45,778 nt of DNA from Thiobacillus sp. 65-29 (GTDB lineage Bacteria; Pseudomonadota; Gammaproteobacteria; Burkholderiales; Thiobacillaceae), in the NCBI GenBank assembly GCA_001899775.1, contig MKWN01000042.1, forward strand, positions 1-45,778. Reading direction: 5' to 3'. Under the pieces are notes generated by a model. It was not told the DNA's origin and made no database searches. It worked only from the letters and a program-made list of their open reading frames with translations. Both the position numbers and the translations under genes were made by a program. Positions 1 through 45,778 of the stretch are shown here, in pieces. Within the stretch, counting starts at the first letter, position 1; each line of letters begins with the position of its first letter.

Positions 1-40
1 ATACTACGTCACCCTTGGAAAACGAAATTTCGGGGGAAGG

Positions 41-319
41 TCAGTCGCGTTCGTAGCCGCTGTAGGCAATGCCGGATTGTGTCCTGCTTGCGGTCAGCTT
101 CAGCATCTGGGTGTCAGCGCCGGGGATGTCGTTGACCTCTTCGAGCCTGAAGCTCAGTTCCTCACCGGCACCGGGTGCCTTGGCGGTGGCGACCACATCC
201 CGGTTGCGTTCCTTGATGCCTGATCCGACTCCCCAGAGCACAAGTAGCGTGAATGCGACCAGCCCGCCGAACAGAAGCAGGCTGTTGATGCGGCGGATGA
301 ATGTAAAGAAGGTATTCAC
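41..319 (-). CDS. Small single-span membrane protein, function unknown
   Basis: A 92-aa protein that I do not recognise. A basic N-terminus (FIRRIN) is followed by one strong hydrophobic segment at about residues 13-31. The remainder is a hydrophilic tail, so it is probably anchored in the inner membrane with the C-terminal domain in the periplasm. The start is GTG at 319, chosen because AAGGA lies 6 nt upstream. It is the last gene of a minus-strand trio, 28 bp after the winged-helix regulator. Its partner genes suggest a small regulated membrane module, but the sequence gives no function. Confidence 0.65.
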   Translation of the reverse strand: MNTFFTFIRRINSLLLFGGLVAFTLLVLWGVGSGIKERNRDVVATAKAPGAGEELSFRLEEVNDIPGADTQMLKLTASRTQSGIAYSGYERD

Positions 320-347
320 GAATCGTCCTTTCCCGGTTGGAGTCGAA

Positions 348-659
348 TTACCGCATGGCCTTGTTCTTCAGCAGCGCCTCGATGGTGCCGAGGTAGTGCC
401 GCATTTCTGCCTTGCCCTCTTTCGTGCACACGTAGGTGGTGCGGGGCTTTCTGTCGACAAATGCCTTGTGCACGGCGACCAGGCCGGCTTCTTCCAGCTT
501 GCGGATGTGGCTGGAGAGGTTGCCCTTGGTGAGCTGGAGTTCTTCGAGCAGGGTGTTGAAATCCACCGGCCCGCCGGCCAGCGACAGGTTCGCCATGATT
601 GCGAGCCGCGCGCGGTCCGCCAGCAGCGGGTTGATGCTCATGAGGTCGGATGGCTTCAC
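348..659 (-). CDS. Winged-helix transcriptional regulator (ArsR/MarR-like, HTH_34 type)
   Basis: A 103-aa DNA-binding protein. The N-terminal half reads as helix-turn-helix (LLADRARLAIMANLSLAG, then LEELQLTKGNLSSHIRKLEE), followed by a wing (FVDRKPRTTYVCTKEG) and a C-terminal helix. This is the pattern of small single-domain winged-helix proteins in which the recognition helix carries KGNLSSHIRKL. There are no metal-binding cysteines and no added sensor domain. The start is GTG at 659; ATG at 641 would remove only six residues. It lies 12 bp downstream of a multi-span membrane protein gene and probably shares its transcript. Family members commonly sit beside a membrane protein of unknown role, as here. 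Its target is unknown. Confidence 0.8.
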   Translation of the reverse strand: MKPSDLMSINPLLADRARLAIMANLSLAGGPVDFNTLLEELQLTKGNLSSHIRKLEEAGLVAVHKAFVDRKPRTTYVCTKEGKAEMRHYLGTIEALLKNKAMR

Positions 660-671
660 GATGCGGTTCGC

Positions 672-1397
672 TCAGGCGGCAAGGGCTTTCTGCTGTTGCT
701 GTCGCATGGCCAGGCGGGCGGTGGACAGACCGGCGACGAGGGCGAAGGCGCCCAGTGGGATCAACAGCGACGGGCTCTGGCTGAAGAACTGGGCGAGCGC
801 GCCTGTCACGCAGGCGAGACCGAGCACCACCGAGGTTCGGGTGGGAAAGGTGAAGAAGCGGCCCTGCAGCAGGTAGTCGCCGGTGAACGCCAGCAGCACG
901 GGGGCCACCCATTCCGGACGGTTCGCGAGCAACAGCAGGGCGAGGGTGATGAATTTCATCATGAGGTCGGAGATCAGCGAGAGGTTTTTGACGTAGCGGA
1001 AATTGCGCGTGATATAGGCACTGACGCTCTCGCCACTGTGCAACGCCGCACGCCACAGCACGAAGTAGAGCGCGACCAGCAGGCCGACGAGGATGAAGGC
1101 CATGATGCCGATGCCGAAGCGGCGGAATTCGTCGACCTGGTTGCCGATCACGAGGGTGTGCGTGATGGTCTGACCGGAGAGGATTTCGAGCGCGACGAGC
1201 AGCAGGGCCGAAACGAAAGCCAAGGCCTGGAGCACCAGGTTGGCTTCGAGCGTGATGCCGACCAGCCGGGAGTCGAGCTGGTCCTGTTCGGAGTGGTCGA
1301 GTGTGCGTCGGATCAGGGCGATGTCGGCGAGGGCTTTCTGGATATCGAAGTTGGTGTTGCTTATGGGAGTCTCCGGATACAGACAAGTTTGCGACAC
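672..1397 (-). CDS. Multi-span inner membrane protein of unknown function
   Basis: A 241-aa protein. A hydrophilic N-terminal part (about 50 residues, with the acidic/helical stretch LADIALIRRTLDHSEQDQ) precedes about six hydrophobic segments: VLQALAFVSALLLVALEIL, FGIGIMAFILVGLLVALYF, LMMKFITLALLLL, VAPVLLAFTGDYLLQ, VVLGLACVTGALAQF and LLIPLGAFALVAGL. I recognise no catalytic motif. The start is uncertain. GTG at 1397 coincides with the transcription start expected from the upstream promoter, and a GGAG further downstream precedes no standard start codon. It is the first gene of the minus-strand trio with the winged-helix regulator, so it may be that regulator's target or effector. Confidence 0.6.
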   Translation of the reverse strand: MSQTCLYPETPISNTNFDIQKALADIALIRRTLDHSEQDQLDSRLVGITLEANLVLQALAFVSALLLVALEILSGQTITHTLVIGNQVDEFRRFGIGIMAFILVGLLVALYFVLWRAALHSGESVSAYITRNFRYVKNLSLISDLMMKFITLALLLLANRPEWVAPVLLAFTGDYLLQGRFFTFPTRTSVVLGLACVTGALAQFFSQSPSLLIPLGAFALVAGLSTARLAMRQQQQKALAA

Positions 1398-1403
1398 AAA
1401 CCG

Positions 1404-1432
1404 ACGATAGGCGTTGTACGACGAACTGTCAA
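1404..1432 (-). promoter_or_regulatory. Sigma70-type promoter for the membrane protein trio
   Basis: On the minus strand, a perfect -35 TTGACA (1427-1432) is separated by 17 bp from TATCGT (1404-1409), which matches 4 of 6 in the -10 consensus. Transcription would begin near 1397, at the annotated start codon, so translation would be leaderless or start further in. The rest of the gap (1433-1642), up to the bamD stop codon, shows nothing else. Confidence 0.5.
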
Positions 1433-1642
1433 GGAAATTTGCCTACGAATTATGGCTGCACGTACAGAGGGCCGCTTCTGGACCGCTTCTGATTGCGCTG
1501 CGGTCGGTGCGAAGCGAAAACCCTTCGTCGCCTCTGGGTGATAAACGAAACTCGCACTGTACTGGCCTGAATGACCGCTCGTGCATTTCAAACCCACGCT
1601 GCTGAGGGGAGGGCTGGATGACCCCAGCCTGCGCCACGCCAC

Positions 1643-2488
1643 TTACCAGAAGCGATACCAGGCCTTGCCTTCGGTGGAAACCCCCTTGGCGTACTTGCTG
1701 TTGGGGAAATTCATTTGCAGCACGCGGCGTGCGTCGTCGCGCAGGTCGGTGAGTTGGAGTTTGTCGTAGGCGACCACCATGATGGCCAGCGCTTCTTCGG
1801 TGGCGGGGGCCTCGGGATAGGTTTTCACCACTTCCTTGGCGCGGTTGGCGGCGGCGACCCAGGCTTCGCGCTTGATGTAGTACTTGGCGACGTGGACTTC
1901 GTGGCTGGCGAGCGCATTGACGAGATACTTCATGCGCGCGGTCGAGTCCGGCGCGTATTTGCTGTCGGGGAAACGGGTGACCAGTTCCTTGAACGCGAGA
2001 AACGCGTCGCGTGCGGCGCGCGGGTCGCGTTCGGACATGTCCTGGTCGACGAGGTTGCCGAGCAGGCCGAGGTCGTCGTTGAAATTCGCCAGGCCCTTCA
2101 GGTAATAGGCGTAATCGACGTTAGGGTGGTTGGGGTGCAGCTTGATGAAGCGGTCGCAGGCGGCAATCGCGGAGATCGGCTCGTTGTCCTTGTAATAGGC
2201 GTAGGCGATTTCGAGTTGTGCCTGTTGGGCATAGCGGCCAAAGGGATAACGCGATTCAAGGCTTTCGAACAGCTTGACGGCGCGTTCGTAGTTGCCGCTG
2301 TTTAGATTATCCTTCGCTTCGGCGTAGAGTTTCTGTGCCGACCAGCCCGAGGTTTCATCCTTGACTTCGGGGAGCAGGCCGCACCCGCCGAGGGCGAGCA
2401 TGGCGGTCGCGAGCACGGCGGCACAGGTTTGCCGAAGGCCCGTCACCCGATGGGATGTGTTGAAACCGGATGGATTTCGCGTGAGCAT
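1643..2488 (-). CDS. bamD: BamD, outer-membrane assembly lipoprotein
   Basis: An essential lipoprotein of the BAM complex that, with BamA, inserts beta-barrel proteins into the outer membrane. A signal peptide ends in the lipobox LGGC, and the mature protein starts CGLLPEVKDE. Tetratricopeptide-like repeats follow: LYAEAKDNLNSGNYERAVK, then YPFGRYAQQAQLEIAYAYYK, then a YAYYLKGLANF segment and the C-terminal FPNSKYA motif typical of BamD/YfiO. The start is unsettled. ATG at 2488 gives 281 aa; GTG at 2446 gives 267 aa and a more usual 20-residue signal peptide. No Shine-Dalgarno sequence decides it. It is divergent from rluD, and the two candidate ATG codons overlap each other on opposite strands. 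Confidence 0.92.
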   Translation of the reverse strand: MLTRNPSGFNTSHRVTGLRQTCAAVLATAMLALGGCGLLPEVKDETSGWSAQKLYAEAKDNLNSGNYERAVKLFESLESRYPFGRYAQQAQLEIAYAYYKDNEPISAIAACDRFIKLHPNHPNVDYAYYLKGLANFNDDLGLLGNLVDQDMSERDPRAARDAFLAFKELVTRFPDSKYAPDSTARMKYLVNALASHEVHVAKYYIKREAWVAAANRAKEVVKTYPEAPATEEALAIMVVAYDKLQLTDLRDDARRVLQMNFPNSKYAKGVSTEGKAWYRFW

Positions 2489-3452
2489 GGAACGAGACAA
2501 GGACGATTCGACCGGGGATTATAAGGGAAATCGGGAGGGCGACGTCCGCGAACTCGTCATCCCGAATGACCAGGGCGGGTTGCGCCTGGACCAGGCGCTG
2601 TCGGCGCTGCTGCCGGAGTTTTCGCGCAACCGCATCCAGAACTGGATTCGCGCGCGCAGGATTTCGGTGGACGAGGCCTGGGGCACGACGAAGATGAAAG
2701 TCAGCGGCGGCGAGGCGGTGCGGGTCGAGGTCGAGCCCGATCCGGGCGCTACGCCCGACGCGCCGGAAGCCATCCCGCTCGACGTGGTGTTCGAAGATCC
2801 CCTGTTGCTGGTGATCAACAAGCCGGTCGGTCTGGTGGTGCATCCGGGCAGCGGCAATCCGCGCGGCACGCTGCTCAATGCCCTGCTGCATCGCGTGCCG
2901 CAGGTCGCCGAGCTGCCGCGCGCGGGCATCGTGCACCGGCTCGACAAGGACACTTCCGGCCTGCTCGTCGTTGCCAAGACGCTGCAGGCGCACACCGATC
3001 TCGTGCGCCAGTTGCAGGCGCGCACCGTCAAGCGCGAATACCTCGCCCTGGTGTATGGCGAGATCGACCACGGCGGAACGATCAATGCGCCGCTGGCGCG
3101 CGACCCGTTCAACCGCACCCGGCGCGCGGTGCACAGCATGGGCAAGGAAGCGATCACGCATTACGAGGTGGTCGAGCGCTTCCCGGGCGTGACCCTGGTG
3201 CGCTGCATGCTGGAGACCGGACGCACCCATCAGATTCGTGTCCACATGCAGCACATCGGCCATCCGCTGGTGGGCGAGACGGTGTATGCCGCCAGCCGCC
3301 GCAGCCATTTGAAGATCCCGTTTCCGCGCCAGGCGCTGCACGCCGAGAAGCTCGGGCTGACGCATCCGCGCACCGGCGCGTCCATGCACTGGGAGTGCCC
3401 GCTGCCCGCGGATTTCGCTGCCTTGCTCGAAGCATTGCGCCAAGACAGCTAG
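2487..3452 (+). CDS. rluD: RluD, 23S rRNA pseudouridine synthase (1911/1915/1917)
   Basis: A 321-aa enzyme, close to the 326 aa of E. coli RluD, that isomerises uridines of 23S rRNA helix 69. An S4 RNA-binding domain occupies about residues 27-85 (RLDQALSALLPEFSRNRIQ). The catalytic domain carries HRLDKDTSG with the catalytic Asp at about residue 153, and TGRTHQIRVHMQHIGHPL near the end. I chose ATG 2487 because the reading frame upstream runs antisense into the signal peptide of bamD and shows no conserved sequence. The stop codon overlaps the GTG start of pgeF by one base. The bamD/rluD/pgeF/clpB neighbourhood is common in beta- and gammaproteobacteria. Confidence 0.95.
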   Translation: MERDKDDSTGDYKGNREGDVRELVIPNDQGGLRLDQALSALLPEFSRNRIQNWIRARRISVDEAWGTTKMKVSGGEAVRVEVEPDPGATPDAPEAIPLDVVFEDPLLLVINKPVGLVVHPGSGNPRGTLLNALLHRVPQVAELPRAGIVHRLDKDTSGLLVVAKTLQAHTDLVRQLQARTVKREYLALVYGEIDHGGTINAPLARDPFNRTRRAVHSMGKEAITHYEVVERFPGVTLVRCMLETGRTHQIRVHMQHIGHPLVGETVYAASRRSHLKIPFPRQALHAEKLGLTHPRTGASMHWECPLPADFAALLEALRQDS

Positions 3453-4183
3453 TGGACTGCACCGTCGAGGTGATCCGCCCGGACTGGCCCGCACCGGCAT
3501 GGGTACGGGCGTGCATGACCACGCGCGCGGGCGGCGTGAGCCCGGCGCCCTGGGCGAGTTTCAACCTGGGTGATCACGTCGGCGACGATCCGGCCCATGT
3601 CGCGGCCAATCGTGCGCAACTGCGCGCGCTGCTTCCTGCCGAGCCGGTCTGGCTCACGCAGGTACATGGTACGCGCGTGGCTGAACTGGGGCGCGACACG
3701 GATTTCCGGGCGGACGCGTGCGTGGCCCGCGCGGGGGGGCAGGTGTGCGCGGTGCTCACCGCGGATTGCCTGCCGGTGCTCTTCTGCGACCGGGCGGGGC
3801 GCGTCGTGGCCGCGGCGCATGCCGGCTGGCGCGGACTGGCGGCGGGGGTGCTGGAGGCGACGGTGTCCGCGATGCGGGTGCCGCCGGGAGAGATTCTCGC
3901 CTGGATGGGCGCGGCGATCGGCCCGCAGGCGTTCGAGGTGGGCGACGAGGTGCGCGCGGCCTTCGTCGCGCAGCATGCCGCGGCCGCATCCGCTTTCGTT
4001 TCCCATGCGCCGGGCAAATGGCTGGCGGACATCTACGCGCTGGCGCGCCTGCGCCTCGGTGCGGTCGGTGTGCACGCGGTGCATGGCGGCGGGCGCTGCA
4101 CCTTCGGCGAGGCGGATGCCTTCTTTTCCTATCGCCGCGACGGCGTCACCGGCCGCATGGCCGCGCTGGTCTGGCTGGAATGA
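3452..4183 (+). CDS. pgeF: PgeF/YfiH-family protein (laccase-domain, peptidoglycan editing / purine nucleoside phosphorylase)
   Basis: A 243-aa protein, the same length as E. coli YfiH. Members are cytoplasmic zinc or copper enzymes reported to act on purine nucleosides, and in E. coli to correct UDP-MurNAc-L-Ser errors. Characteristic motifs are visible: TTRAGGVS, FNLGDHVGDDP, LTQVHGTRV, LTADCLPVLFCD with its metal-binding Cys, AAAHAGWRGLAAGV, and CTFGEADAFFSYRRDG near the end. Start choice: GTG at 3452, whose G is the last base of the rluD stop codon (TAGTG). Codons upstream of it encode only the rluD C-terminus in another frame. This implies translational coupling to rluD. Confidence 0.92.
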   Translation: MDCTVEVIRPDWPAPAWVRACMTTRAGGVSPAPWASFNLGDHVGDDPAHVAANRAQLRALLPAEPVWLTQVHGTRVAELGRDTDFRADACVARAGGQVCAVLTADCLPVLFCDRAGRVVAAAHAGWRGLAAGVLEATVSAMRVPPGEILAWMGAAIGPQAFEVGDEVRAAFVAQHAAAASAFVSHAPGKWLADIYALARLRLGAVGVHAVHGGGRCTFGEADAFFSYRRDGVTGRMAALVWLE

Positions 4184-4189
4184 TCCCAA

Positions 4190-4267
4190 AAAATCGCCTG
4201 GAACATCCGTGCGTGACACATCAACCCGGAAAATCCATTGGAACATCCGTACGCGACAAATCAACGG
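4190..4267. repeat. Two-copy 40-bp tandem repeat
   Basis: Two consecutive units of exactly 40 bp (4190-4229 and 4230-4267 plus) share AAAATC, then GGAACATCCGT, CG, GACA and ATCAAC at the same positions. Only a few bases differ. They lie directly after the pgeF stop codon, in the gap between the convergent genes pgeF and nadC. No coding role is apparent. Confidence 0.75.
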
Positions 4268-4270
4268 CTT

Positions 4271-4378
4271 GTAGGTCGGGCTTCAACCCGACATGTCGGG
4301 CTGAAGCCCGACCTACGAGGCCACGCAGACAGCCGGGGCGGGTTTCGACCCGGCATGTCGGGCTAAAGCCCGACCTAC
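4271..4378. repeat. REP-like palindromic repeat pair (GTAGGTCGGGCTT family)
   Basis: Unit A (4271-4316) reads GTAGGTCGGGCTTCAA, then CCCGAC, a short spacer, and GTCGGGCTGAAGCCCGAC followed by CTAC. It can fold as two small hairpins or one long one. Unit B (about 4334-4378) is a diverged copy ending in the same AGCCCGACCTAC. Such GTCGGGCTT/AAGCCCGAC elements are widely dispersed in proteobacterial genomes as extragenic palindromes. Sitting between convergent genes, they may also stop transcription or protect 3' ends, although no U-tract is present. Confidence 0.8.
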
Positions 4379-4425
4379 GGTCTATTGGATAATCCAGGAT
4401 CATGGCGCGTGACGCGCCGAACGGA

Positions 4426-5340
4426 TCAAGGATCGGTCTGTATGCGCATCGACAGATCGACCGCACGGATGTGCTTGGTGAGCCCGCCGATGGAAATGCG
4501 GTCGACCCCGGTTTCCGCCACGGCACGCACGGTTTCCAGGGTGATGTTGCCCGAGGCCTCCAGTTGCGCGCGGCCGGCGGTGAGGCGCACCGCCTCGCGC
4601 AGGGCGTCGAGGCTGAAGTTGTCGAGCAGGATGAGGGTCGCGCCGGCGGCGAGTGCTTCGGCCAGTTGCGCGAGCGTCTCCACCTCGATCTGCACGCTGA
4701 CCGTGCCGCCGGCGAGTGCGAATGCCGCGTCCAGTACCGGTTTGATGCCGCCCGCCGCGGCGATGTGGTTTTCCTTGATGAGAATGCCGTCGAACAGGCC
4801 GATGCGCTGGTTCTGCCCGCCGCCCGTGCGCACGGCGTATTTCTGTGCGAGGCGCAGCCCGGGCAGGGTCTTGCGGGTATCGAGGATGGCCGCGCGGGTG
4901 CCGGCGATCGCGTCGACGTAGGCGCGCGTCACGGTGGCGACCGCGGAGAGCGTCTGCAGGAAGTTCAGCGCCGGGCGCTCGGCGGTGAGCAGTGCGCGGG
5001 CATGGCCGGCGATGTCCACCAGCACGTCGCCCGGCGCCACCTTTCCGCCTTCGGCGACTTTCCAGTCGAGCGTGCACGCGGGATCGAGCGCACGAAAGCA
5101 GGCGTCGAACCAGGGCCGGCCGGCGATCACCGCGGACTCACGCACGATCACGCGGGCGCGCGCCGTCTGCGTGGCGGGAATCAGGTTCGCGGTCAGGTCA
5201 TTAATCGCCTTGGGCGCGCGCAGCGCAACGTTCGCCCCCTCCCCCGCGAGCGGGGGAGGGTTGGGGAGAAAACCGCCAAGATCCTCGTCCAGCGCGCGGA
5301 AAACGTCGGTTTCGACTGAACTGAGCAAGAAATCGGACAT
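4426..5340 (-). CDS. nadC: NadC, nicotinate-nucleotide pyrophosphorylase (quinolinate phosphoribosyltransferase)
   Basis: This enzyme converts quinolinate and PRPP to nicotinate mononucleotide, CO2 and PPi in de novo NAD synthesis. The protein has 304 aa, about 20-25 more than usual. Motifs include [55 protein letters not shown] and [14 protein letters not shown]. The GGGQNQR form is typical of betaproteobacteria. The excess lies at residues 24-47, between EDLGG and DLTANLIP. There the DNA is a dispersed palindromic repeat (see 5235-5270) translated as [10 protein letters not shown] and following residues. The reading frame stays open, and the site corresponds to a variable loop in E. coli NadC, so the enzyme is probably still active. 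ATG at 5340 lies just outside the clpB promoter on the opposite strand. Confidence 0.93.
5235..5270. repeat. Palindromic repeat (CCCTCYCCC family) inserted in frame in nadC
   Basis: A perfect 10-bp stem, CCCTCCCCCG (5237-5246) with CGGGGGAGGG (5251-5260), has a CGAG loop and is followed by TTGGGGAGAA. The same architecture (CCTCTCCC stem, short loop, then T-G-rich GGGGA tail) occurs at 44934-44964, 45291-45314 and 45327-45361. Only this copy is inside a gene, where it adds about 24 codons without breaking the frame. Confidence 0.8.
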
Positions 5341-5346
5341 GGCGGG

Positions 5347-5373
5347 TTGAAAACTGTCAGGGTGGCCCTACTT
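5347..5373 (+). promoter_or_regulatory. Heat-shock (sigma32, RpoH) type promoter of clpB
   Basis: TTGAAA (5347-5352; GTTGAAA with the preceding base) is separated by 13 bp from CCCTACTT (5366-5373). The known RpoH consensus is CTTGAAA, 11-16 bp, CCCCATNT. Transcription would start near 5381, leaving a leader of about 25 nt before the clpB ATG. The -35 element lies only 6 bp outside the nadC start codon on the other strand. Confidence 0.7.
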
Positions 5374-5405
5374 TGGAGGCATTGAATATACCCCAGAGGT
5401 CAGCC

Positions 5406-7982
<2,577 letters not shown>

Positions 7983-8007
7983 ACCAGACGAGCGTGGGCA
8001 AGAAAGG

Positions 8008-8030
8008 CGGGGGCAACCCCGCTTTTTTTG
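8008..8030 (+). terminator. Rho-independent terminator after clpB
   Basis: Stem GCGGGG (8008-8013) and CCCCGC (8018-8023) close a GCAA tetraloop and are followed by seven T residues (8024-8030), 25 bp past the clpB stop codon. This is a textbook intrinsic terminator and separates clpB from tamA. Confidence 0.92.
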
Positions 8031-8081
8031 TCGGAACGCGGCTGCCGCCTAGAATGTCGTTTTTTCTGCCATCGAGCACCT

Positions 8082-9815
8082 GTGTCGGCTTCGCGTTTCT
8101 TTCTCGCGATCTTGCTTTCCGCCACCCTTTGGGCAAGTCTCGCGCACGCTCTCACGGTCGAAGTCGATGCTCCCGACGAGCTGAGGGTTCTGCTGGAGCG
8201 GCATCTGGAAACCGCGCGCGCGGGGCGCCTGGGCGAGCCGCTGGACGAGGGCGAAGTGGCGCGCCTGCGTGGCGTGAGCATGGAGACGGCACGCGAGCTG
8301 CTGGCGACGGAGGGGTATTTTTCACCACAGGTCACGAGCACGCTGACCGGCGCCGGTGAAGCGCAGGTGCTGCGCTACGTGGTGACACCGGGACCCCGCA
8401 CGACGGTGCGCGGCGTCAAGATTGAGTTTGCAGGTGCGCTGGCTGTGGGGGACGCGGTGGCGCGCGCGCGCGTCGAGCGGGCCTTCGCTCTGCCGGTGGG
8501 TGCGCCGTTTCGTCAGGCCGACTGGAACGCGGCGAAGGTGGCGCTGCTGCGCCCGTTGCTGACGGTGCGCTACCCGGCGGCGCGGCTCGCGGCAAGTGCC
8601 GCGCACGTCGATCCCGAAGCGCACGCCGCCGACCTGACGCTCACGGTGGACAGTGGGCCGGCATTTTTCTACGGCGAGCCGGTGATTCGCGGCAATGCGC
8701 GCTATCCGGAATCGATCGCGCGTCATCTCAACCCGATGAGGGCCGGCAAGCCCTATCGGCAGCAGGATTTGCTCGATTACCAGCTCGCCCTGGAAGCGAG
8801 TGGCTATTACACCCAGGCGACCGTGCGCATCGATCCGGATCCGACGCACGCGGCGGCGGTGCCGATCGAGGTCGATCTGGTCGAGCGTCCGGAAAAGCAG
8901 TTCAGTGTGGGTGCCGGTGTCAGCACGGATACGGGGGCGCGGGTGCAGGCCGGCTGGCAGTATCGTGACTGGCGCGACGAAGGGCTGCGACTGCGATTCG
9001 AGACGCGTCTGGAAACCCGGAAGCAGACGGGGCTTGCGGAACTCGCCTGGCCGCGCAACCGCAAGGGCTACGAGAACAGTCTGGGTGCGCAGTTGCGCCA
9101 CGAGGACATCGAGGGACAGGAAACCCGTAGCTGGCTCGTGGCGGCCAAGCGCAATCGCAAGGAGGGGGCGATCGAAACCACGCTGGCCTTGCAATACCAG
9201 ACCGAGACGCAGACCGTGGGTGACGCGGTGGATGCGCGCAACCAGGCCTTGACTGCGAACTATGCCTGGACGAAGCGGGCCATCGGACGTGCGTTCTATC
9301 CGCGGCACGGCTATGTCACGACCTTGCAGGTGGGCGGTGCCGGGGAAGCGCTGCTGTCCGATACCAGTTTCCTGCGCCTGTACGCACGCCATACGCAATA
9401 TCTGCCGCTGGGCGAGCGCGGACGGCTGATCATGCGCGGCGAACTCGGCAGCGTGCTGGCCGACACGCGGGATGGTATCCCCACCGATTTCCTGTTTCGC
9501 GCCGGGGGCGACACCTCGGTGCGCGGCTACGCCTACCAGAGCCTGGGCCGCACGCTGGAAGGTGGCGTCGCCTCGGTGCGTCACCTCGCCACGGCCAGTA
9601 TCGAGGCCAACCATTTCTTCACCGAGACATGGGGGGGCGCGATATTTGTCGATGCGGGCGATGCCGCCGACACGCCGGGCAGCCTCTCGCCGGTGTACGG
9701 CATCGGCGTCGGCGCGCGCTACCGCTCGCCGGTGGGGCCGGTCAATCTCGATCTGGCGTGGGGCGAGGAAACGCAGGAATTCCGTCTGCATTTCTCGCTG
9801 GGAGTGTCATTTTGA
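8082..9815 (+). CDS. tamA: TamA, translocation and assembly module outer-membrane protein
   Basis: An Omp85-family beta-barrel that, with TamB, helps assemble outer-membrane proteins and move lipids between membranes. From GTG 8082 it has 577 aa, matching E. coli TamA. A signal peptide (FFLAILLSATLWASLAHA) precedes three POTRA-type modules (about residues 25-260, with LLATEGYFSPQV and LEASGYYTQATVRI). The C-terminal 16-strand barrel has the conserved FRAGGDTSVRGYAYQSLG lid motif and ends in an aromatic (GVSF). GTG 8082 was chosen because the signal peptide starts there and codons upstream overlap the clpB terminator. The stop overlaps the TTG start of tamB. Confidence 0.92.
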   Translation: MSASRFFLAILLSATLWASLAHALTVEVDAPDELRVLLERHLETARAGRLGEPLDEGEVARLRGVSMETARELLATEGYFSPQVTSTLTGAGEAQVLRYVVTPGPRTTVRGVKIEFAGALAVGDAVARARVERAFALPVGAPFRQADWNAAKVALLRPLLTVRYPAARLAASAAHVDPEAHAADLTLTVDSGPAFFYGEPVIRGNARYPESIARHLNPMRAGKPYRQQDLLDYQLALEASGYYTQATVRIDPDPTHAAAVPIEVDLVERPEKQFSVGAGVSTDTGARVQAGWQYRDWRDEGLRLRFETRLETRKQTGLAELAWPRNRKGYENSLGAQLRHEDIEGQETRSWLVAAKRNRKEGAIETTLALQYQTETQTVGDAVDARNQALTANYAWTKRAIGRAFYPRHGYVTTLQVGGAGEALLSDTSFLRLYARHTQYLPLGERGRLIMRGELGSVLADTRDGIPTDFLFRAGGDTSVRGYAYQSLGRTLEGGVASVRHLATASIEANHFFTETWGGAIFVDAGDAADTPGSLSPVYGIGVGARYRSPVGPVNLDLAWGEETQEFRLHFSLGVSF

Positions 9816-12800
9816 AGCGATGGATGTGGACGCTTTCGGGTGGGCTTGCCCTGCTGGCGGCGCTCGCCGGGGGAACCGCCTGGTTGCTCGCCACGCCCGA
9901 AGGATTTCGCTGGCTGGTGATTCAGGTCGCGGCGGCGAGTGGCGGAAAGGTGAATGTGGAAGGCGTCGAGGGTCACCTCGGCGCGCCGCTGTCGATCCGC
10001 TGGCTGGGGATCGTCACCGATACCCAGCGTATCGAGGTCGAGAACCTGCGCCTCGAATGGCAGCCGCGTGCACTCGCGCAGCGGCGCCTGGATGTCGGAC
10101 TGCTGGCGGCGCAGGTGCTGCGGGTGACGCGGGTAAAACGGGATGCGACGCCGCCCGAACTGCCCGCGACCCTGCGCCTGCCGGTAAATGTCACGGTGCG
10201 CACGCTCGACCTCGCACGGCTGGAGTGGATCGACGCCGGGCAGATGCTGTTGCTGCGCGATCTGCGCGGCCGTCTCGACGACGACGGTACACGCTACCGG
10301 CTGAGCGCTGCGCAGGTGCAAACGCCCTGGGCGGGTGTTGCGGGTGAGTTGGACATCGCCAAGGATGCGCCGTTCGCCTTGCGTGCGACACTCGACGCTG
10401 CCCGGCGCGAACCGGTTGCGCTCGGCGCGCGGCTTGTGCTGGACGGCACGCTTGCGGCGCCGTTGTTCCGCCTCGACGCGACGGCGGCAGACATGCGTGT
10501 GTTTGCAGAGGGTGAGGCCGCGCCCTTCGCGGCGATACGCCTGCCGCGCCTGGTGGTGGCGGGTGAGGGCCTGGACCCGCGGCTTTTCGCGGCAGACGCG
10601 CCAGCGGCTGATTTCGCCTTCTCAGGCGTGTTCGAGGGGCGGTTCGGCGAGCGCCTGCTCGGCACCTTCAGTCTGGTGAACCACATGGCCGGCCGGCTCG
10701 ACCAGCGGCGCCTGCCGCTCGCCAGCCTGTCCGGCGCGGTGTTCGGCGACCTTGCAACGGCCACCTTCAGCGCGCTTGCAATCGATCTCGGTGCCGCAGG
10801 AAAGCTCACCGGCGATGGTGTATGGCGCGACGGCCGCGTGACGCTCGATCTCGCGTCACTGCGCGTGGATCTCGCCGGTTTGCACCGCGATCTGTATACG
10901 ACGCGCCTCGCCGCGACGCTGCGGCTGGCGGGGGACGCGGCGCAGCAGACACTCGATGCCGAGGTGCGCGAATCCTGGGGACAGGGCCGGGTGAGCCTGC
11001 GCCACGCCGACGCCACGCTGCGCCTCGCCGCGGCGAGCTTCCAGGGCCAGGCGGGTCGTCTCGACGCACGCGGGACACTGCGGCTCGACGCCACGCGCGC
11101 GCTCGACGTCACGTTCGACGCCGCGCAGATCAACCCCGCGCGCTTCGGCCGCTTCCCACGTGGGCGCCTCAACCTGCGTGGCGAGGTGAGTGGCGCCCTG
11201 GCGCCAGCCCCGCGCCTGGCCGCGCAGTTCACCCTGCCGCCGGGCGATCTGGAGGGCCGGCCGGTGCGCGGACACGGGCGCCTGCACTATGCCGACGCGC
11301 ATCTCACCGACACCGATTTCGATATCGAACTGGCCGGCAACCGCGCGCGCGTGACAGGTGCGTACGGGCGCCACGGCGACCGCCTCGACTGGGCACTCGA
11401 CGCCCCCGCGCTGGCGCGTCTGGGCTTCGGGCTCGCCGGGCGTGCCGGCGGCCAGGGCCATCTCGCCGGCGATCCGGCACGCCCGCAGATCGTCGCGCAG
11501 CTCTCCGGCAGCGGCCTGCGCCTGTCCGGCAACCTGGCGATCGACACGCTCGGCGTCGATCTCGACTTGCAGGCGGATGCTGCCGGTCCGTTCAACGGTC
11601 TCGTCGAGGCGCGCGGCATTGCACTCGGTGACCGGCGATTGAGCTTCCTGCGCGCCCGCAGCGAGGGGCGGCGCGACGCGCATGCGCTGACGCTCGATGC
11701 GCGCCTGCCCGAATGGCGACTCACCGCGAGTCTCACGGGCGGGCTCGATGCGGCGCAAACCTGGCGTGGCCAGCTTGCCGAGGCCGATCTGCACGGTCCA
11801 TGGCCGGTGGCACTCGTCACGCCCGCGGCGCTCACGCTTTCGCGCCAGCGACAGCAGGTCGACGGGCTGACCCTCGACGTCGCCGGCGGCCAAGTGCGCG
11901 TCGCGCATTTCAGCTCCGATGCCGCGGGAGTCGCCAGCCGCGGCACGCTTGCCAATCTGCCGCTCGCACCGTTGCAAAATCTGCTGCCGACCGCGCTGCC
12001 GTTCACCACCGATCTGCGCGTCGACGGCGACTGGGATCTGCGCCTGGGTGAGCGCGTCGATGGCGAGCTGAAGCTGCGCCGCCGGTCCGGCGACCTCCGC
12101 TTTGAGGAACCCGCGCTCGACACCGGGCTGACCCGGCTGACGCTCGACCTGACCGCCGAGGCGAGCCGTGTCGCTGCGCGGGTGGAGGCGGCGAGCCGCG
12201 AAGCGGGGCAGTTGCATGCCGAAGGCACGGCGACGCTGGTGCGCGACGGCGGATTCTGGACCCTGCCGCGCAGCGCGCCGCTGGCCTGGAGCGCGCGCTT
12301 CGCCGTGCCTGACCTGCGTCTTGTCCGCCCATTTCTGCCGTTCGGCGTGCGCACCGACGCGCGTCTCGATGCCGAGCTTGCCGGCAGCGGCAGCCTTGCC
12401 GCCCCCGCCGTCGAGGGTCGGATCAGCGCAAGTGCCCTGCGCTTTGCCATGCCCGAGGAGGGTATTCTCATCCGCGACGGATACCTCGAACTTGCGCTCG
12501 CGGGCGAGCGGGTGCGCGTCGCGCGCGGCGAGCTCGCCGGCAGCGGCGGGCGCATCGTGGTGAGCGGCGAGGCCGAGCTGCGCAACCCGAAGGCGGGCCT
12601 CGATCTCGTGTTCGAACAATTCGTCGCGAGCAACCGCAGCGACCGCCGCATCACCGTCTCGGGCGCGACGCGCCTGGCGCTCGACCCGCAGCGCATGCAA
12701 CTCACCGGCGCGCTCACCGCCGACCGGGCGCGCCTGGAAGTGCCGGAAGCGACGCGGCCTGCGCTGTCCGACGATGTCGTCGTCGCCGGTCGTCCGCCAC

Positions 12801-13537
12801 CGGACCGGGCGCGCGCGCGGCAATGGCCGCTTGCGCTCGACCTCGACCTCGGCCTGGGGCGCGACTTCCTGTTCAAGGGTGCGGGCCTCGATGTGCGCCT
12901 TGGCGGACAACTGCGCGTGTTCACGCGCGAACAACGGCTGCGTGGAGAAGGCTCGATCCGGGTGGAGGAAGGCCGCTACGCCGCCTACGGCCAGACGCTC
13001 GCCATCGAGCGTGGCGTGCTGCGCTTCATCGGCCCGCTCGACGACCCCGGCCTCGACGTGCTGGCGGTGCGCAAGACGCCGACAGTCAAGGCCGGCGTAC
13101 AGGTGCGCGGCACGGTGCAGCGGCCGCAGGTGACGCTGTATTCCGATCCGCCGCTGCCAGACACGGAAAAACTCGCCTGGCTGGTGCTGGGGCATGGCCT
13201 CGACAAGGGCGGCCAGCAGGAATTCGCGCTGTTGCAGCTCGCCGCCGGCGCGCTGCTGTCGCAGGCCGAATCGCTCAGTTTCCAGGCGCAGCTCGCCGAG
13301 GCCCTGCGTATCGACACGTTCGGCGTGCGTGCGGGCGAAGGGGAGGATCTCGGCAGTACGGTGGTAAGCGTCGGCAAGCGCCTGTCCTCGCGCGCCACCC
13401 TGAGCTACGAGCAGAGCGTCGACGGCCTCAATCAGGTGGTCAAGGTGCTTTATCAGTTGTCCCCGCGGGTGCGCCTGGAAGCCCAGGCGGGGGAACAGAG
13501 CAGTTTCGACGCCTTCTACACGCGCGAGTACGACTGA
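9812..13537 (+). CDS. tamB: TamB, translocation and assembly module inner-membrane/periplasmic protein
   Basis: A 1241-aa AsmA-like bridging protein with a single N-terminal membrane anchor (WTLSGGLALLAALAGGTAWLL) and a very long beta-strand-rich periplasmic region. That region ends in the DUF490/TamB domain (about the last 380 residues): LDLGLGRDFLFKGAGLDVRLGG, EGRYAAYGQTLAIERGVLRF, and VSVGKRLSSRATLSYEQS at the C-terminus. It acts with TamA as a conduit from inner to outer membrane. I chose TTG at 9812, which overlaps the tamA stop (TTGA) and has GGGAG 7 nt upstream. ATG at 9824 lacks a ribosome-binding site and would lose four residues. The composition is rich in Leu, Ala, Asp and Arg, and no defect is visible. 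Confidence 0.9.
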   Translation: MKRWMWTLSGGLALLAALAGGTAWLLATPEGFRWLVIQVAAASGGKVNVEGVEGHLGAPLSIRWLGIVTDTQRIEVENLRLEWQPRALAQRRLDVGLLAAQVLRVTRVKRDATPPELPATLRLPVNVTVRTLDLARLEWIDAGQMLLLRDLRGRLDDDGTRYRLSAAQVQTPWAGVAGELDIAKDAPFALRATLDAARREPVALGARLVLDGTLAAPLFRLDATAADMRVFAEGEAAPFAAIRLPRLVVAGEGLDPRLFAADAPAADFAFSGVFEGRFGERLLGTFSLVNHMAGRLDQRRLPLASLSGAVFGDLATATFSALAIDLGAAGKLTGDGVWRDGRVTLDLASLRVDLAGLHRDLYTTRLAATLRLAGDAAQQTLDAEVRESWGQGRVSLRHADATLRLAAASFQGQAGRLDARGTLRLDATRALDVTFDAAQINPARFGRFPRGRLNLRGEVSGALAPAPRLAAQFTLPPGDLEGRPVRGHGRLHYADAHLTDTDFDIELAGNRARVTGAYGRHGDRLDWALDAPALARLGFGLAGRAGGQGHLAGDPARPQIVAQLSGSGLRLSGNLAIDTLGVDLDLQADAAGPFNGLVEARGIALGDRRLSFLRARSEGRRDAHALTLDARLPEWRLTASLTGGLDAAQTWRGQLAEADLHGPWPVALVTPAALTLSRQRQQVDGLTLDVAGGQVRVAHFSSDAAGVASRGTLANLPLAPLQNLLPTALPFTTDLRVDGDWDLRLGERVDGELKLRRRSGDLRFEEPALDTGLTRLTLDLTAEASRVAARVEAASREAGQLHAEGTATLVRDGGFWTLPRSAPLAWSARFAVPDLRLVRPFLPFGVRTDARLDAELAGSGSLAAPAVEGRISASALRFAMPEEGILIRDGYLELALAGERVRVARGELAGSGGRIVVSGEAELRNPKAGLDLVFEQFVASNRSDRRITVSGATRLALDPQRMQLTGALTADRARLEVPEATRPALSDDVVVAGRPPPDRARARQWPLALDLDLGLGRDFLFKGAGLDVRLGGQLRVFTREQRLRGEGSIRVEEGRYAAYGQTLAIERGVLRFIGPLDDPGLDVLAVRKTPTVKAGVQVRGTVQRPQVTLYSDPPLPDTEKLAWLVLGHGLDKGGQQEFALLQLAAGALLSQAESLSFQAQLAEALRIDTFGVRAGEGEDLGSTVVSVGKRLSSRATLSYEQSVDGLNQVVKVLYQLSPRVRLEAQAGEQSSFDAFYTREYD

Positions 13538-13581
13538 CGCGGTATTCGTCCGGCATGGGGCGGGGAGAGGACAAGGTTCGT

Positions 13582-13620
13582 GGCGAGTCGCCGTTTCATG
13601 TTCCGGGGTGGCGAGTCGCC
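13582..13620. repeat. Two copies of the hyphenated palindrome GGCGAGTCGCC
   Basis: GGCGAGTCGCC occurs at 13582-13592 and 13610-13620 with identical flanking T, 28 bp apart. Each copy is symmetric about its central G. They lie in the gap between tamB and surE, just upstream of the putative surE leader ORF. They could be protein-binding sites or a dispersed repeat; nothing in the sequence decides. Confidence 0.5.
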
Positions 13621-13645
13621 ATGAACGTTGGGTAGAATCGTTGCC

Positions 13646-13717
13646 ATGTCCGAATCCGCCTTCCCCACCCTGATTGTTGTGCGCATCGTACCCGCGCCGT
13701 ATGGAGGTCGCCCCTGA
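13646..13717 (+). CDS. Possible 23-codon leader ORF upstream of surE
   Basis: An ATG-initiated ORF of 23 residues (starting [15 protein letters not shown]) ends in TGA whose last base is the first base of the surE ATG (TGATG), which would couple their translation. A -10-like TAGAAT lies about 12 nt upstream, and no clear ribosome-binding site precedes the ATG. The GGAGG that serves surE lies inside the ORF. It could be a chance ORF; I recognise no family. Confidence 0.3.
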
Positions 13718-14460
13718 TGCGCATCCTGCTTTCCAACGACGACGGTTATTTCGCCCCCGGGCTTGCCGCGCTCGCCGGGGCGCTCAAACCCTTTGCCGAC
13801 ATCACGGTGGTGGCGCCGGAGCGCGACCGCAGCGGCGCGTCCAACTCGCTCACCCTCGACCGCCCGCTGATCCTGCGCCAGGCGCCCGGCGGCTTCTACT
13901 ATGTCAACGGCACGCCGACCGACTGCGTGCACCTTGCCGTCACCGGCATGCTCGACCACCAGCCGGACATGGTGATCTCCGGTATCAACCACGGCGCGAA
14001 TATGGGCGATGACACCATCTATTCCGGCACCGTCGCCGGCGCGACGGAAGGCTATCTCCTCGGCGTGCCGTCCCTGGCGGTGTCGCTTGCCAGCCACCAC
14101 GGCAAGTATCTGGACACCGCCGCCCAGATCGTCGTCGACCTGGTACAGCGCATCCAGGCCAGCCCGCCGGCCGAGCCGATGCTGCTCAACGTCAACGTAC
14201 CCGACTGTCCGCGCGAGGACATTCGCGGCGTGCAGGTGACCCGCCTGGGGCGGCGCCACAAGGCCGAGTCCGTGGTGAAGACCGTCAACCCGCGCGGACA
14301 GACTGTGTACTGGGTGGGCGCTGCCGGCGCCGCGCAGGATGCCGGGGAGGGCACCGACTTCCATGCCGTCGCCAAGGGCTTCGTGTCGGTCACCCCGCTA
14401 CAGATGGACCTCACGCGCTTCAGCCAGATGGAAGGCGTCAGCCAATGGTTGAAGCCATGA
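13717..14460 (+). CDS. surE: SurE, 5'/3'-nucleotidase (survival protein E)
   Basis: A 247-aa metal-dependent phosphatase that dephosphorylates nucleoside monophosphates and short polyphosphate, linked to stationary-phase survival. The N-terminal [16 protein letters not shown] holds the metal-binding Asp pair. [33 protein letters not shown] and YSGTVAGA are the family signatures. ATG 13717 has GGAGG nearby. It is the first gene of the classic surE-pcm-nlpD-rpoS stress cluster and overlaps pcm by 16 bp. Confidence 0.96.
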
Positions 14461-15125
14461 ACTCCCGTACCGGCATCGGCATGACCTCGGCGCGCACGCG
14501 CGGCCGCATGGTCGAGCGCCTGCGCGAGCAGGGCATCAGGGACGAGGTCGTGCTGGCGGCGATGGGCGAGGTACCGCGCCACCTGTTCGTCGACCAGGCG
14601 CTGGAATCGCGTGCCTACGAGGATACCGCGCTGCCCATCGGTTTCGGCCAGACCATTTCCAATCCCTACATCGTCGCGCGCATGGCCGAGCTCGCGCGCC
14701 ACGGCGAGGCCGGACCGGGCCGCCCGCTGGGCCGCGTGCTGGAAATCGGCCTCGGTTGCGGCTATCAGGCGGCGGTGCTGGCGAAGCTCGCACGCGAGGT
14801 GGTGTCGCTCGACCGCATCGCGCAGCTGGTCGGCAAGACGCGCGTGCGTCTGCGCGAATTGCGGATCAACAATGTGCGCCCCAAGCACGGTGATGGCATG
14901 CACGGCGCGAAGGATTTCGCCCCCTTCGACGCCATCGTCATCGCCGCGGCGTTCGGCGAAGTGCCGCAGGAACTGCTGAGTCAACTGGCTGACGGTGCGC
15001 GCCTGGTGATGCCGCTGGGGCATGCCGCGCAAACCCTGTGCGTGATCGAGCGCAATGGCGACCAGTTCACCGAGCGTCATCTCGAAGCGGTGAAGTTCGT
15101 ACCGTTGCTGCCGGGGGTGGCGTGA
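14445..15125 (+). CDS. pcm: Protein-L-isoaspartate O-methyltransferase
   Basis: This cytosolic enzyme uses S-adenosylmethionine to methylate isoaspartyl residues and start their repair. The protein has 226 aa. Motifs are [37 protein letters not shown] and the SAM-binding [16 protein letters not shown]. The usual Thr in that loop (EIGTGCGYQ) is Leu here, a modest departure. [21 protein letters not shown] and GARLVMPLG follow. ATG 14445 has GGAAGG 9 nt upstream; the alternative ATG 14457 overlaps the surE stop codon as ATGA. Its stop overlaps the nlpD GTG. Confidence 0.94.
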
Positions 15126-16027
15126 GACACGCGTGCGTGCTGCTCGCGCTGGCGGCGCTGACCGGCTGCGCCGCACGCGGTCCGGCGCCCGTGGCGGCGC
15201 GGGCGCCGGCCGGCATTACGCCCGCGGCCCCGGCTGCCGTGGCGCCGCAGCCGCTTGCGACGCGCCCCATCCTGCCCTCGTCGAATGGACTGCATACCGT
15301 TGCGCGCGGCGACACGCTCTATGCCATCGCCTTCGCGAACAACCTGGATCACCGCGATATCGCGGCGTGGAACCAGCTGGCGACGCCCGATGTCATCCGG
15401 GTCGGCGCGGTGCTGCGCCTGACACCCCCCCCCAACGCCGTCGAGGTGCGCCCGCTGGATGCCGGGCCGGAGCTGCGTCCACGTCCGCTTGCCGAGGCAC
15501 CGCTGGTGCGTGAACCCCAGGCGGTGCTGATCGCCTATTCCGACGTCAACTGGGCCCGCGTGTCCGGCGCCACGCGGGCGGCCGTCGTGCCGACGCCGGC
15601 TGCCGCCGCACCGGCCGCGGCATCGCCGGGCGGCGCGCCGGCACCGGCCATCGCGGCGGACAACGCCTGGCTGTGGCCGGCCGACGGCGTGCTCGCCGGT
15701 CGCTTCGGTGGCACCGGCGGCAAGGGCATCGACATCGTCGGCGCACGCCAGTCACCCGTGCGCGCGGCGGCGCCGGGCAAGGTCGTGTACAGTGGCAGTG
15801 GCCTGCGCGGTTATGGCCGCCTGCTCATCGTCAAGCATGCGGGTGAGTTTCTTTCCGCCTACGCGCATAATGACAGCGTGCTGGTGAAGGAAGGCGATAC
15901 CGTGGCGGCCGGTCAGCAGATTGCCGTGATGGGCGACAGCGACGCCGATCGCGTGAAACTGCATTTCGAAATCCGCCGTTATGGCAAGCCGCTTGACCCG
16001 ATGGACTACCTGCCGGAGCGTTCATGA
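15122..16027 (+). CDS. nlpD: NlpD, LysM/M23 lipoprotein, amidase activator
   Basis: A 301-aa lipoprotein with a short signal peptide ending in lipobox LTGC. A LysM peptidoglycan-binding domain (about residues 58-102, [18 protein letters not shown]) is followed by an Ala/Pro-rich linker and a C-terminal M23 domain (about 185-300). That domain reads [10 protein letters not shown] where active peptidases have HxxxD, so the zinc site is incomplete. It should therefore activate cell-wall amidases rather than cut peptidoglycan, as E. coli NlpD does. GTG 15122 overlaps the pcm stop (GTGA). A run of nine C residues (15425-15433) encodes the TPPPN stretch. The gene likely carries internal promoter activity for rpoS in relatives. 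Confidence 0.92.
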
Positions 16028-16968
16028 GCACAGACCCCAACGACGAAGCCGACGAGCTGGCACCGGAGGAAGCCGAGGCGGGCGACGCACCCGCGACCGA
16101 TTCAGCGGAGGATCTCGCCAACGCGATTCTCGACGAACCGCAGGTCGACGTCACCCAGCTCTATCTCAACGAGATCGGTCAGGCCCCCTTGCTCACCGCG
16201 GAAGAGGAAGTCGCCCTGGCGCGTCGCACTGTGCAGGGTGACTTCGAGGCGCGCCAGATCATGATCGAGCGCAACCTGCGCCTCGTCGTCAACATCGCCA
16301 AGCACTACGCCAACCGCGGATTGACGCTGCTCGATCTGGTCGAGGAGGGCAACCTCGGCCTCATCCATGCGCTGGGAAAATTCGATCCCGAGCGCGGCTT
16401 TCGCTTTTCCACCTACGCCACGTGGTGGATCAGGCAGAACATCGAGCGCGCCATCATGAACCAGTCGCGCACCATCCGCCTGCCGGTACACGTGATCAAG
16501 GAACTCAACATCTACCTGCGTGCGCAGCGCCACCTGGAGGCGCACGGCGTCGTCGACCCCGGTCTCGATGACATCGCTGCACTCACCGGCCATCCGGTGG
16601 AGGACGTGCGCCGCATCATGCAATTGAATGAACGCGTCGCCTCGCTCGATGCGCCGCTCGAGGTGGATCCCTCGCTCTCGCTCGGTGAGGCGATTGCCGA
16701 CGACAATGCCCAGTTGCCGGAGGAAATGCTGCAACTGGAGGAAATCGAGCACCACGTCCACGAGTGGCTCGGGCAGCTCAACGACAAGCAGCGCTGGGTG
16801 ATCGAACGACGCTTCGGTCTCAACAACTTCGAGGCCTGCACGCTGGAGGATCTGGCGCTGGAACTGCAGGTGACGCGCGAACGCGTGCGCCAGATCCAGA
16901 TGGAATCCTTGCGCGTGCTGCGGCAGACGCTGAAGCGGCGCGGCGTGTCCAAGGATGAACTGTTCTGA
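16024..16968 (+). CDS. rpoS: RpoS, stationary-phase/general stress sigma factor
   Basis: A 314-aa sigma70-family factor. An acidic N-terminus precedes region 1.2 (VTQLYLNEIGQAPLL) and region 2 with the core-binding and -10 recognition sequences (NLRLVVNIAKHYANRG, then GFRFSTYATWWIRQ). Region 3 (IRLPVHVIKELN) and region 4.2, a helix-turn-helix (LEDLALELQVTRERVRQIQ), complete it. The ATG overlaps the nlpD stop (ATGA). The position after nlpD and the length identify RpoS rather than RpoD or RpoH. It would control the stationary-phase regulon. Confidence 0.96.
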   Translation: MSTDPNDEADELAPEEAEAGDAPATDSAEDLANAILDEPQVDVTQLYLNEIGQAPLLTAEEEVALARRTVQGDFEARQIMIERNLRLVVNIAKHYANRGLTLLDLVEEGNLGLIHALGKFDPERGFRFSTYATWWIRQNIERAIMNQSRTIRLPVHVIKELNIYLRAQRHLEAHGVVDPGLDDIAALTGHPVEDVRRIMQLNERVASLDAPLEVDPSLSLGEAIADDNAQLPEEMLQLEEIEHHVHEWLGQLNDKQRWVIERRFGLNNFEACTLEDLALELQVTRERVRQIQMESLRVLRQTLKRRGVSKDELF

Positions 16969-16982
16969 GCCGCACCGACGCC

Positions 16983-17639
16983 ATGCTCACCTGGGACCGC
17001 ATCGACACCGTGCTGCTCGACATGGACGGCACCCTGCTCGACCTGTATTTCGACAACCACTTCTGGCTTGAGCACATGCCGCGACGCTATGCCGAATACC
17101 ATGGCCTTGCCCACGAGGAAGCGCACGCGCGGCTTACCGCGCATTACACGCGTCACAGCGGCACGCTGAACTGGTACTGCGTCGATTTCTGGAGCAGCGA
17201 ACTGGCGATGGACGTGGTGCAACTGAAGCGGGAAGTCGCCCATCTCATCGCCGTGCGGCCCGACGTGCCGGCCTTCCTCGACGCCGTGCGCGCGTCCGGG
17301 CGGCGTGCCGTGCTGGTAACCAACGCCCATCCCAAGAGCCTCGACCTGAAGATGCGCGAAACCGGGCTCGACCTCCATCTCGACGGGCTGATTTCGTCGC
17401 ACCAGGTCGGTCTGCCCAAGGAACATCCGGATTTCTGGCAAGGCTTTCAGGCCATCGAGCCGTTCGACCGCGAACGGACGCTTTTCGTCGATGACAGTCT
17501 GCCCGTGCTGAAAAGCGCCCGGGCTTATGGCATTGGCCAGATCCTGGCAGTGTGCAATCCGGATTCCCGCCTGCCACACAAGGATTGCGGCGAATTCGAT
17601 GCGATTTCGAGTTTCGCGCAGGTGCTGCCTATCGGCTGA
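16983..17639 (+). CDS. yrfG: HAD-family GMP/IMP nucleotidase (YrfG-like)
   Basis: A 218-aa haloacid-dehalogenase-type phosphatase. Motif I is LLDMDGTLLDL with nucleophile Asp13 and Asp15; motif II is VLVTNA; motif III Lys lies in GLPKEHPDFW; motif IV is LFVDDS. The helical cap begins with FDNHFWLEHMPRRYAE, which resembles E. coli YrfG (GMP/IMP nucleotidase). It starts 14 bp after rpoS on the same strand and may share its transcript. The substrate assignment rests on family resemblance only. Confidence 0.85.
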   Translation: MLTWDRIDTVLLDMDGTLLDLYFDNHFWLEHMPRRYAEYHGLAHEEAHARLTAHYTRHSGTLNWYCVDFWSSELAMDVVQLKREVAHLIAVRPDVPAFLDAVRASGRRAVLVTNAHPKSLDLKMRETGLDLHLDGLISSHQVGLPKEHPDFWQGFQAIEPFDRERTLFVDDSLPVLKSARAYGIGQILAVCNPDSRLPHKDCGEFDAISSFAQVLPIG

Positions 17640-17644
17640 CGCGC

Positions 17645-18028
17645 CTACGTCGCGCTGTCGAACACCACTGCTGCCGCCACCTTGCGGCCCTCGCCCGCGA
17701 GGATGTTGTAGGTGCGGCACAGCGCGCCGATGTCCATCACTTCCAGTCCGATTCGGGCCTCCACCAGCGCGCGCGTCAGCGACGGGTGCGGAAAGCGCAG
17801 GCGCGTGCCGGTGGCGAGCAGCAGGATATCCGGCGCGCGCGCCGCCACCCATTCGAAATGCGCCGCGTTCAGCGCCGTGAACCCCAGCCCGGCCCACGGC
17901 GCCGGCTCGACCCCATGCGCGCTCAGCAGCAGGCCGGCGGCGTGGCGTTCGCCGTTGATGATGACGTGATCGTCGCCATAGCCGGTAAACAGCAGCAGGC
18001 CGGCGTCGGTGTGGAGGTGCAGTTTCAT
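17645..18028 (-). CDS. Mth938-like domain protein (DUF498/NDUFAF3 family)
   Basis: A 127-aa protein, MKLHLHTDAG at the start. The fold-typical stretches are VIINGERHAAGLLLSAHGVEP, LLLATGTRLRFPHPSL and GLEVMDIGALCRTYNILAGEGRKVAAAVV. The family includes the mitochondrial complex I assembly factor NDUFAF3 and archaeal Mth938; the bacterial role is undefined. ATG 18028 was chosen because homology begins there. It converges with the HAD gene (5-bp gap) and is divergent from alaA. Confidence 0.85.
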   Translation of the reverse strand: MKLHLHTDAGLLLFTGYGDDHVIINGERHAAGLLLSAHGVEPAPWAGLGFTALNAAHFEWVAARAPDILLLATGTRLRFPHPSLTRALVEARIGLEVMDIGALCRTYNILAGEGRKVAAAVVFDSAT

Positions 18029-18064
18029 GGTGTGGCAACCATAGCAGATTCGCGCGGCGCGCGT

Positions 18065-18093
18065 TTGCCGCCGCAGGGCGGCTCCGGTAAAAT
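18065..18093 (+). promoter_or_regulatory. Sigma70-type promoter of alaA
   Basis: TTGCCG (18065-18070, 4/6 of consensus) is separated by 17 bp from TAAAAT (18088-18093, 5/6). Transcription would start near 18100, immediately before the 5'-UTR hairpin at 18105-18124. Confidence 0.5.
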
Positions 18094-18104
18094 GCTCCGC
18101 TTGC

Positions 18105-18124
18105 CAAGGCATTGTTTTGCCTTG
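18105..18124 (+). promoter_or_regulatory. 5'-UTR hairpin before alaA, attenuator-like
   Basis: A perfect 7-bp stem CAAGGCA / TGCCTTG with loop TTGTTT is followed by ATTTTA. It sits at the very start of the predicted alaA transcript and resembles a weak intrinsic terminator. It might alternatively be a simple mRNA-stabilising stem. Confidence 0.35.
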
Positions 18125-18147
18125 ATTTTACCAACCGGGAAAATACC

Positions 18148-19392
18148 GTGACGGCTGACACCAGGCCCCGCCTGCGCACCATCCACAAGTCGAACAAGCT
18201 CGACAACGTCTGCTACGACATCCGCGGGCCGGTGATGGCGCGCGCACGACAGATGGAGGAGGAAGGCCAGCGCATCATCAAGCTGAACATCGGCAATCCG
18301 GCGCCGTTCGGCTTCGAGGCGCCGGAAGAGATTGTGCAGGACGTGATCTTCAACCTGCCCAACGCCTCCGGCTACAGCGATTCCAAGGGCCTGTTCTCGG
18401 CGCGCAAGGCGATCATGCACGAGACCCAGAGGAAGGGCATCGCCGGTGTCACGATCGACGACATCATCGTCGGCAACGGTGTGTCCGAGCTGATCGTGAT
18501 GGCCATGCAGGCGCTGCTCAACAACGGTGACGAGGTGCTGGTGCCGGCGCCCGACTATCCGCTGTGGACCGCCGCCGTGAGTCTGGCCGGCGGCAAGCCG
18601 CGCCACTACATCTGTGATGAAGGCGCCGGCTGGCTGCCCGATCTCGACGATATCCGCAGCAAGATCACCTCGCACACGCGCGCCATCGTCATCATCAATC
18701 CCAATAATCCGACCGGTGCGCTGTATCCGCCGGAGGTGCTGCGGGCGATCGTCGAGATCGCGCGCCAGCACCAGTTGATCGTCTACGCCGACGAGATTTA
18801 CGACAAGGTGCTGTTCGACGGCGTTGAACACACCTCGATCGCCGCACTCGCCGACGACGTGCTCATCGTCACCTTCAACGGCCTGTCCAAGAACTACCGG
18901 GCGTGCGGCTACCGTTCGGGCTGGCTCGTCGTTTCCGGTGACAAACGGCACGCGAAGGATTATCTGGAAGGCCTGAACATGCTCGCGTCGATGCGCCTGT
19001 GCTCCAACGTGCCGGGGCAATACGCCATCCAGACGGCGCTGGGGGGCTACCAGAGCATCAACGACCTGGTCGCGCCGGGCGGACGGCTAACGCGACAGCG
19101 CGATCTCGCCCATGATTTGCTGACCGGGCTTCCGGGCGTCACCTGCATCAAGCCGAAAGCGGCGATGTACCTGTTCCCGCGCCTCGATCCCAAGCTTTAT
19201 CGCGTCGAGGACGACCAGAAATTCATCCTCGACCTGCTGGAGGAGGAGCGCGTGCTGGTGGTGCAGGGCAGCGGCTTCAACTGGCCGAAACCCGACCACT
19301 TCCGCGTGGTGTTCCTGCCGCACGAGGAGGATCTGACCGAGGCGATCGGCCGCATGGGGCGCTTTCTCGACCGGCGGCGGACGCATCGGTGA
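18148..19392 (+). CDS. alaA: AlaA-type alanine-synthesising aminotransferase (PLP)
   Basis: A 414-aa fold-type I aminotransferase that makes alanine from pyruvate and glutamate. Motifs are KLNIGNPAPFGFEAPEEI, NPNNPTGALY, VYADEIYDKVL and the PLP-lysine region FNGLSKNYRACGYRSGW. EGLNMLASMRLCSNVP, ALGGYQSI and the C-terminal LPHEEDLTEAIGRMGRFL follow the E. coli AlaA (YfbQ) pattern closely. GTG 18148 with GGGA 7 nt upstream is preferred over an upstream TTG at the hairpin. It lies before hom and thrC, a common betaproteobacterial order. Confidence 0.93.
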   Translation: MTADTRPRLRTIHKSNKLDNVCYDIRGPVMARARQMEEEGQRIIKLNIGNPAPFGFEAPEEIVQDVIFNLPNASGYSDSKGLFSARKAIMHETQRKGIAGVTIDDIIVGNGVSELIVMAMQALLNNGDEVLVPAPDYPLWTAAVSLAGGKPRHYICDEGAGWLPDLDDIRSKITSHTRAIVIINPNNPTGALYPPEVLRAIVEIARQHQLIVYADEIYDKVLFDGVEHTSIAALADDVLIVTFNGLSKNYRACGYRSGWLVVSGDKRHAKDYLEGLNMLASMRLCSNVPGQYAIQTALGGYQSINDLVAPGGRLTRQRDLAHDLLTGLPGVTCIKPKAAMYLFPRLDPKLYRVEDDQKFILDLLEEERVLVVQGSGFNWPKPDHFRVVFLPHEEDLTEAIGRMGRFLDRRRTHR

Positions 19393-19404
19393 TTTTTTAT
19401 TTTC

Positions 19405-19505
19405 ATCCGCGAAGGACGCGAAGAAGCGCGAAGTAAAGTCAAAGGCATTCCCTGAAAGATATGGCTTTGGGGTTTTCTTCGCGTCCCTTCGCGTCCTTCG
19501 CGGAT
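19405..19505. repeat. Inverted repeat element (CGCGAAGGACGCGAAG family) between alaA and hom
   Basis: Perfect 19-bp arms, ATCCGCGAAGGACGCGAAG (19405-19423) and its reverse complement (19487-19505), enclose 63 bp. Diverged CGCGAAG sub-repeats extend both arms inward. This CGCGAAGGA palindromic family is widespread between genes in proteobacteria. The whole 139-bp gap between alaA and hom is occupied by it and flanking A/T-rich ends, including a T7 run at 19510-19516. Confidence 0.8.
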
Positions 19506-19531
19506 AGAGTTTTTTTATTTGAGATTACACA

Positions 19532-20845
19532 ATGAAACCCATCCACGTCGGCCTCCTGGGCCTGGGCACCGTAGGCGGCGGCACGCTCACCGTGCTGCGT
19601 CGTAACGCCGAAGAAATCAGCCGCCGCGCCGGGCGCGAAATCCGCGTGCTGCGTGCGGCGGTGCGCAACATCGACAAGGCCAGGAAGCTCGCCGGCGACC
19701 TGCCGCTCACCACCAACCCCTTCGACGTCGTCGACGATCCGGCGATCGACATCGTCGTCGAACTGATCGGCGGCCTGGAGCCCGCGCGTGAACTGGTGAT
19801 GCAGGCGATCGCCAACGGCAAGCACGTGGTCACCGCCAACAAGCATCTGGTCGCCAAGCACGGCAACGAGATCTTCGCCGCGGCCCAGGCAAAGGGCGTG
19901 ATGGTCGCGTTCGAGGCGGCCGTGGCCGGCGGCATTCCCATCATCAAGGCGCTGCGCGAGGGCCTCACCGCCAACCGCATCGAGTGGCTGGCCGGCATCA
20001 TCAACGGCACGTCCAACTTCATCCTCAGCGAGATGCGCGACAAGGGCGCGGCCTTCGACGACGTACTGAAGGAAGCGCAGCGCCTGGGTTACGCCGAGGC
20101 CGATCCGACCTTCGATATCGAGGGCATCGACGCCGCGCACAAGCTCACCATTCTCTCGGCGATCGCCTTCGGTATTCCGATGCAGTTCGAACGCGCCTAC
20201 ACCGAGGGCATTTCGAAACTCACGCGCGAGGATGTCAAATACGCCGAGGAACTGGGCTACCGCATCAAGCTGCTGGGCATCGCCCGGCGCACGGACGATG
20301 GCATCGAGTTGCGCGTGCACCCGACGCTGATCCCCGAGCGCCGCCTCATCGCCAATGTCGACGGCGCGATGAACGCCGTGCTGGTGAAGGGCGACGCCGT
20401 CGGTCCGACGCTCTACTACGGTGCCGGCGCCGGTGCCGAGCCGACCGCCTCCGCGGTGGTCGCCGACCTCGTCGACGTCACGCGCCTGCATACCGCCGAC
20501 CCACACCACCGTGTGCCGCATCTGGCGTTCCAGCCGGACCAGCTCGCGGCGACGCCGATCCTGCCGATGGACGAGGTGCGCACCGCCTACTACCTGCGCC
20601 TGCGTGCCTTCGACCGGCCGGGCGTGCTGGCCGACATCACCCGCATCCTCGCCGACAGCGACATCTCCATCGATGCCATGGTGCAGAAGGAACCGGCCGA
20701 GGGCGAAGAGCAGGTCGACATCATCCTGCTCACCCACATCACGATCGAGAAGAACGTCAACGCGGCGATCACCCGGATCGAGGCGCTCGACAGCGTTGCC
20801 GGCAAGGTGATGCGCATCCGTCTGGAAGAACTGGCAGCGAGATAA
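19532..20845 (+). CDS. hom: Homoserine dehydrogenase
   Basis: A 437-aa NAD(P)-dependent enzyme reducing aspartate semialdehyde to homoserine, the branch point to threonine, methionine and isoleucine. The N-terminal Rossmann motif is LLGLGTVGGGT. The catalytic domain has VTANKHLVAKHG, FEAAVAGGIPII, INGTSNFILSEM and EADPTFDIEGIDAAHK. A C-terminal ACT domain (about residues 350-437, FDRPGVLADITRILADSD) supports feedback control by threonine. The start MKPIHVGLLGLG is unambiguous. It lies upstream of thrC but is separated from it by a diguanylate cyclase gene. Confidence 0.96.
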   Translation: MKPIHVGLLGLGTVGGGTLTVLRRNAEEISRRAGREIRVLRAAVRNIDKARKLAGDLPLTTNPFDVVDDPAIDIVVELIGGLEPARELVMQAIANGKHVVTANKHLVAKHGNEIFAAAQAKGVMVAFEAAVAGGIPIIKALREGLTANRIEWLAGIINGTSNFILSEMRDKGAAFDDVLKEAQRLGYAEADPTFDIEGIDAAHKLTILSAIAFGIPMQFERAYTEGISKLTREDVKYAEELGYRIKLLGIARRTDDGIELRVHPTLIPERRLIANVDGAMNAVLVKGDAVGPTLYYGAGAGAEPTASAVVADLVDVTRLHTADPHHRVPHLAFQPDQLAATPILPMDEVRTAYYLRLRAFDRPGVLADITRILADSDISIDAMVQKEPAEGEEQVDIILLTHITIEKNVNAAITRIEALDSVAGKVMRIRLEELAAR

Positions 20846-20893
20846 GGCGTTGCGCCTCGTGTCCTGCGTACTCGCGAGCATACGCCCCGCATC

Positions 20894-22204
20894 ATGAACA
20901 TCATGTCACGCAGCGAGCTTGAATCGGTCGTCACGGAGTCCGTGCGCCAGGACATGGACCGGTATTTCCAGCAGGCCCGCAGCCAATACGTCGGACCCTG
21001 GCATATCGAGGAATTCGAGCAGCATCGGACCAGCCCGGGTTTCGACCAGGCGCAGCTCGTCGACTGCCTGCAACAGTTGCTGGCCGATCATGGCAGCGCC
21101 GCCTGCATCGAACTCATGACGCAAATGTGCGGACGGAACGTGCCCTTCATGATCGTCGCGCACGAGCTTTCGCATCTGCGCGATTTGTTGATCAGGCTCG
21201 CCACCGGAGACGGCAACATGGATGCCGTTCGCGCGATCATGGCATTGTTCGATGTGCTGGAGGATGCGCTGGCCAGGATCTACCTGGCCGGCTTCCTCGG
21301 CACCCTGGGCCAGCGCAACAGCATCCGGCTGCGCCACATCTCCGCGCTCGCGGAAAAGAACCTGCTGGTGCATTTCGAAAAACACCTCGACTGGCTCAGG
21401 CAACTGACGGCTGCGGTTTCAACCCGCGACCGGACCGCGATGCCCGAGGCGCATCACGAGCGCTGCGAGTTCGGCAAATGGTTGCATGGCGAGGGCGCCA
21501 GGCTCGTACGTGACCGCAGCCACTACACGCATCTGGTCGAGATTCACGCCGCCATGCACCACGTCGTGGACGAAATCGCCGGCATGATCGGACGGACCAG
21601 CGACAGCCTGCCGCTCTACGCGCTGATGAAGAAGGCGGAGAATTACTCGCTCGATCTCGGCAACGAGATCGCCATGCTGAACAGCATGGTGATCATGATC
21701 AACTACAACAAGGACCCGATGACCGGTGCCCTGACGCGGCGCTCGCTGGAGCGGGTCATGATCAACCAGCTCGAGATATCGCGTGCCACGGAAACGCCGT
21801 TCTGCGTGCTGATGTGTGATGTCGATCATTTCAAGGAGATCAACGACAGCCATGGGCACACGGTCGGCGATTGCGCCATCGTGCACTTCGCGAACGCGCT
21901 GCGCGGCAATCTGCGCCAGTCCGATCTGATGTTCCGGTTTGGCGGGGACGAATTCCTGCTCATGCTGCCTTCCACCAGCTATCAGCAGGGTTGGGAGGTG
22001 GCGGAAAAACTGCGCAGTGCCGTGGGGCGTGAGGTCATGCCCGTCGGCGTCAAGGCATTGACACTGCGCGCGAGCTTCGGCCTGCTGGAGGTCTGTGGCA
22101 GCAAGACCTCATTCATCGACAGTGAGCTCGTGAACAATCTCATACAGGAATGCGATCAGCGTCTCTACCTCGCCAAGCATCGCGGCAGGGACCAGGTCGC
22201 GTGA
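20894..22204 (+). CDS. Diguanylate cyclase with zinc-sensing CZB domain (DgcZ-like)
   Basis: A 436-aa predicted cytoplasmic enzyme making c-di-GMP from two GTP. A helical N-terminal region of about 150 residues, unassigned, precedes a CZB domain (about 160-240). That domain has a first His in HFEKHLDWL, then HHERCEFGKWLHG with the zinc-binding Cys, then EIHAAMHHVVDEI; these are the ligand positions of E. coli DgcZ. The GGDEF domain (about 275-435) has FGGDEF intact and RQSD five residues before it, which is a product-inhibition I-site (RxxD). The start is MNIMSRS, with a second in-frame ATG at 20903; no clear Shine-Dalgarno. It sits between hom and thrC, an unexpected place. Confidence 0.9.
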   Translation: MNIMSRSELESVVTESVRQDMDRYFQQARSQYVGPWHIEEFEQHRTSPGFDQAQLVDCLQQLLADHGSAACIELMTQMCGRNVPFMIVAHELSHLRDLLIRLATGDGNMDAVRAIMALFDVLEDALARIYLAGFLGTLGQRNSIRLRHISALAEKNLLVHFEKHLDWLRQLTAAVSTRDRTAMPEAHHERCEFGKWLHGEGARLVRDRSHYTHLVEIHAAMHHVVDEIAGMIGRTSDSLPLYALMKKAENYSLDLGNEIAMLNSMVIMINYNKDPMTGALTRRSLERVMINQLEISRATETPFCVLMCDVDHFKEINDSHGHTVGDCAIVHFANALRGNLRQSDLMFRFGGDEFLLMLPSTSYQQGWEVAEKLRSAVGREVMPVGVKALTLRASFGLLEVCGSKTSFIDSELVNNLIQECDQRLYLAKHRGRDQVA

Positions 22205-22229
22205 CAGGCACAACCTTTCCGGGAAAAAC

Positions 22230-23654
22230 ATGAAGTACCAATCCACGCGCGGCAACGCCCCCGTCCAGACTTTCACGCAGATCCTGCTCGGCGGACTCGC
22301 CAGTGACGGCGGGCTCTACGTGCCCGAGGCCTATCCGCGCTTCAGCAGCGACGATCTCGCCGCCATGCGCGGCATGAACTATCGCGAGCTGGCCTTCGCC
22401 GTGCTGTCGCGCCTCGTCGACGATATTCCGGCTGATGACCTGCGCGCGCTCATCGAACGCACGTACACGCCGGATGTGTACCGCTATGTCGGCCGCGGCG
22501 AGAATCCCGCCGACATCACGCCACTGAAGACGCTGGAGCCCGGCTTGCACGTGCTCGCCCTGTCGAACGGCCCGACGCTGGCGTTCAAGGACATGGCGAT
22601 GCAGCTTCTTGGCAACCTGTTCGAGTACGTTCTCGGCAGGACCGGCGGCGAACTCAACATCCTCGGGGCGACTTCGGGCGACACCGGTTCCGCCGCCGAA
22701 TACGCGATGCGCGGCAAGCGCGGCATTCGTGTGTTCATGCTTTCGCCCGAGCACGGCATGACGCGCTTCCAGCAGGCGCAGATGTATGCCTTGCAGGATG
22801 CCAACATCCACAATCTGGTGATCCGCGGCGTGTTCGACCAATGTCAGGACATCGTCAAGGCGGTCTCCAACGATCTCGATTTCAAGGCGAAGCATCACAT
22901 CGGCGCGGTCAACTCGATCAATTGGGTGCGTGTCGCGGCGCAGAGCGTGTACTACTTCAAGGCCTATTTTGCTGCCACCCGCAGCAACGACGAGGAAGTG
23001 TCGTTCTCCGTGCCCTCGGGCAACTTCGGCAACGTCTGCGCCGGCCATATCGCGCGCCAGATGGGCCTGCCGATCTGCAAGCTCATCGTCGCCACCAACG
23101 AGAACGATGTGCTCGACGAGTTCTTCCGCACCGGGGTCTACCGGCCACGTCCGGAAACGAAACACACTTCGAGTCCGAGCATGGATATCTCGAAGGCGTC
23201 CAATTTCGAACGTTTCGTGTTCGATCTCGCCGGGCGCGATGCCGCGAAGATCCGCAGCCTGTGGGCGGCGATCGAATCCGGCGGCAGTTTCGACCTCAGG
23301 GCCGACGGCCTGTTCGACAAGGTGGCCGGCTTCGGCATGGTGTCGGGATCGAGCGGCCACGCCGACCGCATCGACACCATCCGCCGCGTGCACCAGACCT
23401 GGGGTGTGATGATCGATCCGCATACCGCGGACGGCCTGAAAGTCGGGCTGGAACACCGCGAGGCCGGCGTGCCGCTCGTGTGCATGGAAACCGCGCAGCC
23501 CGCCAAGTTCGAGGATGCGATTCGCGAGGCGCTCGGCGTCGAGCCGCTGCGTCCGGCCGAACTCGCCGAGCTCGAGGCGCGGCCGCAGAAGAAGCACGTC
23601 ATGGATGCCGATGTCGAAGCGGTCAAGCGCTATATCGTCGAGCACGCCCGCTGA
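22230..23654 (+). CDS. thrC: Threonine synthase
   Basis: A 474-aa PLP enzyme converting O-phosphohomoserine to threonine, the last step of the pathway. The N-terminus MKYQSTRGNAPVQTF is typical of the long proteobacterial/fungal class. The PLP lysine lies in GPTLAFKDMAMQLLGN; ATSGDTGSAAEYAM and PSGNFGNVCAGHIAR are cofactor-binding loops; NTS-equivalent SSPSMDISKASNFER follows. GGGA lies about 10 nt before the ATG. It is 25 bp after the diguanylate cyclase and overlaps the next ORF. Confidence 0.96.
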   Translation: MKYQSTRGNAPVQTFTQILLGGLASDGGLYVPEAYPRFSSDDLAAMRGMNYRELAFAVLSRLVDDIPADDLRALIERTYTPDVYRYVGRGENPADITPLKTLEPGLHVLALSNGPTLAFKDMAMQLLGNLFEYVLGRTGGELNILGATSGDTGSAAEYAMRGKRGIRVFMLSPEHGMTRFQQAQMYALQDANIHNLVIRGVFDQCQDIVKAVSNDLDFKAKHHIGAVNSINWVRVAAQSVYYFKAYFAATRSNDEEVSFSVPSGNFGNVCAGHIARQMGLPICKLIVATNENDVLDEFFRTGVYRPRPETKHTSSPSMDISKASNFERFVFDLAGRDAAKIRSLWAAIESGGSFDLRADGLFDKVAGFGMVSGSSGHADRIDTIRRVHQTWGVMIDPHTADGLKVGLEHREAGVPLVCMETAQPAKFEDAIREALGVEPLRPAELAELEARPQKKHVMDADVEAVKRYIVEHAR

Positions 23655-24270
23655 GCCCTTCGACGTTCTGCTGGCGCGCGTGCGCGCCTGCACCGTCTGC
23701 GCGCCGCACCTGCCCCACTCGCCGCACCCCGTCGTGCGCGGCTCGCCCTCTGCGCGGCTGCTTATCGTCGGCCAGGCACCGGGGCGGCGCGTACACGAGA
23801 CCGGCATTCCGTGGAACGATCCTTCGGGTGACCTGCTGCGGCAGTGGCTGGGTCTTGCGCGCGAGCAGTTCTACGACGAGTCACGCATCGCCATCGTGCC
23901 CACCGGGCTGTGTTATCCGGGTACCGTCAAGGGCAGCGACCTGCCGCCGCGTCCGGAATGTGCGCCGCTGTGGCATCCGCCACTGCGTGCGGCCATGCCC
24001 GCGATCCGCCTGACGCTCCTGATCGGCGCCTACGCGCAGGCGCATTATCTGGGCAAGCGCCGCCACCGCACACTCGCCGCCACCGTCGCTGCGTGGCGCG
24101 ATTTCGCTCCGGATTATCTGCCGCTGCCGCATCCCAGCCCGCGTAACCGCGGCTGGCTGAAACGCAACCCGTGGTTCGAGGCCGAAGTGCTGCCCATGCT
24201 GCGCGAACGGGTTGGAACGCTGCTGGCGGCGAGCGATAATGGCGGCGCACCTACCTCGCACCTTCGATAA
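23611..24270 (+). CDS. Uracil-DNA glycosylase superfamily protein with Fe-S cysteine pattern
   Basis: A protein of about 219 aa related to family 4 uracil-DNA glycosylases, which remove uracil from DNA. Four cysteines (27, 30, 101 and 117 counting from ATG 23611) have the spacing C-x2-C-x70-C-x15-C, matching the 4Fe-4S motif of that family. Motif A reads LIVGQAPGRRVHETGIPWND and the DNA-binding loop PLPHPSPRN. The start is uncertain: homology begins at FDVLLARVRACTVC, and the only nearby ATG codons (23605, 23611) lie 40-50 bp inside thrC. Overlap with thrC suggests coupling. Classical activity is not proven by motifs, since motif A differs from GEGPG. Confidence 0.82.
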   Translation: MSKRSSAISSSTPAEPFDVLLARVRACTVCAPHLPHSPHPVVRGSPSARLLIVGQAPGRRVHETGIPWNDPSGDLLRQWLGLAREQFYDESRIAIVPTGLCYPGTVKGSDLPPRPECAPLWHPPLRAAMPAIRLTLLIGAYAQAHYLGKRRHRTLAATVAAWRDFAPDYLPLPHPSPRNRGWLKRNPWFEAEVLPMLRERVGTLLAASDNGGAPTSHLR

Positions 24271-24290
24271 ATGACCTTCAGGGAAACCGG

Positions 24291-24899
24291 ATGAAACTCG
24301 TCACCTCGCTTACCAGCCCCTATGGCCGCAAGGTCCGCGTGGTGCTCGCGGAAAAAAAGGTTCCCTTCCAGCTTCAGGTCGAAAATCCCTGGCTGCCCGA
24401 CAGCCCGGTGCCCGAAATCAACCCGCTCGGCAAGGTTCCCGTGCTGGTGCTCGAAGACGGCGTGTCGGTGTTCGATTCGCGCGTCATCGTCGAATACGTC
24501 GACCATCTCACGCCCGTCGCCCATCTCATTCCCGGCGAACCGAAGAGCCGCATGATGGTGCGCGGTGTCGAGGCCCTGGCGGACGGGGTCGCCGATGCCG
24601 CCGTCGCGGTGTACCTGGAGAAGAAGCGCCCCGCCGACAAGCAGAGCGCCGACTGGCTCACCCTGCAGGAGCGCACCCTGTTCCGCGGCCTCGAAGCGCT
24701 GTCGGAAGCGCTCGGCGAGAAACCCTGGTTTCTCGGCAACACCATGACGCTCGCCGACATCGCCTGCGGTTGCATGCTCGGCTACCTCGGGTTGCGCTTT
24801 CCCGAGATCGCCTGGAGGAGCGCGCATCCCAACCTGGCCAAGCTGTACGATAAGCTGATGACCCGCCCCTCGTTCAGGGAAAGCGTGCCGGTCGTCTGA
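24291..24899 (+). CDS. Glutathione S-transferase family protein (SspA/YibF-like)
   Basis: A 202-aa two-domain GST. The thioredoxin-like N-terminal half has SLTSPYGRKVRVVLAEKKVPF with the likely glutathione-contact Ser/Tyr, and the cis-Pro motif LGKVPVLVLEDG followed by VFDSRVIVEYVD. The all-helical C-terminal half has GNTMTLADIACGCMLGYL, the N-capping Asp motif. Closest in pattern to YibF-type GSTs. An alternative is a stringent-starvation SspA-like RNA polymerase partner, but the usual neighbours of sspA are absent. Start ATG 24291 follows the previous stop by 20 bp. Confidence 0.85.
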   Translation: MKLVTSLTSPYGRKVRVVLAEKKVPFQLQVENPWLPDSPVPEINPLGKVPVLVLEDGVSVFDSRVIVEYVDHLTPVAHLIPGEPKSRMMVRGVEALADGVADAAVAVYLEKKRPADKQSADWLTLQERTLFRGLEALSEALGEKPWFLGNTMTLADIACGCMLGYLGLRFPEIAWRSAHPNLAKLYDKLMTRPSFRESVPVV

Positions 24900-25027
24900 A
24901 GGCGATCACAAAAGGCGACTCGCGCGGGATGTGCCAAAGGGAGGTCACGCCCGAACGATCGTCTCCGCTTCCTCACGCGCGCGCCGGGCAGGGGTGAATT
25001 CGAGTCACTCAAGAATGGAGGCCTGTC

Positions 25028-25564
25028 ATGTCGCATGAAACCGCAACCCTCGCCGGCGGCTGCTTCTGGTGCCTCGAAACCGTGTTCAACCGCCTGCGCG
25101 GCGTCGCATCCGCGGTCTCCGGTTACATGGGTGGACACACGCCGAATCCCACCTACCAGGCCGTCTGCAACGGCGATACCGGCCACGCCGAGGTCGTTCA
25201 GGTGCGCTTCGACCCCGAGGTGATTGCCTTCCGGGAATTGCTCGACGTGTTCTTCACGATCCACGACCCGACCCAGATCGACCGCCAGGGCAACGACGCC
25301 GGCACCCAGTACCGCTCGGCCATCTTCTGGCATACGCCGGCGCAGAAAGCCGCGGCGGAAGCCGCGATCGCGGCGCTCACTGCATCAAGGCAGTATGCCG
25401 CACCGATCGTCACCGAGGTCACCGAAGCGACGACGTTCTATCCTGCCGAGGACTACCATCAGCGCTACTACGAGCAAAACCCGCACCAGCCGTATTGCCG
25501 GTTCGTGGTCGCGCCGAAGGTGGCGAAGGCCGAGGCGAAATTCGCGGCGCAGCTCAAATCCTGA
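25028..25564 (+). CDS. msrA: Peptide methionine (S)-S-oxide reductase
   Basis: A 178-aa repair enzyme reducing S-methionine sulfoxide in proteins. The active-site motif GGCFWCLE places the catalytic Cys at residue 12. GYMGGHTPNPTYQAVCNGDTGHAEVV and FFTIHDPTQIDRQGNDAGTQYRSAIF are the family signatures. EDYHQRYYEQNP lies near the end, and a further Cys in QPYCRFVV could act in recycling. ATG 25028 is preceded by GGAGG. The 128-bp gap before it (24900-25027) shows no clear promoter or structure. Confidence 0.96.
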   Translation: MSHETATLAGGCFWCLETVFNRLRGVASAVSGYMGGHTPNPTYQAVCNGDTGHAEVVQVRFDPEVIAFRELLDVFFTIHDPTQIDRQGNDAGTQYRSAIFWHTPAQKAAAEAAIAALTASRQYAAPIVTEVTEATTFYPAEDYHQRYYEQNPHQPYCRFVVAPKVAKAEAKFAAQLKS

Positions 25565-25600
25565 GATTCCACATACGGACTGTGGATCGGCGGCTGCCGC

Positions 25601-25628
25601 TTGATCGAGGCGAAAAAATCGATACAAT
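25601..25628 (+). promoter_or_regulatory. Sigma70-type promoter upstream of the leu leader ORF
   Basis: TTGATC (25601-25606) and TACAAT (25623-25628) are 16 bp apart. The predicted transcription start (about 25635) falls at the ATG of the leader ORF (25636), so that ORF would be leaderless. Confidence 0.5.
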
Positions 25629-25635
25629 CTGGACT

Positions 25636-25725
25636 ATGTCCAATTGGTCTCGCCCCTCCTTCCTCCTCTGCCTGTCGAACGTCCTGTTCGGCAGCCTGCT
25701 GCTGCGCGTCGCGCGCGCACACTGA
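25636..25725 (+). CDS. Leucine-rich leader peptide ORF, candidate leuA attenuation peptide
   Basis: A 29-codon ORF starting MSNWSRPSFLLCL. Seven of its 29 residues are Leu, including LL at 10-11 and LLL at 21-23. It ends 104 bp before leuA. Leucine-codon-rich leader peptides ahead of leuA are the known sensing device for ribosome-mediated attenuation in proteobacteria. The RNA can form an 8-bp stem inside the Leu region (TGTCGAAC near 25676 with GTTCGGCA near 25689) and a 7-bp stem CCGCAAG/CTTGCGG near 25754-25770. No U-rich terminator follows, so the mechanism is unresolved. Confidence 0.5.
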   Translation: MSNWSRPSFLLCLSNVLFGSLLLRVARAH

Positions 25726-25829
25726 ATCCCCCTCCCCCGAGCAGTACCCCGCGCCGCAAGCCGCTTGCGGCAACCCGATATAATGCGTCGGCCCCTATCC
25801 ATCCGGCCTGACCCTCCATGGAGCCCGCC

Positions 25830-27365
25830 ATGAACGACCGTTTGTACATTTTCGACACCACCTTGCGCGACGGCGAGCAGAGTCCCGGCGCATCGATGAC
25901 CAAGGAAGAGAAACTGCGCATCGCGCGCCAGCTGGAGAAACTCGGCGTCGACATCATCGAGGCGGGCTTCGCCGCGGCGAGTCCGGGTGATGCCGACGCC
26001 ATCAAGGCGATCGCCGGGACAATCCAGAATTCCACCGTGTGCTCGCTGGCGCGCGCCAACGAGCGTGACGTGCGCGCCGCGGGCGAGGCGATCAGGCCGG
26101 CGAAGCACGGCCGTATCCATACCTTCATCGCCACCAGTCCCATCCACATGGAAAAGAAGCTGCGCATGCAGCCCGACCAGGTGGTCGAGGCGGCGGTGAA
26201 GGCAGTCAGGCTCGCGCTCGAGTACACCGATGACGTGGAATTTTCCGCGGAGGATGCGGTGCGCTCCGACATGGATTTTCTCGTGCGCATCTTCGATGAG
26301 GTGATCAAGGCCGGCGCCAGGACCATCAACGTGCCCGATACCGTCGGCTACTCGATTCCCGCCTTGTGGGGCGAGCGCATGAAGCAGCTGATCGAGCGTG
26401 TGCCGGGCTCGGACCGGGTAATCTGGTCGACGCACTGCCACAACGATCTCGGCATGGCGGTGGCCAATTCGCTTGCCGCGGTGATGAATGGCGCGCGCCA
26501 GGTGGAATGCACGATCAACGGCCTGGGCGAACGCGCCGGCAACGCCTCGCTGGAGGAAATCGTGATGGCGGTACGCACGCGTCGCGACGTGTTCTCCTGC
26601 GATACGCGCATCGACACCACGCAGATCGTGCCGGCGTCGAAACTTGTTTCCAGCATCACCGGTTATCCGGTGCAGCCGAACAAGGCCATCGTCGGGGCGA
26701 ATGCGTTCGCCCACGAGTCGGGCATCCACCAGGACGGCGTGCTGAAACACCGCGAGACCTATGAGATCATGCGTGCCGAGGATGTCGGCTGGCACGCGAA
26801 CCGGCTCACCCTGGGCAAGCTCTCCGGGCGTGCCGCGTTCAAGAGCAAGCTCACCGAGCTTGGCATCGTGCTCGACAGCGAGGAAGCGCTCAACGCCGCA
26901 TTCGCGCGCTTCAAGGATCTGGCCGACAAGAAGCGCGAGATCTTCGACGACGATTTGCAGGCGCTGGTGTCCGACGAAGGTTATGGCACCGAGCACGAGC
27001 GCTTCAAGCTCGTCTCGCTGCGGGTCTGCTCCGAGACCGGCGAGGTGCCCCATGCGCGCCTGGTTTTCACCGAAGACGGTGTCGAGCGGCATGCCGAGGG
27101 CGATGGCTCCGGCCCGGTCGATGCCACATTCAAGGCGCTCGAATCGGTAGTGCAAAGCGGCGCGACGCTGCTGCTCTACTCGGTCAACAACATCACCACG
27201 GGCACCGACGCGCAGGGCGAGGTGACGGTGCGCCTGGCACAGGACGGCCGCGTGGTCAACGGGCAGGGCGCGGACACCGATATCGTCGTCGCCTCGGCGA
27301 AGGCCTACCTGCACGCGTTGAACAAGCTCGCGAGCAAGCGCGAGCGGGCGCATCCGCAGGTGTAG
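25830..27365 (+). CDS. leuA: 2-isopropylmalate synthase
   Basis: A 511-aa enzyme condensing acetyl-CoA with 2-oxoisovalerate, the first committed step of leucine synthesis. The HMGL-like TIM barrel has [16 protein letters not shown] (metal and substrate Arg/Asp), [15 protein letters not shown], the metal-binding [14 protein letters not shown], and [15 protein letters not shown] linker with [20 protein letters not shown] leads to the C-terminal LeuA dimer/regulatory domain (about 370-511) that mediates leucine inhibition. ATG 25830 has GGAG 6 nt upstream; ATG 25818 is also in frame. The GGAG sits in the perfect palindrome CTCCATGGAG (25814-25823), so it could be masked in a local hairpin. Confidence 0.95.
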
Positions 27366-27456
27366 CCGCAACGCTACAAGGCAGACGCACGGGCTTGCGC
27401 GCGTGCGCGCTTCGTTTCATCATCGGCGCGGGTGTTGCTACGACTGGAGCGGGTGA

Positions 27457-27849
27457 ATGCGCGCGAATGACGTATCCGGTACGAACCGGCGGCTGTTTAC
27501 ACGGATTCCTTTCAAGGTCGACGCCGTGCTGGGTGTCGGCGCCGAGCGGCACGCCTGCACGCTGGTCGATATTTCGCTCAAGGGTGCGCTCGTTGAGCGG
27601 GCGCCGCCGTGGACGCTCCCGCTCGGTGCGCCCTGCACCCTGTCGTTCCGGCTTGCCGGCGACGATGCGACCATCGACATGGCCGGGCTGGTCGCGCACG
27701 TCGAGCAATCGAGGCTCGGTATGCGCTGCACCGAGATCGACCTGGACAGCATGACGAGCCTGCGGCGTCTGGTGGAACTCAACCTCGGTGACGAAGCCGC
27801 GCTGCATCGCGAAATCCATGCGATGCTCGCCGCCGGAGGCGAAGGCTGA
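27457..27849 (+). CDS. PilZ-domain protein, predicted c-di-GMP receptor
   Basis: A 130-aa single-domain protein. The c-di-GMP-binding signature is complete: an Arg-rich NRRLFTRIPF (RxxxR type) at residues 10-19 and DISLKGALVE (DxSxxG) at about 38-47. The beta-barrel is followed by a C-terminal helix (LRRLVELNLGDEAALHREI). It likely binds c-di-GMP and passes the signal to an unknown partner. It stands alone between leuA and a convergent oxidoreductase gene (8-bp gap). The diguanylate cyclase at 20894 is a possible source of its ligand, by inference only. Confidence 0.9.
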   Translation: MRANDVSGTNRRLFTRIPFKVDAVLGVGAERHACTLVDISLKGALVERAPPWTLPLGAPCTLSFRLAGDDATIDMAGLVAHVEQSRLGMRCTEIDLDSMTSLRRLVELNLGDEAALHREIHAMLAAGGEG

Positions 27850-27857
27850 CGCGCGCC

Positions 27858-29180
27858 TCAGCGCATCTCGAACGCCTCCTGATGGAAGCGCAGCCTGCCG
27901 CGTAGCGTGGCGAGCAGGTTTTTCCTGAGCGTGTCGGCGAGGCCACGCGGCCCGCAGAACCACACCTCGGTGGGGCGCGCGGGATCCCTGGCCGCCAGCA
28001 TGGCGTCGGCGCTGAGGATTTCACCCTGGCGAGAACCGTGAACGTGCAGGCGGATGCCGGGCAGCGTTGCGCACAGTGATTCCAGGCGCCCCACAAAGGG
28101 GTCGCTTTCGCGGTCGCGCGTGCAGTAATGCAGGTCGGCGGCGGGAACCTCGTGCGGGCTGTCCTGCAGTGACTCCAGCCAGGCGAGAAAGGGGGTCACG
28201 CCGATGCCGCCGGCAACCCAGATCTGCTGTGCCCGCGCGTTTCGCCGCGCCATGTCGAAGCGGCCATAGGGCCCCTCGACCGACACCGCCTGCCCCGTCT
28301 GCAGCCGGTCGGCGAGGCGGCGGGTGTAGTCGCCCAGCGCCTTGATCTGGAAGGAGACGCTGCGGTCGCCGCGATCCGCGCTCGCGATGGTGAAGGGGTG
28401 CGGACCCTCGCTGCGATCGAAGGTGACGAAGGCGAACTGGCCGGGGCGGTGGCCGCGCCAGCCCGCGTCGAGCTGGCAGCGTACGGTGACGACGTCGGCA
28501 GCCGGATGCTCGATGGCGACGATTCGCCCCGTTACCCGGCGCGAGTGGCCGATGTGGCCGGCGAGCGCGTGGACGCTGCCATACACGCCTGCCGCCAGCA
28601 GCAGGGCGAGCAGCGCGCCCACCGGCTGCGTCCAGTAGCCGGCGGGGGCCAGCAGCACGGCATGAAACGCGACCATCAGATAGAGCACCGGCATCGCCTG
28701 ATGCAAGAAACGCCATGGCCGGTAGGGAAAGCGTTTCCAGAGCGCGATCGCGAGCATTGCGAGCAGGGCGTAGATCGCCCACTCGCCCATGTCTTCGGCG
28801 AGATCGCGCAGGATGTGCAGGAGGCCGGCGCCATCGTCCTTTGGCAGGCGTCCTTCACGCCCGTACACGGCCTTCAGGATATCGTCCGACATTTCGATCA
28901 GCCAGTGCAGGGCGGCGAAGCCGACGGCAAGAATGCCCGCCCACTTGTGCGTCCGGTACATGCGGTCGAGGCCACCCAGCGGTCCCTCGAGCCAGACCGG
29001 CCGCGCCGCCAGCAGCATGGCCAGCGACATCAGGGAAACCGCCAGGAGGCCGCTCAGATAGAGGGCTTCCTGGCGTGCGACCCACGGGGCGCTGCCACCG
29101 GAGACACCGCCCGTGGCCACGATGTCCCACCCCCAGGCGAGGGTGACGAGGGCGATGAGCCCGGCGAGCAAGGTTTTCAT
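27858..29180 (-). CDS. Ferric-reductase-like flavocytochrome b (NOX/FRE family)
   Basis: A 440-aa membrane oxidoreductase that moves electrons from NAD(P)H through FAD and two b hemes across the inner membrane. About six to seven hydrophobic segments make up residues 1-205. Two histidine pairs fit bis-heme ligation: H-x13-H in THKWAGILAVGFAALHW and H-x12-H in LHQAMPVLYLMVAFHA. The soluble half has the FAD motif HPFTIAS, a second flavin motif, and NAD(P) motif GGIGVTPFLAWL, ending with FCGPRGLADTL. The ATG at 29180 begins the first membrane span; a GTG at 29210 overlaps the pepSY stop (GTGA) and would add ten residues. Likely electron partner of the c-type cytochromes next door. Confidence 0.88.
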   Translation of the reverse strand: MKTLLAGLIALVTLAWGWDIVATGGVSGGSAPWVARQEALYLSGLLAVSLMSLAMLLAARPVWLEGPLGGLDRMYRTHKWAGILAVGFAALHWLIEMSDDILKAVYGREGRLPKDDGAGLLHILRDLAEDMGEWAIYALLAMLAIALWKRFPYRPWRFLHQAMPVLYLMVAFHAVLLAPAGYWTQPVGALLALLLAAGVYGSVHALAGHIGHSRRVTGRIVAIEHPAADVVTVRCQLDAGWRGHRPGQFAFVTFDRSEGPHPFTIASADRGDRSVSFQIKALGDYTRRLADRLQTGQAVSVEGPYGRFDMARRNARAQQIWVAGGIGVTPFLAWLESLQDSPHEVPAADLHYCTRDRESDPFVGRLESLCATLPGIRLHVHGSRQGEILSADAMLAARDPARPTEVWFCGPRGLADTLRKNLLATLRGRLRFHQEAFEMR

Positions 29181-29206
29181 GGCGATCGATTCCGTGTCGA
29201 TACGGC

Positions 29207-29635
29207 TCACTTCACCGCCGGCGACGCGGGGGTCGCCTTCTGCGGCAGGTCGTCGCGGCAGCGCCGCTCGTTGCAGTCGGCGGCGTACTGACCGGACCCG
29301 TCGCCGCGGCTGGCGTCCTTGCCGTACCTGGACTCGCGCTTGTTGCGCTCGCGAATCTCGCCGCTCTGCGGGTTGACGTACAGCTTGACGCGTTCGCCCT
29401 GGCGGTTGGTGGCGCGTGCTTCATACGTGCCGTCCTCGCGCTCGATCTTTTCGACGTTGCGATATCCGGCGGCGATGAGCCGGTCGTGCACCTCCACAAT
29501 CGACAGCCAGCGGGCTCCGCTGGTGCTGGCACCGCTGGGGACGTTGTTCTGCGCGAAGCTGGGGGAAAGCAGTATGCCGCCACCGACGAGTCCGGCACCC
29601 AGAGCGAGCGTGGAAAGAAGGGTAATGGTACGCAT
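29207..29635 (-). CDS. Exported PepSY-domain protein
   Basis: A 142-aa periplasmic protein. A signal peptide (TLLSTLALGAGLVGGGILL, then SPSFAQ) precedes a single PepSY-like domain: WLSIVEVHDRLIAAGYRNVEKIERED, then YEARATNRQGERVKLYVNPQSGEI. The C-terminal tail is hydrophilic with two Cys (DCNERRCRDD) that could form a disulfide. AAGGAGA precedes the ATG. PepSY domains are small inhibitory or ligand-interacting modules. One of the two 37-bp operator-like sites lies 63 bp upstream, so this gene probably has its own regulated promoter even though it follows dhc on the same strand. Confidence 0.85.
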   Translation of the reverse strand: MRTITLLSTLALGAGLVGGGILLSPSFAQNNVPSGASTSGARWLSIVEVHDRLIAAGYRNVEKIEREDGTYEARATNRQGERVKLYVNPQSGEIRERNKRESRYGKDASRGDGSGQYAADCNERRCRDDLPQKATPASPAVK

Positions 29636-29698
29636 GATGGAATCTCCTTGTGTTGCGGTCGAAGCGATGACCGTGCATGCATTGTGCGCAAGTGCGCC

Positions 29699-29735
29699 TG
29701 AACCCGTGCTGAAGCCTTCGTTCATCCTGTATTCA
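29699..29735. promoter_or_regulatory. 37-bp composite operator, copy 1 (TGAA-N7-TGAA-N7-TTCA-N7-TTCA)
   Basis: TGAA at 29699 and 29710, TTCA at 29721 and 29732, every element 11 bp from the next. The right half is TTCATCCTGTATTCA. An 11-bp direct repeat is the normal spacing for OmpR/PhoB-type response-regulator dimers, so the site could hold two dimers in inverted orientation. It lies between dhc and the pepSY gene at 29207. Copy 2 at 30746-30782 has the same layout. Confidence 0.75.
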
Positions 29736-29758
29736 TGAACGCTGTGCGGTGAGCCCGG

Positions 29759-30250
29759 TCAATCCTCGTAGAAGCCGCGCTCGGCATCGGCATGGCAGGC
29801 GACGCAGTTGGCTTTCGTGCGCACGTCCTTGTGTTTCCATTCCCATGCGGGAACCGAACGGTGCTTGCTCACCCATTTGGGCAGCTCGGTGATGCGCAGC
29901 GGAGCGGCGTCCGGGGCAAGGCCGCGCAGCAGTTTGCTGCTGTAGCGCTTGCCGCCCGTATCGGCTGCATTGCTCACGAGATAGGCACTGATGCGGGCTG
30001 CGGTTTCGGGGTCGACGCTGGCGTCGTCGCCGAAATGGTTCTTCAGGTCGCCCATCATGCGTTTCCACGAGCGGGCGGGCAGCATCGACGGCGCGAAGGC
30101 GATGTGGCAACTGCCGCATTCTTCCTTGACCACCGGATCGATGACCGGGGGAAAATAATCGTCGCCACCGGCCTGGGCGCGTTCCAGGACGATGCCGCAG
30201 AAGGCGAGCGCAACCAGGCCGAGGGTGAGGGGGCGGTAGGGGATGTTCAT
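29759..30250 (-). CDS. Diheme cytochrome c, DHC family
   Basis: A 163-aa periplasmic protein with a signal peptide (LTLGLVALAFCGIVLERAQA). There are two c-type heme sites: CGSCH (Cys45, His49), followed by the IAFAPSMLPARSW stretch, and CVACH (Cys149, His153) near the C-terminus. This spacing and the PARSWKRMMGDLKNHFG motif are typical of the DHC proteins that donate electrons to SHP cytochromes. AAGGAGC precedes ATG 30250. It follows the shp gene by 29 bp. In other bacteria DHC and SHP occur with a membrane cytochrome b; here the flavocytochrome b at 27858 may fill that role. Confidence 0.9.
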   Translation of the reverse strand: MNIPYRPLTLGLVALAFCGIVLERAQAGGDDYFPPVIDPVVKEECGSCHIAFAPSMLPARSWKRMMGDLKNHFGDDASVDPETAARISAYLVSNAADTGGKRYSSKLLRGLAPDAAPLRITELPKWVSKHRSVPAWEWKHKDVRTKANCVACHADAERGFYED

Positions 30251-30279
30251 GGGCTTGCTCCTTGCGAATTGGGGTATGT

Positions 30280-30696
30280 TCACTGGCTGATCATGTAGCT
30301 GAGCCAGTCGCCTTTTTCCTGCGCCGTGCAGGCGCGTCCGAGAACCTCGTTGCAGTTGCGCTTGAACCATTTTTCGACCTTCGCCGGATCGGTGTAGCGT
30401 TGCGGCGTCACCGACACGGCCACGGCTTCGATGGCCTTCCCGGTCAGGGTGCGGCCGGCGCCACGCGTGTTCTCGCTGTGGCAGGTCGTGCAGGCTGGCG
30501 TGTCCGGCTTGCCGCCGGCAAACTTCTGGGTGTGCAGGGTCTTGCCGCGCGCGGCGGAAAATCCGGAGAACGCTGGCGTCTCCTTGCGGGCTGCGGTAGC
30601 GTATTGCGCCAGCAGGTCGTCGCGTGGGCCGGCGAAGGACGACACCGGAACGGTCAGCGCGGCGATGACAAGAAGTGCGACGAGGTTTTGCTGCAT
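30280..30696 (-). CDS. SHP-type high-spin cytochrome c (DUF1924, sphaeroides heme protein family)
   Basis: A 138-aa periplasmic monoheme cytochrome with a signal peptide ending SSFAG. The heme site is CTTCH (Cys69, Cys72, His73) in the context GGKPDTPACTTCH. The C-terminal RNCNEVLGRACT (Asn114, Cys115, Cys123) matches the part of SHP where an unusual Asn is the sixth heme ligand and two Cys form a disulfide. Members bind O2 and NO transiently and accept electrons from DHC. AAGGAGA lies 6 nt before ATG 30696. It is the first gene of the minus-strand operon, with copy 2 of the composite operator 49 bp upstream. Confidence 0.9.
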   Translation of the reverse strand: MQQNLVALLVIAALTVPVSSFAGPRDDLLAQYATAARKETPAFSGFSAARGKTLHTQKFAGGKPDTPACTTCHSENTRGAGRTLTGKAIEAVAVSVTPQRYTDPAKVEKWFKRNCNEVLGRACTAQEKGDWLSYMISQ

Positions 30697-30745
30697 GGTT
30701 TTCTCCTTCCGGGTGGCGTGTGAGTGCACTTTGCGCGCCGCGAAC

Positions 30746-30782
30746 TGAACAGAAGGTGAATTCCCCGTTCATCCTGCATTCA
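30746..30782. promoter_or_regulatory. 37-bp composite operator, copy 2, between shp and pepSY-RR-HK
   Basis: TGAA at 30746 and 30757, TTCA at 30768 and 30779; all intervals are 11 bp, as in copy 1. The right half TTCATCCTGCATTCA differs from copy 1 by one base. The site is centred in the divergent region: 49 bp to the shp ATG and 49 bp to the pepSY ATG. A -10-like TAAAAC (30795-30800) on the plus strand would place the last repeat over the -35 region, as expected for activation. Likely regulator: the adjacent OmpR-type protein. Confidence 0.78.
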
Positions 30783-30831
30783 GGATCGGGGCGGTAAAAC
30801 AAGCTGTGAATCACCGCTTGTGGAGATGGCG

Positions 30832-31194
30832 ATGTCAGGCACGAAAACCCTGAAAAACGTATACCTCGCGTGGAGTGCCGCGCTGCTCGCGGGGCTGCTG
30901 CACGTCGGGAGCGGCTGGGCTGGCGACACGCACGACCATGACCGTGCCCGCCAGGCGCTCGAATCCGGCGAGATCCTGCCCTTGCGCACGATCCTGGAAC
31001 GCGTCGAGCGCGACTATCCGGGACAGGTCATGGAGGTTGAACTGGACCGCGAGGACGGGCGCTGGCGCTATGAGATCAAGCTCCTGCGCCGGGACGGCGC
31101 GCTGGTCAAGCTTGTGCTCGACGCGCGCGACGGCAGGCAACTGCGGATCAAGGGCCCCAAGGACAAGGGCGGCAACCCCGGAGCGCCCCGCTGA
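30832..31194 (+). CDS. Exported PepSY-domain protein heading a two-component operon
   Basis: A 120-aa protein with a signal peptide or N-terminal anchor (NVYLAWSAALLAGLLHVGSGWAG), a histidine-rich DTHDHD start to the mature part, and one PepSY domain: ARQALESGEILPLRTILERVERDY, then VMEVELDREDGRWRYEIKLL, then LVLDARDGRQL. ATG 30832 has GGAG 6 nt upstream; GTG 30820 and ATG 30826 are also in frame. Its stop overlaps the response-regulator start (TGATG). PepSY proteins cotranscribed with PhoPQ/QseBC-like pairs are common and may modulate the sensor kinase. Confidence 0.88.
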   Translation: MSGTKTLKNVYLAWSAALLAGLLHVGSGWAGDTHDHDRARQALESGEILPLRTILERVERDYPGQVMEVELDREDGRWRYEIKLLRRDGALVKLVLDARDGRQLRIKGPKDKGGNPGAPR

Positions 31195-31856
31195 TGCGCA
31201 TCCTGGTGGTGGAAGATGAACCGACGCTGTGCGAACAACTCGCCGCGGGCGTGCGCGAGGCTGGTTATGCGGTCGATGTCGCGCGCAATGGCCTCGATGC
31301 CCATTTCATGGGCGATGCCGAGCCCTTCGACGCCGTCGTTCTCGATCTCGGCCTGCCGCAGATGGACGGTCTTACGGTACTGAAGAAGTGGCGCGCCGCG
31401 GGGCGCGTCATGCCGGTGCTGATCCTCACCGCGCGCGACAACTGGCATGAGAAGGTCGCCGGCATCGATGCCGGTGCCGACGATTACCTCACCAAGCCCT
31501 TCCACATGGAAGAGTTGCTGGCGCGCCTGCGCGCGCTGATCCGCCGCGCCGGCGGTCATGCCAGCGCGGAACTGGTGTGCGGTCCGCTGACGCTGGATAC
31601 CCGCAGCAACCGCGTCACGGTGGCGGGGCGGGCGCTGGCGTTGACCAGCCACGAATACCGGGTGCTGGCGTACCTCATGCATCATCCCGGCGAGGCGGTG
31701 TCGCGCAGCGATCTGGTCGAGCACATCTACGCGCAGGATTTCGATCGCGACTCGAATACCGTCGAGGTTTTCATCGGCCGTCTGCGCAAGAAACTGCCGC
31801 CGGGGCTGATCGAAACCGTGCGCGGCATGGGCTACCGCCTCGTCAGCCCGCAATGA
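31194..31856 (+). CDS. OmpR-family response regulator (PhoP/QseB-like)
   Basis: A 220-aa regulator. The receiver domain has acidic residues in VVEDEP, phosphoacceptor Asp51 (VVLDLGLP), the switch Thr in LTARDNWHEKV, and Lys101 (YLTKPF). The C-terminal winged helix (about 125-220) has LTSHEYRVLAYLMHHPGEAVSR and the recognition helix NTVEVFIGRLRKKL. It should bind 11-bp-spaced direct repeats as a phosphorylated dimer; the two 37-bp sites nearby fit. It overlaps the pepSY stop by one base and the kinase start by four. Confidence 0.93.
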   Translation: MRILVVEDEPTLCEQLAAGVREAGYAVDVARNGLDAHFMGDAEPFDAVVLDLGLPQMDGLTVLKKWRAAGRVMPVLILTARDNWHEKVAGIDAGADDYLTKPFHMEELLARLRALIRRAGGHASAELVCGPLTLDTRSNRVTVAGRALALTSHEYRVLAYLMHHPGEAVSRSDLVEHIYAQDFDRDSNTVEVFIGRLRKKLPPGLIETVRGMGYRLVSPQ

Positions 31857-33223
31857 TCCCGGCCACCCTGCGCGGTTCGCTGCGATTCCGGCTGCTGCTG
31901 GGTACGCTGTTCTGGATTGCCGCGTCGCTCGTGGTCGCCGCCTGGGGGCTGGGCAACCTGTTTCGCCAGCATGTGGAGTCGCAGTTTCACGCGCAGTTGA
32001 AAACCCATCTGGACCAGTTGACCGCCCAGTTGGCGCTCGATGACGCGGGTCGGCCGACGCTGGCGACGTCGCTCAGCGACCCCCGCTTCAACAGGCCCCT
32101 TGGTGGTCTCTACTGGCAGATCGACCGTCTTGCGGGAACCGGCGCCCCGGCGGCCCCTGCGGTGATGCGTTCGCGTTCCCTGTGGGATCAGGTGTTGCGC
32201 GTTCCGGCCGACACGCCCGCCACCGGGGACGTCCACCAGCACCGGATCGTCGGCCCGGACGGTGCCATGCTGGGCATGGTGGAACGCTCCGTCACGATCA
32301 ATGCGCAGCGCCTGCGGCTGATCGTCGGCGCCGATGAAAACCTGATGCGTGAACCGGTGACGCGCTTCAACGAGGAGCTGTGGCTGGCGCTGGGTCTGCT
32401 GGGCCTCGGCCTGGCACTGGCGGCCCTGGTGCAGGTCTTTGTCGGGCTGGCCCCCTTGCGGAAGCTGCGCGACGCGCTCGGACGTGTGCGTAGCGGCGAA
32501 ACCCAGCGCATGGAGGGCGATTTTCCGGTCGAGATCATGCCGCTGGTCGGGGAATTCAACACGGTTCTCGCGCAAAACGCGGACGTCGTCGAGCGCGCCC
32601 GCACGCAGGCGGGCAATCTTGCCCACGCGCTGAAGACACCCCTGAGCGTGCTTGCCAATGCGGCCGCGGGCACTGACGATGCGCTGGCGCGGCTGGTGGC
32701 GAGCCAGGTCGAGAGTGCGCGCAAGCAGGTGGATTACCACCTGAGCCGGGCACAGGCGGCCGCTACGGCGCGTCTGCCCGGTGTGCGCACCGGGGTCGGC
32801 CCGGTCGTCGACGGCCTGCTCCGCGCCATGCGGCGCATTCATGCCGAGCGCAATCTTGACCTGCGGGTGCGGCCGATTCCGGCGAACCTGGCGTTTCGCG
32901 GCGAGGAGCAGGACTTGCAGGAAATGCTTGGCAACCTGCTGGACAACGCCTGCAAATGGGCGGCAGGTCGCGTCGAGATCGGCGCCGGCATCGAAGACGA
33001 CCGCCTCGTCATCCGTGTCGACGACGACGGCAAGGGCATCGTCGCCGCGCAGCGACAGGCCACCCTGCGTCGCGGCGTGCGGGCCGACGAGCAGGTTCCC
33101 GGCAGTGGACTGGGGCTCGCCATCGTCGATGACCTGGCACGCATGTATGGCGGTGCGATCGTGCTGGCGGATTCACCGCTGGGTGGATTGCAGGCGATCC
33201 TGACGCTTCCTGCCGTGCCGTAG
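31853..33223 (+). CDS. Sensor histidine kinase (PhoQ-like)
   Basis: A 456-aa inner-membrane kinase. Membrane spans at about 12-34 and 176-198 bracket a periplasmic sensor of about 140 residues; a HAMP-like segment follows (LAPLRKLRDALGRVRSGE). The phosphoacceptor is His258 in AHALKTPLSVL, the PhoQ-type H-box in which the usual Glu is missing. ATP-binding boxes are NLLDNACKWA (N), DDDGKGI (G1) and GSGLGLAIVDDL (G2). The ATG overlaps the regulator stop (ATGA). The signal is unknown; redox state or NO/O2 would suit the neighbouring cytochromes, by inference. Confidence 0.92.
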   Translation: MIPATLRGSLRFRLLLGTLFWIAASLVVAAWGLGNLFRQHVESQFHAQLKTHLDQLTAQLALDDAGRPTLATSLSDPRFNRPLGGLYWQIDRLAGTGAPAAPAVMRSRSLWDQVLRVPADTPATGDVHQHRIVGPDGAMLGMVERSVTINAQRLRLIVGADENLMREPVTRFNEELWLALGLLGLGLALAALVQVFVGLAPLRKLRDALGRVRSGETQRMEGDFPVEIMPLVGEFNTVLAQNADVVERARTQAGNLAHALKTPLSVLANAAAGTDDALARLVASQVESARKQVDYHLSRAQAAATARLPGVRTGVGPVVDGLLRAMRRIHAERNLDLRVRPIPANLAFRGEEQDLQEMLGNLLDNACKWAAGRVEIGAGIEDDRLVIRVDDDGKGIVAAQRQATLRRGVRADEQVPGSGLGLAIVDDLARMYGGAIVLADSPLGGLQAILTLPAVP

Positions 33224-33247
33224 GCGTGTGGCGGCTCGGCGGACGGG

Positions 33248-34423
<1,176 letters not shown>

Positions 34424-34424
<1 letters not shown>

Positions 34425-35986
34425 CATACCTGCTGGTCGACGAAGACGTTGAATTCGACGAGATCGAAGGCCGCGGTGTGTTCCAGGCAGCGTTCGAAGG
34501 TCAGCAGGTACTGGCGTGGCGGATGCCAGACCTCGGCGTCCAGGCCCTTGCTGTAGAGGTGGCGCGGCAGAAGCAGGCGATCGCCCTGTCTGAGTGCGGC
34601 GATGCCCGGCAGAAACAGCGCGGGCTCGGCGGAAGCCTTGCGCCGTCCGCGCAGCGGGCGCACCCAGACCGGCTGCACGTTGGGAGACAGGCGCTCGATG
34701 CCGAGTTCGACCTGGCGTGCGTCGCGCATGCGGATCCAGCGGATCGCGCCGACGGACCAGTCGCCGTTGACCGCGGTGGGCCGCAGCGCCACCGGATCGC
34801 CCACCTTCAGGTTGAGCGGGGCATCGGGCATGCCACTGAGCGCGAGCCCGGACGCGCTGTCGTTGACGACCGTCCAGGTGCTGCTGTTGACCGATGGGGC
34901 AAGGGGCAGGCTGGTGTCGCCGATGGCGAGGTCGGCCTCGGCGGCAGGATCGTGCTGCGCCTGCTCGAGCAGGCGATGGGTGGCGCTCACGCCGGCGACG
35001 AGTTCCACGCTGCTGCCGGGCGCCGCATGCCGTTTGAATTCGCGGCGCGCACCCGGCCCCCAGAGGCGGGCGAGGCGCTTGATCAGGGTGAGGCAGAGTC
35101 TGCCGTCGAGATGCGCGGGCAGGCCGACGCTGGCGGGTGTCGCGTCGGCGCGCAGGCGCAGGGCGACGTCGCGCAGGTGGCGGCACAGGCCGTCGGTGTC
35201 GAGCCACAGCGTGGAATCGTGCAGCGTGCCGGCGAGGTGATGCGGTGGTACGTCGCCGTCGACCGGGATGGCGAAGCCGGCACGTGCGTCGGCCGGAGTC
35301 GGACCGAGCGCGGTACGATGCACGAAGCTGCGGATGATCTGCCGGGCGTGCAGGATTTCGGTCGGACTCATGCGCGGCGGATCGGCGAGCGCAAGGAGCA
35401 GGGCCTGGCGGTAGGCGGTTTCCAGTGCGGGTGTCGTGTCGCTGGCGCGGCTTTCGATCTGCCTTGCGCGCGCGAAACGGTACACACCATGCATCTCCGC
35501 CCACAGCTCGGCCGGCGTCACGACGTAGGTGAGGTGGCACGCCGCCTGCACGTCGTGAAGCGCGGCAAGCAGGCAGGACGCGGCCTCGGCGAGGTGCAGC
35601 GCATGCGCGGCGCGCGCGCTGTCGTCGATCAGCGTGCGCAAAGCCTGCTTGTAGCCGATGGCATGCTCGTTGTGCAGTTCGCGCAGCAGCACGCCGATCT
35701 GGCGCTGCTGCTGGCGGGGCGGCACACCCGATTCGAGCAGCAGCGCTTCCAGGCTGCCGGCGGCGCGCGCGACCACCGGGCGGTACAGGGCGAGCAGCGC
35801 GAGTCGCGCCTCGCTGGCGAGCGGCCGGCGGTTGAGGGCGTACAGGGCCATCGCCAACTGCTGCGCGGTGTCGACGGGGCTGGCGAAGGGCAGGCGTTCG
35901 AGCCAGTCCGCGGTCTCGCGCGGACGCGTCTCGACCTTGCCGGGCTGCTGCGGGATGTCGGTGCGGGGAACGCTCAGGTCAAGCAT
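34424..35986 (-). CDS. Conserved 520-aa cytoplasmic protein with degenerate PilZ-like C-terminal domain
   Basis: I do not recognise a named family. Residues 1-290 are helical and Leu/Ala-rich with no membrane span or signal peptide. In the C-terminal half, RREFKRHAAPGSSVEL provides an RxxxR-type pattern, and VVNDSASGLALSGM an NxSxxG pattern, with about 75 residues between them instead of the usual 20-30. These resemble the two c-di-GMP-contact motifs of PilZ. A beta-rich tail follows (VGDPVALRP, WSVGAIRWIRMRDARQVELGIERL). It may therefore be a c-di-GMP receptor or a structural relative. It lies 6 bp after purU on the same strand; the MITE-like element abuts its stop codon. Confidence 0.7.
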
Positions 35987-35992
35987 GCCGGA

Positions 35993-36889
35993 TCAGTCGA
36001 ACACGACGGTCTTGTTCGCGTAGACGAGTACGCGGTTGTCGAGGTGCCATTTCACCGCGCGCGAGAGCACCACTTTTTCCAGATCGGCACCCTTGGTGAT
36101 GAGGTCGTCGAGGTCGTCGCGGTGCGAGATGCGCACCACGTCCTGCTCGATGATGGGGCCGTCGTCGAGGACCTCGGTGACGTAGTGCGCGGTCGCGCCG
36201 ATCAGCTTGACGCCACGCTGGAACGCCCGATGGTACGGCTTGGCGCCGTTGAATGCGGGCAGGAAGGAATGGTGGATGTTGATGATGCGATCCGGGAAGT
36301 GGCGGATGAAATCGGTCGACAGCACCTGCATGTAGCGCGCCAGCACGATGAAATCGATCTTGCGGTCGCGCAGGATCGCCAGTTGCATCTGCTCTGCTTC
36401 GTGTTTCGCGTCCTTGTGTACGGCGATGTGTTGATAGGGCACGCGGTAAGCGTCGGCCAGCCAGCGGGTGTCTTCGTGGTTGCTGAGGATGATCGGCAGC
36501 TCGCAATGCAGCTCGCCGCTCTGGTAGCGATACAGGAGGTCGGCCAGACAATGGTCGAAACGGGAGACGAAGACCGCCATGCGCGGCTTGCGGCTGGATT
36601 CGGCGAGGCGCCAGCTCATGCCGAATCGCTCGGCGATGGGGCGGAACGCGGTACCGAACGCGCCGAGGTCGAGATCGAAGTGGGTGAGATCCCATTCCAC
36701 GCGCATGAGAAACAGCTTCAGCTCCGCATCCTGGTGCTGGTCGGCGTGCAGGATGTTGGCATTGTGCAACAGGAGGAAATCCGCGATGGCGGCGACCAGA
36801 CCCTTCTGGTCGGGGCAGGAAATCAGCAGGACGGCGGTATGGCGCATGAGGGGCCCGGATGCGGAAGGGGATTGTTTTTGCACAATCAT
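35993..36889 (-). CDS. purU: Formyltetrahydrofolate deformylase
   Basis: This enzyme hydrolyses 10-formyl-THF to formate and THF, balancing the one-carbon pool. An N-terminal ACT domain (HTAVLLISCPDQKGLVAAIADFLL) precedes a formyltransferase-like catalytic domain: PIILSNHEDTRWLADAY, LARYMQVLSTDFIRHFPDRIINIHHSFLPAF, then GAKPYHRAFQRGVKLIGATAHYV and the catalytic Asp in LDDGPIIEQDV. The start is uncertain. ATG 36889 gives 298 aa; ATG 36847 begins directly at the homology (MRHTAVLL). Neither has a convincing ribosome-binding site. Confidence 0.93.
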   Translation of the reverse strand: MIVQKQSPSASGPLMRHTAVLLISCPDQKGLVAAIADFLLLHNANILHADQHQDAELKLFLMRVEWDLTHFDLDLGAFGTAFRPIAERFGMSWRLAESSRKPRMAVFVSRFDHCLADLLYRYQSGELHCELPIILSNHEDTRWLADAYRVPYQHIAVHKDAKHEAEQMQLAILRDRKIDFIVLARYMQVLSTDFIRHFPDRIINIHHSFLPAFNGAKPYHRAFQRGVKLIGATAHYVTEVLDDGPIIEQDVVRISHRDDLDDLITKGADLEKVVLSRAVKWHLDNRVLVYANKTVVFD

Positions 36890-37052
36890 AACCAAAATTC
36901 CCATGTTCACGCCGCAGCAACCCCGGTAAGGTTTCGCCGACCGAATCTCGGGCGTAGAATTCGGCTTGTGTATTAGTTTGTTTGAATAAACTTATTGATT
37001 GTCATGCGTGCCGCGCCGGATTGCGTGGGCGTGCTTTCGACCGGGGTTACCC

Positions 37053-37727
37053 ATGTCCTATCTGACCAATTCCTTCGCTGTCAATCTCACGCTGCTGGTG
37101 CTGCTGGTCTTTTCCGTGGCGACCTGGATGCTGATCGTCTCGCGGCTGTGGCAGAACGTTCGCAGCGGCCGCCTGGACGCGGCGTTCAAGCGCGCCTTCT
37201 GGGCCGCGCGGGACCTGCACGAAGGCGAAAAACTTGCGCGCTCGCAGCGCGGCGACCTCGCGGCGATGACCGCCGCGGGCTTCGACGCGCTCACGCAGAA
37301 TCACGAAGGCACGCTGAGTCTCGACAGCCTGGGCGACCGCAAGGATGTCCTCGAGCGCACCCTCAAGACCCAGTTGCAGCAGATCCAGCACCGCAAGGAA
37401 TACGGCCTGATGGCGCTGGCGAGCATCGGCAGCACCGCGCCCTTCGTCGGCCTGTTCGGTACGGTGTGGGGCATCATGCATGCGCTGAAGGACATCAGCC
37501 TGGCCAATTCCGCCAGCCTTGATGTGGTCGCCGGCCCGGTGGGCGAGGCGCTGGTGGCCACCGCCTTCGGTATCGCCACCGCGATTCCCGCGGTGCTCGC
37601 CTACAACTACGGCGTGCGCCGTGTGCGCACCACGGTGGCGGGGCTCGACCAGTTCGCCACCGACTTCCTGCATCTCGTGATCAAGACGCCGTATCACGCC
37701 GAGGCCGCCAAGCCCGAGGGTAAATGA
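37053..37727 (+). CDS. exbB: ExbB-type proton-channel subunit (MotA/TolQ/ExbB)
   Basis: A 224-aa inner-membrane protein that with ExbD uses the proton gradient to energise TonB. One span near the N-terminus (VNLTLLVLLVFSVATWMLIV) and two in the C-terminal half. GLMALASIGSTAPFVGLFGTVWGIMHAL and VGEALVATAFGIATAIPAVLAYN are the family signatures. ATG 37053 was chosen for homology; a weak GGGG lies upstream. Partner genes exbD and tonB, not tolA/tolB/pal, favour ExbB over TolQ. Upstream (36890-37052) is an A/T-rich stretch with TAGAAT at 36951-36956 and no confident promoter. Confidence 0.92.
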   Translation: MSYLTNSFAVNLTLLVLLVFSVATWMLIVSRLWQNVRSGRLDAAFKRAFWAARDLHEGEKLARSQRGDLAAMTAAGFDALTQNHEGTLSLDSLGDRKDVLERTLKTQLQQIQHRKEYGLMALASIGSTAPFVGLFGTVWGIMHALKDISLANSASLDVVAGPVGEALVATAFGIATAIPAVLAYNYGVRRVRTTVAGLDQFATDFLHLVIKTPYHAEAAKPEGK

Positions 37728-37728
37728 C

Positions 37729-38151
37729 ATGGCGCTGCTGCCGCAAAACGACTATGCGCCGATGAGCGAAATCAACGTCACGCCGCTGGTCGACGTGATG
37801 CTGGTGCTCTTGGTGATCTTCATGGTGACCGCGCCCTTCCTGCTGCAGGCGGTGCCGGTCAACCTGCCGAAGACCGCGCCGGTGGCGAAGTTGCTGCCGG
37901 TGAAGAAGCTCGAACTCATCATCGACGCGCAGGGACAGGTTTACGTCGACCAGGAGGCGGTCGCCGGCGACAACCTGGAAATCCGCCTCAAGGCCATGCT
38001 CGAAGCCGAGCCCGAACTCGCCGTGCAGTTGAAGGCGGACTATCGCGTGCCCTATGGACGCATCGCCGAAGTCATGGCGGCGGTGACGCGCGCCGGCATC
38101 GTGCGCATGTCGTTCGTGACCGCATCCGACCGGGTCGATGCCGCGCACTGA
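37729..38151 (+). CDS. exbD: ExbD-type biopolymer transport protein
   Basis: A 140-aa protein with a single N-terminal membrane span, MSEINVTPLVDVMLVLLVIF, whose Asp in PLVDVML is the essential proton-carrying residue. The C-terminal periplasmic domain has KKLELIIDAQGQVYVDQEAV and ADYRVPYGRIAEVMAAVTRAGIVRMSFV. The gene starts 1 bp past the exbB stop and overlaps tonB by 14 bp, so the three are cotranscribed and probably coupled. Confidence 0.94.
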   Translation: MALLPQNDYAPMSEINVTPLVDVMLVLLVIFMVTAPFLLQAVPVNLPKTAPVAKLLPVKKLELIIDAQGQVYVDQEAVAGDNLEIRLKAMLEAEPELAVQLKADYRVPYGRIAEVMAAVTRAGIVRMSFVTASDRVDAAH

Positions 38152-39877
38152 ACGCTTCATATGGCTGCGGCGCGACGGCGCGCCGCTCGCCATCTCGCTC
38201 GTCCTGCACGTGGCGGCGGCGCTGCTGATCGCGCCGTGGTTGGTGGTGCGCACCATTCCGGCGCCGCAGGTCGAAGTCGAGGTGATGCTCGAACCGCAGA
38301 CGCCGGAGCCGCCGCAACGGCGGCCCGAGCACGCAGCGCGCGTGCGCAGTGCCACGCGTGCCCCGCAGCCGCAGCCGGTGATCCGGCCGCTGCCGCCTGT
38401 GCCAGTGGTGCAGCGCGTGGCAGAAACTCCGTCCAAGCCTGTCGAGCCGACGCCGCGCGCGGCGCCTGTGCCGCAGCCGGGCCAGGGGCAGGCAGGCCGC
38501 AGCAGCCCGGCACCGCGTGACACCGCGGGACTTTCGGCGCCGCAGGGCAGTGCGCCACGCAGCGCCGCGACGGTGGCGAGCAGCGGGCCGACCACGCTGG
38601 CGCGCGGCAGCGCGGATGCCGGAAGCGTGGCGCCACGCGCGCCCAGCCTTGGCAGTACGCCGCAGCCGAGCGCGCGCCCGGCGGCGCTGGCCGCCCGTGC
38701 CGGGGAGGACCGCGACGACGGCCCGCTGGCGCTGGACGGCCCGGTGTCGCAGGTACAGTCGCTACAGCCCGAATTCCGTCACGCTGCACGCGCGGGCGGG
38801 CAGGAAAGCCTGCGCGGCGGCGGCCGCAGTCCCGAGGAAGGCCTCGCCCGCCACAGCGGATCGCCCACGCAGACCGCGCTGGCCGCTGCACGGGCGGTGC
38901 CGCAGAGCGTGCCGGGCCGCACCGGCGGCGCCGGCGGCGCGGCGACACCGTCGAGCGCGGCCGCACGCCCGTTGCCTGTGGCCGCAGCCGTGCGCGAAGC
39001 GGCAGGTGGCGGGACCGCCACGCTCGCAGCGGCGCCGCTGGCCAGCCCTGGTGGCGGCACGGCGAGCGCACCGCCGTTGCCGGGCGGCGGACGGGCGAGC
39101 GCAGGTCTGGGCAGCGGCAGCCGCAGTGTCAGTCCCGGCGAGACGGCCGCGGGTCTCGTCGCCGCAGCGCCTCCTGCGGTGGCCGGCGCCGGCAGCGCGG
39201 CGTCCGGTGCGGGCACGGGCGCCGCGGCGTCCGGCGAGGGGCGTGCGCAGCAACTCGCGGGTCGTGGCAGCCTGCCGCGCGAGGCGGGTGCGCCGCGTCT
39301 GCTCGCCAGCGGCGGCGAGGCGGCGGCCGCGGCCGCGGGCGGCCATGCACGCCAGGCGGAACTCAGCGCGCGCAGCGAGGGCACTGCCACCGTTCAGCCG
39401 GTGCGCGAGGCGCGCGCCGAAGCCCTGCAGACGCAGCAACCCACGGGCGAGGCGCGCGTCATCGAGGAACGCTTTACCGCCCCGGCGCTGAAAGTCGCCT
39501 CACCGCGTTCGGTGTGCGAACTGCCGCTGCTGTTCGCCGGCTTCGATCGCAAGCCCATCCCCAAGGGGCTGGATACCATCAATGCCGCCGAGCCCATGCC
39601 CGGCGAGACGCCACCGCGTCATCACCCCGGCAATCAGGCGCCGCGCTATCCCCTGCAGGCGCTCGGCCTGCGCGCCGAAGGCCGCGCACTGGTGCGCGCC
39701 GAGGTGCAGGAGGACGGGACGGTGGGGCAGATCTGGATCAAGCAGACCAGCGGCTTCCAGGCGCTCGACCTGGCGGCGCTGGAAACCGTGCGTGGCTGGC
39801 GCTTCTATCCCGCGCAGCGGCATGGTATGGCCGTGACGATGTGGATGGACGTTCCCATTGAATACAAGTTGCCTTGA
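38138..39877 (+). CDS. tonB: TonB-family energy transducer with very long low-complexity linker
   Basis: A 579-aa protein, over twice E. coli TonB (239 aa). A membrane anchor (LAISLVLHVAAALLIAPWLVV, with the conserved His of the SxxxH motif) lies near residue 18-38. A Pro-rich segment (about 50-120) leads into roughly 320 residues dominated by Ala, Gly, Ser and Arg, unlike the usual Pro-Glu/Pro-Lys rod. The C-terminal TonB domain (about 500-579) has PRYPLQALGLRAEGRALVRAEV, GQIWIKQTSGFQALDLAAL and VRGWRFYPA. Function: transmit energy from ExbBD to outer-membrane TonB-dependent receptors. Which receptor it serves is not shown. Confidence 0.9.
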   Translation: MPRTERFIWLRRDGAPLAISLVLHVAAALLIAPWLVVRTIPAPQVEVEVMLEPQTPEPPQRRPEHAARVRSATRAPQPQPVIRPLPPVPVVQRVAETPSKPVEPTPRAAPVPQPGQGQAGRSSPAPRDTAGLSAPQGSAPRSAATVASSGPTTLARGSADAGSVAPRAPSLGSTPQPSARPAALAARAGEDRDDGPLALDGPVSQVQSLQPEFRHAARAGGQESLRGGGRSPEEGLARHSGSPTQTALAAARAVPQSVPGRTGGAGGAATPSSAAARPLPVAAAVREAAGGGTATLAAAPLASPGGGTASAPPLPGGGRASAGLGSGSRSVSPGETAAGLVAAAPPAVAGAGSAASGAGTGAAASGEGRAQQLAGRGSLPREAGAPRLLASGGEAAAAAAGGHARQAELSARSEGTATVQPVREARAEALQTQQPTGEARVIEERFTAPALKVASPRSVCELPLLFAGFDRKPIPKGLDTINAAEPMPGETPPRHHPGNQAPRYPLQALGLRAEGRALVRAEVQEDGTVGQIWIKQTSGFQALDLAALETVRGWRFYPAQRHGMAVTMWMDVPIEYKLP

Positions 39878-39888
39878 GGAGTGAACCG

Positions 39889-41454
39889 ATGAACCGACTG
39901 ATATTCGCCCTGTTGTGCGCAGGCGTTTTCCAGGTGGCGACGGCGGCCGAGCCGCCCCCGGAATGGCTGCGCTACTACCAGATGGCGGCCGAGCGCGGCG
40001 ATCCCGAGGCGCAGATGAAAATGGGCTGGGCCTACGAAAAGGGCGATGGCGTGGCGAAGGATGCCAGGCGGGCGCTCGAATGGTACCGGAAGGCCGCGCT
40101 GCAGAATGAACCCCGCGCGCAGTACAACCTCGCGCTGCTGTTGATCGAGGGGCGCGATGTGGTGAAGGACACTGCCACGGGAGTCGACTTTCTCACGCGC
40201 GCCGCCTCGCAGAACCTGACCGAGGCGCAGACCTATCTTGCCGCACTCTACGAGCAGGGGCGCGAGGTGCCGAAGAACGACACCGATGCGGTGAAGTGGC
40301 TGATCCGCGCCGCGCAGAACGGCGACATCGCGGCGATGAACAACCTGGCGCTGAAGTACGCGCGCGGCGAGGGGGTGGCGAAAGACCCTGCGCAGGCGCG
40401 CAAGCTGCTGACCGACGCTGCCACACAAGGCAACGCACTCGCCCAGCTCAATCTTGGCACGCTGTATCGCGAAGGGCTGGACGGCACGCCGGTGGATTAC
40501 GCGCAGGCGCTCGACTGGCTCGGCCGCGCTGCCGCACAGGGCAATGTCACGGCGCAGGGCAAGCTTGGCTGGATGCATCTGAAGGGACAGGGCGTGCCGG
40601 CGAACCCGACCGAGGCGGCGAAATGGTTCGTCGCCGCCGCGCGCCAGGGCGACCTCGACGCGCAGACGCAACTGGGCTGGATGGCCGAACAGGGCGTGGG
40701 CATGCCGAAGAACGAGGCGCTCGCCGCCCAGGCCTACGCGCAGGCCGCGGAGCAGAAGCATGCGGTCGCCGCCAACAATCTCGGCGCGCTGTACCGTGAT
40801 GGTCGCGGGGTCACGGCCGATGCGGTGGCCGCGGAGCGCTGGTTCCGCGTCGCCGCCGAAGCCGGCGATGCCGACGGCCAGTACAACCTCGCCGCACTCC
40901 TCGAGGGCAACGCGGCGACGGCGGAACAGTCCCTGGCATGGTATCGCCGCGCGGCCGAACAGGAACTGCCCGCGGCACAAAGCCGGCTCGGCTGGCTGCT
41001 GTTGCAGCGCAACGAGGACGCGGAGGCGGTGCAGTGGCTCACGCGCGCCGCCACGCGGCATGACGTTCAGGCGCAGAACAATCTGGGCGTGCTGTACGAG
41101 ACTGGACGCGGCGTGGCAAAAGATCCCGCTAAGGCGGCGCAATGGTACCGGCGTGCGGGTGAAGCGGGCGACGCCGCGGCGCAGAACAATCTTGGTGCGC
41201 TTTACCGCGATGGCCTCGGCGTGGCGCGCGATCCCGCGCAGGCGGCGGAATGGTTCAAGCGCGCCGCCGACCAGGGCTATGCGCGGGCGATGCTCAACCT
41301 CGGCGCGCTCTACGAACAGCAGGCCAAGGCGGGCACCCGCTCCGGTGCGTTGCCCGCCACCCCACCGGTCACGTCGCAACCCGCCACGGCGCCCACCGTC
41401 GTGCCGTTGCAGACCGACGGCACCCCTGTCGCGCGGCCGTTACCTTTCAGATGA
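39889..41454 (+). CDS. Exported Sel1-repeat (SLR) protein
   Basis: A 521-aa protein with a signal peptide (LIFALLCAGVFQVATAAEPPP), so periplasmic or secreted. About thirteen Sel1-like repeats of roughly 36 residues cover residues 30-490; a typical unit reads AAEQGD..AQNNLGALY..G.GV.KD..KA..WYR. A Pro/Ala/Thr-rich tail of about 40 residues follows. Sel1 proteins are scaffolds for protein-protein contacts. GGAG lies 7 nt before ATG 39889, and the gene starts 11 bp after tonB, so it belongs to the exbB-exbD-tonB operon and may assist a TonB-linked complex. Confidence 0.9.
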   Translation: MNRLIFALLCAGVFQVATAAEPPPEWLRYYQMAAERGDPEAQMKMGWAYEKGDGVAKDARRALEWYRKAALQNEPRAQYNLALLLIEGRDVVKDTATGVDFLTRAASQNLTEAQTYLAALYEQGREVPKNDTDAVKWLIRAAQNGDIAAMNNLALKYARGEGVAKDPAQARKLLTDAATQGNALAQLNLGTLYREGLDGTPVDYAQALDWLGRAAAQGNVTAQGKLGWMHLKGQGVPANPTEAAKWFVAAARQGDLDAQTQLGWMAEQGVGMPKNEALAAQAYAQAAEQKHAVAANNLGALYRDGRGVTADAVAAERWFRVAAEAGDADGQYNLAALLEGNAATAEQSLAWYRRAAEQELPAAQSRLGWLLLQRNEDAEAVQWLTRAATRHDVQAQNNLGVLYETGRGVAKDPAKAAQWYRRAGEAGDAAAQNNLGALYRDGLGVARDPAQAAEWFKRAADQGYARAMLNLGALYEQQAKAGTRSGALPATPPVTSQPATAPTVVPLQTDGTPVARPLPFR

Positions 41455-41577
41455 CAGAAGACAGAAGACAGATCGAAGGTGCGCGAAGCGCATCCTTTCC
41501 GTCCTCAGTCCTCAGTCCTCCGTCCTCAGTCCTCAGTCCTCAGTCCTCAGTCCTCAGTCCTCAGTCCTCAGTCCTCA
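41454..41577. repeat. Opposed heptamer tandem arrays (GACAGAA x3; GTCCTCA x11)
   Basis: Three 7-bp units GACAGAA/GACAGAA/GACAGAT (41454-41474) begin at the last base of the Sel1 stop codon. After 26 bp come eleven 7-bp GTCCTCA units (41501-41577), of which only the third differs by one base. Read on the other strand the second array is GAGGACT, a relative of GAAGACA, so the arrays are imperfect inverted copies. The rest of the 501-bp gap up to nrdA (41578-41955) holds an imperfect inverted repeat at 41705-41742 and the nrdA control region. Confidence 0.85.
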
Positions 41578-41791
41578 GTCCCCTGCCCGCGCAGGACCGG
41601 GCATATTCGTATCTCGACATAAGCTGAATTACCTACGTGTCCATAGGGTTCGGGGGCCGTTTCGGCGCGCTGCACCGCATCCAATCTGGAGGCTGTCTAA
41701 AATATAGGCGGCATCAACCAATAAGACATTGATTTGTCGCCTGCTTTTCAAGAGGCAGATGCAAAGAGGGCACTCCGGCCATGCGTTCTTG

Positions 41792-41819
41792 TTGACAGTT
41801 TATCTGTCACCCCTAGAAT
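41792..41819 (+). promoter_or_regulatory. Sigma70 promoter of nrdA
   Basis: A perfect TTGACA (41792-41797), a 16-bp spacer and TAGAAT (41814-41819, 5 of 6). Transcription would begin near 41826, about 130 nt before the nrdA ATG. This is the clearest housekeeping promoter in the window. Confidence 0.75.
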
Positions 41820-41857
41820 TTGTGTCCAGCCTTCGTGTCCACCACTATATCTTGTGA
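41810..41857 (+). promoter_or_regulatory. Paired NrdR boxes controlling nrdA
   Basis: Box 2, CCACTATATCTTGTGA (41842-41857), matches the known NrdR consensus ACACWATATMTWGTGT at 14 of 16 positions. Box 1, CCCCTAGAATTTGTGT (41810-41825), matches 11 of 16 and covers the -10 element. Their starts are 32 bp apart, three helical turns, which is the usual geometry for NrdR repression of ribonucleotide reductase genes. Confidence 0.72.
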
Positions 41858-41895
41858 ATAAACGTGTGGACGGGGGTTGTGCAAGCTGTGGACAA
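41853..41895. promoter_or_regulatory. DnaA-box matches in the nrdA leader
   Basis: TGTGAATAA (41853-41861) is the reverse complement of TTATTCACA, a perfect DnaA box. TGTGGACAA (41887-41895) differs from a box by one base. The first overlaps NrdR box 2. DnaA control of nrdAB is known in E. coli; here it is inferred from sequence only. Confidence 0.4.
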
Positions 41896-41955
41896 ATGCT
41901 GTTTGCCGCGCCTTGCAGCCCGTTTCTTGAGCCCTGATACCGAGGAGAGCCGTCG

Positions 41956-44868
41956 ATGCTGAACATCGCCACCGAATCTGCCGTTCCCCCCCTGATGCCC
42001 ACCGTCGACGCAACCGCACCCATGGTCGTTGACACCCGCTATGCCGACCACAAGATCATCCGCCGTAACGGCGCGGTGGTGGGTTTCGCGCCGGGCAAGA
42101 TCGCGATCGCCGTGACCAAGGCGTTCATCGCGGTGCAGGGCGGGCAGGCGGCCGCCTCGGCGCGCATCCGCGAACTGGTGGAGACGATCACCGAGCAGGT
42201 CGTCAATGCGCTGATCCGGCGCCAGCCCAACGGCGGCACCTTCCACATCGAGGACGTGCAGGACCAGGTCGAACTCGCCCTGATGCGGTCGGGCGAGCAC
42301 GAAGTCGCCCGCGCCTACGTGTTGTACCGCGAGAAGCGTGCCCAGGAACGTGCCGCGCAGAAGGCCGCCGGAGCGGTGCCGGAAGCGGCGCTGCACGTGA
42401 TCGAGGATGGCCGGAAAAAACCGCTCGATATCGCCCGCCTTGCCGATCTCGTCGCCGACGCCTGTGCCAACCTGGGTGAGAACGTCACGGCCGAACCGAT
42501 CATGCAGACCGTGCTGCGCGACCTTTACGACGGCGTGCCGATGGCTGAAGTGGAAAAGGCCCTGGTGCTCGCCGCGCGCGCGATGATCGAACAGGATCCG
42601 GCGTATTCGCAGGTCACCGCGCGCCTGCTGCTCAATTCCATCCGTCACGAGGTGCTCGGCGAGGCGGTGACGCAGGCGCAGATGGGCGAGCGTTACCGGG
42701 AATATTTCCCCACTTTCATCAAGCAGGGCATCGCCGCCGAGCTGCTCGACGAGCGCCTCGCCCAGTTCGACCTGCCGCGCCTGGCCGGTGCGCTCGACGC
42801 CGGCCGCGACTATCAGTTCGGTTACCTGGGTTTGCAGACCCTGTACGACCGCTACTTCCTGCACATCGAGGAGTCCCGCATCGAATTGCCGCAGGCTTTT
42901 TTCATGCGTGTAGCGATGGGGCTGGCGATCAACGAGATCGACCGCGAGGCGCGGGCGATCGAGTTCTATCAGGTGCTGTCGAACTTCGACTTCATGAGCT
43001 CCACACCGACCCTGTTCAACGCCGGCACCTGCCACAGCCAGTTGTCGTCGTGCTACCTCACCACGGCCACCGATGACCTCGACGGCATCTTCCAGGCGAT
43101 CAAGGAAAACGCCATGCTGCAGAAATACGCCGGTGGCCTGGGCAACGACTGGACGCCGGTGCGTGCGATGGGCGCCCGTATCAAGGGCACCAACGGCAAG
43201 TCGCAGGGTGTCGTGCCCTTCCTCAAGGTGGTCAACGACACCGCGGTCGCGGTGAACCAGGGCGGCAAGCGCAAGGGCGCGGTGTGCGCCTACCTGGAAA
43301 CCTGGCACCTCGACATCGAGGAATTCCTCGACCTGAGAAAGAACACCGGCGACGACCGCCGCCGCACCCACGACATGAACACGGCGAACTGGGTGCCCGA
43401 TCTCTTCATGCAGCGCGTGATGGAGGGCGGAGACTGGACGCTTTTCTCGCCCAACGACGTGCCCGACCTGCACGACCTCTACGGGCGCGCCTTCGCCGAG
43501 GCCTACACCGAATACGAGCGTCGCGCCGACCGCGGCGAGATCAAGCTCTTCAAGCGCATTCCCGCAGTGCAACTGTGGCGCAAGATGCTCTCCATGCTGT
43601 TCGAGACCGGACATCCCTGGATCACCTTCAAGGACCCCTGCAACATCCGCAGCCCGCAGCAGCACGTCGGCGTCGTGCATTCGTCCAACCTGTGCACCGA
43701 AATCACGCTCAACACCAGCGACAGCGAGATCGCGGTGTGCAACCTCGGTTCGGTCAATCTGGTGAACCACCTGAAACTGGATTCTGATTCGGGGCAGCTC
43801 AAGCTGGATCTCGCCAAGCTGAAGACGACCATCCACACCGCCATGCGCATGCTCGACAACGTGGTGGATGTGAACTATTACGCCGTCGGCAAGGCGCGCA
43901 ACGCCAACCTCAAGCATCGCCCGGTGGGGCTTGGCATCATGGGCTTCCAGGACGCGCTGCAGGAACTGCACCTGGCCTACGCCAGCGACGACGCGGTCGA
44001 ATTCGCCGATCGCTCGATGGAGGCCGTCGCCTACTATGCGTACTGGGCGTCGACGGAATTGGCCGCCGAGCGCGGCCGCTACGCCAGCTATGAAGGCAGC
44101 CTGTGGAGCCGTGGCATCCTGCCGCAGGATTCCCTGCAACTGCTGGCGGACGCCCGCGGCGGCTATCTCGAAGTCGACGCGTCGAGCACGCTCGACTGGG
44201 ACAGCCTGCGCGCCCGCATCGCGCAGTACGGCATGCGCAACTCCAACTGTCTGGCGATCGCGCCGACCGCGACCATCGCCAACATCGTCGGCGTCTCGGC
44301 CAGCATCGAGCCGACCTACCAGAACCTGTACGTGAAATCGAACCTGTCGGGCGAATTCACCGTCGTCAACAAATATCTGGTCGCCGACCTGAAGAAGCTC
44401 GGTCTGTGGGACGAGGTGATGGTCGCCGACATCAAGTACTTTGACGGCAGCCTCGCCCGCATCGACCGCATCCCAGGTGACCTGCGTGCGCTCTACGCCA
44501 CCGCCTTCGAGATGGATCCCAGGTGGCTGGTCGAATGCGCGTCGCGTCGCCAGAAATGGATCGACCAGGCGCAGAGCCTGAACATCTACATGGCCGGTGC
44601 CTCCGGCAAGAAGCTCGACGACATCTACAAGCTCGCTTGGGTGCGCGGCCTCAAGACCACCTATTACCTGCGCTCGCTCGGCGCCACCAGCGCGGAGAAA
44701 TCCACCGGCAAGGGCGGCGAGCTGAACGCCGTGTCCGCGCACATCGGCGGTGGAATGAGTGCGCTGGATGCGGCGGCGGCCAAGCTGCCGGTCGCACAGA
44801 TCGAAGGCAAGGCCTGCACCATGCGGCCGGGGGATCCGGGATTTGAGGAGTGTGAGGCATGCCAGTGA
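41956..44868 (+). CDS. nrdA: Ribonucleotide reductase class Ia, large (alpha) subunit
   Basis: A 970-aa enzyme reducing ribonucleoside diphosphates with NrdB. Two N-terminal ATP-cone domains (about 35-125 with KIIRRNGAVVGFAPGKIAIAV, and about 150-245 with FHVI-like LHVIEDGRKKPLDIARLADL) explain the length beyond E. coli's 761 aa; a similar two-cone NrdA is known from Pseudomonas. The barrel has SSTPTLFNAGTCHSQLSSCYL (active-site Cys), NLCTEITLNTSDSEIAVCNLGS (catalytic Cys/Glu) and SNCLAIAPTATIANIVGVSASIEP. The redox-active pair CEACQ closes the protein. GAGGAGA lies upstream of ATG 41956. Control elements lie in its leader. Confidence 0.96.
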   Translation: MLNIATESAVPPLMPTVDATAPMVVDTRYADHKIIRRNGAVVGFAPGKIAIAVTKAFIAVQGGQAAASARIRELVETITEQVVNALIRRQPNGGTFHIEDVQDQVELALMRSGEHEVARAYVLYREKRAQERAAQKAAGAVPEAALHVIEDGRKKPLDIARLADLVADACANLGENVTAEPIMQTVLRDLYDGVPMAEVEKALVLAARAMIEQDPAYSQVTARLLLNSIRHEVLGEAVTQAQMGERYREYFPTFIKQGIAAELLDERLAQFDLPRLAGALDAGRDYQFGYLGLQTLYDRYFLHIEESRIELPQAFFMRVAMGLAINEIDREARAIEFYQVLSNFDFMSSTPTLFNAGTCHSQLSSCYLTTATDDLDGIFQAIKENAMLQKYAGGLGNDWTPVRAMGARIKGTNGKSQGVVPFLKVVNDTAVAVNQGGKRKGAVCAYLETWHLDIEEFLDLRKNTGDDRRRTHDMNTANWVPDLFMQRVMEGGDWTLFSPNDVPDLHDLYGRAFAEAYTEYERRADRGEIKLFKRIPAVQLWRKMLSMLFETGHPWITFKDPCNIRSPQQHVGVVHSSNLCTEITLNTSDSEIAVCNLGSVNLVNHLKLDSDSGQLKLDLAKLKTTIHTAMRMLDNVVDVNYYAVGKARNANLKHRPVGLGIMGFQDALQELHLAYASDDAVEFADRSMEAVAYYAYWASTELAAERGRYASYEGSLWSRGILPQDSLQLLADARGGYLEVDASSTLDWDSLRARIAQYGMRNSNCLAIAPTATIANIVGVSASIEPTYQNLYVKSNLSGEFTVVNKYLVADLKKLGLWDEVMVADIKYFDGSLARIDRIPGDLRALYATAFEMDPRWLVECASRRQKWIDQAQSLNIYMAGASGKKLDDIYKLAWVRGLKTTYYLRSLGATSAEKSTGKGGELNAVSAHIGGGMSALDAAAAKLPVAQIEGKACTMRPGDPGFEECEACQ

Positions 44869-44882
44869 CAAGGGAGAATCCC

Positions 44883-44927
44883 ATGTCTTTGAGAAAGAGG
44901 CGTATCAAAGACTTGGCCGGAGGGTGA
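44883..44927 (+). CDS. Tiny ORF (14 codons) after nrdA with good ribosome-binding site
   Basis: MSLRKRRIKDLAGG follows AGGGAGA placed 6-7 nt before its ATG; an upstream in-frame ATG at 44859 overlaps the nrdA end. The peptide is basic. It may be a relic of a gene or a chance ORF; I recognise no family. Confidence 0.2.
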   Translation: MSLRKRRIKDLAGG

Positions 44928-44933
44928 CAAATT

Positions 44934-44998
44934 CCCCTCTCCCTTGAGGGAGAGGGGTGGGGGATAACCAGCGACTTGCCCGTTTACGGGCTTAGTCG
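44934..44998. repeat. Palindromic repeat unit plus second hairpin downstream of nrdA
   Basis: CCCCTCTCCC (44934-44943) and GGGAGAGGGG (44948-44957) make a perfect 10-bp stem with loop TTGA, followed by TGGGGGATA. This is the same family as the copy inside nadC. Next comes CGACT...GCCCG-TTTA-CGGGC...AGTCG (44972-44998), a 5+5-bp stem with a small bulge. They may end or dampen transcription between nrdA and nrdB. Confidence 0.7.
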
Positions 44999-45070
44999 AA
45001 TGGTTAGAGGCTTCATCAGAGGGTGAAATCTCCGCCAATGGAAGGACTTGGGGCAAGTGGCGGTTCGTTG

Positions 45071-45273
45071 GCCGGGGGTAGCCCGGCGGCTAGTCACTTT
45101 CTTTTGCTTCGCCAAAAGAAAGTAACCAAAGAAAAGGCGACCCTGCTGCGCCACCCCTTCGGGGCGGGCCTCGACTGAACCGATCCGTCGGGGCGGCTGC
45201 GCAACTCGCCCTGCGGGCTCAGACAGTGCTCGCCGAATTCCCCCGCCGGCCCGCTTCAGTCGAGGTGGCGCAG
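45071..45273. repeat. Dispersed intergenic repeat (CTTTCTTTTGCTTCGCCAAAAG family)
   Basis: Components in order are GCCGGG/CCCGGC hairpin (45072-45087); a perfect 11-bp stem ACTTTCTTTTG (45096-45106) / CAAAAGAAAGT (45113-45123) with loop CTTCGC; and inverted arms CTGCGCCACC...CTCGACTGAA (45146-45179) and TTCAGTCGAGGTGGCGCAG (45255-45273). The left arm is split by a CCCCTTCGGGG hairpin. I recall nearly identical TTCTTTTGCTTCGCCAAAAGAA sequences between genes in many proteobacteria, where they are often miscalled as small proteins. Confidence 0.7.
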
Positions 45274-45290
45274 AAGGGAAGGAAAAGCTC

Positions 45291-45361
45291 CCCTCTCCCG
45301 CTTGTGGGAGAGGGCAAACGCAAAATCCCCTCTCCCTTGAGGGAGAGGAGTAGGGGAGAGG
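45291..45361. repeat. Two more CCCTCTCCC palindromic repeat units before nrdB
   Basis: Unit 1: CCCTCTCCC (45291-45299) / GGGAGAGGG (45306-45314), loop GCTTGT. Unit 2: CCTCTCCC (45329-45336) / GGGAGAGG (45341-45348), loop TTGA, followed by AGTAGGGGAGAGGG. With the copies at 44934 and 5235 this family occurs four times in the window. The remaining 45362-45438 holds the nrdB ribosome-binding site and nothing else clear. Confidence 0.75.
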
Positions 45362-45438
45362 GTGATTCCCTCTTCGTCAGATGAACAAAAGCAGTGTGGG
45401 CCCAGCCCACTTTGGTGCAACCAAAGGAGAAAACGACG

Positions 45439-45778
45439 ATGCTCAATTTTGAAGAAGACTTCACGCCTGCCCTGCAACGCGCGCCGCGCACGCCCGAGTC
45501 TGCCCATGCGCCCGCCACCCCGGCGCCCGCCACCCAGCCGGTCGCGAAACAGGCCCGCGTGCGCGCCGCCGACAAGCGCGTCATCAACGGCGCCACCGAC
45601 GTCAACCAGCTCGTCCCCTTCAAGTACAAGTGGGCGTGGGAAAAATACCTCGCCGGCTGCGCCAACCACTGGATGCCGCAGGAAATCAACATGTCGCGCG
45701 ATATCGCGCAGTGGAAGGATCCCACCGCGCTGAGCGAGGACGAGCGCCGCATCGTCAAGCGCAACCTCGGCTTCTTCG
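45439..45778 (+). CDS. nrdB: Ribonucleotide reductase class Ia, small (beta) subunit, partial
   Basis: The first 113 codons; the gene runs off the window. NrdB supplies the diiron-tyrosyl radical to NrdA. After MLNFEEDF, a Pro/Ala-rich stretch leads to [41 protein letters not shown], the typical N-terminal region with the first helix of the diiron fold, then [20 protein letters not shown] lies 9 nt before the ATG. It is separated from nrdA by 570 bp of repeats, a larger gap than in most nrdAB operons. Confidence 0.93.

Follow-up and report, generated by a model that had tools for sequence, protein, structure and literature searches.

A conserved four-part site beside the SHP cytochrome genes of Thiobacillus is the probable operator of an adjacent PepSY-linked OmpR-type regulator

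The window, a stretch of 45,778 nucleotides from Thiobacillus sp. 65-29, contains two 37-bp sites of the form TGAA-N7-TGAA-N7-TTCA-N7-TTCA, and both are very probably docking sites of the OmpR-type response regulator (RR) that is encoded next to them. We found that the sites are conserved, that they have a promoter-like geometry, that one-way promoters retain the opposed box and that the sites track the genes for RR and its sensor kinase (HK) from genome to genome. The reading that we hold with considerable confidence is that the sites are the operators of the RR encoded at 31194, which would use them for class II activation of three operons, with the opposed box boosting occupancy. A first-pass annotation of this DNA had already described the two sites; its observation is confirmed and was, if anything, understated. 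Beyond it lie the mirror-symmetric promoter geometry, the presence of the four-part site at one-way promoters and the single box that is found at distant homologues.

The pattern occurs at exactly two places in the window when up to three mismatches are allowed, each time with none, and the same two sites are the only ones in the assembly (2,896,222 bases, 61 contigs) at up to two mismatches. The reversed pattern, used as a control over the whole assembly, gave no match at up to two mismatches. Shuffled versions of the window contained on average 0.02 matches, and two matches were reached in 0 of 100 shuffles, so the pattern is far above chance in this genome. The right halves of copy 1 and copy 2 (TTCATCCTGTATTCA and TTCATCCTGCATTCA) differ by one base, while the left halves have in common TGAAC and the second core, and the letters thus agree with the annotation on the shared four-part pattern and on the likeness of its halves. 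The distance from copy 2 is 49 bp both to the SHP start and to the pepSY1 ATG at 30832, the symmetry that had been claimed for it when this start is used (ATG 30826 and GTG 30820 are alternatives). Copy 1 is 63 bp from the pepSY2 start and 23 bp past the end of dhc, and is therefore a one-way site. Coordinates are collected in Table 1.

Table 1. Features of the window around the two four-part sites.
Feature	Position	Strand	Details
-10-like hexamer CACAAT for pepSY2-flavocytochrome	29681..29686	-	12 nt outside copy 1; p=0.002
Operator copy 1 (candidate)	29699..29735		TGAA 29699-29702, TGAA 29710-29713, TTCA 29721-29724, TTCA 29732-29735; one-way site, dhc end / pepSY2 start; 14 equivalents in relatives
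-10-like hexamer CAAAGT for shp-dhc	30728..30733	-	12 nt outside copy 2; p<=0.004
Operator copy 2 (candidate)	30746..30782		TGAA 30746-30749, TGAA 30757-30760, TTCA 30768-30771, TTCA 30779-30782; divergent site, shp / pepSY1; kept upstream of shp in relatives
-10-like hexamer TAAAAC for pepSY1-RR-HK	30795..30800	+	12 nt outside copy 2, other side; p=0.004
Flavocytochrome: ferric-reductase-like membrane domain and FAD-binding domain	27858..29180	-	PF01794, PF08022; start picked by eye
pepSY2: PepSY_2-domain protein, N-terminus looks exported	29207..29635	-	PF13670
dhc: dihaem cytochrome c	29759..30250	-	PF09626
shp: SHP-type cytochrome c (DUF1924)	30280..30696	-	PF09086
pepSY1: small PepSY protein, Orf1 position of Meyer et al. 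2010, DbfQ-like	30832..31194	+	PF03413
RR: OmpR/PmrA-type response regulator, candidate ligand of both sites	31194..31856	+	Pfam matches, co-occurrence
HK: sensor kinase with GGLYWQ and RSRSLWD	31853..33223	+	translation; Pfam ATPase domain

The genes around the sites belong to known families; the literature is cited here by accession number, from excerpts of the papers. HK has the motifs of the SK1 kinases of SHP clusters, which are marked by variants of SGVYWQ and RSRSLWD within the periplasmic domain (PMC2909971). With a small PepSY protein and an OmpR-type RR encoded directly before it, it forms a PepSY-RR-HK module of the DbfQRS-like type, as judged by Pfam matches and gene order. The SHP/DHC cytochrome operon consists of SHP, a dihaem cytochrome c and a membrane cytochrome b, and SHP has been described as a c-type haem protein that binds oxygen, no other being known to do so (PMC2909971). 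The cluster in the window has the DUF1924 protein and DHC; its membrane partner is the ferric-reductase-like flavocytochrome, at most a candidate counterpart of that cytochrome b. Elsewhere in the window, at 34186-34426, about 240 bp are bounded by terminal inverted repeats of about 20 bp (CTAAAAACCGCAGTT and AACTGCGGTTTTTAG, read by eye). A genome-wide search gave 46 matches to this stretch, of which about 14, counting the element itself, are near full length (79-100% identity), which marks it as a repeated, MITE-like element.

Relatives were drawn from genome contigs of Thiobacillus, Rhodocyclaceae, Burkholderiales and others as the best 80 of 525 SHP relatives, and they are not independent of one another in the counts that follow. 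The annotation had predicted that the pattern would recur upstream of orthologous clusters, and it does: in 74 cases shp is immediately preceded by a site with no more than one mismatch (68 are perfect), and 14 further sites occupy the gap that separates dhc from pepSY2 or the flavocytochrome. At two loci (L017, L023) the site adjoins pepSY1, which other genes separate from shp. The genomes with a site include that of Dechloromonas agitata (L044), which is available in culture. As a control on the bias of a full-pattern search, the promoter-side box was sought alone, as TTCA-N7-TTCA (one mismatch allowed) with a -10-like hexamer 12 nt beyond it, and the opposed box was located afterwards. The set comprised 81 shp genes in 80 loci, and 77 of the 79 with at least 130 bp upstream have the promoter-side box and hexamer. 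The opposed box TGAA-N7-TGAA stands at exactly -22 in 74 of these 77 promoters, and no other offset was best in any shp promoter when offsets from -70 to -15 were scanned. The exceptions are two single boxes, at L026 and at L053 (with no RR in its flanks), and L038, which has two mismatches in its opposed box. On the pepSY1 side 58 of 74 promoters passed the box and hexamer test and 16 failed; the opposed box is at -22 in 57 of the 58, and L034 is without any. The shp-side and pepSY1-side counts are largely the same sites viewed from both sides. When spacers of 4 to 11 were tried for exact TTCA pairs with a -10-like hexamer 12 nt further on, all 75 pairs found had a spacer of 7. Two direct-repeat half-sites one helical turn apart, TTCA-N7-TTCA, have the form expected of an OmpR/PhoB-family box.

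Alignment of 56 nonredundant intergenic regions on the site revealed two more conserved blocks, each 13 to 18 bases beyond one end of it and in exact mirror symmetry: toward shp the block is CATAGT, toward pepSY1 it is TAWAA (read outward). Each direct repeat thus ends 12 nt before its -10. The best hexamer was at +13 in 52/56 regions on the shp side and in 43/56 on the pepSY1 side, which are in-sample figures; because these divergent sites also served to train the -10 matrix, the independent tests are confined to the window and the one-way sites. At the 14 one-way sites in relatives a -10 is present on the gene side in every case (p<=0.012), and on the other side none of the 14 has one at p<0.02 (lowest p 0.061). 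In the window, three equally spaced -10-like elements face shp-dhc, pepSY2-flavocytochrome and pepSY1-RR-HK, the small regulon that had been proposed for the sites; the mirror position of copy 1 (29748-29753, GGTGAG) has no -10-like hexamer (p=0.638). The same spacing is found at the architecture I promoters of PhoP, where a direct box ends 12 nt before the -10 and class II activation is predicted (PMC3335776). A strict single-box pattern had no match in the window's own genome, where it missed the window's own sites too. A looser one found only the window sites that face shp and pepSY2 and not the pepSY1 side, where the hexamer ends in C.

The one-way sites bear on the purpose of the four-part layout. 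Among 78 gaps between dhc and the next gene, the promoter-side box sought alone is present in 14 of the 27 gaps of at least 60 bp and in none of the 51 shorter ones, and all 14 boxed gaps have the opposed box too (12 perfect, 2 with one mismatch). The box-plus-hexamer test found no box in 13 of the 27 longer gaps, one of which (L037) has a quartet with two mismatches. Since one-way sites keep four cores where only one hexamer is needed, the idea that the quartet is merely a compromise between divergent promoters is weakened; in the clear cases the opposed box persists with no second promoter needing it.

Three other genomes of the genus (L100-L102) have a further exact site with a single -10. 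Below it is a third operon, which encodes a 102-aa protein, a 2Fe-2S/FAD/NAD reductase, a cytochrome b-like protein (no Pfam match; named by eye) and a multihaem cytochrome c. In several SHP clusters (L018, L027, L028, L029, L031, L050, L078) the flavocytochrome is followed directly by relatives of this operon, and this makes it a plausible member of the regulon that keeps its own operator when separated. It was sought in the window's own genome via the cytochrome b-like protein and no match was obtained, an empty search that proves little. At L017 (1600-5900) and L023 (420-5850) a cation-efflux gene (311 aa), a zinc-ribbon gene (93 aa) and the last three genes of the third operon lie between two separate sites; Pfam support for the cation-efflux and zinc-ribbon genes was obtained for L017. 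The second site at these loci has a left -10-like hexamer (p=0.013 and 0.001, respectively), though no leftward gene was recognised. The presence of a cation-efflux gene between the operators is in line with the link between CzcD and SHP that has been reported (PMC2909971). Exact operators at L196 and L198 (genomes G460 and G504) stand beside pepSY2-like genes, away from pepSY1-RR-HK, and point to further candidate regulon members.

The distribution of the site among genomes follows that of the kinase. HK has a patchy distribution: at E<=1e-70, 11 of 250 genomes of the order carry it. Each of the 11 contains at least one site with no more than two mismatches, and in 10 of them one such site is beside the module. 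An exact site occurs in 7/11 HK-positive versus 2/239 HK-negative genomes (Fisher p=1e-9). At up to one mismatch the figures are 10/11 and 15/239, with 2/250 for the reversed control. In the HK-positive genome G460 the contig extends for about 460 bp before the pepSY1 match, and no site was found in this stretch with up to two mismatches allowed; the exact site of G460 is on another contig, beside a pepSY2 gene. Both HK-negative genomes with an exact site seem to owe it to repeats. Genome G620 contains five similar palindromes, TGAACG...CTGAA...TTCAG...CGTTCA or near it, an apparently unrelated repeat family, and the exact HK-negative match in G635 resembles the neisserial DNA uptake sequence. 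In a sample of the class the exact site was found in 4/369 genomes, the window's own included, and the control in 0/369. Genome G336 has pepSY1-RR-HK, then the site, then pepSY2-flavocytochrome, with shp absent, and in G266 the site is about 1 kb from a more distant RR (51%) and HK (31%). An exact operator is also seen in G005 (L103, 2574-2610), with -10-like hexamers on both sides and flanking genes without a Pfam match; this genome is 62% complete, and no such HK was found in it at E<=1e-50.

That the site follows SHP and not the regulator was considered and rejected. Two loci have shp without the module in the examined flanks, one with a single box (L053) and one with none (L068); a second shp at L066 has no box; and five loci (L104, L118, L120, L122, L125) have the module and the site with no shp match in the examined stretch. 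The second shp-dhc pair at L066 (8975-9782), a more distant one, lacks an operator box upstream, and the RR that follows it is a different one. HK presence predicts the site, and the site stays with the module where shp is unseen, both of which favour the adjacent OmpR-type regulator that the annotation had named as the natural candidate.

More distant homologues of the regulator have a simpler site. HK (E<=1e-65) is present in 103 of 398 genomes in a sample of the phylum. We examined the 27 loci of the best non-own matches, 23 of which have a full RR (62-70% identical) and at least 300 bp upstream; L254 was left out of the box count because it holds an RR fragment only. An exact single sense TTCA-N7-TTCA is present upstream of RR at 19 of the 23 and an antisense one at none, while nine other spacers from 3 to 12 gave 2 together at the same loci. 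Because many of these loci come from a shared genus or family, the number of independent cases is below 23. The four-box site was not found on either strand in the 25 of 27 phylum-sample loci that were scored, and its best match had at least four mismatches in all 25. At class-level RR loci the box occurs in 7/40 distant and 3/14 nearer cases. A generic scan for inverted four-box sites, using an approximately dinucleotide-preserving shuffle, reached p<=0.05 in 10 of 56 class-level RR loci: 9/16 closer ones (L104, L105, L182-L195) and 1/40 distant ones, the sole distant pass (L227) looking like a GC hairpin. In some class-level relatives an inverted layout persists whose cores have drifted, for example to TGAC or TAAC. 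Most simply, the single box would be the more widespread form and the opposed pair an elaboration of it. A comparison of the recognition helices of the regulators is suggestive only.

These observations suggest how the sites may operate. Each would consist of two TTCA-N7-TTCA dimer boxes that point outward from a shared dyad in one 11-bp register, and a tandem dimer of phosphorylated RR would occupy each of the outward direct repeats. Because the promoter-nearest box ends 12 nt before the -10, RR would cover the -35 position, acting as a class II activator, and it is from this promoter geometry that we infer activation rather than repression. The opposed box upstream would stabilise RR or boost its occupancy, most simply through a cooperative dimer-of-dimers across the dyad; such cooperativity is suggested by the opposed offset, which is invariant and equal to two helical turns and so favours a contact across the dyad. 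The symmetry of copy 2 would serve two divergent promoters, those of shp-dhc and pepSY1-RR-HK, and since the latter is RR's own operon the regulator would be autoregulated. Copy 1 would serve one promoter, that of pepSY2-flavocytochrome, and the PepSY proteins may modulate HK in the way that DbfQ modulates DbfS.

Other explanations have been weighed against this one. Chance, or a recent duplication of a block of DNA, can be set aside almost completely: although the right halves of the copies are one base apart, the shuffles and the genome-wide uniqueness of the sites argue against it, the left halves differ, and the cores are kept in the 56 aligned regions, in agreement with the annotation, where most flanking columns are not. 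It is very improbable that a transcription factor other than the adjacent RR binds the sites. L035 and G005 do have a site with the module absent from the examined stretch; set against this are the genome-wide association with HK, the loci where the site accompanies the module with shp unseen, the same box upstream of more distant RR homologues and the OmpR-family geometry of the box itself. From these we infer that the binding protein is the adjacent RR.

Two further alternatives concern the opposed box. The sites might be two independent boxes set back to back, one for each divergent promoter, with the dyad an accident of packing. At the divergent loci each box does have a -10 of its own, 12 nt away, a single box suffices for distant homologues, and there are single-box promoters at L026, L034 and L053; yet the opposed box is kept without its own -10 in 14/14 sites of the dhc/pepSY2 type, in 3/3 third-operon sites and in copy 1, and its offset is -22 wherever it was found (74 shp and 57 pepSY1 promoters, largely the same sites), so we regard independence of the boxes as rather unlikely. 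Alternatively, the opposed box could be an accessory site that helps RNA polymerase or displaces a silencer with no contact between dimers. The precedents are PhoP promoters of architecture II: mutation of the reverse upstream box at ybjX cut expression more than 8-fold, and the upstream box at virK counters H-NS (PMC3335776). The PhoP upstream boxes vary in distance and orientation (PMC3335776), whereas the offset here is invariant at two helical turns, and an accessory role, although a serious contender, seems to us unlikely on balance. The cooperative operator of RR is thus the reading that we prefer. A bolder form of it, which we offer tentatively and would back with less than even confidence, is that a PepSY-linked RR subfamily acts as an obligate dimer-of-dimers on a palindromic four-box operator, with contact over the dyad, a direction-neutral platform that would fire any correctly spaced -10 to its left or right and that genes would join by moving alongside. 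Such an operator may have arisen by inverted doubling of a single box, its cores drifting (TGAC, TAAC) while the architecture stayed.

Our findings provide a concrete candidate operator and regulon for the widespread SK1/Orf1 sensor and for SHP. In the proposed geometry two tandem OmpR-family dimers would lock head to head at an invariant offset, making the operator a natural test case for cooperation, and the pattern is specific enough to pick candidate regulon members from raw genomes, as in the case of the third electron-transfer operon that it found in three genomes of the genus. No description of the operator was found among the literature matches listed, which covered few subscription papers, and one may exist in print. 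FeuN-FeuP-FeuQ of rhizobia may be an alphaproteobacterial counterpart system.

Several known systems resemble parts of the arrangement. The Orf1/RR/SK1 and SHP operons of Meyer et al. involve the same gene families, and a divergent promoter was suspected there from gene order; the excerpts of that paper on SHP gene clusters describe no operator (PMC2909971). DbfQ-DbfR-DbfS of Vibrio cholerae likewise has PepSY, RR and HK encoded together, with positive autoregulation suggested (PMC12714742, PMC7768729), and DbfQ binds the sensory domain of DbfS and shifts the kinase toward phosphatase activity (PMC12714742); no binding motif, consensus or direct repeat was found in the excerpts of these texts (PMC12714742, PMC7768729). 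AgrR/CopR sites belong to the OmpR family and have dyad symmetry, some with extra flanking half-sites, but their core is a 16-bp inverted repeat (6-4-6) and not two outward direct-repeat pairs (PMC7380067); the sites studied here have central opposed cores TGAA-N7-TTCA, with outer cores at 11-bp steps. The multi-repeat sites of ArcA share 11-bp centre-to-centre repeats and more than two elements, but there the extra elements are direct repeats and the architecture varies between sites (PMC3798270). Salmonella PhoP architectures I and II have a direct-repeat box toward the -10 that ends 12 nt before it, and some PhoP promoters add an upstream box, which is reverse in ybjX; the PhoP core is GTTTA rather than the GTTCA seen here, the upstream box varies in place and orientation, and the excerpts describe no invariant contiguous two-box dyad serving both directions (PMC3335776). 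In BqsR/CarR of Pseudomonas aeruginosa, which binds TTAAG-N6-TTAAG, the 11-bp direct repeat, the essential spacer length and a four-pentamer promoter are all alike (PMC4682146), as is the PepSY-associated two-component module (PMC12714742). The core differs, and the clusters there are repeated pentamers with the same 6-bp spacing; reversal of the upstream pentamer abolished expression (PMC4682146).
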